Origin: Lentisphaerota bacterium
Lineage (GTDB): Bacteria; Verrucomicrobiota; Lentisphaeria; Victivallales; Victivallaceae
Assembly: GCA_015061805.1 (NCBI GenBank)
Contig: SUVV01000002.1
Coordinates: 62,001 to 126,000, forward strand
Direction of reading: 5' to 3'
DNA length: 64,000 nucleotides
Below are positions 1 to 64,000 of the stretch, in pieces. A program made the translations under genes and the position numbers. The notes under the pieces are model-generated. The model was not told the DNA's origin, searched no databases, and was given only the letters and a program-made list of their open reading frames with translations. Position 1 is the stretch's first letter. Each line of letters begins with the position of its first letter.

Positions 1-2079
1 CCAACTGTTGGGGGGGAGCAGGGCGTTGGGAAGCATGATCAGCGCCAATATGCCGAATATGGCGACGATTTGCCAATAGCGGCGGAATTTCTCCAGATTG
101 CAGAGGATTCCTGCCAGTGCCGGAAACAGAAGCAGCGGTTGTATGAGTGACGGCGGCAGCAGCGCTCCGGCAACTGCACATCCGGCAATACCGATGGCAA
201 GTTCAGTCATGATATCGCGTCGGCGGCGGAAACAGCACAATGCACCGGTTCCCAGCGCCGCCAGAAAGAGGGTCATCGCAGCGATCAATTCATTGACGAT
301 TCCCGGGAAGAGACCGGGATAGGTCAACTGCTGATTGCCGGTTCCTGCTGATGCCGGAGGATTGTCATCTTCGACCATGGTGATACTGTTTCCCCGCATC
401 GGAGATATGCCCCGTAACCGGCAGGTGTCGATGTAGGCATTGAGCGCAGCGCTGATCTCTGCTGCCGGGCGGTTCATCCGCTTGAGCAGGTCGAGGTGGA
501 GTCGGCGGTCGATGATGCTCAACGGATACGCCTGAAGTTCTGAATTCAGATGTTCCAGAGCTTCCGGCAGACGGTTGAGGTTGACCAGACAGACCGCTTT
601 CATCCGGTTGGAATGCAAATAGTTGAAGTATCCGAGTTTCTCCTGCAGACGGGTCAGATATCGGAGTGCGCCGGAGTGGTCGTTCGATCCGTGCAGGGCG
701 ATTTCCGCCGACCGGTAGAGCGCTTCTTTGGAATCTTTTACCGCAAGGGAATCCTGATAGTATTTCAGGGCATTTTGCGGATGGTGGCCGCGGATTACCA
801 ACAGCCCTTTCCTCAACGGCCAGGTCGCGCGGAAATCGGTGATCGCCGCCAGCAGAAAAAGCGCCAGCAGGATAAATCCGAATATCCGGTTCCCGGAATT
901 GCCGCATGTGAATTTCCGGTGCGGCGCCATGGCGATACCGGCGGAAACGAGCATCCAGAATGCTCCGGATATGATCGCTGCGGTAAGGTCGCTCTGACCG
1001 CAGAGGAAGATCAGCAGAAACATCCATACCGGCATCAGATCCCGCAACGTTATATGCCGTCTGGGAAATGATCGCAGTACTCCGCAAAAGAGCACGGCAA
1101 TGAAAAATATTCCGGCAATACCGAAGGAACTCCACAAATAGAGCAGTTCATTGTGCGGATGGGGATGATGAGGCGCGGAGAAAGGGGCGAGAAAATACTC
1201 CGGCGTGATGTATTCCTGAATGAAGTCAAAGAAGCGCTCCGGCCCCACGCCGATGATCCCGTGATCACCCAGCAGTTTTCCGGTTGAAGCAAAGAGTTGG
1301 ATCCGGCTGTCCGATATGTTTGAAACATCTTTCCACATCGATACGCTGCAGACAAGTGCCAGCAGCAGTGCAAACAGAATCATTGCAAGCATGGTGCGGC
1401 AACGTTCGGAGAAGCGGTTCCAGAAGTACATCCCGATCAGGAGCAGCGGCAGGATTATGCACAACGTAAGCGAGAGTTGTTCCGGATAAAACAGTGAGCC
1501 GGCAGCGATAAAGAAAAACAGCGCGAGCAGGGAATATTTCAGCGCATCGGCAAATTTGAAGCGGATGAAAAATCCCGGAAGCATCGCAAAAAACAGGATT
1601 TGGTTCCAGTTCCAGTTGCCGGTAAGCCCGGTGAAATTTTCAGAGGTGATGCCGCTTGATAAGAGCAATCCGGCTGTAAGCGTGGTGATTCCCGGTAAAC
1701 TCCGGCGCAGTTCCGGAGCGATCGCACTTGCGGCAAGCGGAGTTGCCGCATAAAAAACGGCGTGATAAAGATGTTCGGTACTGCCGCCGTAAAGAAATTG
1801 CTGGATAACTGCCGCTGCGGTCACCAGTACGCCTGCAGCCGCCGTAAACCGCAGGCATCCTGATTCTTGCAACTGCTGCTTGAGCCGGGAAAGATTGAAA
1901 ATAATGACTGCCAGAGCAACATAAGCAAGTCCGGTGAAACTGACCAATTGCACCTCTCCGAAAAACGGGACTTTTGTTCCGGTCAGACGGGCGAAACTCA
2001 GCGGGAATCCCGCCAGCGGCAGCAGCCAGAATATCCATACTCCGGCGCGCGGCAGAAATTTTTTCAGCGCCGCCATCAT
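1..2079 (-). CDS. O-antigen ligase/polymerase-like membrane protein, 3' end beyond window
   Basis: An open frame of 693 codons runs off the left edge without a stop, so the C-terminus is missing. The first 400 residues are a series of hydrophobic segments. Around residue 310 lies the Wzy_C-type signature HPHNELLYLWSSFGIAG, seen in O-antigen ligases (WaaL) and polymerases (Wzy). After it comes a soluble stretch of roughly 120 residues with TPR-like helix pairs (GALRYLTRLQEKLGY, PEALEHLNSELQAYP), then more hydrophobic segments. The family works in the inner membrane, joining or polymerising lipid-linked glycans on the periplasmic side. The start ATG overlaps the stop of the uracil-DNA glycosylase gene (ATGA), which implies translational coupling. 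Ligase and polymerase cannot be told apart from sequence alone. Confidence 0.8.
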   Translation of the reverse strand, partial: MMAALKKFLPRAGVWIFWLLPLAGFPLSFARLTGTKVPFFGEVQLVSFTGLAYVALAVIIFNLSRLKQQLQESGCLRFTAAAGVLVTAAAVIQQFLYGGSTEHLYHAVFYAATPLAASAIAPELRRSLPGITTLTAGLLLSSGITSENFTGLTGNWNWNQILFFAMLPGFFIRFKFADALKYSLLALFFFIAAGSLFYPEQLSLTLCIILPLLLIGMYFWNRFSERCRTMLAMILFALLLALVCSVSMWKDVSNISDSRIQLFASTGKLLGDHGIIGVGPERFFDFIQEYITPEYFLAPFSAPHHPHPHNELLYLWSSFGIAGIFFIAVLFCGVLRSFPRRHITLRDLMPVWMFLLIFLCGQSDLTAAIISGAFWMLVSAGIAMAPHRKFTCGNSGNRIFGFILLALFLLAAITDFRATWPLRKGLLVIRGHHPQNALKYYQDSLAVKDSKEALYRSAEIALHGSNDHSGALRYLTRLQEKLGYFNYLHSNRMKAVCLVNLNRLPEALEHLNSELQAYPLSIIDRRLHLDLLKRMNRPAAEISAALNAYIDTCRLRGISPMRGNSITMVEDDNPPASAGTGNQQLTYPGLFPGIVNELIAAMTLFLAALGTGALCCFRRRRDIMTELAIGIAGCAVAGALLPPSLIQPLLLFPALAGILCNLEKFRRYWQIVAIFGILALIMLPNALLPPNSW

Positions 2080-2888
2080 CCGCGTCCGGCTCCATTGGGA
2101 CGGTGATATTTACCGAAACGTGCCATGACCTGCTGGAGATCGTTCCAGGTTTCCCGTTTTGCCGATTCCTGCCGCAGCAGAAATGCCGGGTGGAAGGTCG
2201 CCATGACCGGGATGTTTTCATACGAAAGCCATCTGCCGCGCAGCCGGGATATTCCATCGGTGACGTTGAGCAGATATTTGACTGCAGTCGCACCGAGCAG
2301 GACGATCACCTCCGGGCGGATGAGTTCGATCTGGCGCTTGAGATAACCGATACAGCATTGTGCCTCCTCCGGAGTCGGGACCCGGTTGTCCGGCGGACGG
2401 CATTTGACGATATTGGCGATGTAGACCTCTTCGCGGGAGAATTGCATGGCGGTGATCATCTTGTTCAGAAGCATACCGGCTTTGCCGACAAAGGGACGCC
2501 CCTGGATGTCTTCGTCCCGTCCCGGGCCTTCGCCGATGAACATCAGCCGGGCGTTGGGATCGCCTTCTCCGAAAACCGGATTCAAACGGTTGCTGCCCAG
2601 CGGACAGTTCCGGCAGGAGTGGACTGCATTTCTGATCTCTTCAAGGGTGGCAAAATCCCCGCCGCAACTCTTTTGAGAAGCCTGAACCGGAGCCTGAGCC
2701 TGATGCGGCGCCGCGGCGGGTGCCGCAGTCACCGGGGCAGGCGGAACCGCTTTTTTGGTCGGAACTGCTGCAACTTTCGGCATTCCGGAAAAAAATCCGG
2801 CCGCTTCCGGAGAATTTGCCGGGATTCCGGTGTGTTGACTTCCGGAATCGGCAATAACTTTACATATTTGTTCGAAAAAATCAGCCAT
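2076..2888 (-). CDS. Family 4 uracil-DNA glycosylase
   Basis: This enzyme removes uracil from DNA in base excision repair. The visible signatures are GEGPGRDEDIQGRPFVGKAG (motif A with PFVG), NIVKCRPPDNR, LGATAVKYLL and HPAFLLR (motif B). Cysteines in CRNCPLG, IVKC and the QCC context fit the 4Fe-4S cluster of family 4 enzymes. The first 95 residues are an Ala/Pro-rich linker, longer than the minimal family. I chose the ATG at 2888, which gives 270 residues; an in-frame GTG at 2903 would add five. No convincing ribosome binding site separates the two. The stop overlaps the ATG of the following O-antigen ligase-like gene. Confidence 0.92.
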   Translation of the reverse strand: MADFFEQICKVIADSGSQHTGIPANSPEAAGFFSGMPKVAAVPTKKAVPPAPVTAAPAAAPHQAQAPVQASQKSCGGDFATLEEIRNAVHSCRNCPLGSNRLNPVFGEGDPNARLMFIGEGPGRDEDIQGRPFVGKAGMLLNKMITAMQFSREEVYIANIVKCRPPDNRVPTPEEAQCCIGYLKRQIELIRPEVIVLLGATAVKYLLNVTDGISRLRGRWLSYENIPVMATFHPAFLLRQESAKRETWNDLQQVMARFGKYHRPNGAGRG

Positions 2889-2911
2889 ATTTTTGCAAGA
2901 CACTTTAAAAT

Positions 2912-2940
2912 TTGCACTTTCAGTATTATATTAATATAAT
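2912..2940 (+). promoter_or_regulatory. Predicted promoter of argG
   Basis: A -35 box TTGCAC (2912-2917) and a perfect -10 TATAAT (2935-2940) are separated by 17 bp. The predicted transcript starts about 60 nt before the argG ATG. The region lies in the divergent gap with the glycosylase gene. Confidence 0.65.
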
Positions 2941-3008
2941 GCCAAAGTGGCAAATTTAAAGCAGTAAAGGCGAAAAAGCCATAAAACAACATTATTTCGG
3001 AGGAAAAA

Positions 3009-4211
3009 ATGAAAGTTGTAGTTGCGTATTCCGGCGGTTTGGATACCTCGGTCATCGTCAAGTGGGTCAAAGAAACCTACAATGCTGAAGTCATCTGCTA
3101 TTGCGCCGACGTCGGTCAGGAAGAAGAACTCAACGGTCTCGAAGCCAAAGCCATCGCTACCGGTGCCAGCAAGTGCATCATCGATGACCTCAATGAAGAG
3201 TTCGCCCGCGATTTCATCTTCCCGATGCTTCAGGGCGGAGCCATCTACGAAAACAACTATCTGCTCGGTACCTCCATCGCCCGTCCGCTGATCGCCAAGC
3301 GCCTCGTCGAAGTCGCCAAGGCCGAAGGTGCCGATGCCATCTGCCACGGTGCCACCGGTAAAGGTAACGACCAGGTCCGTTTTGAACTCAACGCCGCCGC
3401 GATCGATCCCAAAATCAAAGTTATCGCCGCATGGCGCGATCCCAACTGGAAGTTCACCGGACGTATGGATATGATCGAATACGCCAAGGCCAACAACATC
3501 CCGGTCAGCGTTTCCGCCAAGAAACCCTACAGCATGGACCGCAATCTGCTCCACATCAGCTTCGAAGGCGGTATCCTGGAAGATCCCTGGCAGGAATTCC
3601 CCGAAGATATCGCTGTCATGACCGAACCCCTTTCCAAAGCCGCCGACACCGCCGAAGATGTGGTGCTCCACTTTGAAAAAGGTATCTGTACCGAAGTCAA
3701 CGGCGAAAAACTCTCCCCCGCCAACATCATGCGCAAACTTAACGCTATCGGTAAAAAACATGCCGTCGGCCGGGTCGACATCGTTGAAAACCGCTTCGTC
3801 GGTATGAAGTCCCGCGGTATCTATGAAACCCCCGCCGGAACCATCCTCACCGCCGCTCATCGCGGTCTGGAACAGATCACCCTCGACCGTGAAGTCATGC
3901 ACCTGCGCGACACCCTCATCCCGCGTTATGCCGACATGATCTACAATGGTTTCTGGTTCGCTCCGGAACGCGAAATGCTTCAGGCGATGATCACTGAAAG
4001 CCAGAAGTTCGTCACCGGTGATGTCCGGGTCAAACTCTTCAAGGGCGCCTGCCATGTCACCGGCCGCCGCAGTGAATACAGTCTGTATGACGACGAAATC
4101 GCCAGCTTTGAAGGTGCCGAAGCCTACGATCACAAGGATGCTTCCGGTTTCATCAACCTGAATGCTCTCCGCCTCAAAGTTCTCGCCCGCAGCAAACAGA
4201 ATCGCTACTGA
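3009..4211 (+). CDS. argG: Argininosuccinate synthase
   Basis: The enzyme condenses citrulline and aspartate with ATP in the penultimate step of arginine biosynthesis. The N-terminal ATP-pyrophosphatase motif AYSGGLDTS sits at residues 6-14. Further family signatures are [13 protein letters not shown], the AWRDP segment and [10 protein letters not shown]. At 400 residues it has normal full length. A strong GGAGG lies 6 nt before the ATG. Codon use is strongly biased to C-ending codons, as in the ribosomal protein genes here, suggesting high expression. It is followed after 20 bp by leuB, so the two are probably co-transcribed. Confidence 0.97.
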
Positions 4212-4231
4212 TTTCACGAGGAACATAGATC

Positions 4232-5338
4232 ATGAATAAGTACAATATCGCTGTTATTCCCGGCGACGGTACCGGTCCGGAAGTCGTCAATGAGGCGCTG
4301 AAGGTCTTGGATGCCGCCGGTAAAAAGTTCGGATTTGAACTGGATCGCAAAGAGTTCTGCTGGGGTGCCGACCACTATCTGGCAACCGGTGAAATCCTCC
4401 CCGATGATGCTTCCGATCAGCTTCGCAAGTACGATGCCTGTCTGCTCGGCGCCATCGGCAGCAACAAAGTCAAACCCGGAATCCTTGAAAAAGGTATTCT
4501 GCTCCGTTTGCGCTTTGAACTCGATCAGTACATCAACCTCCGCCCGGTCAAACTTTTCCCGGGCGTGGAAACTCCGCTTGCCAACAAGACCCCCGAAGAC
4601 ATCGACTATGTCGTCGTCCGTGAAAACTCCGGCGGTGTCTATACCGGCATGGGCGGCAGTGTCCAGCAGGATACTCCCGATGAAGTCGCCTGCCAGAACT
4701 GGGTCTACACCCGCAAACAGGTCGACCGCTGCTTGAAATATGCCTTTGAACTGGCTCTCAAGCGCCACACCAAAGAAAATCCGTGGAAAGGTCTTTCCGA
4801 TGAAGACAAAGCCGCCGGTTACACCGCTCAGCTTACCCTCGTCGGCAAAACCAACGTTCTGACCTACGTCTGCGGACTCTGGGAACGCGCTTTCAACGAA
4901 ATGGCAAAGCAGTATCCTACCGTCAAAACCGCCTATTGCCACGTTGATGCCACCACCATGTGGATGGTCAAAAACCCGGAATGGTTCGACGTCGTTGTCA
5001 CCGAAAACCTCATGGGCGATATCATTACCGACCTCGCGGCAATGACTGCCGGCGGTATGGGTATCTCCTCCGGCGGAAACATCAACCCCGAAGGGGTCAG
5101 CATGTTTGAACCCATCGGCGGTTCCGCTCCCAAATACACCGGTCTCAATGTCATCAACCCGATGGCGGCGATCGGTGCCGGTGCGATGATGCTGGATTAC
5201 CTCGGTGAAAAAGAGGCCGCCGCCGCGATCGAAAAGGCGATGGCTTTCGTCACCGGAAACAAACTCAAATCCATGGCAGCCGGTAAGATGGGCTACTCCA
5301 CTACCGAAGTCGGCGATCTGGTCGCCGCCGCGCTGTAA
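4232..5338 (+). CDS. leuB: 3-isopropylmalate dehydrogenase (isocitrate/isopropylmalate dehydrogenase family)
   Basis: This is an NAD-dependent decarboxylating dehydrogenase of 368 residues. The N-terminal IPGDGTGPE motif, the substrate segment [31 protein letters not shown], the HVDATTM region and the family signature [12 protein letters not shown] are all visible. The LLRLRFELD form resembles actinobacterial-type LeuB, which favours isopropylmalate over isocitrate. Tartrate or homoisocitrate dehydrogenase remain possible because no leuA/C/D genes are nearby. It follows argG closely and ends at a strong hairpin terminator. Confidence 0.85.
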
Positions 5339-5349
5339 CCTTTGAAAAT

Positions 5350-5388
5350 ACCATGCGGAGTGTGGTAAATCCAGCTCCGCATGGTTTT
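5350..5388 (+). terminator. Rho-independent terminator of argG-leuB
   Basis: An 11-bp perfect stem (ACCATGCGGAG at 5350-5360, CTCCGCATGGT at 5375-5385) with a 14-nt loop is followed by a short T run. It lies 12 bp after the leuB stop. Confidence 0.8.
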
Positions 5389-5425
5389 CAATATCCCCCG
5401 GTAAAACCGGAGAAAGCATACTATT

Positions 5426-6112
5426 GTGGAACGGATTTCAAATCTGGCTAAGGTCATCGGTCTGCCTCCTGAATGTCATGCCCGGCTCAAGGAGGCGCTG
5501 ACTCATCGTACTTTTGCGGTCGAACACGGCATTGATTACGACAATCAACGTTTGGAATTTCTCGGCGATGCGGTGTTGGAGATGATTCATACCAACTACC
5601 TTTTCCATCTCTATCCGGATTTGCCGGAAGGAGACCTTACCAAGATCCGTTCTGCGCTCTCCTGCGAGAGTATGCTCGCTGACCTTGCCCGCAAACTGGA
5701 ACTGGGCAAGTATCTGCTCATCGGCAGAGGCGAGATCGGTTCCGGCGGCAATGACCGGGATTCGACCCTTGCCGATCTTTTCGAGGCGGTACTCGGCGCG
5801 ATCTATCTTGAAGCCGGGTTTGAATTCGCCAACAATTTTGTTATTGATCTTTTCAAAAAATATTGTCCGGACCCCAAGGAACAACTGCTTTCACTCAATC
5901 CCAAGGGCAGACTTCAGGAACTTTCCCAGCACCGTTGGGGCGCAGTTCCGGTCTATCGCCTTTTCCGTCAGAGCGGATTACAGCATATGCCGCTTTTTGA
6001 AGTGGAATTGCTGGTCGCCAATTTTGTCGCCGCAGGTTCCGGAGGCAGCCGTAAACAGGCGGAGATCGCCGCTGCCCGCAACATGTGCCGTTACCTTAAA
6101 GCCGGAGGATGA
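5426..6112 (+). CDS. rnc: Ribonuclease III
   Basis: RNase III cleaves double-stranded RNA in rRNA and mRNA maturation. The catalytic signature NQRLEFLGDAVLEM is near residue 40, and the second acidic cluster DLFEAVLGAIY is near residue 115. A double-stranded RNA binding domain occupies the last 70 residues (KGRLQELSQ to KQAEIAAARNM). The length of 228 residues is typical. The start is GTG, preceded by a weak GGAGA 13 nt upstream. The stop is 1 nt from the start of the dehydrogenase gene, indicating an operon continuing to the kinase and acyltransferase genes. Confidence 0.96.
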   Translation: MERISNLAKVIGLPPECHARLKEALTHRTFAVEHGIDYDNQRLEFLGDAVLEMIHTNYLFHLYPDLPEGDLTKIRSALSCESMLADLARKLELGKYLLIGRGEIGSGGNDRDSTLADLFEAVLGAIYLEAGFEFANNFVIDLFKKYCPDPKEQLLSLNPKGRLQELSQHRWGAVPVYRLFRQSGLQHMPLFEVELLVANFVAAGSGGSRKQAEIAAARNMCRYLKAGG

Positions 6113-6113
6113 A

Positions 6114-7208
6114 ATGCCCTATTCTGCCGCAATTCCCGAAGATATCCGTTTTGGATATGGTGTCCGTTTTTGTTTGAGGGAATTTTTGCTTCCCGGCAGA
6201 ACTCTTTTCATCTGCGGAAAACATTCCGAACTCCGTATCCGTGAGGAATGGAACAATTCCGGAATCGATTTTGACATCGTGACCGTTTCCGGTGAGCTTC
6301 CCCTGAATGAACTGGAAGATATCCTTTCTCTTGTCCGTAAAGAAAATTACCGCAACTTCATCGGCTGGGGCGGCGGCAGTGCCGTTGACTGTGCCAAAGC
6401 CGTTGCCGCATTGACCGGAGCGCCGGGATGCGGAGCCGATTACTTCTATCGCCGCCGTCAGCTTCCCGGCAGGGATAACCGGATGATATTGATCCCGACG
6501 ACAGCCGGTACCGGCGCGGAAATCACTTCAAATTCGGTCATCTGCGACCGGAAAACCGGAATCAAACAATCCTTGCGCGGCGCCGGAATGACTGCCGATG
6601 CCGCATTGTGCGACCCCGAACTGCTGAAAAATACTCCGCCTCAAGTGATGGCGGCAAGCGGATTTGATGCGCTGACTCAGGCGTTGGAAAGTTTTATTTC
6701 AATCAAAGCCGACAGTTTGACCTCTCAATTGGCATCGACCGCCGCCGCATTGATTCTGAACAATTTGGAAAAGGCGTGTGCCGGAAACGATTTGGCGGCA
6801 TTGGAAAATATGGCGCGTGCCAGTATGCTCACCGGTATCGCTTTTGCTCAAAGCGGTTTGGGTGCGGTTCATGGTCTGGCGCATCCGGCAGGTTCGATTT
6901 GCCGGATCCCTCACGGGATCTGTTGTGCCATATTGCTGCTGCCGGTGCTGCGTTTGAATTCTGAAGCGATCCCGGAACGTTTTGAAACCCTCGCCCGCAG
7001 CTGCGGCTTTGCCGATAAAGATAAACTTTTTGAATTTATTGCTGATTTGCAGGCAAAACTGTCGATCCCCTGCAATTTCCGGGAATATGGCTTGAAGCGG
7101 GAAGATTTTGATTTTATCATCGCCAACTGCCGCTCCGGCAGTATGAAGTGCAATCCCCGGGCGTTTAGCGATGCTGAACTTGCCGGATTTTTGGAGGGAT
7201 TATTGTGA
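6114..7208 (+). CDS. Iron-containing alcohol dehydrogenase family protein
   Basis: A 364-residue group III (Fe-dependent) alcohol dehydrogenase-like protein. The nucleotide-binding GWGGGSAVDCAKA is at residues 85-96, and the PTTAGTGAE motif at 129-136. By comparison with FucO the metal ligands should be Asp, His, His, His. Here D185, H253 and H267 have the right spacing, but the second ligand is Q189 (in DALTQ). Some family members carry Gln at this place, so a different metal or substrate is possible. The ATG lies 1 nt after rnc with GGAGG upstream. The end overlaps the kinase gene (GTGA). The substrate is unknown. Confidence 0.88.
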   Translation: MPYSAAIPEDIRFGYGVRFCLREFLLPGRTLFICGKHSELRIREEWNNSGIDFDIVTVSGELPLNELEDILSLVRKENYRNFIGWGGGSAVDCAKAVAALTGAPGCGADYFYRRRQLPGRDNRMILIPTTAGTGAEITSNSVICDRKTGIKQSLRGAGMTADAALCDPELLKNTPPQVMAASGFDALTQALESFISIKADSLTSQLASTAAALILNNLEKACAGNDLAALENMARASMLTGIAFAQSGLGAVHGLAHPAGSICRIPHGICCAILLLPVLRLNSEAIPERFETLARSCGFADKDKLFEFIADLQAKLSIPCNFREYGLKREDFDFIIANCRSGSMKCNPRAFSDAELAGFLEGLL

Positions 7209-8140
7209 AAAAAATTCTTATCATGGGCGCCAATGCCGCCCGCCAGAAAACTTTATATTTTGAAAAACTGCTGCCCGGTGAAGTCAACCGGGCGGTACAG
7301 ATGACCGAAATACCTTCCGGAAAAGGAATAAATTTCTGCCGGGCGCTCACCAACTGGGGACGGTGCTGCGGTGCAGTCATCCAATTCGCCGGCGGGGATA
7401 ACGGCCGGTTTCTGGTCGAATCTCTCCGGCAGGAGGGATTGGAAAATTATACCGTCAACTGTGTATCTCCCCTGCGCTGCTGCATGACCTGCATTGACCG
7501 AAGTACCGGAAGTGCCACCGAACTTATCGAACCCTCCGGCGCGGCAACTGCAGCTGAATGTGATGAGTTTGTCCGTTGTTTTGAAAAAAATATTGCCGAT
7601 GCTTCCGGAATCGCCATTTGCGGTTCTCTGCCGGACGGCACTTCCCCGGAATTGTATAACCGGGTGGCTCAAGCGGCGGTCTTGAATAAATTGCCGTTAC
7701 TCCTGGACTTTTATAAAAATGTTGAACCGTTGTTATCTCTTCCCGGTGTGACACTCAAGATCAACCGGGAGGAGTTGGGAAAACTTACCTCCTGCAGCAA
7801 TGTGCCGGAAGGGTTGAAAAAATTGTTTGCTTCCACCGGAATAAAACAGGCGGCGATAACCGATGGTGCCGGCAAGGCATATCTCGCCGGAGATGGAATT
7901 CTGGCAGTTTATTCCATCCCCGAATTGCCGCAGGTCGCCAATCCGATCGGATGCGGTGACAGTGCCAGCGCAGTTTTTTTCAGCGAATTGCTCAACGGGA
8001 ACGACCCGGTCGAAGCATTCCGGTTTGCGCTGGGGGCGGCGAGTGCCAATGCCGAAAGTTGGGTTCCTGCCGAGTTCGATCCAGCTCGCGGAAAAGAACT
8101 TGCCGCTAAGGTCAAAGTCGAATTGCATAAATTTGATTGA
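7205..8140 (+). CDS. PfkB-family sugar kinase (1-phosphofructokinase/tagatose-6-phosphate kinase type)
   Basis: A 311-residue carbohydrate kinase. The N-terminal PfkB signature SGKGINFCRAL is at residues 38-48. The C-terminal catalytic signature NPIGCGDSASA contains the predicted base D252; the usual GAGD is GCGD here. The arrangement, with a short N-terminus and GKGIN rather than GGKGAN, resembles the LacC/FruK subgroup acting on phosphorylated hexoses. The GTG start overlaps the dehydrogenase stop by 4 bp, so the two are translationally coupled and may share a pathway, but no transporter or regulator identifies the sugar. Confidence 0.88.
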   Translation: MKKILIMGANAARQKTLYFEKLLPGEVNRAVQMTEIPSGKGINFCRALTNWGRCCGAVIQFAGGDNGRFLVESLRQEGLENYTVNCVSPLRCCMTCIDRSTGSATELIEPSGAATAAECDEFVRCFEKNIADASGIAICGSLPDGTSPELYNRVAQAAVLNKLPLLLDFYKNVEPLLSLPGVTLKINREELGKLTSCSNVPEGLKKLFASTGIKQAAITDGAGKAYLAGDGILAVYSIPELPQVANPIGCGDSASAVFFSELLNGNDPVEAFRFALGAASANAESWVPAEFDPARGKELAAKVKVELHKFD

Positions 8141-8149
8141 TCTGTTGTT

Positions 8150-11100
8150 ATGAGTTATTTTGAAAAAAAATCCACATCCGGTGATCTTCCGGCGTTGAGC
8201 GGTATGAACTTTTACAGCACCATGAATCCGGTGCTGTGGTGCGGTATGACCGCTGTTGAATTGGAGCGCTGTCTGCCCGGGATGTTCCAGAGAAGCGCCG
8301 GATATACCCTGCTGGTCGCGGCATTTTTTGTGCTGCCGATGCTGGTCAATACCGGATTTGCTTCATATCTGATGGCGCGTTTCCCCTGCCGGAATATTCT
8401 TTCCTGTTCAAAGGTCGCGGAATTGCTGACCGCATTGCTGATGCTGGCACTCTATCCGGTGATGCCGCCGCTGGGCAGGCTGGTACTGCTGGCGCTTACC
8501 ACCATGCTGCTCGGTATCGAATATGCGATGTACCGTCCGGCATTGCGGGTCTTCATGGCATCGACTTTGCCTAAAAGTCAACTCAGTATCGGTTTCGGCA
8601 AGGTGCAGGGAGCCGCTCTGCTCGGTGCCGCAGGCGGTGTTTTGCTGGTGACTGCCGGGAATATTTTCCGGATACTGCCGGTTTGGAGCTGGATATTTTT
8701 TGCGTTGTGTTCAGTTCGCGGACTGGTGCTGGTCACCCGGATCCGGACGGCGGATGCGCTTCAGCCGCGGGCACGTTTTGCTCTGTTGCGCCGCTTCCGT
8801 CAGGTGCGCTGGGACAACCAGATACTGCGCCAGGAACTCCGGATCAGTGCATGGGGAGAAACCTATGTGATGGCATTGCTTATTTTCATCATCTCGCTGA
8901 CGGCGCAATATGCTTATGAGTACATGCCTTTTGAAAGCAATCCCCGTTACGGGATGATGGCGTTGATTCTGTTGATGATCGCTCCGCTTCTGGGTGGAGC
9001 TTTCGGTTGTATCAGCGCCGGAAAAATTTCCCGGGAAAGAGTCGAAATGGGACTTATTCCCGGAGCCGGTATGCTCTGCGTGGTGCTGTTGGCAGGGTTG
9101 GGATTTCTGACCTCATGGCGCGGCGGAGTTTACGAATATGCCGCTCTGGCGGCGGGATTGTTCTGTTTCGGAATCACGCTCGGAGCGCTGATGGTGCCGT
9201 TTCAGAGTTTTCAGGGATTTTTTGTCCGGCGGGAGATGCTGCCGGTGTTTTGTGTTCACTTCTACCGCAAATTCGGTATCGGTGTGTTGATCGGAATCAT
9301 TGTCACCGGAGTATCTTACAGTTACCGTCAGCCGGTGGCGACGGCGGCGTATGGACTTGCTCTGCTGACTTTCGGTTTGCTCTGTCTGATCTTCCGGATG
9401 GAACCGCATATACTGTTGCGTGCCGGTTCGCTGATACTGCTGCGGACACTCTACCGTCTGCATCTGGAAAATCCGGAAAATATTCCGGAAGAGGGCGGCG
9501 CTTTACTGGTCGCCAACCGTTCCAGTTTTGTCGATCTGCTCTTTGTTACCGGCGCGACCAGCCGTCCGGTGCGCTTTATGATGTCGGAGAACTTCAATCA
9601 ACCCGGCTGGCTCCGGGCGCTGTGCCGGACTGCCGGATTTCTGGAAGTTCCTGCCAATAAACCCAAGCAGCTCCGGCGGCTCTTTGAACAGACCCGCGAG
9701 ATGCTGCGCCGGGGCGAACTGGTCTGCGTTTTTCCGGAAAGCAACATCACCCGCAACGGCGTGATGTCCGGTTTGCGCGGCGGAGTGAAAGAGATGATCC
9801 CCGAAGATGAAGCGATCCCGGTCATTCCGGTACATATCGGTATGACGTGGGGAAGTATCTTTTCCCGTTATTATGGAAAATTCAAACTGCAATGGCCGGA
9901 AGAACTGCCGCATCCGGTCAGTATCACCGCCGGCGCTCCGGTTTCTCCGGCGACCTCTGCGTATGAGTTGCGGATAATCCTTTCCGAACTCGGTGCCGAT
10001 ACGAAAAACCGGATATTCCCCGGCGAACGTCCTTTTCATTCCCAGTTTGCCCAACTTGCCAGGCGCCACCCCAAGGGGAAGATCATCCGTGAACTGCGTG
10101 ATGGCAGGATCGTGGCATCACGCAACATCAATCTGCTCTGCCGCTGTATATTATTCAGCCGCTATTTGAGAAGAAAACGGCGGAGTTGTGAATATGTCGG
10201 CGTGATGCTGCCCAATTCCATCGCCTTCTTTCAAGCGATGACGGCGGTGATGATGGCAGACCGTGTCCCGGCGATCATCAACTACACTTCCAGTGAAGAA
10301 GCCCGCCGGAAAGCCATCGAAAATGCCGGTATCCAGACCATTATCACCAGCCGCGAATTGTTGGAAAAGTACGGTATCCCGCAAACCAGAGGAATGATCT
10401 TTATCGAAGATACCAACCGGATCACCCGTTCCAAATGGGTCGCGACCTGGTGGAAGTTCCTGATCATGATCCTGCCCAATGCCGAATTGATGAAACTGGT
10501 CGCTCCCGGCAGCTGGGATGATCCGCACCGGACGGCAGTGGTGCTCTTTTCCAGCGGTTCAACCGGAATTCCCAAAGGCATCATGCTCAGCCACCACAAT
10601 ATATTTTCCGACGTTCTGGCGGTCTCCCGGAGTATTGCCTGGAACCGCAAGGATCGGGTGCCGGGAAATCTGCCGCTGTTCCACTCTTTCGGTATGGCGG
10701 TCTGTCTGTGGATGCCGCTTTTTTCCGGCGGCGAAGTGACGATGCTGCCCAATCCGCTGGATGTTTCCGGCATGGCGCAGGTGTTGAAAGAACGGCATCC
10801 GACGGTGCTGTTTGCAACTCCCAGTTTTCTGCAGTTGTATATGCGTAAATGCAGCGGCGAAGAGTTCAAATCACTGCGTCTGGTGATCGCCGGTGCGGAA
10901 AAACTCCGCGACGATATCGTGGAGAAATTCCGGGAAATGACCGGGCTGGTCATCGCTGAAGCCTACGGATGTACCGAATTGTCGCCGGTCGTTTCCATCA
11001 ACCTTGCCAACTCCATCACCGATCTCGGCGTTGAAGTGGCACGCTACGGCAGTATCGGTCCATCTCTGCCGGGTATCTGCGCCCGGATCGTTGATCCATC

Positions 11101-11602
11101 CACCTTTGAATTGCGTCCGGAAGATACCGACGGTCTGCTGCTGGTCAAAGGCGCGGTGGTGATGCAGGGCTATCTCAATCAACCGGAAAAAACCAAAGAG
11201 GTCATCCGCGACGGCTGGTATGTTACCGGAGACATCGGTAAAATGGATCGCAACGGCTTTATCACGATCACCGGCAGATTGTCGCGTTTCAGCAAGATTG
11301 CCGGAGAGATGGTTCCGCACGAATTGGTCGAACGCGAAATCAACAATATCCTGCTGCCGTCCAAGCGGATACTGGCAGTCGCCGGAGCGCCGGATGAAAG
11401 CAAGGGCGAAAAGCTGATCGTCTTCTATACCGATCCCGAATCGGTCGCACCGGAACAGATCGTCCGGGAGCTGCGTAAACGGAATATCCCCAATCTGTGG
11501 ATACCCCGGCAGGAGAGTTTCATCAGGATCGATGCCCTGCCGATGCTGGGCAGCGGCAAACTGGATTTGAGCGAACTCAAGAAAATGGCTGAAAAATTGT
11601 GA
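8150..11602 (+). CDS. aas: Three-domain MFS / acyltransferase / acyl-ACP (AMP-forming) synthetase, Aas-type
   Basis: A 1150-residue fusion. Residues about 20-430 are an LplT-like MFS membrane domain. Residues 440-640 are a PlsC-like acyltransferase domain, and 650-1150 an AMP-binding acyl synthetase with LFSSGSTGIPKG near 800, AYGCTELSP, YVTGDIGKMD and a final catalytic-type Lys region. Such fusions import lysophospholipids and reacylate them at the inner membrane. The canonical HX4D of the acyltransferase aligns with R457-S-S-F-V-D462, so the catalytic His is replaced by Arg, and FPEG reads FPES. The acyltransferase step may therefore be lost or altered. It starts 9 bp after the kinase gene. 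Confidence 0.88.
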   Translation: MSYFEKKSTSGDLPALSGMNFYSTMNPVLWCGMTAVELERCLPGMFQRSAGYTLLVAAFFVLPMLVNTGFASYLMARFPCRNILSCSKVAELLTALLMLALYPVMPPLGRLVLLALTTMLLGIEYAMYRPALRVFMASTLPKSQLSIGFGKVQGAALLGAAGGVLLVTAGNIFRILPVWSWIFFALCSVRGLVLVTRIRTADALQPRARFALLRRFRQVRWDNQILRQELRISAWGETYVMALLIFIISLTAQYAYEYMPFESNPRYGMMALILLMIAPLLGGAFGCISAGKISRERVEMGLIPGAGMLCVVLLAGLGFLTSWRGGVYEYAALAAGLFCFGITLGALMVPFQSFQGFFVRREMLPVFCVHFYRKFGIGVLIGIIVTGVSYSYRQPVATAAYGLALLTFGLLCLIFRMEPHILLRAGSLILLRTLYRLHLENPENIPEEGGALLVANRSSFVDLLFVTGATSRPVRFMMSENFNQPGWLRALCRTAGFLEVPANKPKQLRRLFEQTREMLRRGELVCVFPESNITRNGVMSGLRGGVKEMIPEDEAIPVIPVHIGMTWGSIFSRYYGKFKLQWPEELPHPVSITAGAPVSPATSAYELRIILSELGADTKNRIFPGERPFHSQFAQLARRHPKGKIIRELRDGRIVASRNINLLCRCILFSRYLRRKRRSCEYVGVMLPNSIAFFQAMTAVMMADRVPAIINYTSSEEARRKAIENAGIQTIITSRELLEKYGIPQTRGMIFIEDTNRITRSKWVATWWKFLIMILPNAELMKLVAPGSWDDPHRTAVVLFSSGSTGIPKGIMLSHHNIFSDVLAVSRSIAWNRKDRVPGNLPLFHSFGMAVCLWMPLFSGGEVTMLPNPLDVSGMAQVLKERHPTVLFATPSFLQLYMRKCSGEEFKSLRLVIAGAEKLRDDIVEKFREMTGLVIAEAYGCTELSPVVSINLANSITDLGVEVARYGSIGPSLPGICARIVDPSTFELRPEDTDGLLLVKGAVVMQGYLNQPEKTKEVIRDGWYVTGDIGKMDRNGFITITGRLSRFSKIAGEMVPHELVEREINNILLPSKRILAVAGAPDESKGEKLIVFYTDPESVAPEQIVRELRKRNIPNLWIPRQESFIRIDALPMLGSGKLDLSELKKMAEKL

Positions 11603-11603
11603 C

Positions 11604-11632
11604 TTGAAAAATATTTTCCATGATGTTATATT
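11604..11632 (+). promoter_or_regulatory. Predicted promoter for the small exported protein gene
   Basis: TTGAAA (11604-11609) and TATATT (11627-11632) are spaced by exactly 17 bp. The same arrangement occurs before serC and before the 690-residue exported protein gene. It begins just after the aas stop. Confidence 0.6.
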
Positions 11633-11671
11633 TGTTGATATAACAGACAATAGAGTCAACAGGAGTTTGAG

Positions 11672-12082
11672 TTGAATAAAAAACGGTCATTGCTGTTTCC
11701 GCTGATACTCATCGCGCTGTTAAGCGCATGGGGCGGGGATTTTTTTGCCGTTGCCGCTTCTGAAAATATCAAACCAGCCGGGATCGCGGATAAATGTTCC
11801 TGCCGTTCATATCCGGCGGATGAAATTCCGGTTTCCGGCGGTGAATTGAGTTTTGCCAATGAACTGCCCGGAACCTTTGCCGTATTCCGTTCTTCCCGGA
11901 GAAGTGATGATTTTTTGCGTAATTTCCGTCCGCGCAACAACGATATTACGGAACTGCCGTTCAAATTTGCCGATCTTTGCAACCGGTACGGCAATGTGCC
12001 TGAATTGCCGTACACGGTTTTTACTTTTCAGAATTTTCTGCAAAAATCCCTGCCTCCCCGCGCCGGACCGCTTGTGATCTGA
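11672..12082 (+). CDS. Small exported protein of unknown function
   Basis: A 136-residue protein with a basic N-terminus and hydrophobic segment (KKRSLLFPLILIALLSAW), then a possible signal-peptide cleavage after FAVAA. The mature part is about 105 residues, with two cysteines early (CSC) and one later. No family is recognised. The start is TTG with AGGAG 6 nt upstream, and a promoter of the local consensus lies 40 bp before it, which supports expression. It sits alone between aas and the antiporter. Confidence 0.55.
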   Translation: MNKKRSLLFPLILIALLSAWGGDFFAVAASENIKPAGIADKCSCRSYPADEIPVSGGELSFANELPGTFAVFRSSRRSDDFLRNFRPRNNDITELPFKFADLCNRYGNVPELPYTVFTFQNFLQKSLPPRAGPLVI

Positions 12083-12100
12083 TTGATTTTTATGCGGTCT

Positions 12101-12130
12101 TTTTCCGGAAACAAGCCGGAAAGGAGTTTT
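12101..12130 (+). terminator. Possible terminator hairpin
   Basis: A 7-bp stem (TTTCCGG at 12102-12108, CCGGAAA at 12116-12122) with a 7-nt loop is followed by GGAG and five Ts. It is weak, but placed 20 bp after the small exported protein gene. Confidence 0.4.
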
Positions 12131-12192
12131 TGAACCATTGATTTCTGCACAGTGCAGTCCTCCTTTCGGCGTATCTGCACGCTTTTATCATT

Positions 12193-12288
12193 ATGAAAAA
12201 ATATCTGAAAGAGTATCAGGATAATCTCACCGTCGGCGGAATCAGCCTCACATTTATCCTGATCGGCGAATTATTGTATCATATTTAA
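12193..12288 (+). CDS. 31-residue membrane microprotein or leader peptide
   Basis: A short frame encoding a charged N-terminus (MKKYLKEYQDNL) and a hydrophobic C-terminal half (ISLTFILIGELLYHI) that could form one membrane segment. It stops 1 nt before the ATG of the CaCA antiporter, so the antiporter is probably translationally coupled to it. The upstream ribosome binding site is poor. It may be a real microprotein, a leader or a chance frame; the tight junction and hydrophobic pattern favour the first two. Confidence 0.45.
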   Translation: MKKYLKEYQDNLTVGGISLTFILIGELLYHI

Positions 12289-12289
12289 A

Positions 12290-13243
12290 ATGACTTTATT
12301 ACTTAATATTCTTTACGCTGCAGCCGGTGTAGCCGGTCTGTATTACGGTGCGGAATTTCTTATCAAAGGCGGGGTGGCAATCGCCCGGAAAGCGAAAATT
12401 TCACCATTGGTGATCGGACTGACTCTGGTGGCATGTGCCACCAGCGCTCCGGAACTGGTGGTGAGTGTCAGCGCCGCCATTGATGGCAATTCCAATATAT
12501 CTTTCGGCAATGTGGTGGGTTCAAACATCTGCAATATTGCCTTGATTCTGGGAATTTCTGCATTGATCCGGCCATTGACTGTCCGCAAACAACTGCTGAC
12601 GCTGGATAGTCCGGTGATGATCGTCAGTTCATTGCTTCTGGCGGCGTTCTATTTTTCCAACCACGGTTTGAACCGGCTTCAGGCGGCATTGCTTCTGGCG
12701 GGATTTATCGCCTATACGCTGTGGAATATCCGGATCTCCCGGCGCGATGAAGCGGCGGCGGAAACTGAACCCGGCGGAACTGTCCCGGAAATTCCGCTTC
12801 ATAAAGCATTGCTCTATCTGGTGATCGCTATGGCGGCATTGGTCGGCGGTGCCAAAATATTCCTGACCAGCGCGATCTATTTCGCCCGGCTGATGAAAAT
12901 TTCCGACGCGGTGATCGGTTTGACGGTGGTCGCGGTCGGAACCAGTCTGCCGGAACTTGCTGCAAGTGTGGTGGCGGCGATCCGCAAGGAATCCGATATC
13001 GCCATCGGCAATGTGGTGGGTTCCAATATCTTCAACATTCTGGGAATACTCGGTATTGCTCCGCTGATCAAGCCGATGGAAAATGCTGCATTGAATATGG
13101 TCGATCTGGGAATGATGGTCTTCTGTGCAGTGATCCTGGTGCCGATGATGCGGACTAAATGGAAGATATCCAGGCTTGAAGGTGCGATCCTGCTGCTTGG
13201 TTATTGCGGTTATATTTTCTATCTGGTCAGCGGTCACAGTTGA
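12290..13243 (+). CDS. Calcium/sodium antiporter (CaCA family, YrbG-like)
   Basis: A 317-residue integral membrane exchanger with about ten hydrophobic segments. The two inverted alpha repeats are clear. The first reads GLTLVACATSAPEL then GNVVGSNICNI (residues 43-90); the second reads GLTVVAVGTSLPEL then GNVVGSNIFNI (about 207-254). The Glu in each PEL motif is the usual cation-coordinating residue. The first repeat has ATSAPEL instead of GTSAPEL. A charged loop (about residues 150-170) separates the halves. It presumably expels Ca2+ across the inner membrane. Confidence 0.93.
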   Translation: MTLLLNILYAAAGVAGLYYGAEFLIKGGVAIARKAKISPLVIGLTLVACATSAPELVVSVSAAIDGNSNISFGNVVGSNICNIALILGISALIRPLTVRKQLLTLDSPVMIVSSLLLAAFYFSNHGLNRLQAALLLAGFIAYTLWNIRISRRDEAAAETEPGGTVPEIPLHKALLYLVIAMAALVGGAKIFLTSAIYFARLMKISDAVIGLTVVAVGTSLPELAASVVAAIRKESDIAIGNVVGSNIFNILGILGIAPLIKPMENAALNMVDLGMMVFCAVILVPMMRTKWKISRLEGAILLLGYCGYIFYLVSGHS

Positions 13244-13330
13244 TAAATATTCTCTTCCGGCTGGATATTTTGCCCTGAAGGTGTTATATTAAGGGTGACA
13301 GAATATAATTTTACGAAAGGACAGTACGGA

Positions 13331-14119
13331 ATGAATCTGATTTTTCTCGGAGATGTGGTCGGCAAGGGCGGACGGAATGCGGTAAAACAACTGCTTCCGG
13401 AGTTGCGCCGGGAATTCAATGCTCCGTTTGCAGTGGTCAACGGAGAAAATTCTGCCGCCGGAAACGGTATGACCGGCAGTTGTGTCAAAGAACTCCTCAC
13501 CGTCGCCGATGTGGTGACTTGCGGCGATCATGTCTGGGATCAAAAGGGTTTTGAAAATGAGATACAACTCTATCCACAGGTGGTGCGTCCGGCAAATTTG
13601 TCCGATCTGCAGCCGGGGAAGGGCTATTCAGTATTCCGTAATCCCGCCGGGGGAGAGATCGCCGTCATCGCTTTGATGGGCAAGGTGTTCATGCGGGATT
13701 CCGCCTACTGCCCTTTTGAAACGGTGGAGAAGATCCTCGAAAAACTGCCTTCAAATGTCAAAAATATCATTGTCGATTTTCATGCAGAGGCCAGCAGTGA
13801 AAAGTTGGCAATGGGACGTTTCCTTGATGGAAAGGTCACGGCAGTATTAGGCACTCATACCCATGTCCAGACTGCGGATGCCAAGGTGTTTCCCGGTGGA
13901 ACTGCCGTTATCAGCGATACCGGAATGTGCGGCGCTGAATACAGTATCCTCGGCAGGGAAGTCCCGGCGGTATTGCGTAAATTCCGTACCGGCATGGCGA
14001 CCCGGCTGCCGGTGGTCGAAAACGGCGATATCCGGGTGGATGGCGTGTGCGTGACTTTTGACCATATCAGCGGCCGCGCCGCCGGAATCAAACAATTCTC
14101 CAGAATCGTCACGCTTTGA
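13331..14119 (+). CDS. YmdB-like metallophosphoesterase (TIGR00282 family)
   Basis: A 262-residue calcineurin-like phosphodiesterase; the family hydrolyses 2',3'- or 3',5'-cyclic nucleotides with a di-metal centre. Metal-site motifs are FLGDVVGKGGR at the N-terminus, VNGENSA, GDHVWDQ, VDFHAEA and GTHTHVQTAD. The ATG at 13331 follows GAAAGGA at 13315-13321; in-frame codons further upstream lack a site. A possible promoter (TGGATA, 17 bp, TATATT at 13285-13290) precedes it. The last 44 bp are duplicated 376 bp downstream inside the repeat array. Confidence 0.92.
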   Translation: MNLIFLGDVVGKGGRNAVKQLLPELRREFNAPFAVVNGENSAAGNGMTGSCVKELLTVADVVTCGDHVWDQKGFENEIQLYPQVVRPANLSDLQPGKGYSVFRNPAGGEIAVIALMGKVFMRDSAYCPFETVEKILEKLPSNVKNIIVDFHAEASSEKLAMGRFLDGKVTAVLGTHTHVQTADAKVFPGGTAVISDTGMCGAEYSILGREVPAVLRKFRTGMATRLPVVENGDIRVDGVCVTFDHISGRAAGIKQFSRIVTL

Positions 14120-14156
14120 GGTTTGCAAATAGAGCTGGCTTGCTGATTGGCACTTT
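14076..14156 (+). repeat. Source copy of an 81-bp segment that recurs at 14452-14532
   Basis: The 3' end of the YmdB-like gene plus the first 37 bp downstream recurs 376 bp later with 78 of 81 bases identical. The duplicate begins inside the coding sequence, so the array grew by segmental duplication that took host flank with it. Confidence 0.85.
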
Positions 14157-14249
14157 GGGCTGGGAGTATTGGGAAGTCTTGGGAGATTTTGGGAGGGCGT
14201 TAAATTACATGCAACGTCCCCTTCGCGGGCAATTGGAGCAAGGCGGTTT
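14118..14249 (+). repeat. Intergenic modular repeat, unit 1 of locus 1
   Basis: A 132-bp unit beginning GAGGTTTGCAAATAGAGC. It contains G-tracts at 14162, 14171, 14181 and 14191, then GGCGTTAAATTACATGCAACG and a GCGGGCAATTGGAGCA end. The unit recurs immediately after, and at 39.1-39.4 kb and 55.2-55.6 kb. Confidence 0.85.
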
Positions 14250-14391
14250 GAGGTTTGCAAATAGAGCGGGCTTGCTGACTGGCACTTTGGACTGGGAGTA
14301 TTGGGAAGTCTTGGGAGATTTTGAGAGGGCGTTAAATTACATGCAACGTCCCCTCCGCGAGCGGTTGGTGCGGAGTGTCTTGTCTATAAGC
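14250..14391 (+). repeat. Intergenic modular repeat, unit 2 of locus 1
   Basis: The second tandem copy is nearly identical over its first 110 bp, then switches to the CGAGCGGTTGGTGCGGAGTG end also found at 39.3 kb. The fourth G-tract is altered (TTGAGAGGG), so the tract rhythm is imperfect in this unit. Confidence 0.8.
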
Positions 14392-14406
14392 CGCGATAGC
14401 GGCGCT
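14389..14406 (+). repeat. Small hairpin module, GATA loop
   Basis: GCCGC and GCGGC pair around a GATA loop, after the conserved GTCTTGTCTATAA. The same module recurs at 14634-14651 with a longer stem and GTCA loop, and at 39368. Confidence 0.7.
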
Positions 14407-14422
14407 ATTATCAACTGCCTTA

Positions 14423-14454
14423 CGCCTGTTGGGCGTTCAGCCCAACGACAGGCG
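14423..14454 (+). repeat. Bulged hairpin module, copy 1
   Basis: CGCCTG-TTGGGC, loop GTTCA, GCCCAA, bulge CGA, CAGGCG: 12 base pairs with one three-base bulge. An identical copy lies at 14671-14702. Confidence 0.75.
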
Positions 14455-14532
14455 CCGCCGGAATCAAACAATTCTCCAGAATCGTTACGGTTTGAGGTTT
14501 GCAAATAGAGCGGGCTTGCTGATTGGCACTTT
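14452..14532 (+). repeat. Duplicate of the YmdB-gene 3' end plus partial repeat unit
   Basis: This copy of 14076-14156 has three base changes. After it the sequence leaves the unit and enters a short tandem repeat. Confidence 0.85.
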
Positions 14533-14545
14533 AGAGTACAGAGGT

Positions 14546-14575
14546 GTACGGATTGGTACGGATAAGTACGGACAG
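14546..14575 (+). repeat. Short tandem repeat, three 10-bp units
   Basis: GTACGGATTG, GTACGGATAA and GTACGGACAG follow one another. The block is followed by an AGTTAGTATGCAGT module whose homologue at 55566-55594 sits next to a comparable tandem of 9-bp units. Confidence 0.65.
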
Positions 14576-14670
14576 GGAGAGTTAGTATGCAGTGTCCTCG
14601 TTGCGGGCGGTTGGTGCGGAGTGTCTTGTCTATAAGCCGCCGTCAGGCGGCGCTATTATCAACTACCTTA

Positions 14671-14702
14671 CGCCTGTTGGGCGTTCAGCCCAACGACAGG
14701 CG
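14671..14702 (+). repeat. Bulged hairpin module, copy 2
   Basis: It is identical to the hairpin at 14423-14454 and again follows the small GC hairpin module (14636-14651, a 6-bp stem with loop GTCA). Confidence 0.75.
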
Positions 14703-14762
14703 CTACTCCAGTGGCGTTGTTCCGAAACTCTCGTTGCTGCAACCGGCACGATGATCGCGGGA

Positions 14763-14861
14763 TGATGGCGCCGGAAAGTTGAGGGCGAAGTGAACTCCTG
14801 TTCACGAGTTTCCCTCAACTTTCCAAGCCAGCGCCCGTGAGCGCGTGCCGCCCTCCCGATC
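14763..14861 (-). repeat. Nested hairpin element downstream of rpe (copy 1)
   Basis: Perfect 13-bp arms (14773-14785 with 14812-14824) enclose an inner hairpin GTGAAC-TCCT-GTTCAC. The element ends at 14845-14861 with a 17-bp string, GTGCCGCCCTCCCGATC, that is identical at 39530-39546. It starts 13 nt beyond the rpe stop on the transcribed strand and may end rpe transcripts, although no long T run is present. Confidence 0.65.
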
Positions 14862-14873
14862 CAAACATAACCT

Positions 14874-15551
14874 TTATCTTAACGCAGCGACACCTGCGGC
14901 CATGCCTTCAGGGTGGCGGAAAACGGCAGTTCCGGCAACCAGGACATTGGCACCGGCTTCGAGGACGGCAGGCGCAGTTTTACCGCCGATACCACCATCG
15001 ACTTCGATATGGATGTTTTTGCCTCTGCGGGCGATTTCCCGTTTGAATTCAGCGATTTTGGCGACCTGATCCGCCATGAAACTCTGTCCGCCAAAACCGG
15101 GTTCGACGGTCATAACGAGAACGAGTTCGAGGTCATCGAGATAGGGGAAGAGTGCTTCGGCGGGGGTGCCGGGTTTGAGTGACATCCCGGCGGTGACACC
15201 CAGACGATGGATCTCTTTGATGGTTTCGGCGGGATCATCGGAACTTTCAACGTGGAAAGTGATGTGATCAGCACCGGCTTTGACAAATTTTTCGGCATAG
15301 AAAAGCGGCCGGTCGATCATCAGGTGAACGTCAAAGAGCAGATCGGAATCGGCACGGAGAGATTCGATGACGGGGACACCGAATGAGATGTTGGGAACCA
15401 TTTTGCCGTCCATGACGTCAAGGTGAAGCAGTTCGGCACCGGCTTTGGCGACTTCGGCAATATCACTGCCGAGGTTGCGGAAGTCCGCTGCGAGGAGAGA
15501 GGGGGAGACCAGAATATCTCCGGTCGAAAAGTTACGCAGATCTTTTTTCAT
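14874..15551 (-). CDS. rpe: Ribulose-phosphate 3-epimerase
   Basis: A 225-residue TIM-barrel epimerase interconverting ribulose-5-P and xylulose-5-P in the pentose phosphate pathway. Visible signatures are SPSLLAADF, LLHLDVMDGKMVPNISFG (metal and catalytic residues), DVHLMID, ITFHVES, VEPGFGGQSF and IEVDGGI. Length and motifs are complete. The ATG is at 15551. The upstream small ribosomal protein gene lies on the same strand 126 bp away. Confidence 0.96.
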   Translation of the reverse strand: MKKDLRNFSTGDILVSPSLLAADFRNLGSDIAEVAKAGAELLHLDVMDGKMVPNISFGVPVIESLRADSDLLFDVHLMIDRPLFYAEKFVKAGADHITFHVESSDDPAETIKEIHRLGVTAGMSLKPGTPAEALFPYLDDLELVLVMTVEPGFGGQSFMADQVAKIAEFKREIARRGKNIHIEVDGGIGGKTAPAVLEAGANVLVAGTAVFRHPEGMAAGVAALR

Positions 15552-15642
15552 AAATTCTAAAATCGGTCAAAGGATTGTTCGGGTTAAAAAAGCGAACGTC
15601 CGTCCCCAACAATGCCATGCCGGAAACGGACGATGCAAACAT

Positions 15643-15665
15643 TTTCCGGATGCAAACTCCGGAAA
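15643..15665 (-). other. Hairpin between the small ribosomal protein gene and rpe
   Basis: TTTCCGGA and TCCGGAAA pair around a 7-nt loop, 13 nt beyond the stop of the small gene. No T run follows on the transcribed strand, so termination is doubtful. Confidence 0.35.
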
Positions 15666-15677
15666 TGAAACTCAAGG

Positions 15678-15767
15678 TCACTTGTTTTTGTGACGCAACA
15701 GTTTCAGCTGCTTTTTGCGTTTGTGCTTGGCGATTTTTTTGCGCCGTTTCTTTTTCAGGTTGCCCAT
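15678..15767 (-). CDS. AURKAIP1/COX24-domain small ribosomal protein (bS22-like)
   Basis: A 29-residue, extremely basic protein: MGNLKKKRRKKIAKHKRKK followed by QLKLLRHKNK. It matches the KKRRKKMxKHKxRKxxK pattern of AURKAIP1/COX24 (mS38-like) proteins, known from mycobacteria (bS22) and several other phyla as a 30S subunit component near the decoding region. A GAGG lies upstream of the ATG, and a near-consensus promoter sits 47-75 bp before it. It is easily missed because of its size. Confidence 0.8.
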   Translation of the reverse strand: MGNLKKKRRKKIAKHKRKKQLKLLRHKNK

Positions 15768-15813
15768 TTTTAAGCCTCATCTGTTTTTTGATTATACGAC
15801 AATGCGTGCTATT

Positions 15814-15842
15814 AAAATATCACTTTGTTGTACAAATGTCAA
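15814..15842 (-). promoter_or_regulatory. Predicted promoter for the small ribosomal protein gene
   Basis: Reading leftward, TTGACA (15842-15837), 17 bp and TATTTT (15819-15814). The same boxes and spacing precede the sodium symporter gene at 53789. Confidence 0.65.
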
Positions 15843-15905
15843 GGCGATAAGGTAAAAAGGTGGTGTTTTTTCTGGAAAATGTGTTGTTGTTCTGTAAAAT
15901 CCGTT

Positions 15906-15932
15906 CCTGAACCGCCGGGGAAACGGTTCAGG
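15906..15932. other. Isolated 9-bp hairpin in the serC upstream gap
   Basis: CCTGAACCG and CGGTTCAGG pair perfectly around a 9-nt loop. The 317-bp gap between the small ribosomal protein gene and serC otherwise holds two divergent promoters and no gene that I can see. Confidence 0.4.
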
Positions 15933-15998
15933 GCAGCCGCAGTTTTCTGACCTCGGAACAGCCTTGGCACGCAAGGTAAAAAAGAAAACTGTCTTTGC

Positions 15999-16027
15999 TT
16001 GAAAAAAGCCGTTTACAGGTATATATT
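15999..16027 (+). promoter_or_regulatory. Predicted promoter of serC
   Basis: TTGAAA (15999-16004), 17 bp and TATATT (16022-16027). The transcript would start about 50 nt before the ATG. Confidence 0.65.
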
Positions 16028-16084
16028 ATATGACAAACAAAATATGGCGTTAATAAAGACGCTGCAAGTTCAAGGAGAGTTGAG

Positions 16085-17167
16085 ATGAAGATTTACAATT
16101 TTGCTGCCGGTCCGGCGATGCTCCCGGAAGTCGTGATGCGTAAAGCGCAGGCTGAATTCATTGATTATCAGGGAAGCGGCAGTGGTATTCTGGAACTTTC
16201 TCACCGCGGCAAATTTTTCCAGCCGGTCATCGATCGCGCCGAAGCCAATGTCCGTGAAATTCTGGGCCTTTCCGATGATTACGCTGTTCTGTTCATCCAG
16301 GGCGGTGCCAGCATGCAGTTCGCCATGCTCGCCATGAACTTCCTCAACGGCGGAACCGCTGATTATGTCGATACCGGTGTCTGGAGCAACAAGGCGATCA
16401 AAGAAGCCAAGATGTTCGGTAACGTCAACGTTGTCGCCAGCAGCCGCGATGACAAATATTCCTTCATCCCTGCGCAGGATCAGTGGAAACTGACCCCGGG
16501 CGCTGCTTACATGCACATCACCAGCAACAATACCATTGCCGGTACCCAGTATTACAACCTGCCCGAAGCCCCTGCCGGTGTGCCGCTTATCGCTGATATG
16601 TCCAGTGATATCATGTCCCGTCAGTTCGATGCTTCCAAGTTCGGCATGATCTACGCCGGTGCCCAGAAGAACCTCGGCCCTGCCGGTGTCGCTCTGGTCA
16701 TCCTGCGCAAGGATCTGGCGGAACGCACTGATGTTTCCAAAGTTCCGACCATGCTCCGTTACTCCACCTACATCGAAAACGGTTCCATGTTCAACACTCC
16801 GCCGACCTTCGCCATCTACCTCCTCGCTCTGGTCACCGACTGGATCAAGGACAACGGCGGTCTTGCCGGTGTTGAAAAGATGAATAACGAAAAGGCCAAG
16901 ATCCTCTATGATTTCCTTGACGAAAGCTCCTTCTACAGCTGCCCGGTCAAGGGTCTGGATCGTTCCCGCATGAACGCTGTTTTCCGCACCCCCAGCGATG
17001 AACTCGATGCCAAGTTTGTTTCCGAAGCGACTGCTGCCGGACTTACCCAGCTCAAAGGTCACCGTCTGGTCGGTGGATGCCGCGCCAGTATCTACAACGC
17101 GATGCCTGCCGAAGGTATTGTCGCTCTGGTCGACTTCATGAAGAAGTTCGAAAGCGCCAATCGCTAA
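16085..17167 (+). CDS. serC: Phosphoserine aminotransferase
   Basis: A 360-residue PLP enzyme converting 3-phosphohydroxypyruvate to phosphoserine. Signatures are YNFAAGPAMLP at the N-terminus, SHRGKFF, FIQGGASMQFAM, HITSNNTIAGTQY and the Schiff-base Lys in YAGAQKNLGPAG. The C-terminus carries LKGHRLVGGCRASIYNAMP. It is full length, preceded by AAGGAGAG, with the strongly biased codon use of highly expressed genes. Confidence 0.97.
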   Translation: MKIYNFAAGPAMLPEVVMRKAQAEFIDYQGSGSGILELSHRGKFFQPVIDRAEANVREILGLSDDYAVLFIQGGASMQFAMLAMNFLNGGTADYVDTGVWSNKAIKEAKMFGNVNVVASSRDDKYSFIPAQDQWKLTPGAAYMHITSNNTIAGTQYYNLPEAPAGVPLIADMSSDIMSRQFDASKFGMIYAGAQKNLGPAGVALVILRKDLAERTDVSKVPTMLRYSTYIENGSMFNTPPTFAIYLLALVTDWIKDNGGLAGVEKMNNEKAKILYDFLDESSFYSCPVKGLDRSRMNAVFRTPSDELDAKFVSEATAAGLTQLKGHRLVGGCRASIYNAMPAEGIVALVDFMKKFESANR

Positions 17168-17177
17168 AGACAGTTAC

Positions 17178-17244
17178 GCTCCGGAGAAATGCTTCTAATC
17201 AGGGCCACCCACCCCTCCTGATTCAGGTGTTTCCCGGAGCCTTT
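17178..17244 (+). ncRNA. Candidate three-way junction RNA between serC and queD
   Basis: GCTCCGG (17178-17184) pairs with CCGGAGC (17234-17240). Inside lie a small AGAA/TTCT hairpin and a 7-bp AATCAGG/CCTGATT hairpin with a C-rich 13-nt loop. A CTTTT run follows the closing stem. It may be the serC terminator or a leader element of the que operon. It does not match the preQ1-I consensus. Confidence 0.45.
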
Positions 17245-17266
17245 TACAGTTCAGGAGTTACAGGAT

Positions 17267-17635
17267 ATGTTTGAGATCGAAATCGACCGTTCGTTTGCCG
17301 CTGCCCACCAGCTCAAAGGGTATGAAGGTGATTGCCGCAATCTGCATGGCCACAATTACGGTGTCACGGTTACTGTAGTTGCTGACAAACTCAATGAGAT
17401 CGGTATTGCCCTTGACTTCAAATTGCTCAAGGCTGCCGTTGATGAGGTGATCGGCAACTTCGACCACCGCAATCTTTCAGAATTGCCGGAATTTCAGGAG
17501 ATCAATCCGACCAGCGAAGTTCTGGCTCAGACCATATACCGCAAACTTGCCGGACGGCTCAACGCCGACGGGATCCGTATTGCCCGGGTCAGTGTGGCGG
17601 AATCTGCCGCCAGCCGGGTGATATATTCGGAATAA
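17267..17635 (+). CDS. queD: 6-carboxytetrahydropterin synthase
   Basis: A 122-residue QueD, the second step of 7-deazaguanine (queuosine) synthesis from GTP. Zinc ligands are in AAHQL and LHGHNYG, with the catalytic Cys in CRNLHGH. FDHRNL, NPTSEVLAQ and the C-terminal VAES are also family positions. It is followed after 11 bp by queE and then queC. AGGAG precedes the ATG. Confidence 0.95.
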   Translation: MFEIEIDRSFAAAHQLKGYEGDCRNLHGHNYGVTVTVVADKLNEIGIALDFKLLKAAVDEVIGNFDHRNLSELPEFQEINPTSEVLAQTIYRKLAGRLNADGIRIARVSVAESAASRVIYSE

Positions 17636-17646
17636 AATACTGCAAT

Positions 17647-18285
17647 ATGCTTCAGATAAACGAGACTTTCAAGAGTGTTCAGGGTGAATCGACCCACGCC
17701 GGGAAAGTCTGTTTTTTTATCCGGCTGACCGGATGTAATTTGCGCTGTTCCTACTGCGATACCAGTTATGCCTGGGCGGAAGGAACGGCGCGTTCCGTTG
17801 AAGATATCGTGTCTGAAGTTTCCGCTTCCGGATGCGATACGGTGGAGATCACCGGCGGCGAACCGCTGATGCAGCCGGAAACTCCGGTGCTTGCTGAAAA
17901 ATTACTGGAATTGGGAAAAACCGTGCTGATCGAAACCAATGGTTCACTGGACTTTTCGGTGCTTTCCGACCGGTGCTGCCGGATTGTTGATTGCAAACTG
18001 CCCGGTTCCGGCATGGTGGAGAAAAATTGCTGGAGCGCGTATCAGGATCTTACGGAACGCGATGAAGTTAAGTTCGTAGTTTCTGACCGCAATGATTTTG
18101 ATTTTGCACTTGAGGTTATCCGTAAATATGAGTTGTTCCGCAAGACCGGAAATCTGCTCTTTTCTCCGGTTTGGGGCAAGGTGAAATTCGATGATCTTGC
18201 CCGGTGGGTGGTGGAATGCGGCTTGCCGGTGCGTATGCAGATCCAGATGCACAAGATCATCTGGGGCGACAAGAGAGGAGTTTGA
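17647..18285 (+). CDS. queE: 7-carboxy-7-deazaguanine synthase (radical SAM)
   Basis: A 212-residue radical SAM enzyme that rearranges 6-carboxytetrahydropterin to 7-carboxy-7-deazaguanine. The cluster motif is CNLRCSYC (CxxxCxxC with W/Y context CDTSYAW), and SAM-binding EITGGEPLMQ follows. The N-terminal SVQGES is typical of QueE. It lies between queD and queC with very short spacers. Confidence 0.94.
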   Translation: MLQINETFKSVQGESTHAGKVCFFIRLTGCNLRCSYCDTSYAWAEGTARSVEDIVSEVSASGCDTVEITGGEPLMQPETPVLAEKLLELGKTVLIETNGSLDFSVLSDRCCRIVDCKLPGSGMVEKNCWSAYQDLTERDEVKFVVSDRNDFDFALEVIRKYELFRKTGNLLFSPVWGKVKFDDLARWVVECGLPVRMQIQMHKIIWGDKRGV

Positions 18286-18288
18286 AAT

Positions 18289-18972
18289 ATGAAACGGGCG
18301 ATCGTGCTTTTGAGCGGAGGATTGGATTCCGCGACCTGTCTTGCCAAAGCGCGGGCAGAAGGATTTGAATGTTATGCCTTGAGTTTTGATTACGGTCAGC
18401 GGCACCGCAATGAGATCACCGCTTCACAGAAAATCGCTGAAGCGTTGGGTGCGAAAGAGTTCCGCTGTTTCAAACTTGACCTTGCCCAGTGGGGCGGATC
18501 GGCGTTGACGGATGATTCCATTGACGTTCCGGAGTACGAAGGTGCCGGAATCCCGGTAACCTATGTGCCGGCACGCAATATGGTATTTCTCTCTCTGGCA
18601 GTGGCATGGGGAGAGGTTCTGGGTGCGCATGATATTTTTATCGGGGTGAACAGTGTTGACTATTCCGGATATCCGGATTGCCGTAAAAATTTCATCAGCA
18701 GTTTTGCTGAAACTGCCCGGTTGGGCACTTGTGCGGTGGATGAGAATTGGAAATGGACCATTCATACGCCGCTTCAGGAACTTTCCAAAGCGGAGATAAT
18801 CAAACTCGGTACTTCGCTGGGAGTTGACTACAGTATGACTACCAGTTGTTACAATCCGGATGCCGACGGTCATGCCTGCGGCCATTGTGACAGCTGTTAT
18901 CTGCGTCACCGCGGTTTCGCCGAAGCCGGAGTGGAAGACCCGACGGTTTATTCCGTTAATGTGAAAAATTAA
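18289..18972 (+). CDS. queC: 7-cyano-7-deazaguanine (preQ0) synthase
   Basis: A 227-residue ATP-dependent enzyme producing preQ0. The PP-loop motif [12 protein letters not shown] is at the N-terminus, followed by DYGQRHRNE and VPARNM. The zinc cysteines near the C-terminus are in SCYNPD and CGHCDSC. It ends the queDEC run. QueF is not in the window, so the final step must be encoded elsewhere. Confidence 0.96.
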
Positions 18973-18995
18973 TTGTTTTCGGGGGGAGGTAAGAG

Positions 18996-19661
18996 ATGGC
19001 TGGAGAAATTAAACTTAAGATCGATCCGCAGGCGTTGCGGCAAGCTAAAATGGTAAATCCGAATGAGTCCCGTCAGGCAGTAACCGAAGATGATATCAAC
19101 GGCCGCACTCTGGCGTTGAAAGTGGAACACGATCCGGAAATCCTGCCGGTTCCCGGTTCGGAAGCCCCGGTCAAAGCGGTCGAAGTTTCGCAATCCAAGC
19201 GCAGTATCAAAAAACGGATCAAAGAGGTCGATGTTCAAAATCAGCAGCGCAAACATCCCAAGCGGGTTGTGACCGGCGCCGAAAAAGAGTATTACCGCAC
19301 GCTGATCATTTCCATTTTCGTTCTCATCGGCGGAGTTGCTGTCGCATTGGCTGTCGCGATCGGAATACTCTCCTTTTATCTGGTCACCAGGATCATTGAT
19401 GATCCCGCTCATGCGGTAACGATCCATACTGCGGCGCAGGATGTGAAAAGCGCCAATGGAATTTCTGAAAAGTATTCGATCGTCATGAAAGCGTATGAAT
19501 CTATCCGCAATCCCTACATTGCGCCCTACATGGAAGATGAAGACAATCCCGGCGCCGCCAAAAAGGTGGTCAAGGGTGTGACCGGATATGTCAAGGCAAT
19601 CAAAAAAGCAAGAGATGTTTCTGAACGGGCCGCCAATGCCTCCGGACAGGATGAAGAATAA
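18996..19661 (+). CDS. Single-pass membrane protein of unknown function
   Basis: A 221-residue protein with a charged cytoplasmic N-terminal half of about 100 residues, one strong membrane helix (about 104-130: LIISIFVLIGGVAVALAVAI) and a lysine-rich C-terminal domain of about 90 residues ending QDEE. No family is recognised. The start ATG is preceded by GGGGGAGG. It follows queC by 23 bp, and the ThuA-like gene follows it by 21 bp, so it may belong to the same transcript. Confidence 0.75.
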   Translation: MAGEIKLKIDPQALRQAKMVNPNESRQAVTEDDINGRTLALKVEHDPEILPVPGSEAPVKAVEVSQSKRSIKKRIKEVDVQNQQRKHPKRVVTGAEKEYYRTLIISIFVLIGGVAVALAVAIGILSFYLVTRIIDDPAHAVTIHTAAQDVKSANGISEKYSIVMKAYESIRNPYIAPYMEDEDNPGAAKKVVKGVTGYVKAIKKARDVSERAANASGQDEE

Positions 19662-19682
19662 TCTGTGCAGGGAGAAGTTAAA

Positions 19683-20345
19683 ATGATCTACTTTTTCAGC
19701 GATTCACACTTTGAAAAACATTGCGGATATCAGCTTTACCGCCAATTGCCGGAAGAGTTGAAGCAGCGTATTGTATTTACCGAAAACGAATGGGATATTC
19801 TGGAAAAAGGCGACTGGGAAAAAGATTGCGAACTGCTCATCCTCAATATGATCGGATGTACCTGCGGTCAGCCCCATGCCGGAAGCGGTGCCGAAAGTGC
19901 CGTCAAACGTTATGTCGGGCGCGGCGGCAATATTCTCATGCTTCACGGTTCCAGTGCCGCATTCTGGCAGTGGCAGTGGTGGCGGGAAAACAGCGGTTTC
20001 CGCTGGGTCCGTCCGGGAGATCCGGATGAGGTGGAGCGTTCCATTCATCCGGTGCGTGCATTCACTGTCACCGTTGCCAAGAGCCGTCATGCTCTCACAA
20101 AAAAACTTAAAGATTTCACACTCGCCGATGACGAGATCTACATTAAATGCGAACAGACTCTGCCGATGACTGTGCTGATGGAAACTTCCACAGATGAGGG
20201 TATCTATCCGCAGTGCGTCGAATGTATCAATCCGTATGGCGGCAAACAGATCGTTTTCCTGCCGGGACACCGGGGGGAATCCTTTGATAATCAGGATTTT
20301 ATTGCTGATAATATTACCCTCATTGAATATTTGCTGGGCAAGTGA
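19683..20345 (+). CDS. ThuA-like (glutamine amidotransferase-fold) protein
   Basis: A 220-residue protein. The middle segment RGGNILMLHGSSAAFWQW matches the ThuA-type GGGLVGLH-x-W motif, and the C-terminal GGKQIVFLPGHRGESFD resembles the GRVFYxxxGH region of the family. Members are linked to sugar use but have no settled enzymatic role. The ATG at 19683 has GGGAG upstream; an in-frame GTG 18 nt earlier is less likely. Confidence 0.75.
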   Translation: MIYFFSDSHFEKHCGYQLYRQLPEELKQRIVFTENEWDILEKGDWEKDCELLILNMIGCTCGQPHAGSGAESAVKRYVGRGGNILMLHGSSAAFWQWQWWRENSGFRWVRPGDPDEVERSIHPVRAFTVTVAKSRHALTKKLKDFTLADDEIYIKCEQTLPMTVLMETSTDEGIYPQCVECINPYGGKQIVFLPGHRGESFDNQDFIADNITLIEYLLGK

Positions 20346-20377
20346 GTTGCCGGCGGTATCGGAATAGGAGAATTATT

Positions 20378-21625
20378 ATGTTCAAAAAAGAACTTTCGCG
20401 GATATTTGAAGTCTTTCTGATTTCGGGCCGTCGCTATGTCAGTGCGGCACACGCACAACGGGCGGTTTTGCTCACCTACTATACGCTGTTTTCCATTGTT
20501 CCGCTTGCGGCATTGCTTTTCGGTATTGCCAAGGGGTTCGCTCTGGAAAAACATTTGCAGGAGGCGATCGAATCCCGGACTGTCAATCATCGGGAATTGC
20601 TGCAGTACATCAGCCAATTCGCTGAACGCACCCTCGCCGAAGCCTCCGGCGGCGTGGTCGCCGGTATCGGTGTTATCGCGTTGCTGTGGACGGTTTTCTG
20701 GTTGATAACCAATATTGAACGGGCGTTCAATTCAGTCTGGGATCTGCCCAGCGGCAGAAATTGGTGGCGGAAGTTGAGCAACTGTCTTTCGCTGACATTG
20801 TTCACGCCGTTCCTGCTCATTATCACCGGTACTGCCGGTATGATGATGCGGCGGTGGTGGGGGAAACTTGCGGAAACGGTGCCGTTTCTGGACAGTGCTC
20901 TGCTGACCAGAATGCTTGCTTATCTGACTTCAGTGATCTTGATCTGTCTGCTTTTTGCGGTCATTTACCGGCTGGTTCCCAATACCAGGGTTTATGTGAA
21001 AAGTGCGATTTTTGCCGGTCTGGTCGCCGGAATCGCTTTCGTACTCCTGCAGGATGGTTTTCTGCTGCTGCAGAAAAAGGTCTTTTCCTACAACCGGCTT
21101 TACGGCGGATTTGCCGCGCTGCCGTTGTTCCTGGTCTGGATGAACTGGTCGTGGCAGATCGTTCTTTTCGGTGCCGAGATCAGTTTCGTCAGCCAGAATC
21201 TGGACAGCGGTATTTTTGAAAACGGCAAGGAAAAAGAACTCAGTATGCGTCTTTGCCGTGAACATCAGCTGGCGGTTCTCCGCCGGGTATTCACTCATTT
21301 TGTTTCCGGCAACGGAGCGCTGTCGGAAAAATCTCTCTTTGCCGGACTTCATCTGCCGGAAACCATGCTCAAACAGGAGGTCGCTGAACTTCTGGACAAA
21401 AAGATCATCTGCCGGACATTGAATGAGCAGCAGGAGTTGGCATTTCTGCCCGGAGTACCTCCGGAGAACTTTACCGTTCTGGATTTTCTCAATGCCATAA
21501 GCGGCAGAGGTGACAGTGAAACGCCGGAATTTTCCCGGTTTGACCGCGCTTTCGCGGCGATGGAAGATGCTATCAAACGCGATAACGCCAATACCCGTAT
21601 TATAGACATAGACGAAAATAAATAA
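20378..21625 (+). CDS. YihY/BrkB family inner membrane protein
   Basis: A 415-residue protein. Residues 1-300 carry about six membrane segments with the UPF0761 pattern (AHAQRAVLLTYYTLFSIVPL, YNRLYGGFAALPLFLVWMNW). The C-terminal 120 residues are soluble and look like a winged helix (HLPETMLKQEVAELLDKKII), as in YihY. Despite the older name, the family is not an RNase. The ATG at 20378 follows AGGAG by 7 nt. Confidence 0.9.
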   Translation: MFKKELSRIFEVFLISGRRYVSAAHAQRAVLLTYYTLFSIVPLAALLFGIAKGFALEKHLQEAIESRTVNHRELLQYISQFAERTLAEASGGVVAGIGVIALLWTVFWLITNIERAFNSVWDLPSGRNWWRKLSNCLSLTLFTPFLLIITGTAGMMMRRWWGKLAETVPFLDSALLTRMLAYLTSVILICLLFAVIYRLVPNTRVYVKSAIFAGLVAGIAFVLLQDGFLLLQKKVFSYNRLYGGFAALPLFLVWMNWSWQIVLFGAEISFVSQNLDSGIFENGKEKELSMRLCREHQLAVLRRVFTHFVSGNGALSEKSLFAGLHLPETMLKQEVAELLDKKIICRTLNEQQELAFLPGVPPENFTVLDFLNAISGRGDSETPEFSRFDRAFAAMEDAIKRDNANTRIIDIDENK

Positions 21626-21639
21626 GAGGAGAACTTATC

Positions 21640-22917
21640 ATGGAAAAAAATTGGAAAATAGAGACTCTCGCTGTTCAGGCCGGATATGAGCCCGGAGATG
21701 GCGATCCCCGGATCCTGCCGCTGAGCCAGAGTACCACTTTCAAATACAATGACGTTCAGAGTGTGGCAGATCTTTTTGACCTGAAAAAGAGCGGATTTTT
21801 CTATTCCCGCCTCGCCAACCCCACCGTCGACTGCTTTGAGAAAAAAATCGCCGCGATGGAAAAGGGTGTCGCTGCGGTTGCATTGAGCAGCGGACAGGCT
21901 GCCAGCGCTTACAGTTTGCTCAATATCGCCCGGTGCGGAGATCATGTGCTGGCGCTTTCCAGTCTTTACGGCGGAACGGTTTCACTGTTCACCAACACGC
22001 TGAAAAAAGCGGGTATCGAGATCACCTTTGTCACCCCTGATGCCTCCTACAATGAAGTTTGCGCCGCGATCCGTCCCAACACCAAAGCGGTGTTCATCGA
22101 ATCCCTCGCCAATCCGGCATTGATCGTCGCCGACTTTGAAATCTATGCCAAGGCCGCTCATGCTCACGGTCTGCCGCTCATTGTGGACAACACCTTCCCG
22201 ACTCCGGTGCTGTGCAATCCCTTTGATTTCGGTGCTGACATCGTGACCCACTCCACGACCAAATACATCGACGGTCACGCGACCAGCGTCGGCGGTATCG
22301 TAGTTGAAAAGGGCGGTTTTGACTGGGGCTGCGGCAAATTCCCGGAATTTACTGAACCGGATGAAAGTTACCATGGTACGGTCTACACCCGCGACTTCCC
22401 GGATTGCCCGTTCTCGGTCAAACTCCGGGTGCAGCTGGTGCGCGACTACGGTATCCCGATGGCGCCGTTCAATGCGTTCCTGTCGCACATCGGTTGCGAA
22501 ACTCTGCCGTTGCGGATCGAACGCCACAGCGAAAATGCTCTGGAAGTTGCCAAATTCCTCAAACAGCACCCCAACGTCAGCTGGGTCAATTATCCCGGTC
22601 TGCCCGACAACCCCGAATATGCCAAGGTGCAGAAGTATTTCCGCAATGGCATGGCTTCCGGTGTGTTGTGCTTCGGAGTCAAGGGCGGCAAGGCTGCCGG
22701 TGAACGGGCGATGAATGCGCTTAAACTTGCCAATATCGTGGTTCACGTTGCCGATGTCCGTACCGGAGTTCTGCATCCGGCGAGCATGACCCACCGTCAG
22801 TTGAGCGACAGCGAACTTATCGCAGCCGGAGTCAGTCCGGATCTGATCCGGCTTTCGGTCGGTATTGAAAATGTTGAAGATATCAAAGCCGACCTCGATC
22901 AGGCTTTGCGGGCGTAA
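21640..22917 (+). CDS. O-acetylhomoserine sulfhydrylase family PLP enzyme
   Basis: A 425-residue member of the Cys/Met metabolism PLP family (MetY type), which makes homocysteine from O-acetylhomoserine and sulfide. Signatures are PLSQSTTFKY, FYSRLANPTVDCFEKKIA, ALSSGQAAS, VDNTFPTP and the PLP Lys in HSTTKYIDGH. The long insertion around 225-260 is typical of MetY rather than MetB/MetC. It follows the YihY gene by 14 bp with GAGGAG. Substrate assignment rests on length and insertion only. Confidence 0.9.
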   Translation: MEKNWKIETLAVQAGYEPGDGDPRILPLSQSTTFKYNDVQSVADLFDLKKSGFFYSRLANPTVDCFEKKIAAMEKGVAAVALSSGQAASAYSLLNIARCGDHVLALSSLYGGTVSLFTNTLKKAGIEITFVTPDASYNEVCAAIRPNTKAVFIESLANPALIVADFEIYAKAAHAHGLPLIVDNTFPTPVLCNPFDFGADIVTHSTTKYIDGHATSVGGIVVEKGGFDWGCGKFPEFTEPDESYHGTVYTRDFPDCPFSVKLRVQLVRDYGIPMAPFNAFLSHIGCETLPLRIERHSENALEVAKFLKQHPNVSWVNYPGLPDNPEYAKVQKYFRNGMASGVLCFGVKGGKAAGERAMNALKLANIVVHVADVRTGVLHPASMTHRQLSDSELIAAGVSPDLIRLSVGIENVEDIKADLDQALRA

Positions 22918-22939
22918 CACAATAAAGAGGTGAGTGCAA

Positions 22940-23815
22940 ATGAGTGAGCAGAAGATTCAGGTTTTGGGCAGTGCTGCGGCGGAAGGTATTCCGGCGATTT
23001 TCTGTAATTGCGATACCTGTCAGGCGGCGTGGCGCAACGGAGGCAAAGATTTCCGCTTGCGTACGAGTTATCAACTCGGAGAATTTGTCCGGATCGATTT
23101 CGGACCGGATGCCATGGCGCAGGAGATGCGCTATAAACTGCACAGTGAAAATCTCCGTCACATCATCGTCACTCACAGCCACGAAGATCATTTTGAAACT
23201 TCGCTTTTTGCCTACCGGAAACAATGTTTTTCCAAAGTCAAACCGGATAATGTGCTGAATATCTACGGCGGTGCCGGGGTGGTTCGCAAGATCAGTCTTT
23301 TCGCCTGGCAGAGCGGGAAAAATATCGGATTCCACGGTGATTTCTCCTGCTGGCAGATGAAAGTTCACGAACTCTACCCCTTTGAGCCGGTGGAACTGCC
23401 CGATGTGGATATGACCATCTATCCGCTGAAAGCCAACCACATGGCGCAGGTCTCCACCGAAGAACCGATGATCTATGTCATCCGCTGGGGAGCCAAATAT
23501 CTGATGATCGCCAACGATACCGGCTATTTCTGCGATGAAGACTGGGAATTTCTGAGCAAGATGAATATCAAACTCTCCGCAGTTCTCAACGATTGCACCG
23601 GATGTTTCTTTGACAACCGGAACAACCACATGAGCGGTCAGTACGTTCTGGATACCAAAAAACGTCTGGAAGAACTCGGACTGGTCGATGCCAATACCCG
23701 CTATTTTGTCAACCACTTCTCCCACAACGGCCATGGAACCCATGCCCAGTTGGAGGAATATTACAATCCCCATGGTATCGGAGTCGGTTACGACGGCCTG
23801 GAGATCCCCCTTTAA
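22940..23815 (+). CDS. Metallo-beta-lactamase fold hydrolase (PhnP-like)
   Basis: A 291-residue hydrolase with the metal motif THSHEDH near residue 80 and later ligands in KANHM, ANDTGY and FSHNGHG. An N-terminal CNCDTC could bind the extra structural zinc found in PhnP-type cyclic phosphodiesterases. The ATG at 22940 follows AAAGAGG. Neighbours do not identify the substrate; phn genes are absent. Confidence 0.82.
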   Translation: MSEQKIQVLGSAAAEGIPAIFCNCDTCQAAWRNGGKDFRLRTSYQLGEFVRIDFGPDAMAQEMRYKLHSENLRHIIVTHSHEDHFETSLFAYRKQCFSKVKPDNVLNIYGGAGVVRKISLFAWQSGKNIGFHGDFSCWQMKVHELYPFEPVELPDVDMTIYPLKANHMAQVSTEEPMIYVIRWGAKYLMIANDTGYFCDEDWEFLSKMNIKLSAVLNDCTGCFFDNRNNHMSGQYVLDTKKRLEELGLVDANTRYFVNHFSHNGHGTHAQLEEYYNPHGIGVGYDGLEIPL

Positions 23816-23830
23816 TCGAAGGTATTTCTG

Positions 23831-24874
23831 ATGAAAAATTTTATGACCCTGCTGATCGCTGTCAGTGCATTGCTGATCGTTTCCGGATGTTCAACTCCGG
23901 CGGGTAATGTGATGCCGGGCGCAACTCCGCCGAATCTTGCCGATAATGCGGTAAGTGCCGCCCGTGCCGCCCGGTTCCGTGAAATCACTGCCGGATTTTC
24001 CGTGCGCGGCATCGGTATCTATCCGGAGGCTTTTGAAAACCGTTATTCTCCGGCGGAAGTGACTGCCAGAATCTCCGGATTGGGCTTCAACCGGGTCTAC
24101 TGCACGATCACCACGGAAAAGGCTCTCAATGAAAATTTTGCCGCTCTGCTCCGGGAGTTGGGAAATGCCGGATTGCCGGTCGAGGTCGTTTTGCGGCAGC
24201 AGGATTTCTACCGCCGCAATCAGACCAATCAGTTGATCCGCAATCTGGTGTGGCAGTATCCGACGCTCAAAGATGCGGCTCTGGCGGTACTCAAGTTCAA
24301 CGCTGAACTTCCGGAAGATGTCCGCAAAATCTCCGGCATCACTCTGGTTTCCGGCGCGCATACATTCACCAATGCCAATGTGGAGCGCACCCGCGGACAA
24401 CTCTATGCCTGGGCGGAAGACCGCTATGGCATCGGTCAGGACAACGATATGCTGATGAAGCAGATGTTTGCGCTATTCAAAGAGATCGCGGCGCTTCCGG
24501 GAATGCTTCCGCTGACGATCGGCGTTCAGGACTTTTATCATGAAAACGCGGTCGCCGGCAAGTTGAGCTGCGGTTACATCAAAGATTTTGCCAAGCTGGG
24601 CAAGGTCATGGTCATCAACCGCGGTAATGTGGCGACCCGGCTGGTCAAGCGGGTCGAAGATGAATTGAAATATGCCGGTCATGAAAAAATACTCATCACC
24701 ATTCCTCTGGCAGAGCACACCTCTTTCGATCAGGGCAAACTCCGCCGCCGGGATTGGAATGATTTCTGCCGTGCCATCGAATATGCCGGAACTCATTTTA
24801 ACAAGTACCCTGCCTGCGGCGGTATCGTTGTTTCCCCGCTGGCAGTAATCGAATTTTTGCGTCAGGAGAGATAA
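23831..24874 (+). CDS. Predicted lipoprotein of unknown function
   Basis: A 347-residue protein with a lipoprotein signal (LLIVSGC, Cys at residue 20), so it is probably anchored in the periplasm or outer membrane. The mature part looks like an alpha/beta barrel-type fold: GIGIYPEAF, GFNRVYCTI, GLPVEVVLRQ and a C-terminal AEHTSFDQGK. I do not recognise the family. It is followed directly by nrdR (ATG 1 nt after the stop codon). Confidence 0.8.
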   Translation: MKNFMTLLIAVSALLIVSGCSTPAGNVMPGATPPNLADNAVSAARAARFREITAGFSVRGIGIYPEAFENRYSPAEVTARISGLGFNRVYCTITTEKALNENFAALLRELGNAGLPVEVVLRQQDFYRRNQTNQLIRNLVWQYPTLKDAALAVLKFNAELPEDVRKISGITLVSGAHTFTNANVERTRGQLYAWAEDRYGIGQDNDMLMKQMFALFKEIAALPGMLPLTIGVQDFYHENAVAGKLSCGYIKDFAKLGKVMVINRGNVATRLVKRVEDELKYAGHEKILITIPLAEHTSFDQGKLRRRDWNDFCRAIEYAGTHFNKYPACGGIVVSPLAVIEFLRQER

Positions 24875-25324
24875 ATGCGTTGCCCTCAATGTGACAGTGA
24901 CAATGACAAGGTGATCGATTCCAGAAGCGTCCGCAACGGTCTGGGCGTGCGCCGCCGCCGGGAATGTCTGGCTTGCGGCAGACGTTATTCCACCTTTGAA
25001 AGCGTCATCCCGGAAGAGTTGAAAGTTGTCAAACGCGATGGCAGTAAGGAGGATTTCAACCGGGACAAACTCCGTTTCGGCATTGTCAGCGCCTGTTATA
25101 AACGGGATATCTCCGGCGATGATATTGATTTGATCGTTGGCAAGATCACTGCCGGACTGCTGCGGGACTTTGAAAAAGAGGTCGACAGTCTGGAAATCGG
25201 CAAACGGGTCATGGAGGAACTGCGTGAACTCGATCAGGTGGCGTTTGTCCGTTTTGCTTCAGTTTACCGTCAGTTTCAGGCGGCATCAGATTTTATTTCC
25301 GAGATCAAGGGATTGAAAAAATGA
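24875..25324 (+). CDS. nrdR: Transcriptional repressor NrdR
   Basis: A 149-residue nucleotide-sensing repressor of ribonucleotide reductase genes. The N-terminal zinc ribbon shows CPQC (3-6) and CLACGRRY. The ATP-cone begins near residue 49 with VVKRDGSKEDFNRDKL and includes VAFVRFASVYRQF. Length is standard. The stop overlaps the start of the RlmI-type gene by 4 bp (ATGA). Confidence 0.96.
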   Translation: MRCPQCDSDNDKVIDSRSVRNGLGVRRRRECLACGRRYSTFESVIPEELKVVKRDGSKEDFNRDKLRFGIVSACYKRDISGDDIDLIVGKITAGLLRDFEKEVDSLEIGKRVMEELRELDQVAFVRFASVYRQFQAASDFISEIKGLKK

Positions 25325-26505
25325 GTTATGCCCGGCTGATACTCCGTCCCGGCAGAGAGAAATCTCTGCTCCGGCGCCACCCCTGGATCTATTCCGGTGC
25401 AGTTGAACGGATCGAAGGCAATCCGGCACCGGGTGACCCCGTGGCAGTTGTTGCCGGGAAACAGGTGATCGCCACTGCTGCCTGGTCGCCGCAATCCCAA
25501 CTCTGCGGCCGGGTGTGGAGTTTCGATGGAGAACAGCCGATCGATGAGAATTTCTTCCGGGAACGCATTCAGCGGGCGGCGGCGTTGCGCCGCACCTTGC
25601 AGTTGGACGATGAAAACGGCGGCTGCCGTCTTATTTATTCGGAGTCCGACCAACTCCCCGGATTGATCGTTGACCGTTACGGTCGTTATCTCTGCACCCA
25701 GTTTTTGAGTGCCGGTACGGAGAAATACCGCGATATTATCGGAAAAGTCCTGCTGGAACTCGACGGCATTGACGGCGTATTCGACCGTTCAGATGCGGCG
25801 ATCCGCAAGAAAGAGGGACTGCCGGAACGCAGTGAACACCTTTGCGGACAGATACCGCCGGATACGCTGATTATCGAAGAGGACGGTTTGCGCTATCAGG
25901 TCGATATGCGCCGCGGTCAGAAGACCGGATTTTATTTTGATCTGCGCGAAGCGCGACGGATGCTGCGCCGTTTTGCACCGAAGCGCCGGATTTTGAATCT
26001 TTTTTCCTATACCGGAGCATTCAGTTGTGTTGCTCTGGCGGCGGGAGCCGATTTCGTGATAAATGCGGATTCCTCGCTTCCGGCGCTCCGGACGGCAGAG
26101 AAAAATCTTCAGCTCAACGGGTTTGATAAAAATTATGAAAATCTGCAGGGGGACGGTTTTACTATTTTGCGCGAATTGGAAAAACGCGGTGAAAAATTCG
26201 ATCTGGTCATCCTTGATCCACCGAAATTGATCGATTCCCAGCGCTCGCTGATGCGGGGATGCCGGGGCTATCAGGATCTGGCAAGATTGGGCTTCAAACT
26301 GTTGAATCCGGGCGGAGTGCTTTTCAATTTTTCCTGTTCGGGGTTGATGGAGAGCGATCTCTTTCAGAAGATCACCGCAGCGGCGGCTCTGGATGCCGGT
26401 GCCGATGCCCGTATCGTCGGTAAATTTACCCAGTCGCCGGATCATCCGGTGCTGACTTCGGTTCCGGAAACCTTCTACCTCAAGGGGCTTTGTTCAGTCA
26501 TTTGA
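25321..26505 (+). CDS. rlmI: RlmI-type 23S rRNA (cytosine-5) methyltransferase
   Basis: A 394-residue class I SAM methyltransferase with an N-terminal PUA domain (RHPWIYSGAVERIEG). The central RRGQKTGFYFDLREAR, the SAM loop ILNLFSYTGAFSCVAL and the catalytic LDPPKL motif are the hallmarks of the RlmI/RlmK group. NFSCSG carries the conserved Cys. It is translationally coupled to nrdR and converges on the type II secretion operon, whose last gene ends 9 bp away. Confidence 0.9.
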   Translation: MSYARLILRPGREKSLLRRHPWIYSGAVERIEGNPAPGDPVAVVAGKQVIATAAWSPQSQLCGRVWSFDGEQPIDENFFRERIQRAAALRRTLQLDDENGGCRLIYSESDQLPGLIVDRYGRYLCTQFLSAGTEKYRDIIGKVLLELDGIDGVFDRSDAAIRKKEGLPERSEHLCGQIPPDTLIIEEDGLRYQVDMRRGQKTGFYFDLREARRMLRRFAPKRRILNLFSYTGAFSCVALAAGADFVINADSSLPALRTAEKNLQLNGFDKNYENLQGDGFTILRELEKRGEKFDLVILDPPKLIDSQRSLMRGCRGYQDLARLGFKLLNPGGVLFNFSCSGLMESDLFQKITAAAALDAGADARIVGKFTQSPDHPVLTSVPETFYLKGLCSVI

Positions 26506-26514
26506 CGGGGGATT

Positions 26515-26910
26515 TCACCAGGTACTGACCCCGATACCGAATATCGCCAGCGGCAGAAGCAATACATCTTTGACCAGTTTGAATGGCGCCACACATCCGG
26601 CACCGATATTTCCCACTCCGTTGCTGAAAAATCCCAGCGGCGCTCCGAGAGTACATTGCACCACCCCCAGCGGCAGACAGAGCAGATCGACCACATCTTT
26701 GCCGATATTGAGCAGTTGCCCGCCGGAATTTTTCATCCATTGGATGACATAGGGTGAAGCCATATTTGCCGCCTTGAGAGCCAGCGGAGCAAGGATGATC
26801 ATCGTTACCGGTTCAGCTTTTGCCGGTACGGGGGTGCAGAAAAGGATTCCGGCAATTCCGAAAATCAGTATTGTGCGGCGCAGCGCGGGGTGTTTCAGTA
26901 AAAATTCCAT
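26515..26910 (-). CDS. Small exported/membrane protein ending the type II secretion operon
   Basis: A 131-residue protein with a signal peptide-like start (RTILIFGIAGILFC, possible cleavage after AKA) and further hydrophobic, Gly-rich segments such as CLPLGVVQCTLGAPLGFF. It overlaps the end of the gspK-like gene by 16 bp, so it is the last gene of the operon. No family recognised; the pattern of four cysteines in the second half is notable. Confidence 0.7.
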   Translation of the reverse strand: MEFLLKHPALRRTILIFGIAGILFCTPVPAKAEPVTMIILAPLALKAANMASPYVIQWMKNSGGQLLNIGKDVVDLLCLPLGVVQCTLGAPLGFFSNGVGNIGAGCVAPFKLVKDVLLLPLAIFGIGVSTW

Positions 26911-27890
26911 TCCAGATATTCAATAAGTTGTTTGTCCGGCCCGGCGATTTTGAAGGCAGGGAAACTGAATACCAGGCGGGAGAAGGGGCGTTTTTCTTCG
27001 TCCGGGGCCTCGATATTGACTGTGAGCATACCGCTTTCGCTCATGGCAAGACCGCTTTTGAGTTTGGAAAGCATATCTTCATCCAGCGAATCGCTCAGTA
27101 AGGTGCGTTCATCCCGCCATGCTCTGAGGGCATCGAGGACTTCCGGAACCTTTTCTTCTTCGATGCCGCAGTAGTTCCGGATCATCCGGGCAGAAGCAGT
27201 GAAAAGTGACGGCTTGCCGGTGAGGGAGGCGCCGCCGGGAGGCGGAATCAGGCGGATCTGACTCATTCTGCCATCTTTGTCCATGGGGTAGAGTTTGAGG
27301 AAATCGGGAATGAAAGCAAGTTCCTCGCGGAACATCATCGCCGCATTACGGGGCAGCGGTTTCTGATTGGCATCTTCATAATCGGTCGTTTCCCAACTGT
27401 CATCTCTGGCTTCATCGTCGCTGTCGACGTAGTCGGATATCCGGCTTTTGACCTGTGTGACCATCTCCTGCACATCGGCATCGGTATCTTCATTGACATA
27501 TTTATTGAGTGCGGCAGTGGTATCTTGCGCGACATCTTCGCCGCTCAGGGTATCGGTGATGGTGAACTGCACCTTTTCGCCGTAGTAGTCGATGACATGT
27601 TTCACGCCGTCGCAGAGGAAACGGTCGTAATCGTAGGAGGTGTAATCGGTTTCGCCGAGTTTTTCCGATGGATGCAGCTGCAGATCGGCGGCGTAGAGGT
27701 ACTGGACCCGGGTGGCAACACCTTCGGCAACGAACATCGATTTCTGGCGTTCAACATGGGCGAAAACGGTGAATGTTCCGATTTTGGAGAGTGACAATAC
27801 CGCCGCTGTGATCACGCCGCCGGTGAGCAGCAGACAGAGTACCGCGACCATGGCGGAACCGCGCTGATTGGAAAAGTTCAGATTTTTCAC
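26895..27890 (-). CDS. gspK: Type II secretion minor pseudopilin K-like
   Basis: A 331-residue protein with an N-terminal RGSAMVAVLCLLLTGG helix of the GspK kind, which lacks the +5 Glu of other pseudopilins. A long acidic periplasmic domain follows (DTDADVQEMVTQVKSRI and so on), containing helices like IRNYCGIEEEKVPEVLDALR that match the alpha-helical GspK domain. It overlaps the J-like gene upstream by 4 bp. GspK caps the pseudopilus tip with I and J. Confidence 0.8.
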   Translation of the reverse strand: MKNLNFSNQRGSAMVAVLCLLLTGGVITAAVLSLSKIGTFTVFAHVERQKSMFVAEGVATRVQYLYAADLQLHPSEKLGETDYTSYDYDRFLCDGVKHVIDYYGEKVQFTITDTLSGEDVAQDTTAALNKYVNEDTDADVQEMVTQVKSRISDYVDSDDEARDDSWETTDYEDANQKPLPRNAAMMFREELAFIPDFLKLYPMDKDGRMSQIRLIPPPGGASLTGKPSLFTASARMIRNYCGIEEEKVPEVLDALRAWRDERTLLSDSLDEDMLSKLKSGLAMSESGMLTVNIEAPDEEKRPFSRLVFSFPAFKIAGPDKQLIEYLEWNFY

Positions 27891-28621
27891 AGTGCCTCTC
27901 CTCCACCGGTTGCGCCGCCCTCCAGAGCATTGCTGAAGCGCTGGGTGTTGCCGTCGTGTGTTTTGCGGGTGCCGAAAGTGGAATCCTTGGCGACTCCGGC
28001 GACCCGGCGGAGCCAGTATTCAGAGGTTCCGTCGCTCCACTTCAAGTGCATTCGGATCGCCAGCGGGGGTGCGGCATGTTCATCTTCCGGCCAATTTTCT
28101 TTCCATGAGATGCCGGTACCGTCTTCATCCTCATCTTCGGTGGCTTTTTCGGCGTAGGAAAAGGTGATTTCTTCGACATTTTCAGCGATGACTTCCCGTT
28201 CATAGGGCATATTTTCCTCATCGTCCTCTTTCCACGGCAGACGGGGAAGCGTCGAATATTCAGCGATAAGCTGATTTTCCTCAACGAATACCCGGATGAA
28301 GATCAGTGAACCTGCCCGTTTTCCGTAGGAACGGCGCAGAGTGGTGAAGTGCAGTTTATGCTCTTCTCCGGAGAAAACAAAGCGGCTGTTGCCGTTGTCA
28401 TCTTTCCATTCAAACGGTATCAGATTGCGGACATGGACATCCATAAGATTGTCGATTGCCATGTACTCTTTCAGTCGGCGGGTGACTTTGGCAGAGCGTT
28501 CGTAGCCGTCGTAGAAACTCTTTGATGCCATGGCGACAATGCCGGTCACTGCCATGAGAATACCCATGGAGATGATAAGTTCGATCAATGTAAAGCAGGA
28601 TTTGCGGGTGAAAGGTTTCAT
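27887..28621 (-). CDS. gspJ: Type II secretion minor pseudopilin J-like
   Basis: A 244-residue prepilin with CFTLIELIISMGILMAVTG after a short basic leader. The processing site has Cys instead of Gly at -1. The globular part is acidic and beta-rich, the length of GspJ. It lies between I-like and K-like genes with 4-bp overlaps on both sides, which fixes its identity more firmly than the sequence does. Confidence 0.8.
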   Translation of the reverse strand: MKPFTRKSCFTLIELIISMGILMAVTGIVAMASKSFYDGYERSAKVTRRLKEYMAIDNLMDVHVRNLIPFEWKDDNGNSRFVFSGEEHKLHFTTLRRSYGKRAGSLIFIRVFVEENQLIAEYSTLPRLPWKEDDEENMPYEREVIAENVEEITFSYAEKATEDEDEDGTGISWKENWPEDEHAAPPLAIRMHLKWSDGTSEYWLRRVAGVAKDSTFGTRKTHDGNTQRFSNALEGGATGGGEAL

Positions 28622-29040
28622 TTTGTGCTCTCCTGCGTTTCCTGATCTTCATATCCGAAACGGTCGACGATCACACTTCCCCGGTTGGCGTTGTCCCGGT
28701 CCCGGATCAGGGTGATCTGCCATTTTTTCAGCGGGAGCTGTCCCTCGATCTCCTTGTAGTCATCGGGAAGACCTTCGGCATCTTCGACGGAACACTCCAG
28801 CGAATAGCCGGGATAGGGGAAGAAATCTTCCGGCACAGCCAGTTCTTCCGGATCACCGGCAAGGAGCAGATATTCCGTTGCCTGAATGAGTTTGTGCATA
28901 TCGGACCACTTCTCCTCGGCATCGGCGATCCGCAACTGGGATTGGGAGAGCAGTTGAAGCAGTCCGGCAAGGCTGAGGGTCAGGATGGCAAGTGCCACGA
29001 CCACTTCGATAAGGGTGAAAGACAGACGTAAAGTTTTCAT
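28618..29040 (-). CDS. gspI: Type II secretion minor pseudopilin I-like
   Basis: A 140-residue prepilin starting MKTLRLSFTLIEVVVALAI, with Ser at -1 of the cleavage site. The short acidic C-terminal domain fits GspI. The chosen ATG at 29040 overlaps the H-like stop (ATGA); longer in-frame extensions upstream have no prepilin leader at their start. Confidence 0.82.
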   Translation of the reverse strand: MKTLRLSFTLIEVVVALAILTLSLAGLLQLLSQSQLRIADAEEKWSDMHKLIQATEYLLLAGDPEELAVPEDFFPYPGYSLECSVEDAEGLPDDYKEIEGQLPLKKWQITLIRDRDNANRGSVIVDRFGYEDQETQESTK

Positions 29041-29621
29041 ATTACGGTCACTGCCTCGTCTTCGGTCACAGTTTCTTCGATTTCCCCGGGGTCGACATAG
29101 GTTTCCGAGAAGTCTTCGTTGCTCACCTGAAGCCGTCCGGAGAGGAATGAGATATCGAAACTGCGGCTGCCGTCGCCGCATTTGAGTACCGGGCGGTTGG
29201 CTGAAGCGCCGCCGCCGTCGGGAAAGAAACGGAAAATTTCCAGAGTTGCCTCCTGGGCAAGCTGCTTTTCGGCACCGGATTCGGTGATCATGGTGCAGTT
29301 TTCCGGAATGTGGAACTTCATCTCCTCAATGCTGTCGGTGTTGTCCAGTTCGATCTGTTCCAACTCCTGACGCGAATAATCCGGCGAAGCGATCAGATGT
29401 TTGCCGCCGTAAGGATATTTGACCACATAATCCCTGCCCATTTCAGCGGCACGGTAACGCACCTGCGCCAGATATGATTCCAGATCCAGCGCGGTATTGT
29501 CCAGTACCACAGCGGGGTCATCACCCCGGAATGCCGCCGCTACAACGGCAACAGCGATCACCATGATCGCCAGAACGACGATCATTTCGATCAGAGTAAA
29601 GTATCGTCGGCGGCAATTCAT
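29037..29621 (-). CDS. gspH: Type II secretion pseudopilin H-like
   Basis: A 194-residue prepilin beginning MNCRRRYFTLIEMIVVLAI, with Tyr at -1 of the expected cleavage site. After the helix a GspH-type domain follows (DLESYLAQVRYRAAEMGRDY). It is separated from gspG by 36 bp and overlaps the I-like gene. Confidence 0.82.
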   Translation of the reverse strand: MNCRRRYFTLIEMIVVLAIMVIAVAVVAAAFRGDDPAVVLDNTALDLESYLAQVRYRAAEMGRDYVVKYPYGGKHLIASPDYSRQELEQIELDNTDSIEEMKFHIPENCTMITESGAEKQLAQEATLEIFRFFPDGGGASANRPVLKCGDGSRSFDISFLSGRLQVSNEDFSETYVDPGEIEETVTEDEAVTVI

Positions 29622-29657
29622 GGTGATGATTTCCTGACCGGCAGTCAGCAGCGGGAA

Positions 29658-30083
29658 TTATTCCCAGCTGTTGATGTCAGCGTTTTCGTCTTCGCCGCCG
29701 GGTTCGCCGTCAGCGCCGTAACTGATGATTTCAAAGGGACGGTTTTCGTCACCGGGGCATTTGTAGATGTATTCGTTGCCCCAGGGATCTTTGGGCAGAG
29801 AACCCTGCAGACTGGGCTGCCAGTTTTCTTTGTCTTCGATATTTTCGACCAGCGCCTGCAGGCCGTTTTCGCCTTCGGGATAGTTCTTGTAAGCCAGTTT
29901 GTAACCGTTGACCGCATCGACCAGCAATTTGATCTGGCTCTTGGCGGCGCCGATGTTGGCACTCTTGACGTAGTTGAGGTACATCGGGGTTGCAATTGAA
30001 GCAAGTGTCACCAGAATAACGATAACGATGACAACTTCAATAAGGGTGAAACTGCTGCGGCGGAATTTTTTCTGTTTTTTCAT
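29658..30083 (-). CDS. gspG: Type II secretion major pseudopilin G
   Basis: A 141-residue protein with SFTLIEVVIVIVILVTLAS. The GspG calcium-site region is visible: YPEGENGLQAL, LPKDPWGNEYIY and SYGADGEPGGEDENADI. Ser replaces Gly at -1. It is the structural subunit of the periplasmic pseudopilus. It overlaps gspF by 4 bp. Confidence 0.95.
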   Translation of the reverse strand: MKKQKKFRRSSFTLIEVVIVIVILVTLASIATPMYLNYVKSANIGAAKSQIKLLVDAVNGYKLAYKNYPEGENGLQALVENIEDKENWQPSLQGSLPKDPWGNEYIYKCPGDENRPFEIISYGADGEPGGEDENADINSWE

Positions 30084-31297
30084 ACTTTGGGTCCTCCCTG
30101 ACTGATTGAATTTATTTCCATCATGGCGACGAAGATCGCTACGACTACCACCAGAACGATGGCGGCAAGAAATACGATGACGGCAGGCTCAAAAAGACTG
30201 AGCAGCCGTTTGATCCTTAAACGGGTGTCGGCTTCGAGATTGCCGGCGATATTGCCCAGCATCTCTCCGACGGTGCCGGATTCCTCGCCGACGCGGAGCA
30301 TGGGGACGGTGCCGGCGGGGATATAGCGGTTGTTGCTGAGGGCGGCGGAGAGTTTTTCACCGCCTTTGAGTTTGCGGTCGATGCCGTCGAATTCAGATGA
30401 AACGACCGGATTGGAAATGATTCTTCCGGCAATGCGGACGGTGCGGATGATTTCAACATGGTTGGCGATCAGAATGGCGAGTGTACGCAGATATTTGCAC
30501 ATTTCAAGGTCGACCAGAATACCGCCCAGAAGCGGCAGTTTGATCATGAAGGCGCTGACTTTGCGCTTCATCTCTGTTTCTCCGTAGATATGTTTGCAAA
30601 TGATCCATGCAATATAAAGTCCGGCCGGGATCATCCACCATGCCCACTTGGCGATATCGCCGAATGCCACCAGCGCACTCATCGCGCCGGGGAGTTCTCT
30701 GCCCATATCGTAGAAGATCTTGGCGAATTTCGGCACGAATACGGTGAAGAGCAGCACTGTGACGCCGAGGACGATCACCAGGATCGACACCGGATAGACG
30801 GCACTGGAGATGATGAAGTCTTTCAGCTCTTTGCTTTCGCCCATGAATTTGTGCAGTTCATTGACCACTTCCGGCAGACAGCCGGTTTCTTCGCCGCTTT
30901 CGATCAGATTTGCGTAGTATGAGGGAAAGAGCGAACCGTGGGAACGTACCAATTCTGAAAACTTCTTACCCTCATGCAGTCCCTGCCGCATAGAGTTGAC
31001 AAACTCTTTCTGATCGGCTTCGACAGCGCCTTCGGCGATGATGGACAGCGCCCGTTCCAGCGGGATATAGGCGTTGAGCAGCGGCGACAACTGGCGGGTG
31101 AAATCGAATACATCGATCTTGCGGCGCCGGAGGGAAAATCCGCCGGAACCATTTTCGGCAACTTCTCCGAAACAGGTCACCGGAACCATGCCGCGCCGGC
31201 GCAGTTTATCCAGCGACTCCTTTTCAGAATCCGCTTCAATAAGCACCTCCCGGGTCTTTTCGCCGGGGAGAGCCGCCAGATATTTATACAGTGCCAT
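30080..31297 (-). CDS. gspF: Type II secretion inner membrane platform protein F
   Basis: A 405-residue protein. The start MALYKYLAALPGEKTRE is typical, and two homologous cytoplasmic helical domains each precede a membrane hairpin (about 165-220 and 375-400). Features include LPEVVNELHKFM and ESGTVGEMLGNIAGNLE. It couples the ATPase GspE to pseudopilus assembly. Confidence 0.95.
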   Translation of the reverse strand: MALYKYLAALPGEKTREVLIEADSEKESLDKLRRRGMVPVTCFGEVAENGSGGFSLRRRKIDVFDFTRQLSPLLNAYIPLERALSIIAEGAVEADQKEFVNSMRQGLHEGKKFSELVRSHGSLFPSYYANLIESGEETGCLPEVVNELHKFMGESKELKDFIISSAVYPVSILVIVLGVTVLLFTVFVPKFAKIFYDMGRELPGAMSALVAFGDIAKWAWWMIPAGLYIAWIICKHIYGETEMKRKVSAFMIKLPLLGGILVDLEMCKYLRTLAILIANHVEIIRTVRIAGRIISNPVVSSEFDGIDRKLKGGEKLSAALSNNRYIPAGTVPMLRVGEESGTVGEMLGNIAGNLEADTRLRIKRLLSLFEPAVIVFLAAIVLVVVVAIFVAMMEINSISQGGPKV

Positions 31298-31300
31298 AGA

Positions 31301-32896
31301 TTATAACTCCGCCGTTGAACGGTTCAACTCTTCCTGAGTGGTGATACCGGCTTTGACTTTGGCTTCACCATCCTGCTGCAAGGTCACCATGCCGTGACGT
31401 ACGGCGATGGCTTCAAGTTCACTGCTGGAGGCATTGCGGTTGACCGCGGTACGCAGTTCATCATTCATAAAGAGCAATTCAAAGATACCGCTCCGGCCTT
31501 TGTATCCGGTGCCGTTGCATTTTTTGCATTTCTCACCGTTGATACTCTTTTCGCCGTGGCAAACCGGGCAGATCTTGCGGACGAGCCGCTGGGAAAGCAC
31601 TCCGAAGAGCGCACTGGACACCAGGAAGTTTTCCACACCCATATCCAGCAGACGGGTCACGGCACCGACGGCATCGTTGGTGTGCAATGTGCTGAGCACA
31701 AGGTGACCGGTCAACGCGGCATTGATTGCGATGTCAGCGGTTTCCCGGTCGCGGATTTCACCGACGAGGATCACGTCAGGGTCCTGACGGACGATGGAAC
31801 GCAGTCCGGCTGCGAAAGTGACTCCGACTTTGGAATTGACCTGCACCTGACACAAGCCCGGGGTGCGGTATTCCACCGGGTCTTCGATGGTGATGATCTT
31901 TTTGCGGGCATCGTTGAGCTGATTGATAACGCTGTACAAGGTGGTGGTCTTACCGCTTCCGGTGGGGCCCACGACCAGAATTATGCCATGCGGGATTTTG
32001 ATAAGTTTTTCAAACTGGGCGAGGTGTTCATCAGACATACCCAGCTGCCGGAGGTCGAAACTGACACTCTCTTTGTTGAGCAGACGCAGAACGATACTCT
32101 CTCCGGTGAGGATCGGAATGGTGGAAATACGCATATCCAGCGACATTCTGCCCAGAGTCACGTTGGTTCGGCCGTCCTGCGGGAGACGGCTTTCTGCGAT
32201 GTTGAGTCCGCCCAGCAGTTTGATACGGGAGGCGATCGCCGGGAACTGGTTGAGCGGACAGCTGAAAATTTCAGTAAGCACGCCGTCGACACGGCAGCGG
32301 ACAGAAACCGCTTCTTCGCCGGGTTCGATGTGGATGTCACTGGCGCCGAGTTCAAGAGAGCGGGTGAAAATATCGTTGACCAACCGGACGATGCGGGCTT
32401 CACCGGCCATTGAACGCAAGGTATTTTCGTCATCGGCGGCATTGGCTTCCTCTTCCTGTTCTTCGCCCCGGCTCTGCAGTTTGCTGAGCATGCGTTCGAG
32501 GAAGGGGCGGCGGACAAAGTGGACAAAGAGTTCGCTTTTCCACGAATGTTTGAGCAGATACTCCAGATTGCCCAGTTTATAGGGGGAACTCACCAGGAAC
32601 GTCACCTTGCCTTCATCCCATTCATAGACCAGGCAGTCGTTGGCGTTGAAGAAATCCAACGGTGCTTCCGGGGGCTGTTCCGGCAGATCGATCTCCTCTT
32701 CATCCAGCACATGGACTCCGAAGGCTTCGGAATAGATTTCCACCATCTGCGCTTCGGTGAGTTTGGCATCGAGGATCAGTTTGCGGTCACTTGCCGCCGG
32801 ATCATTTTCGTCATAGTCCGGAAAACGGCCCTTTAGCAATGCGGCAAGTTTCGCCAGAGAATCTGCAATATTCAATTTTGCTTTTTCTTCGCTCAC
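31301..32896 (-). CDS. gspE: Type II secretion ATPase E
   Basis: A 531-residue hexameric ATPase. The Walker A GPTGSGKTTTLYS is near residue 311. The Asp box TIEDPVEYR, the Walker B ILVGEIRDRETADIA and the His box ALTGHLVLSTLHTN follow. The four-cysteine zinc element (CPVC ... CKKC) precedes the C-terminal GRSGIFELL. An acidic insert (EEQEEEANAADDEN) around 145-160 is unusual. It powers pseudopilus extension. Confidence 0.97.
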   Translation of the reverse strand: MSEEKAKLNIADSLAKLAALLKGRFPDYDENDPAASDRKLILDAKLTEAQMVEIYSEAFGVHVLDEEEIDLPEQPPEAPLDFFNANDCLVYEWDEGKVTFLVSSPYKLGNLEYLLKHSWKSELFVHFVRRPFLERMLSKLQSRGEEQEEEANAADDENTLRSMAGEARIVRLVNDIFTRSLELGASDIHIEPGEEAVSVRCRVDGVLTEIFSCPLNQFPAIASRIKLLGGLNIAESRLPQDGRTNVTLGRMSLDMRISTIPILTGESIVLRLLNKESVSFDLRQLGMSDEHLAQFEKLIKIPHGIILVVGPTGSGKTTTLYSVINQLNDARKKIITIEDPVEYRTPGLCQVQVNSKVGVTFAAGLRSIVRQDPDVILVGEIRDRETADIAINAALTGHLVLSTLHTNDAVGAVTRLLDMGVENFLVSSALFGVLSQRLVRKICPVCHGEKSINGEKCKKCNGTGYKGRSGIFELLFMNDELRTAVNRNASSSELEAIAVRHGMVTLQQDGEAKVKAGITTQEELNRSTAEL

Positions 32897-35226
32897 TTCC
32901 AGAACTCCTCATTGCTGAACAGCACGCCGCGGTGCTTGTGGGCATCCGGTTTGTCACCCAGACCTTTGTCGTAGTGGTGAAGCGCCTTGATCGCATCGTT
33001 GTAGCGGCGGATCAGGGTGTCGATTTCGCTGTGTTCATTGACGATATATCCGGTGATCAGTACCAGTACTTCGGTACGTTCAACCGAAGCATTGGTCGAA
33101 CCGATCAGGCGTTTCAGGATCGGGATCTGGTTGATGATCGGTACGGAATCCAGACTGTCGTTGGTGTTTTCCTGGATCAGGCCGCCCAGCACCATGGTCT
33201 GACCGTTGGCGATGGTCATGCTGGTTTCCAGAGTACGCTGACTGAAGACCGGCTGATCGGAGTTGGTGATCGTATTGGGAATCGCACTGGACATAGTCTG
33301 GGAAATTTCCAGAGAGATCAAATCGGTACTGGTAACGTAGGGAGTGACCTTGAGGATCACACCGACATCTTTGTAGGTGTAACTGTTGCTGACGTTGCCG
33401 CTGCTGGAAGCATTGGTCAAACTGTTGGAAACATAAGGTACGCTCTGACCGACATTGATGCTGGCTTCGGTGTGGCTGGAAACCAGCAGCTGCGGACTGG
33501 AGATGACTTTGACCAGACCGTTGCCCGCCTGCGCGCGGATGTAACCGAAACGGCGCTGAGGATCATTGGGATCGGTGATGGCAAAGGTCGCACCGCCCTG
33601 ACGGTCAGCACCGGTACGCAGAACGGAGTTGCCGCTCTTGTCGGTCATGAAGGGGGAAAGATAGGTTCCGGTGTTGGTGTTGGGATAGTTGGTTCCGAAA
33701 ACACTGCTGGTACTGCCGCTGGTGGCGGTGCCGGAGAATTCCAGACCGAACTGGGTGGATTCGGTAAGGGTGACTTCCACCATCAGCACCTGCAGCAGTA
33801 CCTGAGCCGGAACGACATCAAGTTTGTCCAACAGTGCTTTGATCGAAGCATAAGTTCTGGGCGTACAGCGGATGACCAGACGGTTCAGCACGCCGTCAGC
33901 GAAAACCCGCACCGGCTGACCGAAAACTTTGGAATTCTGGTCAGTTTCCATATTGGTTCCGGCGTTGACGGTACTGGAGGGGGTGGTGGTGCGGATGGTG
34001 CTGGAAATACGGCGCTGGGTGGGCGAGTTGATGGTTTCCAACCGGGTGTTGCCGGTGTTGGAATCGATGGTGAGGGCGGTACCTTGAGTTTCAAAGATGA
34101 TGGAGAGAGCGCGGGAAAGGTGCGCGGCTTTGTTATGACGCACTTTGTAGACGAAAACGCTTTCCTGATCGTCACTGCCGGCGCTGTCCAGCAGATTGAC
34201 CCATTCGCGGATGAGGTTGACCGCTTCCTGAGTGGCGGCGGAAATGACCATCAGCCGCATCCGGTCAAGACCGACGACGTAAACGGCTCCGGGCTGATCG
34301 GTACGATCGCTGCTTTTGTGGATCTTGAGTCCGAGAACCGGCAGGATCTCCTGCAGTTCAAGCGCGACCTTGGTCGGCAGGACATGGTTGCAGGGGATGA
34401 CGGCGCGCGGCCAATCGGTTTTGCCGTTGCGGTCGAGGTATTCGATAAGTTCGCGGATCTTGGGCATATTTTCGGCTGAATCGCAGACCATTACCGCATT
34501 GGGGCGGGTGAGGTCGGCGATAATGGCACCGGCACCGAGGAAACCTCTGATCTGTCGGGTGACTTCAGTACTGGTGGCATTGATGAGCTGCCGGTAGTAG
34601 ATTTCAGTTTTGGAACCTTTCCCTGAACGGTTGTCCGGCTGCATGGCGAGTTTGTTGAGGGCCATGATCCGGAGCAGGGAGTCTTCGACCTTGATTCCGG
34701 CACCGGCGAGGAAAACCATGCGGTCGAAGGTGTTCCACAGTTCGCGGCGGGTCATTTTGGAGTTGAGGTTCAGCGTTACGACGCCCCGGAGATCGCTGTC
34801 AGCGACAAAGTTGAAGCCCAGCAGATCACCGAATGCGGAAAGCACATCCAGCAGCGGGGCGCTGTTGAAGACCAGTGAAACTTCAAGTTCTTCATCGGCA
34901 TTGAGTGCGATGAAATCTTCGTAAAACTTGGGCGCGGATTTCGCCAGTTCGGCGATCGGGGTCCTGGCGGGGGAATCCCAATTGAATTTTGCGAGTTTTT
35001 CAGCTTCGACCACCGGGCGTTCCGCATCTTTAGGCTGGATGCGTTCAGCGGAAGCACTTTCGTAGTTTTCGCCTTTATCCTTAATGTTTTTATCTTTCCG
35101 CAGGAAAGCAAAGCGGTCGATTTCCTTTTTTTTCTGCGGTTTTTTATCCACGCTCTGGCACGCAGTCAGCAACAGCATGGGGACGACCGCTGAAACGATC
35201 ATTAAATGAGAACTCTTTTTGAACAT
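32893..35226 (-). CDS. gspD: Type II secretion secretin D
   Basis: A 777-residue outer membrane channel subunit with a lipoprotein signal (LLLTACQS, Cys at residue 23). A charged linker of about 80 residues precedes the N0-N3 ring domains, and the secretin core has the signature MVLGGLIQE and VPIINQIPILKRL. A Ser/Thr/Asn-rich insertion near residues 395-440 and another near 510-530 are low complexity. It overlaps gspE by 4 bp. Confidence 0.95.
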   Translation of the reverse strand: MFKKSSHLMIVSAVVPMLLLTACQSVDKKPQKKKEIDRFAFLRKDKNIKDKGENYESASAERIQPKDAERPVVEAEKLAKFNWDSPARTPIAELAKSAPKFYEDFIALNADEELEVSLVFNSAPLLDVLSAFGDLLGFNFVADSDLRGVVTLNLNSKMTRRELWNTFDRMVFLAGAGIKVEDSLLRIMALNKLAMQPDNRSGKGSKTEIYYRQLINATSTEVTRQIRGFLGAGAIIADLTRPNAVMVCDSAENMPKIRELIEYLDRNGKTDWPRAVIPCNHVLPTKVALELQEILPVLGLKIHKSSDRTDQPGAVYVVGLDRMRLMVISAATQEAVNLIREWVNLLDSAGSDDQESVFVYKVRHNKAAHLSRALSIIFETQGTALTIDSNTGNTRLETINSPTQRRISSTIRTTTPSSTVNAGTNMETDQNSKVFGQPVRVFADGVLNRLVIRCTPRTYASIKALLDKLDVVPAQVLLQVLMVEVTLTESTQFGLEFSGTATSGSTSSVFGTNYPNTNTGTYLSPFMTDKSGNSVLRTGADRQGGATFAITDPNDPQRRFGYIRAQAGNGLVKVISSPQLLVSSHTEASINVGQSVPYVSNSLTNASSSGNVSNSYTYKDVGVILKVTPYVTSTDLISLEISQTMSSAIPNTITNSDQPVFSQRTLETSMTIANGQTMVLGGLIQENTNDSLDSVPIINQIPILKRLIGSTNASVERTEVLVLITGYIVNEHSEIDTLIRRYNDAIKALHHYDKGLGDKPDAHKHRGVLFSNEEFWK

Positions 35227-35280
35227 CCGACACCTCTTGAAATTTATGTGTAATTTTTATTTTTTACAAAATCTTAATTG

Positions 35281-36063
35281 TTACCTTCTCGCACCGCCTC
35301 TGTTGCCGCCGTAGTTCCGGTTGCTCTGAATGGTACGCTGCATCTGCTGCATGGTGCGCATCATCTGACCCTGCATTATCATCTGGGCCTGCTGGAACTG
35401 CTGAGTCGGATTCATGTTGCGACGGTGGTTGTTATGGTTGCCGCTGTTGCGGTTTCTGGAAGGATCCTGCAATTCGAGTTCGATACGGTCGTTGCCGCGA
35501 ATGAGGGTGGCTCCGGTACGGGTGACTTCGGCAAGGGTGTAGCCGTTGCTCAAGGTTTCTCCGACCTTTACATACTGTTTTTCTGCACCGGAAGTGCGTC
35601 CGGCGACTTGACTCCAGCGAGTGAAGCGGTTGCCGCCCATACCGCCGTTACCCATGCCGCCGGGGCGGTTCATCATGCCGCTGTGCATCATCATCTGGGC
35701 GAGGTAGGGATTGAACTGACGGTTGCGGTTGTTCTGGCGGATGATGGCACCTTCAGTTTTTCCACAGCGGAAGATGCCGACCAGCGTAAGTTGGGTACGG
35801 GAATTGCGGACATTGGCAAGCGGACTGCGGACATTGTTGAATACATCGTGAGAGATGATCTTCCTGGCAGATTCATCGATGTCGGCAAGTTTTGCATTCG
35901 TCTGGCGTTTGGCTGAATCAGTTTTGGCAGCCTTGGGCAGAGGAAGCAGTTTGAGTTGTCCGGCAGCACCTGATTTTTTAGTCTGCGCTGCAATATTTTT
36001 GGAAAATCCCCAGAGCAGTATTGCTCCGAGAACGATATTGATCGTAATCAGCAGTTTTCTCAT
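35281..36063 (-). CDS. Type II secretion C/PilP-like protein with low-complexity segments
   Basis: A 260-residue protein. An N-terminal membrane helix (LLITINIVLGAILLWGFS) is followed by a linker and a small beta domain (TLVGIFRCGKTEGAII ... QYVKVGETLSNGYTLAEV) like the homology region of GspC/PulC or PilP. A Met/Gly/Asn insert (near 125-145) splits that domain, and the last 60 residues are Gln/Met/Asn/Arg-rich, ending GGNRGGARR. Its place between M-like and D genes fits GspC, which connects the platform to the secretin. Confidence 0.65.
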   Translation of the reverse strand: MRKLLITINIVLGAILLWGFSKNIAAQTKKSGAAGQLKLLPLPKAAKTDSAKRQTNAKLADIDESARKIISHDVFNNVRSPLANVRNSRTQLTLVGIFRCGKTEGAIIRQNNRNRQFNPYLAQMMMHSGMMNRPGGMGNGGMGGNRFTRWSQVAGRTSGAEKQYVKVGETLSNGYTLAEVTRTGATLIRGNDRIELELQDPSRNRNSGNHNNHRRNMNPTQQFQQAQMIMQGQMMRTMQQMQRTIQSNRNYGGNRGGARR

Positions 36064-36803
36064 TTTTTCACCTCTTTAGTGTCAGGTGCCGCTTTGTGCA
36101 TCGGTATCTGCCGCCTCCGGGCATCGGCTTCCCGGTCGAGCTGGATCAGACTGGGGCGGGTGATGTTCAACGCGCGGACGGAGAGCGGACCATCGTAGCA
36201 AAGCACCCGCAGGGCACCGTTGAAGTTCAGCCGGGTCGGGGGAATTTCCAGCCGGGTGGCAAGATTGGAACTGCCGACCCCGGTGTTGCGGCGGAAACGG
36301 TAATCCGGGCGCAAATCCAGCCGCCGCCAGCTCAATACCGGTTTGATTTTGCGGAGTGCCGCGAGCAGATTGATGACGTCGGCAATATCTCCGGAACCGT
36401 TGATGTCGATTTCGGCGTAATAGAATTCAGTGTTGACTCTGCCGGTACGGACGGCACCGATGGAGTTGAGCCGGAACTGCATAGCCGCCGCGATATCGCC
36501 GATACGGCGGCGCAGGGTGGTTTCAACACCGCCGTCATGGGAAGTTATCCATGAATTGGCGGCGAGTTCGTGATATTGTTTTTTGACGGCAGCCATTTTC
36601 CGTTTCTCGGCGGCATATTTTTCATACTCTTTTTTCTGCCGGTCGAGTTCTTTCTGTGCTTTGGCAATTTTTTCCGCGTTGGGAATATTTTTCAGGAACG
36701 ATTTTCCCAGTGTCAAAAACAGGAATATCTGACTGATAACCAGCAGAATGCAAACTGCGATCAATTGACCTTTACGGGTTTTGAGTGCTTCGTTGAGATT
36801 CAT
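36060..36803 (-). CDS. Type II secretion M/PilO-like protein
   Basis: A 247-residue bitopic protein. A membrane helix (about 14-33) is followed by a coiled coil (NAEKIAKAQKELDRQKKEYEKY broken after 20 residues) and a ferredoxin-like periplasmic domain. This architecture and the position after the L-like gene fit GspM or PilO. Overlaps of 4 bp occur on both sides. The C-terminal 40 residues are basic and probably disordered. Confidence 0.65.
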   Translation of the reverse strand: MNLNEALKTRKGQLIAVCILLVISQIFLFLTLGKSFLKNIPNAEKIAKAQKELDRQKKEYEKYAAEKRKMAAVKKQYHELAANSWITSHDGGVETTLRRRIGDIAAAMQFRLNSIGAVRTGRVNTEFYYAEIDINGSGDIADVINLLAALRKIKPVLSWRRLDLRPDYRFRRNTGVGSSNLATRLEIPPTRLNFNGALRVLCYDGPLSVRALNITRPSLIQLDREADARRRQIPMHKAAPDTKEVKK

Positions 36804-38080
36804 TTTTTCCCCCTTTTCGATCCTTTGACCGGAACTGCTTTTTTGACATTGGGGATCAGTTTAAGTGTGATGGTGGCAACCGCGCTGTCCCCGGTCTGCC
36901 GCTGTTGAAGCTGACCGATCTTCCAGTAGCCCAGCGGATTGATGATGGAGGGAAGGTCGAGTTTGGCATCTTCGCACTGCAGGATCATATCCACGCTGCT
37001 GTCACTCCAGCGGATGCTGGAAACCAGAACATTTCCGGGAAGTGCATTGGAAAGCAGGGCAAATTTCTGGATCACATCCGGATCACCGGCGCCGGATTCG
37101 ATTACCCGTTCCATCTCTTTTTGCTCTTTTTGCAGCCGCTTGGAGTTGCGGCGTGCCAGATCGATATCCCTTTTGAGTTTTTTGTTTTCCTTTTGAAGTG
37201 CGCTGTAGCGGGTGTAGTCCGCTGTCCAGATTCTGCCGTAGTGCCAGAGAATATTGGCGGCGATCAGGACGAGCAGCAAGGTCGTAACGATCAGATGACC
37301 GCGGAAACGGACCGGACGGAGTTTTTCCGGGAGGACTGCCAGCGCACTGCGGTTGCGTTCAAATTTTCCGGATGCGAACAAACGGGCGACCACAAGTATC
37401 GGGAACATCTCGGCAAGATCAAAGCCGTTGCTTTTGTCTTCCGGGAAAGAAAGTTGTTTGCGGAGGATCTCCTGCCAGTTTTTCAGGGTCGCCTCAACTG
37501 CCGCATCCGGGTTGTTTACCGGGTTCCATGCGCCTTTGGCAAAGGAGAATCCGGCTTCGATCTCCGGCAGGTAGAGTTCCGGATCACCCGGTTCGACCGC
37601 CAGGAAGGGATAGATAAAGCCATCGGCGCGGCAGGCGCTTTGAGTCATTTTGGCGCTGATGCCGTTGAGGGAACTTTCTTCAAAGACATAGACCCCGACA
37701 TTGACCTGGAGATCATCGCCGACGGCAGAAGCGGCGAACTGCAGCATCCGTTTTTCCGGGATATTCATCAAATGGCGCGGTAATTCCAGATCGACCGCGC
37801 CGCGCTGTTCACGGTTGGGGAGGTCGGCTGATTTGAACTGGAAGAACACTCCACCGGGCAGTGCTCCGGTCAACAGAAGCAGTCCGTCACGGTGTTCGAT
37901 CTCTTTGAGGACACTTTTCCATGATGCCGCCGGGTTTTCCTTGTCCAGGGGAACCGCTGCAAAGCGGGTAAGTTTCCACGATTTGTCGGCACGATCAAAT
38001 CGCGCACCCCGTACTGAATCCGGTGTAAATAACAACACCGCAAAATTTTTTACTCCAAGTAACTCCACCTTTGGCACCAT
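36800..38080 (-). CDS. gspL: Type II secretion L-like (PilM-PilN fusion architecture)
   Basis: A 426-residue protein. The N-terminal 230 residues resemble the actin-like cytoplasmic domain of GspL/PilM (LLLTGALPGGVFFQF, AVEPGDPELYL). A membrane helix (LIVTTLLLVLIAANILW) is at about 262-280, then a coiled coil and a small PilN-like periplasmic domain. It anchors GspE at the inner membrane. Confidence 0.75.
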   Translation of the reverse strand: MVPKVELLGVKNFAVLLFTPDSVRGARFDRADKSWKLTRFAAVPLDKENPAASWKSVLKEIEHRDGLLLLTGALPGGVFFQFKSADLPNREQRGAVDLELPRHLMNIPEKRMLQFAASAVGDDLQVNVGVYVFEESSLNGISAKMTQSACRADGFIYPFLAVEPGDPELYLPEIEAGFSFAKGAWNPVNNPDAAVEATLKNWQEILRKQLSFPEDKSNGFDLAEMFPILVVARLFASGKFERNRSALAVLPEKLRPVRFRGHLIVTTLLLVLIAANILWHYGRIWTADYTRYSALQKENKKLKRDIDLARRNSKRLQKEQKEMERVIESGAGDPDVIQKFALLSNALPGNVLVSSIRWSDSSVDMILQCEDAKLDLPSIINPLGYWKIGQLQQRQTGDSAVATITLKLIPNVKKAVPVKGSKRGKK

Positions 38081-38097
38081 ATTTTTAGAAGAGAGAT

Positions 38098-38838
38098 TTA
38101 TTTCTTTTCTGATTCTGCGTTCAGACGTTTCATCATTTCGGTAAGCATTTGCCGCGCCTGTTCCGGTTTTTCCTGACGCAGGGCTTCATATTTTTTCATA
38201 TCCTCGGGATATTTGGTGCGGAGTTTGCGGAAGTCCGGGCGTTGGATGGAGCGATTGGCGGACGGAGCCGGAATGTTGCGGGCTTCCTGCATACCGATCT
38301 TACGCTGCGGAGTGAGTTGAATGTTGTGTTTTTTGGCAAGTTCCAATATCTTGCGCAATCCGGAACGGGGATTTTCCCTGACTGCTTTGAATGCTTCAGC
38401 ATATCCGGCAGGGTCGGCATTGCGCAATTTGATCAATTGAATTTCAACGGAAAACGGCAGTTCGGTGCCGGATTTTTTGGCAAGTTCAGCGTATTTCTGT
38501 TCAGTTTCGAGGATGAACTTGTCCAATTCGGCGCTCTCTTTCGGGAATTTCTGCCGGGTGGTTTCAAAGGCGATAATACGCTGGGAGCTGCTCAACAACG
38601 GCATGAGTTCCATGAAATTTCCGCGACTGCCGTTCCGGTTTCCGCCCCGGCTGCCTCTCCGGTCACCCCGGTTGCCGCTGCGATTACCACCCCGGTTTCC
38701 GCGATTGCCGCGCTCGCCGCCGAAATTCTGCCATCTGGTACCGTTGTTCTGCGGCGGAAAATCTTCTGCCGCGATGCACGCTGCGGAAACCAGCATCAAT
38801 ACCAACAATCCGAATTTTTTAAACAAACCTTTGCTCAT
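38098..38838 (-). CDS. Exported RG-rich protein, first gene of the type II secretion operon
   Basis: A 246-residue protein with a signal peptide (LLVLMLVSAACIA then AED). Residues about 42-75 are repeats of Arg-Gly-Asn (RGNRGNRGGNRSGNRG type). A helical C-terminal domain rich in Glu, Lys and Arg follows. The ATG at 38838 has GGAGAG 8 nt upstream; upstream in-frame codons lack a signal peptide. It lies 17 bp before gspL. The family is unknown; the helical part recalls small periplasmic Spy-like proteins only in composition. Confidence 0.7.
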   Translation of the reverse strand: MSKGLFKKFGLLVLMLVSAACIAAEDFPPQNNGTRWQNFGGERGNRGNRGGNRSGNRGDRRGSRGGNRNGSRGNFMELMPLLSSSQRIIAFETTRQKFPKESAELDKFILETEQKYAELAKKSGTELPFSVEIQLIKLRNADPAGYAEAFKAVRENPRSGLRKILELAKKHNIQLTPQRKIGMQEARNIPAPSANRSIQRPDFRKLRTKYPEDMKKYEALRQEKPEQARQMLTEMMKRLNAESEKK

Positions 38839-38944
38839 CTGTAACTCTCCATGATTTGGGTTGAAGGATGTATCGGGGTATACCGAATATTCAATATCAC
38901 ACCGTTTTAACGCACCCTTTCGCTGAATTATTTTATCATGGCAA

Positions 38945-38976
38945 GGTAATTTTTCCGAAAAAATGGAAAGATTACC
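38945..38976. other. Hairpin upstream of the type II secretion operon
   Basis: GGTAATTTTTCC and GGAAAGATTACC pair over 12 positions (one wobble) around an 8-nt loop. It lies about 110 bp before the first gene. The rest of 38839-39083 is AT-rich and holds nothing that I recognise. Confidence 0.4.
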
Positions 38977-39083
38977 AAACAATTATATACAATACTGCCG
39001 AAAACACTTTCTGTCAATCTCTGAAACGTATTAATATTGTAAAATAATCATAAATAATGCGCAAATGGCGAGTAGAACGGTTT

Positions 39084-39224
39084 GAGAGATGGAAATAATG
39101 AGATTTGCTGACTTGGCACTTTGGGGTGGGAGGATTGGGAGGTTGTGGGAGATTTTGGGAGGATTTGAGGTCGTTAAATTACGTGCGGCGTACCCTTCGC
39201 GGGCAATTGGAGCGATGGCGGTTT
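39084..39224 (+). repeat. Intergenic modular repeat, unit 1 of locus 2
   Basis: A 141-bp unit related to 14118-14249. Four G-tracts lie at 39128-39159 with loops of 6, 7 and 7 nt. The head is degraded and the end (GCGGGCAATTGGAGCGATGGCGG) matches locus 1. Confidence 0.8.
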
Positions 39225-39382
39225 GAGGTTTGCAAATAGAGCTGGCTTGCTGACTTGGCACTTTGGGGTGGGAGGATTGGGAGGTTGTGGGAGATTTTGG
39301 GAGGGCGTTAAATTACATGCAACGTCCCCTCCGCGAGCGGTTGGTGCGGAGTGTCTTGTCTATAAGCCGCGATAGCGGCGCT
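39225..39382 (+). repeat. Intergenic modular repeat, unit 2 of locus 2
   Basis: The unit begins GAGGTTTGCAAATAGAGCTG as in locus 1. G-tracts are at 39270-39305. It ends with the GTCTTGTCTATAAGCCGC hairpin module shared with 14377-14406. Confidence 0.82.
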
Positions 39383-39425
39383 ACTCCAAGAAACGTTATA
39401 GGGCGGATGGGGCGTGCGGCAAGGT

Positions 39426-39546
39426 CGCCGGTAAGTCAAGGCGGCGGCAAAGGAGTGTACGACTGTACTCGACTGCGCCGACGTCCGATGACTTGCCAAG
39501 AGATTGCCCGCGAGCCGCCGCCCCAAAAAGTGCCGCCCTCCCGATC
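39426..39546 (-). repeat. Nested hairpin element downstream of the large terminase gene (copy 2)
   Basis: Arms GGTAAGTCA (39430-39438) and TGACTTGCC (39489-39497) pair fully with one wobble. An inner GTAC-GACT-GTAC hairpin lies between them. The element ends with the 17-bp string at 39530-39546 that is identical to 14845-14861, 7 nt from the terminase stop. Confidence 0.6.
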
Positions 39547-39553
39547 GCGATTA

Positions 39554-40810
39554 TCACGCCAATATGAAACGTTGGCTGTTTTCCGAGAGTTCGGTGATGG
39601 CCCAGACGAGAGCATCCATGCGGTCGGGACTGTGGATAGAACTGCCGGGAGCGAAACTGATCATCTCTTCTTCGAGGAGTGGAAATTCTCCGACATGATG
39701 GACTTTCCCTTTTTCGTATAGAGCGGCGATCGGTTCGGCGCGGACGGTTTTCCCTCTGGAAGCGCGCACCGGATGGAAACTTACATCGGGATCGAATTTC
39801 CGTAAAAGGGCTTCGATGAGGTCGCCGCCGTTGTTGACTTCGCCGGTGACGCGGTCGGCGCCGAGACGGTGGTAAAGTGAAATCACCTGTTTTGCCCATT
39901 CGAGCGGGGTGCCGTGCATGGAGTCGTCAGCGATAACATAGTATTCGCCGTCGATGCCGGCGGCAGCGGCGACGATCCCGGTGTTGTCGCTTGAACTTCC
40001 GGAAGTCACGGCGGGATCGACACCGATAACGATGCGCTGGAATTCCGGAGGGTTGATGATGCGGGCGGAATCGATCATATCGCGTTTCCAGAGAGCGCCT
40101 TCGACCTCATCCAGAAATTTTCCTTCGAGGAAGCGTTCCCGTTGGCGGCGGGGGAGACCTGCGAGGGTATTTTCGATGTATCCCGGAGGAAGATTTACTG
40201 CATTATCCAGCGGATTGATCCGGATGGCGGCATAGTTGTCCGGATTTTTCAGCATCAGATGGTCGACCGGGTCATTTTTTTCGATGAAGACCCGGTAGGT
40301 CCAGTGTTTTTTACCGGGCGGGTTGCAGTCGAAAAAGGCTTTGGCGGTCAGTGGCGGAATATGTTGAGCGAGCCGGGTGAGAGCAATTTGAACGCTGGAA
40401 TAGTCAAGTTCGGAACATTCGTTGAAGTAAAGCGTTACGAATTCTTTGCCGAGGATTTTGTCCGCTTTGGCGTTGTCATCCAGACCGATCAGCCAGATTT
40501 CTGAACCATTCTCAAAAGCGAAAACGCCTTCGGTTTTGCGGTATTCATATCGGATGTCATCGTTAAACCGGTATTTCAGCACTTTAGGCAGGGTGTCGGC
40601 ACCGATGGAACTCCGTACTGCATTGGCATAACGGCGGATGATCGCGTGACGTGACCCGGGGGCCCGCAGGGCGCGGATGACCAGTACACAGCAGAGCAGA
40701 AAGGTTTTGCCGGAACGTGAGCCTCCGAAAAGCATAACGTTCCGGCATTCTCCGCTGATGAGCGTCAGCGCATCGAGTTGGGCGGGCGTATAGGAGAAAT
40801 CAGTTGGCAT
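39554..40810 (-). CDS. Phage terminase large subunit
   Basis: A 418-residue packaging ATPase/nuclease. Walker A is GGSRSGKT near residue 30, and Walker B with the catalytic Glu is VTLYFNECSE near 128. The C-terminal RNase H-like nuclease begins GVDPAVTSGSSSDNTG, with later acidic residues in DRMDALVWA. The ATG at 40810 lies 2 nt past the preceding stop; a TTG at 40816 overlapping that stop is an alternative. It is unusual that this gene is last in the head-gene series. Confidence 0.92.
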   Translation of the reverse strand: MPTDFSYTPAQLDALTLISGECRNVMLFGGSRSGKTFLLCCVLVIRALRAPGSRHAIIRRYANAVRSSIGADTLPKVLKYRFNDDIRYEYRKTEGVFAFENGSEIWLIGLDDNAKADKILGKEFVTLYFNECSELDYSSVQIALTRLAQHIPPLTAKAFFDCNPPGKKHWTYRVFIEKNDPVDHLMLKNPDNYAAIRINPLDNAVNLPPGYIENTLAGLPRRQRERFLEGKFLDEVEGALWKRDMIDSARIINPPEFQRIVIGVDPAVTSGSSSDNTGIVAAAAGIDGEYYVIADDSMHGTPLEWAKQVISLYHRLGADRVTGEVNNGGDLIEALLRKFDPDVSFHPVRASRGKTVRAEPIAALYEKGKVHHVGEFPLLEEEMISFAPGSSIHSPDRMDALVWAITELSENSQRFILA

Positions 40811-40812
40811 GG

Positions 40813-41328
40813 TCAATTTTCTGCGACAGCGTGTTCACTGCGGTACCGCATGAAGCGCTGACGTCCGCTGGAAAGTTTATACATGGTGCTTTTGAGCAGG
40901 GAGGTCAACTCCGGCCGGGCGGCGATGATATCCAGTATTTTGCGGTGCATCGCCTGACGGGAACAGCCGTGAAGTCTGCCCAGATGGGAAACGGTACATT
41001 TTCTGGTTCGGTCAGAGGGAGAGATCAATTCGCAGACGATGCCGGTGGTGTAGTCATCGAGTTCAAGCAGAAAACGGAAAAAACGTCCGAGCATGGGAAT
41101 CAGGGCGGCGGTATCGTTTTCATCCGGTTCACAGCCGGGGATATGTTCAAAATCGGCACAGTCGGGGAGCCAGCTCTGAATGGCTTCAAAACTGGTCAGA
41201 TGGGTACGGCTGTTGACGGTACTTTCAGTGGCGGCGTAATAGTTGCAGGAGTTGCGGTACCGGCATTTCCGGCAGCGCCCGGAATGGTGATCGGGTTTCC
41301 CGAAGCAGTCAAATTCTTCTTTTTTCAT
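40813..41328 (-). CDS. Cys-rich HTH protein of the phage cassette
   Basis: A 171-residue protein. The N-terminus has CFGKPDHHSGRCRKCRYRNSC, in two parts of fewer than 20 residues each, a likely zinc-binding cluster. The C-terminal part contains a helix-turn-helix (VSHLGRLHGCSRQAMHRKIL). Position between the connector and large terminase suggests a role in DNA recognition for packaging or in regulation. I do not recognise the family. Confidence 0.65.
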   Translation of the reverse strand: MKKEEFDCFGKPDHHSGRCRKCRYRNSCNYYAATESTVNSRTHLTSFEAIQSWLPDCADFEHIPGCEPDENDTAALIPMLGRFFRFLLELDDYTTGIVCELISPSDRTRKCTVSHLGRLHGCSRQAMHRKILDIIAARPELTSLLKSTMYKLSSGRQRFMRYRSEHAVAEN

Positions 41329-41355
41329 TGTATCACCTGAAAAATTTATGTTTGA

Positions 41356-41676
41356 TCAACCGCGGAGCAGAGGACAGACCGCCGGAGCAGGCGGCAGCCA
41401 CGCTTTGGCGCGGGGAGAAAGAACAAGTACCGTATCACTGCCGGTGCTGCCGGTTATAAGGTGAGGGTTGAGCAGGAGAAAGATCGCCTGTTCAAATACC
41501 GCATTGCGGAGGTTTACCGGCAGATTGTCCGGTAATTCCGGGATGCCGGCGGCAGCGGCGATGTCATTGGCGGCGGTACGGATCGCCGCGAGTTGTTTTT
41601 CTGCCGGAAATTTGGAAAAACTTTCATTGGAGAGATGTTCGGCGAAAAAGTCATGGGCTTCTTGCAATGTAAGCAT
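41356..41676 (-). CDS. Head-tail connector-like phage protein
   Basis: A 106-residue helical protein (LTLQEAHDFFAEHL, QLAAIRTAANDIAAAAGI, LRNAVFEQAIFLL). It resembles gp6-type head completion/adaptor proteins in length and pattern, and it directly follows the capsid gene, where adaptors normally lie. The assignment depends on position. Confidence 0.55.
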   Translation of the reverse strand: MLTLQEAHDFFAEHLSNESFSKFPAEKQLAAIRTAANDIAAAAGIPELPDNLPVNLRNAVFEQAIFLLLNPHLITGSTGSDTVLVLSPRAKAWLPPAPAVCPLLRG

Positions 41677-41750
41677 TGTAACAGGCTCCTTGATAAAGGT
41701 TTTTCCGGCAGGACGGGAGAATATCCTGCCGGAAAAGAACCGGTTTACGA

Positions 41751-42905
41751 TCAGGCGTTGCGCAGAGAGGCGATCGCTTCGGCGCTGGGCTGCAGGTTGG
41801 TCAGGCGGCAGCAGCGCTGGGCGACGTTGCGGAATTCAAAGGTGAGTTCTCCGATGGCGACGCGGCGGATACCGTCGAAACCTTTCGGGGTGGCATCGGT
41901 ATCGGTGATGGCGCGGCCGTTGAGATTGGAGAGCGCAAAGCACTGCGGGTCGAGGATCCAGGCATCGCAATCGGGCACATCCGGGTCCGCCATGATGGTC
42001 ATGCCGCGGCCGTTGATCTCGTTGACGATGACGGCGACATAGGCACCGCGGCGGTCATCGGAACGCAGGATCTGGATGCGGTCGCGGTATTCATTGGAGA
42101 TGACCCGAGCCTGACCGGGGGAACAGAGGATCTGCATGGGATCGCCGCCTTCAGCGAGTACTTTCTGGGCGGCATCGTTGATGGAAAAGCTGTCCAGACG
42201 GGTTTTGCCGGCATCGATGGAAAGGGAGTTTTCTCTGGTTCCGAAGAAGTAAAGACCGCCGGCTTCACCGTGGACACCGGGGGCGGGCTCCACACGGCGG
42301 CCGAAGAGCGCCACGCGGTTCAAATCGCGGGCAAGTTCAGAAAGAGCAAATGCGGTCTGGCGGTTGAGCTGATTGTCCGCACTGCCGTTGAGGGTGACGG
42401 CGAGGGCGCTTCCGGAGATGACGATCTCTTTACGGAAGATCTGGGTGGCGTTCCACTCCAGCTGACTGCATTTGAAAGTTTCATCGCCGTCACCGTTGGC
42501 GCTGCCTTCGGTCATCGGGGTCGAAACGATGATGAATTCTGTGTTTTCCGGCAGATCCGCGACACCGGAAGCCGCCGAACCGTTGGCGGCGGCAAATTCG
42601 ACCGTCAGAGTGTTGCCGCTGACGGCGGAAATCCGGTAGAGTGCCGGGTCTTCTTTGGCGGTAATGAGCATGCCGGGGAGGGCTTTTGCGGCATCGGAAG
42701 CGCTGACGGAAACGGTGTTGCCGTCAATGGCAATGGCATGAAAACCGCGGCCGGAAAGCTGATCTTCGACCCATTCGTGTTTGCGCTGGACGGCATCGCT
42801 GCCGGGGCGGAAGTTGGAGATGAAGCGCGGTTCATCTTTGATGACGGTTGACATGATGTCGGCGAGGTCGCGTTTGGCGTTGGCGAAACTGTAGGTGTAA
42901 AGCAT
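41751..42905 (-). CDS. Major capsid protein, SU10-like family
   Basis: A 384-residue protein. The N-terminal pattern DLADIMSTVIKDEPRFISNF with HEWVEDQLSGRG matches SU10/DUF5309-type HK97-fold major head proteins (usual form TPFLS ... KHEWQTD). The central RKEIVISGSALAV, ALSELARDLNRVALFGRR and C-terminal TFEFRNVAQRCCRLTNLQ also fit. It follows the scaffold gene. Confidence 0.85.
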   Translation of the reverse strand: MLYTYSFANAKRDLADIMSTVIKDEPRFISNFRPGSDAVQRKHEWVEDQLSGRGFHAIAIDGNTVSVSASDAAKALPGMLITAKEDPALYRISAVSGNTLTVEFAAANGSAASGVADLPENTEFIIVSTPMTEGSANGDGDETFKCSQLEWNATQIFRKEIVISGSALAVTLNGSADNQLNRQTAFALSELARDLNRVALFGRRVEPAPGVHGEAGGLYFFGTRENSLSIDAGKTRLDSFSINDAAQKVLAEGGDPMQILCSPGQARVISNEYRDRIQILRSDDRRGAYVAVIVNEINGRGMTIMADPDVPDCDAWILDPQCFALSNLNGRAITDTDATPKGFDGIRRVAIGELTFEFRNVAQRCCRLTNLQPSAEAIASLRNA

Positions 42906-42929
42906 CTGTTTTTCCTTTCTTGAAATGTT

Positions 42930-43379
42930 TTACAGATTTTCCGCATTGGCGGAGTTGAGGGAATCGATGATACGTCCGATACGGTCGTGATTGTTTTCGG
43001 AAGATTCTCCGGGCGCATTGACCGGAAGCGTTCTGGCGGCTCCGGGGGTGATGCGTGCCTGGAAGCATCCCGGCGAGGTGCGGGCGATATCGGAAGCAAA
43101 TTTCAATACTGCTTCACTGTCTTCGAGATCGAGATCGTGCTTGCGGGCGAGATAGTCGAAGTATCCCGGATCGGTACAGCCGGTTTCAGCGGCGATTTTT
43201 TCGATCCGGCAGCTGCGCTGGAGTTCGGTGTGGCGCTCCTGCAATGCGGAATATTCCTGTTGGAGTTCCTGCATTTCTCTGCCGGCTGCGTCGGGGTCGA
43301 AATTTTCCAGTTGGCTGCGTTCTTCGGGAGAGAGTTCTTCTCCGGCGAGGGAACGGTTGATCAACTCTTTGAGATTCAT
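42930..43379 (-). CDS. Scaffold-like phage head protein
   Basis: A 149-residue acidic protein. A central coiled coil (AAGREMQELQQEYSALQERH) and a Pro/Ser-rich tail fit phage scaffolding proteins of this size. It lies between portal and capsid genes. No protease motif is visible. It overlaps the portal gene end by 4 bp. Confidence 0.65.
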   Translation of the reverse strand: MNLKELINRSLAGEELSPEERSQLENFDPDAAGREMQELQQEYSALQERHTELQRSCRIEKIAAETGCTDPGYFDYLARKHDLDLEDSEAVLKFASDIARTSPGCFQARITPGAARTLPVNAPGESSENNHDRIGRIIDSLNSANAENL

Positions 43380-44758
43380 TGTTGTTTTTCCTGATTGATT
43401 TCGTTGAAGATTTTCTGTTTCTGTTTAATGCCGACAGGTTCGATGGCGTCGAGCAGTTCGGTTGCGGCGTAACCCACGGCCTGCCGGAACGAGTCACCCA
43501 TATTCAGCGATGCCAGCTGGATTATTCCGGAGATGGCGGCGTTGAGGTCGCGGACGGCGAATTTCCGGTTGTAGAGCACCTCCGGAACGGGGATATCGAG
43601 ATCGTAACGCTGCATGATCTTCCAGGCTTCGAGTTCCGATTGTTCGAGCAGATCGGCGCGGGAGGCGAGGAACTGGCTGGCATTCTGGAAGTCCCAGGAT
43701 TTTGATTCGGCGCTCTGATTGTTTCTTGAATTGCTCTGAAGCGCGAGGCCGACGATTTCAAAAAGTTCCCGTTTGAGGTGTTCATTTTCATTGCGGATGG
43801 TGGCGGTTTCCACTCCGGATGGGCTGATGAAACGGCTGATGCCCTTTTCATCCACGGCTTCGATGATGGCGGCGCTCCGGGCGACGGTCGCGGAAAAATT
43901 TTCGGTTTTGGAGCCGGACAGATTGAGTTTCTGGGCACCTCTGGCGAAACTTTCTGAAACGACCAGCATGCCGAACATCTGTTTGACCGTATTCATCTGG
44001 GCTTCGGATTCATTGTTGAGGATCGCTTCGCTGATGTTGACGACATCTTCAAACCAGTGACCGCCGCCGATGCCGAATCCGTCAGGTTCGGTGACGCCGA
44101 TCAGCGGGACGATGCCGGTCATATTGATTCCGGAATCGATTTCGCGTACGCCGGAATGAGTCTGTTCAAAAAGATGCCAGGTTTCCCGGGTGAAAAGGCG
44201 CCGTCGGCACAGTTTCACCGGAGGAGAAAACGGATCGCGGTTGAGCAGTTCCTCTTCGGTGCAGATCGCCCAGAGCAGTTTGCCGTCTTTACCGTATGCC
44301 CAGTCGGTCACTTGAAGCGGTGAAAGAGCCTTGACGTAAGGGCGGAGCCCCTCCCGGCGGGCGCGTTCGATGGATGGTTTGCCTTCAAAGTCCGGCATTT
44401 CAACAGCGAGCCATGCTCTGCCGTAGACATTGAGCAGAGTGGAGAGCTGGCGCATGACTTCATTGCAGCGCAGTCCGGATGAACTCCAGTCTTCGACCAT
44501 ATCTTCCCGTGCGCCGCGCCGGGCCGGTTCGATTGCCAGCACATACTGGGTGATTTTCTGGGCGATGGCGCGGGGGTAGTTGAAGTAGTAGGCGCGGCGG
44601 CGGCGTTCGGCGAATTCGATATCGATTTCTGAAACGTGGCGGATCAGTGCCTGATCGATATAATTTTTGCCGCCGCGATATGCGGAACTGGCATGTTTCC
44701 AGCGGGATTCGTTGGCGGAATATTCCGGGTGGCGGCGGTGAAAGATGTAGTTGCTCAT
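43376..44758 (-). CDS. Phage portal protein (DUF4055-like)
   Basis: A 460-residue protein. The N-terminal RRAYYFNYPRAIAQKITQYV and the long central stem segment (VVNISEAILNNESEAQMNTV) fit the DUF4055 portal family. C-terminal helices (SQFLASRADLLEQSELEAWK) are also typical. It forms the DNA entry vertex. It begins 30 bp after the small terminase gene. Confidence 0.78.
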   Translation of the reverse strand: MSNYIFHRRHPEYSANESRWKHASSAYRGGKNYIDQALIRHVSEIDIEFAERRRRAYYFNYPRAIAQKITQYVLAIEPARRGAREDMVEDWSSSGLRCNEVMRQLSTLLNVYGRAWLAVEMPDFEGKPSIERARREGLRPYVKALSPLQVTDWAYGKDGKLLWAICTEEELLNRDPFSPPVKLCRRRLFTRETWHLFEQTHSGVREIDSGINMTGIVPLIGVTEPDGFGIGGGHWFEDVVNISEAILNNESEAQMNTVKQMFGMLVVSESFARGAQKLNLSGSKTENFSATVARSAAIIEAVDEKGISRFISPSGVETATIRNENEHLKRELFEIVGLALQSNSRNNQSAESKSWDFQNASQFLASRADLLEQSELEAWKIMQRYDLDIPVPEVLYNRKFAVRDLNAAISGIIQLASLNMGDSFRQAVGYAATELLDAIEPVGIKQKQKIFNEINQEKQQ

Positions 44759-44787
44759 AGTATTCCTGAGGTTGTGGGATGGTGAAG

Positions 44788-45177
44788 TTAAAGTTTTGCT
44801 TCGATGGGATTCAGTTGGACGGTGATTTTATTTTTGTCGTTTTTCTTTTTTCCGGAGGTGTTTTTTTTCCAGCGTTTCGGCCGCCGGTTCTGAAGCCAGA
44901 AGAGAGCGGCGCGGACATCCGGAGCGATCTCTTTGCCGTTGCTGTCTTCGTAACCGGTGGCGCGTTTGAGCAGTGCCGCCTCCACCATGTCGTCGCAAAT
45001 GGAATTGCGCCGTTTGAAAAGTTCATCCAGTTCGGGATGTTGTTTCCGGTAGCGCCGCAAGGTGGACGGTGATACTCCGAGAAACCGGGTCGCCTCGGCG
45101 ATGCTGCTGCCGGAAGTGAGCATTCCGGCGAGTTCCGGCAGGCGTTCCCGGATATTTTCATAACCTTTGTTGTTCAT
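44788..45177 (-). CDS. Terminase small subunit-like HTH protein
   Basis: A 129-residue protein. An N-terminal helix-turn-helix (SIAEATRFLGVSPSTLRRYR) and the motif DDMVEAALLKRATGY ... APDVRAALFWLQNRRPKRW match phage small terminase subunits, which recognise the packaging site. The C-terminus is lysine-rich. The ATG at 45177 lies within the end of the preceding 68-residue gene. Confidence 0.8.
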   Translation of the reverse strand: MNNKGYENIRERLPELAGMLTSGSSIAEATRFLGVSPSTLRRYRKQHPELDELFKRRNSICDDMVEAALLKRATGYEDSNGKEIAPDVRAALFWLQNRRPKRWKKNTSGKKKNDKNKITVQLNPIEAKL

Positions 45178-45364
45178 TTTCCGGTTTGTTCTCCTGGGTT
45201 GCTGTGGTTTTGCAGCCATGCCCCGGATCGTCAACACGTTTTGCTGCGGGAAGAGTGATTTTCACCCGGTTCAGCACGGTGCACAGGCGCTTTATTCCGG
45301 AAAGTGAATAGATACTGCCGGAATTTGAGATCAACGGCAACTGGGGGAAGGTAACTTTTTTCAT
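45158..45364 (-). CDS. Small protein leading the phage head operon
   Basis: A 68-residue protein, MKKVTFPQLPLISNSGSIYS and onward, ending in a Lys/Glu/Asn/Gln-rich tail. I chose the ATG at 45364, which has AAGGAA 6 nt upstream; the ATG at 45370 would have no spacing to that site. It is the first gene after the operator region and overlaps the small terminase gene by 20 bp. Function unknown. Confidence 0.5.
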   Translation of the reverse strand: MKKVTFPQLPLISNSGSIYSLSGIKRLCTVLNRVKITLPAAKRVDDPGHGCKTTATQENKPENEQQRL

Positions 45365-45390
45365 ATTCATTTCCTTGTTTTGATAAGATA

Positions 45391-45406
45391 ATTGCATTCG
45401 TGCAAT
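45391..45406. promoter_or_regulatory. Palindromic operator O1 of the phage cassette
   Basis: ATTGCATTCGTGCAAT is a 6-bp inverted repeat with a 4-nt centre (TTGCA arms). It lies 27 bp before the leftward small gene. Confidence 0.7.
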
Positions 45407-45461
45407 AAAAAATTAATAATCAACTTTTCGTTATTTAAGTACTTTACGAAAATGCATTATA

Positions 45462-45477
45462 ATTGCATTGGTGCAAT
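45462..45477. promoter_or_regulatory. Palindromic operator O2 of the phage cassette
   Basis: ATTGCATTGGTGCAAT matches O1 except for one base in the centre. It lies midway between the divergent genes. Confidence 0.7.
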
Positions 45478-45523
45478 TATCAAGGGGTGGAAACGCTTTT
45501 TTTTGAAAAATATTTGCATTTTT

Positions 45524-45539
45524 CTTGCGCTTGTGCAAT
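45524..45539. promoter_or_regulatory. Palindromic operator O3 overlapping the repressor promoter
   Basis: CTTGCGCTTGTGCAAT has the same arms as O1 and O2 with one mismatch. It includes the -35 box of the rightward promoter. Confidence 0.68.
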
Positions 45540-45553
45540 AAACTGGCTATATT
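45525..45553 (+). promoter_or_regulatory. Predicted promoter of the repressor gene
   Basis: TTGCGC (45525-45530), 17 bp and TATATT (45548-45553). The -35 box lies inside operator O3, so bound repressor would shut off its own gene. Confidence 0.6.
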
Positions 45554-45621
45554 GTGAACTGATTAACAGTCGGCTTTAACATATTAATATACTAACGGCT
45601 GTATTGTCAAGGAGGAAAAAA

Positions 45622-46494
45622 GTGAAAATCGACGATGCACTCCGCATCCGGCTGGCAGAGGTGGTCGGACAGAATGGCGGTGTGAAAAAATTTGCCGCTT
45701 GCAGCGGGGTCGATGCTGCCAATATTTCCCGGTATCTCCGGGGGATTTCCCGCAGTATAAAAGATGACAACTGGGAGAAACTGGTTCCGTTTCTGGAAAA
45801 CAGCTGTAAAAAGATATCTGCCGGGCGCGGCACCTCCTTTATTGTTTCCAGTTGTGAATTGACCGAATTCATTACCGGCCGGATGAAACTTGCCCGGATA
45901 TCCAATGTGGAAAAATTGTGTCAGCGGATGAATTTCGACAGTTACGAAACGCTCCGCCGCCATATCAGCGGCAACCTCAACTGGCCGGTCGAAACTTTAT
46001 CCCGGGTGTTTGAAGTATTGTCGGTGGCTATTGAAGAAACTCCCCTTTCGGAAGCGGAGCGGCAATTGTTCGGCAGGAATGATGTTCCGGTTGACCGTGC
46101 CGGGACCTCGCGCACTCTCCCTGTGCTTTGCGGTATGGAAAACGGTGCGCTGGCAATGGATGGTTCGATCGCGGTCGCCGGCGGTACGCGGCGGGAACTC
46201 CGGGCGTTCCGGATATCCGGGGATGAGATGATGCCGCTGCTGCTGCCGGGGGATGTGGTCATTGCGGAAAAGGTCGGATCATTTGATGACATTCCGGACA
46301 ATGCGCTGGTGCTGGTCCGGTTGAATGATCAGGAGGATGCGCCGGAAGCGATGTTCTGCCGCCGTTTCCGCCGGATTAGCGGATGCCCTGCGGTCTTGAG
46401 CAGCGATGCTCCCGCCGGAGAATGGTTTACGGTTTCGGCTGAATCGGTTCAATGGTGCGGGGTAGTCCGGCGCCGAATCAGTGAATTTTTTTGA
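45622..46494 (+). CDS. Phage-type repressor with S24-like C-terminal domain lacking the catalytic Ser
   Basis: A 290-residue regulator. An N-terminal helix-turn-helix (VKKFAACSGVDAANISRYLR) is near residues 15-35, and a second possible HTH (NVEKLCQRMNFDSYETLRRH) is near 96-115. The last 110 residues have the LexA/CI S24 fold pattern SGDEMMPLLLPGDVVIAEK. The usual catalytic Ser of GDSM is Glu (E202), and no clear catalytic Lys follows. Self-cleavage is therefore unlikely. The GTG start follows AGGAGG by 6 nt. It is divergent from the head genes across three operators. Confidence 0.85.
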   Translation: MKIDDALRIRLAEVVGQNGGVKKFAACSGVDAANISRYLRGISRSIKDDNWEKLVPFLENSCKKISAGRGTSFIVSSCELTEFITGRMKLARISNVEKLCQRMNFDSYETLRRHISGNLNWPVETLSRVFEVLSVAIEETPLSEAERQLFGRNDVPVDRAGTSRTLPVLCGMENGALAMDGSIAVAGGTRRELRAFRISGDEMMPLLLPGDVVIAEKVGSFDDIPDNALVLVRLNDQEDAPEAMFCRRFRRISGCPAVLSSDAPAGEWFTVSAESVQWCGVVRRRISEFF

Positions 46495-46501
46495 AAAGCA
46501 C

Positions 46502-46529
46502 TTGACTTTACGGAAATTTGTTTTACATT
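46502..46529 (+). promoter_or_regulatory. Predicted promoter of the moxR operon
   Basis: TTGACT (46502-46507), 16 bp and TACATT (46524-46529). The -10 box is inside the palindrome at 46521-46543. Confidence 0.5.
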
Positions 46530-46543
46530 GGACAAATGTAAAA
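46521..46543. promoter_or_regulatory. Palindromic operator candidate before moxR
   Basis: TTTTACATT and AATGTAAAA form a perfect 9-bp inverted repeat with a 5-nt centre. A further half site AATGTAAAA (46573-46581) overlaps the moxR start codon. Confidence 0.55.
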
Positions 46544-46580
46544 TGATCATGCTTGCAAATTTTTTGGAGGTCAATGTAAA

Positions 46581-47603
46581 ATGGAACAGAACGATATTCA
46601 GCTTTTACAGCAGGAAGTCCGCCGGGTGGCAACTCCGCTGCAGAGTGTTCGCGGCGAGATGTCCCGGATCATCGCCGGTCAGGAAGCACTGGTCGAAAGA
46701 CTGCTTCTGGCATTGGTTTCAGACGGTCATGTGCTGCTTGAAGGGGTCCCCGGTCTTGCCAAGACTCTGGCGGTGAAAACGCTTGCCAAAACTCTCTCCT
46801 GCAGTTTTTCCCGTTTGCAGTTCACCCCCGATCTGCTCCCGGCGGATGTGGTGGGAACGCGCATTTACAACGCTCCCACCGGAGAATTTTCCACCCGGAT
46901 CGGCCCCGTGAGTGCCAATATCGTGCTGGCGGATGAGATCAACCGCGCTCCGGCGAAAGTTCAGAGCGCTCTTCTGGAAGCCATGCAGGAAAAACAGATC
47001 ACCATCGGCGGCGAACGCTTTGCTTTGCCGGATCCGTTCCTGGTGATGGCGACCCAGAACCCCATCGAACAGGAGGGAACCTACCCCCTGCCGGAAGCAC
47101 AGTTGGATCGTTTCATGTTCAAACTCCGCATCACCTACCCCTCGCGCAGTGAGGAATTGAGCGTGATCGACCGCATGGCACATCCGGCACCGCCGCCGGA
47201 AGCGCTTTCCGTTGCCCATGTCGAGGATATCATTGAAGCACGGAAAATGGTCGACCGTATATACATGGACGAGAAGATCATGGAATATATCCTCGATCTG
47301 GTTATCGCCACCCGCCCCGGACAGCGCAAATCGCTTTCCAACCGTCAGGCGGGGGTGAATCTTGGCGGTATCGACCATCTGGTAAGTTTCGGTGCTTCAC
47401 CGCGCGCCTCCATCGCTCTGGCTCTGGCGGCGAAAGGTCTGGCACTGCTCCGGGAACGGGCATTCGTTCTGCCGCAGGATGTGAAAGATATTGCTCCGGA
47501 TGTGCTGCGCCACCGACTGGTGCTTTCCTACGAAGCCGAAGCGGAGAATATCGATGCTGATGCAGTGATCTCCCGTTTGCTTTCCGAGTTGCGTACCCCC
47601 TGA
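46581..47603 (+). CDS. MoxR-family AAA+ ATPase
   Basis: A 340-residue ATPase. Walker A is EGVPGLAKT near residue 54, Walker B is VLADEINRAPAKVQ near 115, and sensor 1 and Arg-finger regions follow (MATQNPIEQEGTYPLPEAQLDRF, in shorter pieces). MoxR proteins act as chaperones for partner VWA proteins. It heads an operon with DUF58, a membrane protein and a VWA protein. GGAGG lies 10 nt before the ATG. Confidence 0.93.
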   Translation: MEQNDIQLLQQEVRRVATPLQSVRGEMSRIIAGQEALVERLLLALVSDGHVLLEGVPGLAKTLAVKTLAKTLSCSFSRLQFTPDLLPADVVGTRIYNAPTGEFSTRIGPVSANIVLADEINRAPAKVQSALLEAMQEKQITIGGERFALPDPFLVMATQNPIEQEGTYPLPEAQLDRFMFKLRITYPSRSEELSVIDRMAHPAPPPEALSVAHVEDIIEARKMVDRIYMDEKIMEYILDLVIATRPGQRKSLSNRQAGVNLGGIDHLVSFGASPRASIALALAAKGLALLRERAFVLPQDVKDIAPDVLRHRLVLSYEAEAENIDADAVISRLLSELRTP

Positions 47604-47621
47604 TAATCGAGGTTCCGAACT

Positions 47622-48503
47622 ATGTTGCCACCGGAATTGGTTGCCCAGATCCGCCTGCTGGAGATCCGTACCGACCGGGTGGTCGAAGAGATCACCGGCG
47701 GGGCTTACCGCAGTATATTCAAAGGGCGCGGCATTGAATTTGAAGAGGTCAGAGAGTACACATTGGAAGATGATGTCCGCCTGATTGACTGGAATGTTTC
47801 TGCCCGCATGGGTACGGCGTACATCAAAAAGTTCGTTGAAGAACGCGAACTCAATGTGATGTTTCTGGTCGATGTTTCGGCATCCGGCAGTTTCGGTTCG
47901 ACCTCTCAAAGCAAGCGGCGTACGGCGGCGGAACTGGCGGCGCTTCTGGCGTTCAGCGCCGGGAAGAACGGCGACCGCACCGGATTGATGATGTTCAGCG
48001 ACCGCATTGAACTGTTTCTGCCGCCGCGTTCCGGCAGGCGTCATGCGTTGCGGATGATAAGTGAAATGCTCACCTTTGAACCGGAACACAAGGGTACGGA
48101 TATTGCTATGGTATTGTCGGAGTGTGCGCGGATGCTCAAAAAACGGACGATCGTTTTTCTCATCAGCGATTTGATCGATACCGGCGATTTTTCCGATGAA
48201 TTGAAGCTGCTCAACCGCCGCCACGATGTCATCGCATTGAAAATTTCCGACCCGGTCGAAAAACGCTGGCCGGAAAATATGCCGCCGGTGGAACTGGAAG
48301 ATGCCGAGAGCGGCGAAGTCGTAAGTTTCGACCGTCCTCCTGCTGCCTTGAGCGCAGAACTTGCGGCGCTTCAACTTAAATGCGAAGATATCTGCCGTCA
48401 GGCGCAGGTCGATCTGGTCAATGTGGAAAACGGCGGAGATGTGCTTAAACCGCTGATAAGTTTTTTCAGCCGCCGCCGTTACCGTCGCGGGAGGAGACCG
48501 TAA
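47622..48503 (+). CDS. DUF58 domain protein
   Basis: A 293-residue soluble protein with the DUF58 signature GRGIEFEEVREYTLEDDVR and IDWNVSARMGTAYIKKF. The VWA-like part has MFLVDVSASGSF, a MIDAS-type D-S-S run. It is the usual partner of MoxR. It lies 18 bp after moxR and 0 bp before the next gene. Confidence 0.9.
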   Translation: MLPPELVAQIRLLEIRTDRVVEEITGGAYRSIFKGRGIEFEEVREYTLEDDVRLIDWNVSARMGTAYIKKFVEERELNVMFLVDVSASGSFGSTSQSKRRTAAELAALLAFSAGKNGDRTGLMMFSDRIELFLPPRSGRRHALRMISEMLTFEPEHKGTDIAMVLSECARMLKKRTIVFLISDLIDTGDFSDELKLLNRRHDVIALKISDPVEKRWPENMPPVELEDAESGEVVSFDRPPAALSAELAALQLKCEDICRQAQVDLVNVENGGDVLKPLISFFSRRRYRRGRRP

Positions 48504-49523
48504 ATGAAATCTGCTGTAAAAATCGCGCTTATTGCCCTTTCGGCAACCGTGTTGAGTATTCTGCTGATCTGGGGTTCCGGTATTCTCCGGGCGAAATGGT
48601 TCCCGGTGAAACTGGATATCCCGGCGTTGGCAGCGCTGACACCGGCGGATCAACTGGTCATGGGCGAAGATGGAAAAATTGCTTTTGAAATAACGCTTCC
48701 GGCGGGAGTTTCGCCGGAAAATACCGAATTGCAATGCGGTAAAGGCTCTTCCGCTGTCGGTATCCCGGTCTGGCAGAAGCGGCGCTGGAAGTGGGACAAG
48801 GTCAGCTGGCACTTTACTTCCGGTATCCGGGCACTGGTATCCGGTGAAATTCCGGAGGGTGCCGTCACCTTTGATCTGGTCACACTCACCGGGCGCCGGA
48901 GCGGTGAAAAATACCGCGTGGCGATACCGGAATTCACTTCCATCATTCCTTCCGGAGAAAAAAGCGGCGGTGAACTGCTGCTGGCGGGAGTCATGACTCC
49001 CCCGCCGCGCAAGTTCAGCGCCTTGTTTGAACATGCCGGGCGCAACAAATACATCTATATTGCGGCGGCATTGCTGCTGGCGGCGGTACTCTGGCTGATC
49101 GTCCGTCATCTCCGGCGGCACGATCAGGAAAAACTGATTCCCTGCTGGGACGCGGCGCTCGCCGCGATCAACGCCCTGGAAGCGCAATGCCGCAATGGTG
49201 ATATCCTGCCGGTTGCCGGTTTCACGGTGCTGATGGATATCCTGCGTAATTATCTCGAATTGCGCTTCGATCTTCCGGTTTCCCGGCAGACTGCCGCTGA
49301 ATTCGCTTTTGAACTCACCCGTAATTCTTCGCCGCTGCCGGAGAAATACCGTCTGCAGTTGAACCTGTTTTTTGAAAACAGCGACCTTATCCGTTTTGCC
49401 AAGGCTCCGGCGGATAATTCCAGACTTCTGGATGCCGCCCGCGATCTTGCCGGATTCATCCGGGCGACGATCCCGGTCGGGGAAAATAATGGTAACGCCA
49501 AAGATGCGGAGGTGAAATCGTGA
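48504..49523 (+). CDS. Membrane protein of the MoxR-VWA operon (DUF4381/BatD C-term-like)
   Basis: A 339-residue protein. An N-terminal membrane helix (about 6-27), a beta-rich periplasmic domain (to about 180), a second helix (YIYIAAALLLAAVLWLIV) and a cytoplasmic helical domain with ILRNYLELRFDLPVSRQTAAEF, in pieces of 20 or fewer. That last pattern recurs in DUF4381 and BatD-type proteins. It overlaps the VWA gene by 4 bp (GTGA). Exact family uncertain. Confidence 0.7.
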   Translation: MKSAVKIALIALSATVLSILLIWGSGILRAKWFPVKLDIPALAALTPADQLVMGEDGKIAFEITLPAGVSPENTELQCGKGSSAVGIPVWQKRRWKWDKVSWHFTSGIRALVSGEIPEGAVTFDLVTLTGRRSGEKYRVAIPEFTSIIPSGEKSGGELLLAGVMTPPPRKFSALFEHAGRNKYIYIAAALLLAAVLWLIVRHLRRHDQEKLIPCWDAALAAINALEAQCRNGDILPVAGFTVLMDILRNYLELRFDLPVSRQTAAEFAFELTRNSSPLPEKYRLQLNLFFENSDLIRFAKAPADNSRLLDAARDLAGFIRATIPVGENNGNAKDAEVKS

Positions 49524-50539
49524 TCGACTTTCAATATCCATGGATGTTGCTGACTTTGCTGGCGGTACCGCTGATGGCGTGGCGCTTTATGGTTCGCCGC
49601 CGACCGACGGTGGTGATTCCGACAGTGATCCCGGCGCGGCGAATTGCCCGTAAACGGCGTTTGACTCTGCCGGAAATATGTGTGCTTCTGGCGCTGTTTT
49701 TACTCGGCGTGGCGCTGGCGCGTCCCCGGAAAGCTCTGGGCTCGGAGATCATCCGGGCGCAGGGATTGGATATAGTGGTGGCGATCGATCTTTCCGGCAG
49801 TATGCAGGGGATCGACCGTCCCAAGGATATGAATGCCGACCGGTTTATTTCGGCGCTTAATTCCGGCAGGATGCCCAACCGTCTGGCGGTTGCCAAAGCG
49901 GAGATCCGCCGCTTCATCGAAAGCCGTCCAAATGACCGTATCGGTTTGATCGGTTTTGCGGATCTTGCTTACAGTTTTGTGCCGCCGACCTTGGATCACG
50001 CGCTGCTGCTGTCCCGGCTTGATTCACTGGAAATCGGAGAAGTCGGAGAACAGACCGGGATCGCTTCACCCATCGGTACTGCGGTGAAGCGGCTGAAAAA
50101 TTCCACAGCGCCCCGCCGGTTGCTGCTGCTGTTCACCGATGGCGCCAATACGGCGCAAAATCAGTTGACACCGCGGCGGGCGGCAGAAGTTGCAAAAGAA
50201 TTCAATGTCGTGATTCACACCATCGGTATCGGCGGTAATGATGCCTACGCGGTGGTTTCCGGGTTCGGCGGTGCGCGGCTGGTTCCGATGGAGGGAAGTT
50301 ACGATGCCGAACTGCTTCACGATCTGGCGAAGATCACCGGCGGTACCGCATACCATGCCGCTGACAAGGCCGGCATGGAACAGGTGATGAAAGAGATCAA
50401 CGCTCTGGAAAAGACCAACATCACGCAGCCCCGTCCGGTTCATTTCCGGGAATTTGCTCCCATCGCTGCCCTGCTGGCTCTGGCAGTACTGCTTTTCGGA
50501 CAGATCGCCGGATACACCTGGAAAATGCGTTTGCCGTAA
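49520..50539 (+). CDS. VWA-domain membrane protein (BatA-like)
   Basis: A 339-residue protein. Two N-terminal membrane helices precede a VWA domain with the MIDAS motif VVAIDLSGSM near residue 90, the Thr position in GEQTGIASPIGTA and LLLFTDGANTAQ. A C-terminal helix (IAALLALAVLLFGQ) anchors it. It starts with GTG. BatB, BatC and a full BatD do not follow, so the operon is shorter than classical bat loci. Confidence 0.88.
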   Translation: MIDFQYPWMLLTLLAVPLMAWRFMVRRRPTVVIPTVIPARRIARKRRLTLPEICVLLALFLLGVALARPRKALGSEIIRAQGLDIVVAIDLSGSMQGIDRPKDMNADRFISALNSGRMPNRLAVAKAEIRRFIESRPNDRIGLIGFADLAYSFVPPTLDHALLLSRLDSLEIGEVGEQTGIASPIGTAVKRLKNSTAPRRLLLLFTDGANTAQNQLTPRRAAEVAKEFNVVIHTIGIGGNDAYAVVSGFGGARLVPMEGSYDAELLHDLAKITGGTAYHAADKAGMEQVMKEINALEKTNITQPRPVHFREFAPIAALLALAVLLFGQIAGYTWKMRLP

Positions 50540-50565
50540 AAGCGCCTCCCTGACGATACTTCTGC

Positions 50566-50594
50566 TTGAAAAACCTCTGTTCAGGATATATATT
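50566..50594 (+). promoter_or_regulatory. Predicted promoter of the large exported protein gene
   Basis: TTGAAA (50566-50571), 17 bp and TATATT (50589-50594). AAAACCTCT overlapping the -35 and AGAGGTTTT covering the ribosome binding site are inverted repeats of each other. Confidence 0.6.
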
Positions 50595-50612
50595 TCAATA
50601 AAGAGGTTTTTT

Positions 50613-52685
50613 ATGAAGTATCGATTTTTTTTCATATTGTTTGTATTGCTGACGTTTGTTTCGGGTGCTGAAACGGTGCAAATTCCGGTGACGTTGCGCA
50701 ATGACCGCGTTAAATCCGGGAACGCCCGGTTGTTTTCCATTGTTCTGCCGCTGGCGCCGGGGGCGCTCCGCGATTTGAAAAATCTCAAATTATCCGATGC
50801 CGAAGGCCGGGAGATCTCTTCGCAGAGCAGAATTCTGCTCCGCCACGCATCCGGGGATGCCGCCTGGGTGAAAGTGAGCGGCTTGATCAGCATGGGCAGG
50901 AGCCGGAGCCGTAAAATATTTGTTGAATACGGCAGTGATGTGTTGAACAGCGCCCGCCGGGGTATTGTCCATGCGGTGAATGGACAGCGTATGCTTATCG
51001 ATGCCGGGGTTGTCTCGGCAGAATTTTCACTTGACCGCTTTGCTCTGCCGGATAAGGTCATGGTCAACGGCAAAGATTCCGGCAGTTTTGCCCCATTGCC
51101 GCCAGCCCGGAAATCCGCATCGGTTTCGATCATTGAATCCGGTGCGTTGCATACGGCAGTTGCCGTCAGCGTGCCGGAACAGCCGGAACTCGGCAGTTAC
51201 CGGGTGCATTTTTTCTATAATCTGCCGGATATCCGGGTGGAATACATCCCCGGAAACGCGAAAGATGATAATCCGGTGAAGTTTACCGGTAACGGCAAGG
51301 TCGCTTCTGCAGTGGAGCGTTCCGGGAGATTTCGGGTGATGAAATTGGATTTTTCCGGCAAAAAGGCTGAAATCGATCCGGAGTTGACCGGAATAGTTCC
51401 CGCATGGCATCTGGAACGTGCCGGAGTGATACCGGGGGATCTGCCGGAATTTTTGAAAAAATTTGAACGGTCTATCGTTGACGATGTGAAAAAATTTCCG
51501 GAGGAATATCTGCCGGAAACGTTGCTTGAAGTGTTCTTCCGCACCGGAGATCTGCAACTGCTGAAACTGGCAGTCGATTCGCCGCGTCCGCTTTCAGACC
51601 GTACCGGAGGGACACTTTTGCGGGCATTCGGAAGTACGGCTGCCTTGGAAAAATACACCCCGGCGCACGCTGACATTTCCGGAGGAGTTGTTCTGACATC
51701 GGTGTTCATTCCGGAAGTTGAGGAGTTTCTCGGTCAGAAAATCAGTTGCGAAAAAGCTCTGCGTCTGGGCGAGATTCTGGCTTCCGGGTTTGACCTGAAT
51801 ACCGGAGACTGGTTCAGGCATATTGCGGTTTCAGGGGGAGCATCATCGGGAGATCATGCCGGCTCCCGGTGGCGCATCCGGGGACTTTTGTGCATGATGA
51901 AACTGGAAGCGCTTACCCGCGACCGCCGTTTTGCCGGGGTCATTGCCTCCGGATTGCGCCGGGTGATCTGTGATGATATCAGCGGCGCGTTCCGGCGGAG
52001 TTCCCGGCAGTTTGAATTGCTGACGATGGCGGCGGATTTCCATCGGCGTTATCCGGAATATTCGACCGGGATGTCCAAAATGGAGATATTATACCGTTTT
52101 GCCGGAGAAAACGATTCGCCCTTGCGTTTCGGACTGCTGCCCGGTATGAGTGTTGAACTGGTTCCGGAAAAATCCGGGACTTCTGCGGTCGTAAGTTGCC
52201 CGGAAGCGGCGGAATTGGCAGTCTGTGACCGGAATGGAATTAAACAATTTTTCGCAAATGGAGCGCCGGAGATGCTGATCCCGCTCGCTGCATCAGGAAC
52301 TTTGTTGAAATATTCCGGCCGCGCTGCGGCGGATTGTTCGGTGAAATTTTCCAAAAGTTACCGCACCGGCTTGCCGCTTGGTAAATTTCCGCTGGAGTTG
52401 AGAGCGGCACAGTTTTTGAAGTTTTCATTGGAATTGCCGGATGCCCGCCGCAGTTTCAAATTGCGGATCATGCCGCTTATTCCCGGAGAATGGGCTGAAG
52501 TATATTTAATATCTCCCGATAATAAGGTATTCTGCCACCGGAGTTCGGTTGACCGCAATAAGAGCATACTTTCCATGCCGCCGCTTACACTTGAGAGTGG
52601 AGGGATGTGGCAGATGTTCGTCCACGTTTCGCAAGGAGGGGCGATACTTTCTCTGGACGGGGGAAATGGGACGTTATGGCGCTGA
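50613..52685 (+). CDS. Large exported protein of unknown function
   Basis: A 690-residue protein with a signal peptide (YRFFFILFVLLTFVSGAE). The N-terminal 200 residues look like beta-sandwich domains (VQIPVTLRNDRVK, SRKIFVEYGSDVLN); a central helical region and a C-terminal beta region follow. No catalytic motif is recognised. The ATG at 50613 follows AGAGG and a promoter of local consensus, so it is a separate transcription unit from the VWA gene. A role at the cell surface is only a guess. Confidence 0.75.
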   Translation: MKYRFFFILFVLLTFVSGAETVQIPVTLRNDRVKSGNARLFSIVLPLAPGALRDLKNLKLSDAEGREISSQSRILLRHASGDAAWVKVSGLISMGRSRSRKIFVEYGSDVLNSARRGIVHAVNGQRMLIDAGVVSAEFSLDRFALPDKVMVNGKDSGSFAPLPPARKSASVSIIESGALHTAVAVSVPEQPELGSYRVHFFYNLPDIRVEYIPGNAKDDNPVKFTGNGKVASAVERSGRFRVMKLDFSGKKAEIDPELTGIVPAWHLERAGVIPGDLPEFLKKFERSIVDDVKKFPEEYLPETLLEVFFRTGDLQLLKLAVDSPRPLSDRTGGTLLRAFGSTAALEKYTPAHADISGGVVLTSVFIPEVEEFLGQKISCEKALRLGEILASGFDLNTGDWFRHIAVSGGASSGDHAGSRWRIRGLLCMMKLEALTRDRRFAGVIASGLRRVICDDISGAFRRSSRQFELLTMAADFHRRYPEYSTGMSKMEILYRFAGENDSPLRFGLLPGMSVELVPEKSGTSAVVSCPEAAELAVCDRNGIKQFFANGAPEMLIPLAASGTLLKYSGRAAADCSVKFSKSYRTGLPLGKFPLELRAAQFLKFSLELPDARRSFKLRIMPLIPGEWAEVYLISPDNKVFCHRSSVDRNKSILSMPPLTLESGGMWQMFVHVSQGGAILSLDGGNGTLWR

Positions 52686-52846
52686 AATTTCATAATGTGA
52701 AAAGTTTTATTAAATTTTCTCAAAATTGGAAAAAAAGTGTTCCGGAAATAACTTTTTATGTGTATAATAAACCCGTGTCAAAGAAAATTTGACGGTAAAA
52801 CAGCACATGAATAATATGTGCAGCAATAAAAGAAAGGAATAAAAAA

Positions 52847-53458
52847 ATGAAAAAAACCCGTGGTTTTACCCTCATCGAGCTGCTGGTTGTGATCGCGATC
52901 ATCGCTATCCTCGCCGCCATGCTGCTCCCCGCCCTGCAGTCTGCCCGTGAACGCGGCCGTCGCGGTTCCTGCATCAGCAACCTGAAACAGATGGGTACCT
53001 CCCTGATGCAGTATGCTCAGGACAACCGTGAAAAGATGCCGACCGGAGCCTGCCGTGGCACCGCCACTGTTGTCGACGCTACCGAAAATGGTTCCTGGGC
53101 CGGACTCGAAGTCCTCCGTGCCAACGAATACCTCGCTGACTATGGCGTCTTCGTCTGCCCCTCCAGCACCGTTTCCGCTGAAGACCAGACCTCCGCTCTG
53201 ACCTACACCGGCGGCGATGCCAACCTCGCTTATGGTTACATCGCCGGTTATGTTGCCGGTAACTACGGTTCTGAATCCGCCATGGGTGCTGACCTCGATG
53301 GTACCAAGGCCAACAAGAAAGCCAACCACACCAACTATGGTAACATCCTCTTCGCCGACGGTTCCACCCGTGGTTTCAACGGCGCCAAATGGTACTCTGC
53401 TGCCAATGCTGGTATCAAAGCTGGCGAAAGCGGCGATGCGTTCAACACTGTTCAGTAA
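52847..53458 (+). CDS. Prepilin-type N-terminal cleavage/methylation protein
   Basis: A 203-residue protein with the canonical site [19 protein letters not shown] and [15 protein letters not shown], then [17 protein letters not shown]. This DUF1559-like form is characteristic of Lentisphaerota and planctomycetes. The C-terminus has [15 protein letters not shown], the usual G-x-x-FADG element. It keeps Gly at -1, unlike the pseudopilins of the secretion operon. Strong codon bias and a solid terminator suggest an abundant surface or pseudopilus subunit. Confidence 0.9.
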
Positions 53459-53478
53459 TTTGACAGTTTGACCAAGTC

Positions 53479-53513
53479 AAAAAGCGCGATGCGAAAGCAC
53501 CGCGCTTTTTTTA
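53479..53513 (+). terminator. Rho-independent terminator of the prepilin gene
   Basis: AAAAAGCGCG (53479-53488) pairs with CGCGCTTTTT (53501-53510) around a 12-nt loop and is followed by further Ts. Confidence 0.85.
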
Positions 53514-53514
53514 T

Positions 53515-53736
53515 GCTCTGTTCCCAACACGGGCAGGTCAATAAAAGGCTATATGATTAACTTTTGTATTTGACTTTTTAAAAACTTGAATGGCATTTAT
53601 CTATTTGCAAAGCAAATAGATAAATGCCGGGAAAAGGTTTGGAAAAAAGGGGTGGAGTTTGAGGAGGGGAAAAAGGACCTTTCCTCAAAAGGTCTTTTTC
53701 CCCTCCTCAAGTACCGATCCTTATTGGGAACAGAGC
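53515..53736. mobile_element. MITE-like foldback element (222 bp)
   Basis: Perfect 13-bp terminal inverted repeats (GCTCTGTTCCCAA at 53515-53527, TTGGGAACAGAGC at 53724-53736) are flanked by 10-bp direct repeats CTTTTTTTAT (53505-53514 and 53737-53746). Inside are a perfect 17-bp hairpin with an AAA loop (53592-53628) and a 20-bp hairpin with one bulge (53659-53710). No gene is inside. The direct repeats overlap the T tract of the terminator, so insertion into that tract is likely. Confidence 0.6.
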
Positions 53737-53788
53737 CTTTTTTTATTCCTTTTTTTTGAGAAACGGCAGGAGAGTTACCCGTTTCGGC

Positions 53789-53817
53789 TTGACAAAAAAA
53801 TGTTTCGGTGATATTTT
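53789..53817 (+). promoter_or_regulatory. Predicted promoter of the sodium symporter gene
   Basis: TTGACA (53789-53794), 17 bp and TATTTT (53812-53817). Confidence 0.65.
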
Positions 53818-53849
53818 TACCAAAAACATTAGATGGAGTATATATAATA

Positions 53850-55208
53850 ATGTCTGAAAGAGAATCTTTGGCAAGCCGTCTGGGCTTTATCCTGCTATCT
53901 GTCGGGTGTGCTGTCGGTTTGGGAAATGTATGGCGTTTCCCGTATGTCGCCGGAACTTACGGCGGCGGGATGTTTGTATTGCTTTATCTGATTTTTCTGG
54001 TACTGCTCGGATTTCCGATTTTGACCATGGAACTTGCAATCGGCAGAGCAGGCAAAGCGAATCTTATCGGCAGTATGTGTAATCTGACCGGCAATTCCCG
54101 GCGCTGGGTGCTCCCGGTGAAGTTGGTATTCACCGGAAATCTTCTGCTGATGATGTACTATACCGTTATCAGCGGCTGGCTGCTGGCGTATGCCTTTAAC
54201 TATATAGATGGTTCCATCATGGCGACCGTCGGCGCAAAAGAGTTGTCGGCGAAATTCGCTGAACTTGCAAGTGATCCCTGGCGCAGTGCAGGTTACATGT
54301 TTGCAACCGTTGCTGTCGGTACGGTGATCTGCCTCGGCGGTTTGCAGAAAGGCGTAGAGAAAAGCGTGAAAGTCATGATGTCTCTGCTTTTTCTGCTGGT
54401 CTTCGGTCTTGCCGTTTACGCTTTGGGCTCTCCCGGCGCGGCGCAGGGTATGAAGTTTTATCTCAATCCCGACTGGAATGCTTTCTCCGGAAACATCGGC
54501 GAAACCGTTTTTGCCGCCATGGGGCAGGCGTTTTTTACTTTGAGCATCGGTGTCGGCAGTATGGCTATCTTCGGCAGTTATATCGGTAAAGAGCGGCGGC
54601 TGGCCGGCGAAAGTGTTGTTATCATCGTTCTTGATACCATGATCGCACTGCTGGCAGGAGTTATCATCTTTCCGATCTGCTTCTCTTATGGAGTCGATGT
54701 CGGCAGCGGCCCGTCGCTGATCTTTGAATCTCTTCCCAATATCTTTGCCAATATGCGCGGCGGCAGATGGCTCGGTGCGCTGTTCTTTGTCTTTCTCTCT
54801 CTCGCGGCACTGACCACTGTGGTCGCGGTTTTTGAAAATCTGATCGCGTTTTTGATCGATGAGTTGAAAATAAAGCGGCGTGCAGCGGCACTTTTGACCG
54901 GATTTTCTGTTGCGGTGCTGTCGCTTCCCTGCGTGTTTGGCTTCAATTTGTGGAGCAAATTCCAGCCGCTCGGCAAAGGAACTAATGTACTCGATCTGGA
55001 AGATTTCATCATGAGTCAGAATCTGCTGCCGCTCGGTTCGCTGATACTGGTTCTCTTTTGCGGGAGCCGCTGGAAAATGTTTGTCGAAGAAAGCAATCAG
55101 GGCAAGGGGTTGAAGTTTCCCTGCGGATTGTATTTTTACTGCCGTTATATCCTTCCGGTGATTGTCCTTGTCATCTTTGTCTGGGGCTACCTCCAGTTTT
55201 TCAAATAA
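53850..55208 (+). CDS. Neurotransmitter:sodium symporter (NSS) family transporter
   Basis: A 452-residue transporter with about twelve membrane segments. The NSS signature GCAVGLGNVWRFPYVAGTYG in helix 1 contains the sodium and substrate site. Helix 6 to 8 elements are GQAFFTLSIGVGSMAIFGSY and FFVFLSLAALTTVVAVFE, in pieces. Bacterial members (LeuT, MhsT, TnaT) import amino acids with Na+. The ATG at 53850 has GGAG 12 nt upstream. It stands alone. Confidence 0.93.
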   Translation: MSERESLASRLGFILLSVGCAVGLGNVWRFPYVAGTYGGGMFVLLYLIFLVLLGFPILTMELAIGRAGKANLIGSMCNLTGNSRRWVLPVKLVFTGNLLLMMYYTVISGWLLAYAFNYIDGSIMATVGAKELSAKFAELASDPWRSAGYMFATVAVGTVICLGGLQKGVEKSVKVMMSLLFLLVFGLAVYALGSPGAAQGMKFYLNPDWNAFSGNIGETVFAAMGQAFFTLSIGVGSMAIFGSYIGKERRLAGESVVIIVLDTMIALLAGVIIFPICFSYGVDVGSGPSLIFESLPNIFANMRGGRWLGALFFVFLSLAALTTVVAVFENLIAFLIDELKIKRRAAALLTGFSVAVLSLPCVFGFNLWSKFQPLGKGTNVLDLEDFIMSQNLLPLGSLILVLFCGSRWKMFVEESNQGKGLKFPCGLYFYCRYILPVIVLVIFVWGYLQFFK

Positions 55209-55237
55209 GCGGTGAAGTTTGGGGGGCGGCAGTTATT

Positions 55238-55380
55238 GCGTGGTTCTGCAAAGTTCAAGGCGGCTTTGCTCCAACTGCTCGCGGAGTGTGCGTTGCAGGT
55301 AATTTAACGCCTCCCAAAACTTCCCACGATCTCCCATATCCTCCCAATTCTCCCACCCCGAAGCGCCAAGTCCGCAAGCC
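55238..55380 (-). repeat. Intergenic modular repeat, unit 1 of locus 3 (inverted)
   Basis: A 143-bp unit, in the opposite orientation to loci 1 and 2. C-tracts at 55313, 55323, 55333, 55343 and 55352 give G-tracts on the minus strand. The GTTAAATTACCTGCAACG core is shared with the other loci. Confidence 0.85.
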
Positions 55381-55523
55381 GCGTGGTTCTGCAAAGTTCA
55401 AGGCGGCTTTGCTCCAACTGCTCGCGGAGTGTACGTTGCAGGTAATTTAACGCCTCCCAAAACTTCCCACGATCTCCCATATCCTCCCAATTCTCCCACC
55501 CCGAAGCGCCAAGTCCGCAAGCC
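55381..55523 (-). repeat. Intergenic modular repeat, unit 2 of locus 3 (inverted)
   Basis: Nearly identical to the preceding 143-bp unit. C-tracts are at 55456, 55466, 55476, 55486 and 55495. Confidence 0.85.
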
Positions 55524-55594
55524 GCGTTATTCGCAAAGTTCAAGGCGGCTTTGCTCCAACTGCTCGCGGAGGGGATACTGCATGTCAACTATCT
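55524..55594 (-). repeat. Partial third unit and ATGCAGT module of locus 3
   Basis: A third unit begins, then switches at 55566 into GGAGGGGATACTGCATGTCA, whose reverse complement matches the module at 14585-14606 of locus 1. Confidence 0.7.
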
Positions 55595-55596
55595 CG

Positions 55597-55629
55597 TCCG
55601 ACTTGTCCGACACGTCGGACATGTCCGAT
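55597..55629. repeat. Short tandem repeat of TCCGAC-type 9-bp units
   Basis: TCCGACTTG, TCCGACACG, TCGGACATG and TCCGATCTC. They occupy the same place next to the ATGCAGT module as the GTACGGA repeats of locus 1. Confidence 0.6.
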
Positions 55630-55736
55630 CTCTCAAACGCCCGGTCGGCACCCTTGCAATTTTTGCCGTTCTTGACGAAAAAACGGCTTTATCGTTTCAA
55701 AAATGGCAAAAAAGTCGATTTTTTTCAAAAAATTGC

Positions 55737-55765
55737 TTGATAAATGCACTTTTTGACGATATATT
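55737..55765 (+). promoter_or_regulatory. Predicted promoter for the rplV operon
   Basis: TTGATA (55737-55742), 17 bp and TATATT (55760-55765). A transcript would have a leader of about 340 nt before rplV. No other good promoter is seen closer to the gene. Confidence 0.55.
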
Positions 55766-55793
55766 ATAAAATCTTCATTGTGAAGGTGGGGCT

Positions 55794-55979
55794 TTGCTGT
55801 GCCTTGATGATGAGGAAAGTGCTGCCAAAAGGCGGCGCGTTGAAACGGAGTTTCCGCCAAAGATGCTGATAGCGGAAATTGCGTACAGCGCGTGGCTGCT
55901 TGCAGCGCACGACAGCCGGAAACCGGTCGCATTTGACGGCGTGTCCCGTATGGGACGTGCGAAAAACGCCCGAAAATGA
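55794..55979 (+). other. Leader region with a doubtful 61-codon frame
   Basis: A TTG-initiated frame of 61 residues lies in the 340-nt leader of rplV, with GGTGGGG nearby. Composition is not clearly coding, and no family is recognised. The stretch up to 56110 also holds short palindromes (GTCCC/GGGAC at 55942, GTTCGC/GCGAAC near 56035). It may be leader RNA or repeat debris. Confidence 0.3.
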
Positions 55980-56110
55980 TCGCTTCTTCTTGGGAAGGAT
56001 GAGGCGTGTGACTCAGGTATGCCGGGTAATGGGGTTCGCTCCGCGAAACGTAAACGCTCGCGAACGCGGACAAAAGCGAACTTGTTCAAAAAACATAAAG
56101 AAAGCAGATT

Positions 56111-56443
56111 ATGGAAGTAAGAGCTTTAACCAAAAACGTCCGGATTTCTCCGGAGAAGGCGCGTCATGTTTCCCGCCTGATCCAGGGAAAAAGCGTGGTC
56201 GAAGCGCTCGCGATCGTTGACCTGAGCCCGCGCAAAGCGGCCGCTCTGATCGGCAAAACGCTGCGCTCCGCCGTTGCCAACGCCGAAAACAACTGCGACG
56301 TCAACCGCAAGGCGCTCACCGTTAAGGCGGCGCTCGTCAGCCCGGGTCCGATCATCCGTCGGTTCCGTCCGAAGGCACGCGGTTCGGCCGGACGCATCCG
56401 CAAACGCACCAGTCATCTGGAAGTCGTTTTGAGCGACAATTAA
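56111..56443 (+). CDS. rplV: 50S ribosomal protein L22
   Basis: A 110-residue L22. The globular part has TKNVRISPEKARHVSRLI, and the exit-tunnel hairpin PRFRPKARGSAGRIRKRTSH-like segment (IIRRFRPKARGSAGRIRK) is complete. It is the first gene of the cluster here, whereas in most bacteria rpsS precedes it. The ribosome binding site is weak. Confidence 0.97.
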   Translation: MEVRALTKNVRISPEKARHVSRLIQGKSVVEALAIVDLSPRKAAALIGKTLRSAVANAENNCDVNRKALTVKAALVSPGPIIRRFRPKARGSAGRIRKRTSHLEVVLSDN

Positions 56444-56458
56444 GGAAAGGAACAAATC

Positions 56459-57166
56459 GTGGGTCAGAAAGTTAATCCGATCGGTTTGAGAACCGCCTTG
56501 ACCAAGAATTGGGAATCCCGTTGGTTCTCTGACAAAAAGAGTGCCGGCCGTACCCAGTTTGGAGATTGGCTGCATGAGGATCTCGCCATCCGCAGTTTCA
56601 TCAAGGAAAAATTTGCCGCCGCCGCAATCGCCCGTATTCAGATCGAGCGCTTTGCCAATCGCGTGCGTGTCACCATCGTTTCGGCTCGTCCGGGCGTCCT
56701 CATCGGCAAAAAAGGTGCCGAACTGGAAACCCTGCGGGTCGCCGTCGCCAAACTTGCCTCTGATAAGGAAGTCCTCGTCGAGGTTTCTGAAATGCGCCGC
56801 GCTGAAACCTGCGCCCAGCTGGTCGCCGAAAGTGTCGCCCAGCAGCTGGAACGCCGTATCGGTTTCCGCCGCGCTATGAAACGCGCCATCCAGTCCGCCA
56901 TGGATATGGGTGCTGACGGTATCAAGATCAACTGCGCCGGTCGTCTCGGCGGTGCTGAACTTGCCCGTGAGGAACAGTATAAAGAGGGTCGTGTCCCCCT
57001 TCACACTCTGAAGGCGAATATCGACTACGGATTCATTGAGGCAAACACGACCGCCGGTAAGATCGGCGTGAAGGTTTGGATTTGTCATAAGGACTCTGCG
57101 GAGGAAGAAGATTATGCCGTTAATGCCAAAAAGGGTAAAGTACAGAAAGGTTCAGCGCGGAAGTAA
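56459..57166 (+). CDS. rpsC: 30S ribosomal protein S3
   Basis: A 235-residue S3 beginning with GTG ([11 protein letters not shown]). The KH domain [15 protein letters not shown] and the C-terminal [19 protein letters not shown] are typical. AGGAAAGGA is upstream. Its last 53 bp overlap the rplP start. Confidence 0.97.
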
Positions 57167-57527
57167 CGCCGGACTCGCCACTACCAACAATAAGGTGGAC
57201 TTTGGCGATTACGCGCTCCAGACGCTGACCCGTGGGTACATTTCCAACAATCAGATCGAAGCTGCCCGTGTGGCCATTACCCGCCACCTGAAACGTCGCG
57301 GCCGTGTGTGGATCCGGATGTTCCCGTATCGCTCCTACACCAAGAAACCGTTGGAAGTCCGTATGGGTAAGGGAAAAGGTGCTGTCGAAGGCTGGGTCGC
57401 TCCGGTGCTTCCGGGCCGTATCCTGTTTGAGATCTCCGGTTGCAGCGAAGCCGTTGCCAAAGAAGCAATGAGCCGTGCTGCCAACAAGCTTTGCGTGCGC
57501 TGCAAATTCCTGGCGCGCCAGGCCTGA
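57114..57527 (+). CDS. rplP: 50S ribosomal protein L16
   Basis: A 137-residue L16 ([44 protein letters not shown]). The ATG at 57114 has GGAGG 8 nt upstream; an ATG at 57123 would also work. The overlap with rpsC suggests coupling. Confidence 0.96.
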
Positions 57528-57545
57528 TCCTGTGGGAGAAATGTT

Positions 57546-57749
57546 ATGAACAACAAAGAAATTCGTGAAATGACCGATGCCGAACTCGCCGCTCAGGTGG
57601 CTGAACTGCGTCGGGAAAAATTGAATTTGAAAATTCAGTCCCGTACCGGCCAGTTGGAAAAGACCGCCCGTGTCCGGGAGGTGCGCCGCGATATTGCGCG
57701 CTGCCTTACTGAAGTGACCGCCCGCGCGGCCAAAGACGAGGTGAAATAA
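57546..57749 (+). CDS. rpmC: 50S ribosomal protein L29
   Basis: A 67-residue helical hairpin protein ([30 protein letters not shown]-like [11 protein letters not shown]). GGGAGAA lies upstream. The stop shares a base with the rpsQ start. Confidence 0.95.
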
Positions 57750-58024
57750 TGAGCGAGAATATCGAAGTACGCGGCAACCGCAAAGAGCGCGTCGGCGTCG
57801 TCGTCAGCGATGTCCAGGACAAGACCATCGTCGTCCGGGTCGAACGTCGTACCGCCCATCCGCTCTACCGCAAGATCGTTAAAGTGAGCAAAAAGTTCAC
57901 CGCGCATGATGAGAAAAACGAGGCCAGAAAAGGCGATACCGTCCGTATCGGCGAAACCCGCCCCCTGAGCCGCAACAAGCGCTGGCGCCTGATCGAAATC
58001 ATCAGCCGCGCTGTCCAGGAGTAA
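57749..58024 (+). CDS. rpsQ: 30S ribosomal protein S17
   Basis: A 91-residue S17 with [20 protein letters not shown], and the C-terminal [18 protein letters not shown]. It is directly coupled to rpmC. Confidence 0.96.
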
Positions 58025-58028
58025 CATT

Positions 58029-58394
58029 ATGATTCAGATGCAATCCATCCTTGAAGTCGCCGATAACTCCGGCGCCAAGTCGTTGCTGACAATCACTGTT
58101 CTCGGGCAGGCCAAGCGCATTGCCCGTGTTGGCGATATCGTCAGCTGCGCGGTTGAGACCGCCCTTCCCGATGGCACTGTCAAACGCCGTCAGCGGGTTC
58201 GCGCGGTGATCGTCCGCACCAAGTCCAAAATTCGTCGTCCCGATGGTTCCTATCTGAGCTTCGACGAAAATGCTGCGGTGCTTATCGACAAGGAAAACAA
58301 TCCGATCGGTACCCGTATTTTCGGACCGGTCGCCCGTGAGCTTCGGGAAAAGAACTTCATGAAGATCATTTCCCTTGCGCCGGAGGTGCTGTAA
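58029..58394 (+). CDS. rplN: 50S ribosomal protein L14
   Basis: A 121-residue L14 ([39 protein letters not shown]). It is complete; the stop overlaps the rplX start. Confidence 0.97.
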
Positions 58395-58708
58395 TGAACA
58401 CTTTTCATGTGAAAAAAGGTGACAAGGTTGTGGTCAACGCCGGCAACTTCAAAGGTGCCGAAGCGACTGTTTCCGCAATCCTCGCCGCTAAAGAACGTGT
58501 TGTGCTTGAACTCACCAAAGGTGAAAACAAGCTCGGCAAACGCACTGTCAAAAAGAGCAAAGCCAACCCCAACGGCGGATTGATTGAACGTTCCGTTTCT
58601 GTCGCGGTCAGCAACGTTGCTCTCACCGAAGAGTGCAAACAGGCGAAACTTGAAGCCAAGAATGCCCGCCGCGCCGCGAAAGCCGCCGCCAAAGGCAAGA
58701 CGGAGTAA
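58394..58708 (+). CDS. rplX: 50S ribosomal protein L24
   Basis: A 104-residue L24 with the KOW motif VKKGDKVVVNAGNFKGAEA. The C-terminal tail is Ala/Lys-rich (NARRAAKAAAKGKTE). Confidence 0.95.
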   Translation: MNTFHVKKGDKVVVNAGNFKGAEATVSAILAAKERVVLELTKGENKLGKRTVKKSKANPNGGLIERSVSVAVSNVALTEECKQAKLEAKNARRAAKAAAKGKTE

Positions 58709-58714
58709 CAGACC

Positions 58715-59251
58715 ATGCCTGATATGAAGAAAAAATATGTTGAGGAAGTCCGTTCCGCTCTCGCAGAGAAACTCGGCATCAAAAATGCGATGCAGATTCC
58801 GAAGCTTGAGAAGATCGTTATTTCCACCGGTATCGGCAGCGACAAAGAACGTGATGCCTTCACTGAAGCGCAGAACCACCTTGGCGCTATGACCGGTCAG
58901 AAGCCCCTCGTCTGCAAAGCCCGCAAGAACGTGTCCAACTTCAAACTCCGCGTCGGCATGCCGGTCGGTGTTATGGTCACTCTGCGCGGACAGCGCATGT
59001 ATGAGTTCCTGGACCGCTTTGTTCACAACGCCATGCCGCGCGTCCGTGACTTCCGCGGTATTCCGAAAACCGGTTTCGACGGTGTCGGTAACTACAATAT
59101 GGGTGTCAGCGATGTGTCGGTCTTCACTGAAGTCGACGCTGACAAACTGAAATACCCGCTCGGTGTCAATATCGCTTTTGTCACCACCGCCACCACCGAC
59201 GAAGCTGCCCGTGAGTTGTTGAAAATGATGGAAGTTCCTTTCGAGGACTAA
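58715..59251 (+). CDS. rplE: 50S ribosomal protein L5
   Basis: A 178-residue L5 with [40 protein letters not shown] and [13 protein letters not shown]. Complete. Confidence 0.97.
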
Positions 59252-59270
59252 TAAAGGGGTAGAAAGAAAA

Positions 59271-59456
59271 ATGGCAAAACTCAGTTTGATAGTCAAGGCT
59301 TCCCGCCCCAACAAGTTCCCCGTCCGGAACTACACCCGTTGCAAGGCGTGCGGCCGTCCGCGTGCCTACATCGGCAAATTCCAACTCTGCCGTATCTGCT
59401 TCCGTGAACTGGCCAGCAAAGGTCAGATCCCGGGCGTGACCAAGGCCAGCTGGTAA
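59271..59456 (+). CDS. rpsZ: 30S ribosomal protein S14, type Z (zinc-binding)
   Basis: A 61-residue S14. The zinc ribbon CKACGRPR and [10 protein letters not shown] keep all four cysteines (Cx2C...Cx2C). The family's short form is expected at this site after rplE. Confidence 0.96.
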
Positions 59457-59486
59457 TAACAAGGTAATAAAGGAGATTAAATCACT

Positions 59487-59882
59487 ATGAGTATGCAAGA
59501 TCCTATTGCCGATATGCTGACCCGCATCCGCAATGCCGGTACCGCTGAACTTGAAACCGTCAGCATTCCGCTTTCCCGTGAAAAGGAAGCCATTGCCAAC
59601 GTGCTCAAGGACGAAGGTTATGTCGGTAAAGTTTCCGTCGAAGGCGAAGGCGTCAAACGTCAGATCGTCATCGAACTCAAATACGTTGATGGCAAGCCGG
59701 TCATCGAAGGTATCGAACGTGTCAGCAAATGCTCCTGCCGCGTTCACTGCGGAAGCCGGGAGATCCCCCGCGTCCGTAACGGCCTCGGTATCGTTGTGTT
59801 GTCCACGCCGAAGGGGATTATGAGCGGTCGCAAGGCGGTCAAAGAGAACGTCGGCGGCGAAATCCTCTGCCGTGTCTGGTAA
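59487..59882 (+). CDS. rpsH: 30S ribosomal protein S8
   Basis: A 131-residue S8 (QDPIADMLTRIRNAG, C-terminal GLGIVVLSTPKGIMSGRKA). AAGGAG is upstream. Confidence 0.97.
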   Translation: MSMQDPIADMLTRIRNAGTAELETVSIPLSREKEAIANVLKDEGYVGKVSVEGEGVKRQIVIELKYVDGKPVIEGIERVSKCSCRVHCGSREIPRVRNGLGIVVLSTPKGIMSGRKAVKENVGGEILCRVW

Positions 59883-59907
59883 TCAAAATTTGTGGGAAGT
59901 GTAAATT

Positions 59908-60441
59908 ATGTCCCGTATTGGTAAAAAACCTGTTGATATTCCCGCTGGCGTCAAAGTGGCGCTCAATGACGGTGTGATCACGGTCGAAGGCAAGAGCAAA
60001 CTTGCCATGACCCTGCCTCCTCATGTCGCGGTCGAAGTCAAGGAAAATCAGCTGCTGGTCACTCAGGCCGACGACACCCGCAATGCCGGTGCCATGCACG
60101 GTCTTGCCCGCAGTCTGATCAATAACATGGTCATCGGCGTCACCACCGGTTTCCGCAAGGAACTGGCGATCGTCGGTATCGGTTACAAAGCTGCGCTCTC
60201 CGGCAAAAAGCTTACGCTTTCTCTGGGGTATTCGCACACGATTGAATTTCCGGTTCCCGAAGGTATCACTCTTACCGTCACTCCGGAAAACAAGATCATC
60301 GTCGAAGGCGCTGATAAGCAGTTGGTCGGTGAAACCGCTGCCGAAATCCGCCGCTTCCGTCCGCCCGAACCCTACAAAGGTAAAGGTATCCGGTATGTCG
60401 ATGAGCGCATCGTGCTTAAAGAAGGAAAGTCCGTTGGTTGA
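59908..60441 (+). CDS. rplF: 50S ribosomal protein L6
   Basis: A 177-residue L6 (MSRIGKKPVDIPAGVKVALN, GIGYKAALSGKKLTLSLGYS, RPPEPYKGKGIRYVDE). Complete. Confidence 0.97.
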   Translation: MSRIGKKPVDIPAGVKVALNDGVITVEGKSKLAMTLPPHVAVEVKENQLLVTQADDTRNAGAMHGLARSLINNMVIGVTTGFRKELAIVGIGYKAALSGKKLTLSLGYSHTIEFPVPEGITLTVTPENKIIVEGADKQLVGETAAEIRRFRPPEPYKGKGIRYVDERIVLKEGKSVG

Positions 60442-60466
60442 TCCGGCGGCATAGGAGACTTTTAAA

Positions 60467-60829
60467 ATGTCTGTTTTCGATAAAAAAGCGCAGCGTAAAG
60501 GCCGCCACGCCCGGATCCGTAAAAAGATCTCCGGTACGGCGGAGTGTCCGCGGTTCTGCGTCAGCATTACCGCCAACAATATTTACTGCCAGTTCATCGA
60601 TGATGTCAGCGGCCGCACCATGGCTTCTGCCTCAACTTTGTCCGCCGGTTTCAAAGCTGAAAACGCCAAGCCGAACATGGCCGGTGCCGCGCTGCTGGGT
60701 AAACTTGCAGCCGAAGCCGCCAAGGCAGCGAACATTTCCGCAGTGGTCTTTGACCGTTCCGGATTCAAGTTCCACGGCCGGGTGAAAGCGATTGCGGATG
60801 CGGCTCGTGAACAGGGCCTCAAGTTCTAA
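60467..60829 (+). CDS. rplR: 50S ribosomal protein L18
   Basis: A 120-residue L18 ([40 protein letters not shown]). It is followed closely by rpsE. Confidence 0.96.
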
Positions 60830-60839
60830 GGAGCGAACA

Positions 60840-61361
60840 ATGGGAAAACGTGATAATATCGTAGAACCCGCCGTTGTCAGCGAATTCGACGAAAGCGTCA
60901 TTGCGATCAACCGCAGTGCCAAGGTCGTCAAAGGCGGTAAAAACTTCAGCTTCGGCGCACTGGTCGTTGTCGGCGACCGGGCCGGTCGGGTCGGTTACGG
61001 CTACGGCAAGGCCAACGAAGTCAGCGATGCCATCCGCAAAGGTGGCGAAGCTGCCCGTCGCAATCTGGTGCGTATCCCGATGAATGGCGGCACTCTGCCC
61101 CACGAAATCGAAGTTAAATTCGGCGGTGCCCGCGTGCTGCTCCGTCCGGCTTCCAGTGGTACCGGTTTGATCGCCGGTGGTGCGGTTCGCGCCATCCTGG
61201 AACTCGGCGGTGTTGAAGACGTGCTGGCGAAATCCCTCGGAGCTTCCAATGCTGCCAACGTTGCCAAAGCGACGTTCAAAGCGATTGCTTCTCTGCGTAC
61301 CCGCGATCAGGTCTATGCCCGTCGTGGAATCGCTGTGAGCAAAGAAGCTGATAACAACTGA
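60840..61361 (+). CDS. rpsE: 30S ribosomal protein S5
   Basis: A 173-residue S5. [20 protein letters not shown] and [20 protein letters not shown] are the family signatures. The ATG at 60840 follows AAGGAG. The gene after it is rplO, without the usual rpmD between them. Confidence 0.97.
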
Positions 61362-61384
61362 GATCATTCAAGGATTATTATATT

Positions 61385-61831
61385 ATGAAATTGCATGATA
61401 TTGCCCCCACTCCGGGATCCAAGCATCGCCGCAAACGCGTTGGCCGCGGTGACAGTTCCGGTCTCGGCAAGACTGCCGGACGCGGTGAAAAGGGACAGAA
61501 GTCCCGTACCGGTGCGGTGATCCGTCCCTTCTTTGAAGGTGGTCAGATTCCGCTTTTCCGCCGTCTGCCCAAACGCGGTTTCAAGAATGCCGACCGTATC
61601 ATCTACGCATTGGTCAACCTTGACAAACTCAATGATAACTTTGAAGCCGGTGATGTCGTTGACTTCGACGCGCTCCGTGCCAAAAAGCTGCTTGCCAAGA
61701 GCGACACCATCATCAAGGTCCTTGCCAACGGCGAGATCACCAAAGCTTTGACCGTCAAAGCTGCCAAATTTTCTGCGGCTGCTGTCGAGAAGATTCAGGC
61801 CGCCGGCGGTAAGATCGAAATCGTTGAATAA
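61385..61831 (+). CDS. rplO: 50S ribosomal protein L15
   Basis: A 148-residue L15 (KLHDIAPTPGSKHRRKRVGR, GGQIPLFRRLPKRGFKN). Complete. Confidence 0.97.
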   Translation: MKLHDIAPTPGSKHRRKRVGRGDSSGLGKTAGRGEKGQKSRTGAVIRPFFEGGQIPLFRRLPKRGFKNADRIIYALVNLDKLNDNFEAGDVVDFDALRAKKLLAKSDTIIKVLANGEITKALTVKAAKFSAAAVEKIQAAGGKIEIVE

Positions 61832-61844
61832 GGAATGAACTGAT

Positions 61845-63230
61845 ATGTGGCGTGCGTTACTGAATGCCTGGAATGTCAAAGAGCTGCGCAACCGTTTGTT
61901 GTTCACCGCTTTGATTATCGTGCTGGTTCGTTTTGCCAGCAGTATTCCGTGCCCCGGAGTTAATCCGACGGCACTGGAGAACTTCATTAGTAGCGTCACA
62001 GCCGGCAGCAGAAGCAGCGGTGGTGTTATGGCGATGATCGACCTCTTTTCGGGAGGTGCGATGACGCACTTCGCGTTGGGAGCGCTCGGCATCATGCCGT
62101 ACATTACCGCTTCGATCATCCTTCAGTTGCTGATGCCGGTCATCCCCGCGCTGGAAAAACTCCAGCGCGAAGGTGAAGCCGGACACGGCAAGGTCGCACA
62201 ACTCACCCGGTATCTCACGCTGGGTGTTTGTGCTGTTCAGGGCTGTATGGTCTCTCTGGCGATGATCAACCCCGCCAAACTCGGGCTTCCTGCTCCGACG
62301 ACGCCGCTTTTTGTCGGCAATCAATTTGCTTTCATTATTGTCAACATACTGGTGCTCACCTGTACCACCATGGTTTTCACCTGGTTGGGTGAACAGGTTA
62401 CTGAGCGCGGTATCGGCAATGGTGTTTCTCTGATCATTACCATCGGTATCGTTTCCCGGATGCCGCACAGCGTTATTGAACTGTTCGATATGGCGATGAA
62501 AGGAGCCACTCCTGATGGCAGTCCTTTCCGTCCGGTGCAGTTCCTGCTGCTGATGGCGGTATTCTGCGTGGTGACTGCGGCGACGATCATGCTGTCGCAG
62601 GGCTACCGCCGGATTCCGATCCAGATGGTGAGAAAGAGTGTCGGCCGTCAGATGATGGGCGGATCGACTTATATGCCGCTTAAAGTAAACTTTGCCAATG
62701 TTATGCCGATCATCTTCGCCGGTGCGATTTTGATGATTCCGCAGACGGTTTTCCCGGCGATGGCTAATCGTCCGGATGCCGCGCGTATCTGGCAGACGCT
62801 GGCGATATCTTTCAACCAGGATGGCATGGGATATATCGTCACCTATGGTGTGTTGATTCTTCTTTTCAGCTTTTTCTGGGTTGCCACACAGTTCAATCCG
62901 CTGCAAATCGCGGATAATCTGAAAAAAGAAAGTGCCTACATCCCCGGAATCAGTCCCGGACAACCGACCGCTGATTATCTTGATGCGGCGATGACCCGTG
63001 TTACTGCCGGTGGAGCTGTATTTTTGCTGGTATTGGCGCTTTTCCCGATGTTTTTGTACAACAACTTCGGTATTCCTTTCATGGTCGCGCAGTTCTTCGG
63101 CGGCACCAGTTTGCTGATTATGGTCGGCGTGGTGCTGGATACGATGAGTCAGTTGGAAAGCCACCTGACCATGCGTCACTATGACGGTTTCCTCAAGAGC
63201 GGCCGTTTGCGCAGTCGTTCCGGAAATTGA
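61845..63230 (+). CDS. secY: Protein translocase subunit SecY
   Basis: A 461-residue channel subunit with ten membrane segments. FALGALGIMPYITASIILQL and QLEKLQREGEAGHGK-type segment (PALEKLQREGEAGHGKV) are typical. The C-terminal loop KKESAYIPGISPGQPTADYL is conserved. It follows rplO by 13 bp. Confidence 0.97.
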   Translation: MWRALLNAWNVKELRNRLLFTALIIVLVRFASSIPCPGVNPTALENFISSVTAGSRSSGGVMAMIDLFSGGAMTHFALGALGIMPYITASIILQLLMPVIPALEKLQREGEAGHGKVAQLTRYLTLGVCAVQGCMVSLAMINPAKLGLPAPTTPLFVGNQFAFIIVNILVLTCTTMVFTWLGEQVTERGIGNGVSLIITIGIVSRMPHSVIELFDMAMKGATPDGSPFRPVQFLLLMAVFCVVTAATIMLSQGYRRIPIQMVRKSVGRQMMGGSTYMPLKVNFANVMPIIFAGAILMIPQTVFPAMANRPDAARIWQTLAISFNQDGMGYIVTYGVLILLFSFFWVATQFNPLQIADNLKKESAYIPGISPGQPTADYLDAAMTRVTAGGAVFLLVLALFPMFLYNNFGIPFMVAQFFGGTSLLIMVGVVLDTMSQLESHLTMRHYDGFLKSGRLRSRSGN

Positions 63231-63235
63231 TCGTT

Positions 63236-63883
63236 ATGAGTACAGTGGTTGCCATCGACGGTCCCGCCGGGGCCGGCAAAAGCACCGTAGCAAGACTGCT
63301 GGCGGATCGCATGGGTTATGCCTATGTGAACACCGGCAGTCTTTATCGCGCTCTTGCTTTGAGCGCCAAGCGTGCCGGGATCGATCCCGGCGCACTTACT
63401 TCTGAATTTCTTTCCGGATTGAAACTCGAATTCCGGGGAGCTGACCTCTATTGCAACGGCGAATTACTTGGAGCCGAATTACGTGCTCCGGATATTGCAC
63501 AGGGAGCCAGTATGGTTTCCCGTCAGAAGATCGTCCGGGATTATTTGCTTCCGGTTCAGCGGGATGCTGCCAGAACGCAATGGATCGTGATGGAGGGCCG
63601 GGATATCGGTACGGTGATTTTCCCGGATGCGAAATGCAAATTTTTTGTTACTGCCACTCCTGAAGAACGCGCCCGCCGCCGGATGGCGCAGAGTGGTGAA
63701 ATTGCTGCCGGAGCCGATTTTGAAGCAATTCTGGCAGAGATCAAAGAGCGTGATGAGCGCGATTCCACCCGGAAGATCGCCCCGCTCAAGCCGGCAGACG
63801 ATGCACTCATTGTCGATACTACCGGGCTTTCCATCGAAGAAGTGGTAGAAAAACTTGCCAAATTCTGCCGTCAGGCACAGTAA
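63236..63883 (+). CDS. cmk: Cytidylate kinase
   Basis: A 215-residue CMP/dCMP kinase. The P-loop IDGPAGAGKSTVARLLA is at residues 7-23, then YVNTGSLYRALAL and EGRDIGTVIFPDAKCKFFV. C-terminal RDERDSTRKIAPLKPADDA is the Cmk-specific lid. The ATG at 63236 lies 5 nt after the secY stop; adk, map or infA, the usual neighbours, are absent. Confidence 0.95.
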   Translation: MSTVVAIDGPAGAGKSTVARLLADRMGYAYVNTGSLYRALALSAKRAGIDPGALTSEFLSGLKLEFRGADLYCNGELLGAELRAPDIAQGASMVSRQKIVRDYLLPVQRDAARTQWIVMEGRDIGTVIFPDAKCKFFVTATPEERARRRMAQSGEIAAGADFEAILAEIKERDERDSTRKIAPLKPADDALIVDTTGLSIEEVVEKLAKFCRQAQ

Positions 63884-63885
63884 GT

Positions 63886-64000
63886 TTATTTTTCCAAGTC
63901 GGAAATTTTACGTTGCTCAAAATCCCGCAGGCAACTTTCAAACATCTGCCGGATCTCCGGGACTTCGTTTTCGGCGCAGGATGCCGATATCGCAAGAATT
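63886..64000 (-). CDS. C-terminal end of an unidentified protein, partial
   Basis: A frame that is open at the right edge ends with 37 visible residues (SCLRDFEQRKISDLEK at the C-terminus) and a TAA at 63886-63888. It converges on cmk with only 2 bp between. Helical and charged; family not identifiable. Confidence 0.5.
   Translation of the reverse strand, partial: ILAISASCAENEVPEIRQMFESCLRDFEQRKISDLEK

Follow-up and report, generated by a model that had tools for sequence, protein, structure and literature searches.

A vertically inherited head-and-packaging cassette of tailed-phage origin in Victivallaceae as a candidate part of a gene transfer agent-like particle

Capsid-forming satellites of the cf-PICI type carry their own head and packaging genes and a divergent regulator but no lysis genes; they borrow tails, and they also carry integrase and replication genes. 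Among gene transfer agents (GTAs), RcGTA has its head genes in one main cluster. One account (PMC12946183) describes GTAs as host-kept structural genes of tailed phages that extend over several operons, and places the well-studied examples mostly in the Alphaproteobacteria. Among the matches listed by our literature search, which covered few subscription papers and preprints, there was no report of a GTA from the Lentisphaerota. We suggest, with somewhat better than even confidence, that a cassette in the window (the whole 64-kb stretch of DNA analysed here) is the head-and-packaging part of a GTA-like particle, domesticated from tailed phages and with its parts at several loci.

The preliminary description of this locus as an intact head-and-packaging cassette is confirmed, in that every named frame is open, the regulator on the plus strand and the other genes on the minus strand (Table 1). 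Pfam or PHROG matches likewise bear out the identities given to the large terminase (TerL), the capsid, the portal, the small terminase (TerS) and the S24 regulator, while the scaffold is matched weakly and the connector and the Cys-rich HTH protein fall in no family. The window genome has one Terminase_6N match, and the GGSRSGK motif of TerL, together with D265, E324, D396 and D399, which we take to be its catalytic acidic residues, is invariant in 21 aligned sequences. The adaptor-like protein belongs to the same cluster as the ORFs lying 3' of the capsid gene in the loci of the genus, in the dispersed loci and in phage L056. Phage L056 also has the Cys/HTH gene, whose product conserves Cys in 28, 26, 29 and 29 of 29 sequences at the four columns, with a spacing that is presumably similar to that of WhiB proteins; its predicted model (mean pLDDT 79, pTM 0.47) matched nothing in the PDB at E ≤ 0.001, the best, weak matches being sigma-factor chains. 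The ORF caller gave TerS the span 44788-45177, and its conserved start is probably near 45177. The leader ORF has a motif that reads, by eye in ORF translations of nine relatives, approximately (D)PLISxxGxIYSxxGLxRL.

Table 1. Genes and operator-like sites of the cassette, in window positions.
Feature	Position	Strand	Basis or remark
Large terminase (TerL)	39554..40816	-	PF03237, PF17289, phrog_979 (E 5.8e-69); last gene of the operon
Cys-rich HTH-like protein	40813..41328	-	C-X10-C-X2-C-X5-C, then helices; no family match
Adaptor/connector-like protein	41356..41676	-	Named by position; no family match
Major capsid protein, SU10 type	41751..42905	-	PF17236 SU10_MCP (E 1.2e-44)
Scaffold-like protein	42930..43379	-	Weak PF06810 (E 0.048); position and conservation
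Portal protein	43376..44758	-	phrog_145 (E 2.7e-38)
Small terminase (TerS)	44788..45237	-	phrog_309 (E 1e-25)
Small leader ORF	45158..45397	-	Overlaps TerS start; precedes small terminase
Operator-like palindrome TTGCA-N4-TGCAA, site 1	45392..45405	not applicable	
Operator-like palindrome TTGCA-N4-TGCAA, site 2	45463..45476	not applicable	
S24/LexA-type regulator	45604..46494	+	PF00717 (Peptidase_S24, E 3.4e-5); divergent from the operon

The cassette is core to its genus, vertically inherited and under purifying selection. The portal gene is present in 30 of the 34 genomes of the genus, including all 14 good ones, and the capsid gene also in 30 of 34, as compared with 28 of 34 for rpoB. Gene order is kept in 28/28 related loci compared, with all seven genes called in 24 of them; G022, in which the cassette is split across contigs C57 and C26, stands outside all synteny counts. 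The cassette tree has 14 of 18 splits in common with the rpoB tree (based on the 21 of 29 cassette genomes in which rpoB was matched in full), and the single-gene trees of TerL and capsid agree with rpoB more poorly (Mantel r 0.62 and 0.65; 0/2000). Pairwise dN/dS lies between 0.03 and 0.37 in 69 comparisons, and for TerL between 0.04 and 0.12 in nine pairs, in some of which dS is saturated or nearly so. A dN/dS below 1 across the head genes, for which the preliminary description had proposed a test, is observed. The capsid frame is broken in G006. Locus L054, with a broken capsid frame, was excluded from set A1 and entered the comparison with rpoB through its best piece alone; L043 was excluded from set A2, and L030, L040 and L049 from set A3 (short calls). 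The earlier suggestion was of a DNA-packaging head module that had been domesticated; the domestication is supported by core presence, vertical descent, dN/dS below 1 and invariant terminase motifs, while the packaging is something that we infer.

The placement of the large terminase last, next to the Cys/HTH gene, had been thought atypical, but the same order, TerS-portal-scaffold-capsid-...-Cys/HTH-TerL, is found in the Lentisphaerota phages L056 (IMGVR_UViG_2786546706_000002) and G083:C10/L179/L279. Identity between L056 and the window is 59-64% over portal, capsid and TerL (portal 59%, TerL 64%). These phages have in cis closure-like, Neck1-type (phrog_5) and tail-tube genes, and also a large protein, MuF/ADP-ribosyltransferase-like by eye, that is absent from the cassette. 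In the portal tree the Lentisphaerota phages are sister to the cassettes. A single domestication uniting the cassette with the dispersed portals of sister genera, to the exclusion of the phages, is rejected by this tree (p-AU 1.5e-5, for groups set beforehand by gene content and a test picked after the tree was seen). The dispersed portals do not form one clade in the best tree, although the constraint that they do so is not rejected (p 0.067). We note that phages re-emerged from domesticated genes would yield the same portal tree.

The existence of such phages lends itself to two other readings. The cassette might be a remnant prophage caught before decay and common because the phage is common, as the closeness of L056 and the presence of the phage at G083:C10 would allow; yet all 28 loci are reduced to one gene set and order, they are congruent with rpoB, their dN/dS is well below 1, and the window has neither the broken frames nor the relaxed selection of a decaying prophage (exceptions, outside the window, are the capsids of G006 and of G068, the latter of another genus), so that we consider this reading highly improbable. 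It could also be a defence or interference module whose head parts sabotage the assembly of related phages, in favour of which are the occurrence of related phages (L056 and L179) within the family and the 59-64% identity of the window's parts to those of L056. Such a module would have no obvious need of TerS, TerL and portal jointly under strong selection, nor of the distal tail-tube genes described below, and we regard it as very unlikely.

The preliminary description had recorded no lysis, integrase or replication gene with the cassette, and its flanks within the window agree, holding no recognised gene of these kinds. When ten flanking proteins were compared with Pfam (E ≤ 0.001), five matched nothing and five matched T2SSC (weakly), a MoxR-type AAA family, DUF58/VWA, VWA/BatA and DUF1559 with N_methyl; none of the ten belonged to a phage family or was an integrase, and no integrase was found by Pfam or PHROG among the cassette proteins. 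In relatives, the two nearest ORFs of at least 100 aa on each side of 28 loci, some sides being cut by contig ends, gave 95 ORFs, mostly of housekeeping families among the matches listed. The single Phage_integrase match among those listed is in G016 (L049:3222-4526), two genes from the cassette and separated from TerL by a dehydrogenase gene; it is missing from the vicinity of the cassette in G002, the sister genome. Chromosomal neighbourhoods are common to the members of a subclade and differ between subclades, and the cassette occupies the same site in opposite orientations in the window and G018, and in G008/G004/G029 and G015. In the other genomes f7 did not turn up in the 1.5 kb preceding MoxR, and no empty site was found.

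These data bear on the idea, also put forward in the preliminary description, of a stripped satellite, that is, a cf-PICI-like element from which the integrase and replication genes have disappeared and which relies on borrowed tails. The compact cassette with its divergent regulator and operator, the neighbourhoods that vary between subclades, the flipped orientation and the integrase-family gene of G016 would all suit such an element. Against it, the cassette tree tracks rpoB, prevalence is similar to that of rpoB, members of a subclade have common neighbourhoods, the integrase is a single one of 95 nearest flank ORFs, and sister genera have the genes at scattered positions. Because descent is vertical and the flanking proteins scanned in the window include no integrase, we reject the satellite reading and give it very little probability.

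The absence of tail genes claimed for the cassette is true of the locus but not of the genus, since 26 of the 34 genomes have a tail-tube gene elsewhere, its fold matching that of one chain in 6tba, a GTA virion, and about half of the genus has a small head-closure-like gene at other loci. The preliminary description had held that tail genes elsewhere nearby in the genome would refute its reading, and a tail gene elsewhere is present in those 26 genomes; in the window's own genome, as in its three nearest relatives (G018, G003 and G031), the tail-tube and closure profiles found nothing. The last of these searches, over eight genomes, matched 0/8, which is uninformative unless a positive control is at hand. 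As the tail-tube profile reached three relatives at E 2e-4 to 2e-6 only, its silence in the window subclade may reflect limited sensitivity; the particle of that subclade may hence be tailless, or may use parts too diverged to detect. Tape measure, baseplate, lysis and protease genes were not identified in the genus, and the tape-measure candidates of the related phages matched no such Pfam family. The ORF that comes next to the tail-tube gene on its 3' side, c35 (a cluster of four, with six matched by its profile), was suspected by eye to be a tail chaperone, without support.

Elsewhere in the family dispersal extends to the head genes, which lie one to three together in Victivallis and other genera. 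Portal and capsid are more than 1 Mb apart or on separate contigs in 23 of 26 genomes; most genomes are draft MAGs, so that different contigs are no proof of distance, but in G065 the two genes lie 1.29 Mb apart on one contig, which is. For five genera (g26, g29, g3, g33 and g37) the searches with portal, capsid, TerL, closure and tail tube were all negative. The capsid gene at the dispersed locus of Victivallis vadensis DSM 14823 (G068) looks truncated, with the C-terminal part alone, and neither the rest of the capsid nor a scaffold was found in the 1.8 kb up to the contig end. The parts are also carried by the cultured strain zth2, which has a complete genome and for which the shedding of hexagonal particles has been reported.

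Two TTGCA-N4-TGCAA palindromes, the only ones in the window, lie between the operon and its regulator. Across 21 of 28 relatives there are 39 such sites near the TerS start and none elsewhere in the 444,042 bp of those loci; L036 has sites and no called regulator, L044 a regulator and no site, and the sequences of L038 and L043 stop short of the operator region. The motif is upstream of distal tail-tube or closure genes in 0/35 loci, some with little upstream sequence, and co-regulation of these genes through the same operator is accordingly unsupported. The Ser and Lys of the regulator are both present in 14 of 22 aligned sequences, Ser alone is missing in four, and both are missing in another four, namely the proteins of the window and of the three relatives closest to it. 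Without these self-cleavage residues, induction by RecA-type self-cleavage is unlikely in the window subclade. Their loss, the lack of a detected tail tube and the continued selection on packaging genes could together indicate that, at least in this subclade, the domesticated capsid serves a purpose other than transfer, for instance as a tailless container that is filled with or sequesters DNA. Given that close relatives retain the tail-tube gene and that its absence here may reflect the reach of the profile, we deem this rather unlikely.

In the GTA-like reading that we prefer, the S24-type regulator would bind the palindromes and silence the operon until a signal allowed its expression. Head assembly by capsid and scaffold would then start from the portal, and TerS and TerL would fill the head with any chromosomal DNA they encountered; packaging at random is suggested because, where the parts are scattered, one headful could not hold them all. 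Adaptor, closure protein and tail tube would complete the particle, which would deliver host DNA to kin. More tentatively, and with rather less than even confidence, we posit that on two or more occasions the Victivallaceae turned related tailed phages, by domestication, into GTA-like particles, as a compact cassette with a distal tail gene in the window genus and as dispersed head genes in Victivallis and others, that this is the first such Lentisphaerota system known to us, and that one subclade drifted to a tailless form free of self-cleavage control. A candidate GTA of the Lentisphaerota with genes both clustered and scattered would show the dismantling of a phage by its host; strain zth2 is a carrier in which packaging can be tested, and its hexagonal particles would gain another candidate explanation.

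The cassette resembles cf-PICI elements in having its own capsid, portal and terminase and a divergent regulator without lysis genes. It differs from them in that no integrase or replication genes are recognised beside it, in its vertical descent, its core presence and the scattering of its genes in sister genera, and its congruence with rpoB is not that of a horizontally mobile element. From RcGTA it differs in its SU10-type capsid, in its phylum, in a tail that is so far incomplete, in being known here from genes alone and in that, in sister genera, even the head genes are scattered. Several features expected of GTAs are nonetheless present, including homology to tailed phages, vertical inheritance, purifying selection and structural genes unaccompanied by integration or replication genes (among the flanking proteins scanned in the window and the nearest ORFs of the 28 loci, G016 excepted). 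Spacing too wide for packaging as one element is seen in sister genera (G065) and, within the genus, between cassette and tail tube in most genomes, with no tail tube detected in the window's own; as for the tail, tail-tube and closure-like genes are found, and tape measure and baseplate are not identified. Like the RcGTA-type GTAs of the Alphaproteobacteria, this system, viewed across the genus and its sister genera, consists of tailed-phage structural genes that are kept by the host at multiple loci, with a tail-tube fold similar to that of the 6tba chain.

In the window, the cassette genes are tightly packed, with overlaps or short gaps between them (see the table). The contig, C14, is part of a draft genome of 2.29 Mb that is 91% complete and contains one Terminase_6N match. 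Five of ten flank proteins scanned against Pfam match a family (MoxR-type AAA, DUF58/VWA, VWA/BatA, DUF1559 and, weakly, T2SSC) and none matches a phage family, in agreement with the preliminary description of an intact, compact cassette without tail, lysis, integrase or replication genes. A leader ORF ahead of TerS is the first operon gene, and its motif is seen in nine relatives. Between the f7 gene and the TerL end, a stretch of about 55 bases (TGCTGACTTGGCACTTTGGGGTGGGAGG...) is present twice.

Coordinates of features in the window and in compared genomes (G), contigs (C) and fetched loci (L)
Feature	Location	Position	Strand or size	Remark
Cassette	window	45.4 to 39.6 kb	minus	small leader ORF, TerS, portal, scaffold, capsid, adaptor-like, Cys/HTH, TerL in this order
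S24-type regulator	window			divergent from the cassette operon
Leader ORF	window	45158-45397		
Repeated stretch	window	about 39.10-39.32 kb		two copies
Integrase-family protein	L049 (G016)	3222-4526	434 aa	two genes off the cassette; sole one among 95 scanned flank ORFs
Dispersed head genes	G065 (5 contigs, 99% complete)	capsid 0.57, portal 1.86, TerL 2.24 Mb		single contig
V. vadensis capsid	L329 (G068:C31)	7915-8271		
Protein family c16	L191, L192, L193, L200, L202		311-503 aa	beside TerL in five genomes outside the genus
Protein directly 3' of tail-tube gene	L255	6613-7632	256-406 aa (all four)	one subclade (all four)
Same	L256	5143-6006		
Same	L258	6729-7499		
Same	L260	7277-8497		

A capsid search of 60 genomes gave 34 positives, 30 of them among the 34 genomes of the genus and four among the 26 outside it. 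The preliminary description had proposed synteny and presence across relatives as a check. Gene order is kept in all 28 related genus loci compared, and 30 of the 34 genomes of the genus have the portal, including 14 of 14 good ones, the corresponding figures for an rpoB domain used as a yardstick being 28 of 34 and 14 of 14. All seven genes were called in 24 of the 28 loci, the other four being one gene short through a contig end (L038, L043) or a miss by the simple ORF caller (L044, L049). Neighbourhoods are common within subclades and different from one subclade to another. The orientation of the cassette is reversed, with the neighbours unchanged, at two sites, in the window versus L022 (G018) and in L031 (G015) versus L026, L029 and L030 (G008/G004/G029), and no recombinase was seen there in the scanned neighbours. 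Apart from the integrase-family protein in the table, the flanking ORFs closest to the cassette in the 28 loci (95 in all) belong, among the matches listed, to non-phage families or are unmatched. Within the genus, G022 also bears, apart from its cassette, another capsid (62-64% identical) and a TerL of 47% identity on contig C46 (L050), and in G016 a tandemly repeated sequence directly follows the closure-like gene (L205, downstream of 5508).

A tree of TerL, portal and capsid was compared with an rpoB tree in the 21 genomes having both markers. The two agree in 14 of 18 splits, and their Mantel r of 0.872 was reached by none of 2000 permutations; taken singly, the portal scores r 0.869 with 13 splits, the capsid 0.648 with 13, and TerL 0.621 with 11. 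For MoxR plus its neighbour, a chromosomal marker compared in 16 genomes, 10 of 13 splits agree with rpoB and 12 of 13 with the cassette. In one conflict (G010/G017/G033) both sides have some support, 77 versus 93. Pairwise dN/dS, which the preliminary description had proposed to test, lies below 1, at 0.03 to 0.37 in 69 comparisons (nine pairs, eight genes, dS saturated in some), and is lowest for TerL. Vertical descent with slow rearrangement accounts for these results better than mobility does.

Two copies of the palindrome TTGCA-N4-TGCAA lie between regulator and operon, and the 64-kb window has no other. In relatives, 39 such sites lie near the TerS start in 21 of 28 loci, with none in the remaining 444,042 bp; as the motif came from these very regions, the test is the contrast with other DNA rather than motif discovery. 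Two of the seven loci without it end before the region, and L034, L037 and L054 lack both regulator and palindrome; exceptions to the pairing are L036 (sites, regulator not called) and L044 (regulator, no site). None of 35 distal genes has the palindrome upstream. Both residues of the S24 Ser/Lys pair are present in 14 of the 22 regulators aligned; four lack Ser alone, and the four of the window's subclade lack both.

Named records are Lentisphaerota, and Victivallaceae wherever a family is stated. Many come from herbivore guts, and two cultured strains are among them, Victivallis vadensis DSM 14823 (L296) and strain zth2 (CP071032.1, L292). Across the phylum (387 genomes searched), 57 genomes match the portal profile and 51 the capsid profile. 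This sample includes 35 genomes from other genera of the family: the portal is present in 27, and 26 of these also have a capsid match, the two lying more than 1 Mb apart or on different contigs of these drafts in 23 and 9 to 12 kb apart in three (G083, G184, G289). G181 has its capsid match split over two contigs. A phage-like cis arrangement of capsid and portal is additionally found in G083 and G323, and in G174 and G314 one contig bears portal, TerL, the small closure-like gene c67 and the tail tube. In these other genera, c67 adjoins the portal in nine of ten fetched portal neighbourhoods (by clustering), and scaffold, capsid and adaptor stand together in all seven intact capsid neighbourhoods fetched with them and in L041. 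TerL there stands alone, with TerS (G184, G034) or adjoining portal and c67 (G408); it is present in 66 of 78 family genomes (fragments included). By eye, the neighbours in L041 and L050-L053 look housekeeping-like. In V. vadensis, the C-terminal part alone of the capsid is recognisable, beside an adaptor gene. The one c16 member scanned had no family match, and c16 is possibly a further particle part. The protein following the tail-tube gene matches no known family; a profile made from it picks up L261 and L259 as well.

In a quick-search portal tree with SH-aLRT support, the cassettes make up a single clade (95) whose neighbours are phages L056 and L279 (joint group 99), and the dispersed portals have phages L055 and L057 among them (80 for that group). 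A grouping of cassette and dispersed portals to the exclusion of phages was rejected (p-AU 1.5e-5). Either related phages were domesticated twice, or phages re-emerged out of domesticated genes.

One report (PMC11361711) gives filamentous, hexagonal and icosahedral particles for zth2 grown with polysaccharides and hexagonal ones under 100 nm for the related strain WC36; it concludes chronic release for the filamentous particles, states that no hexagonal one was observed leaving the cell, and describes the assembled phage genomes as extrachromosomal. The hexagonal particles of zth2 may be either this extrachromosomal phage or the product of the chromosomal system. TerL is the most constrained gene, followed by portal and capsid, a pattern that speaks for the filling of heads with DNA as the function under selection. 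DNA transfer by such particles is an inference: where the genes are scattered, no headful can carry the full set, and this is the reasoning commonly used to propose a gene transfer agent.
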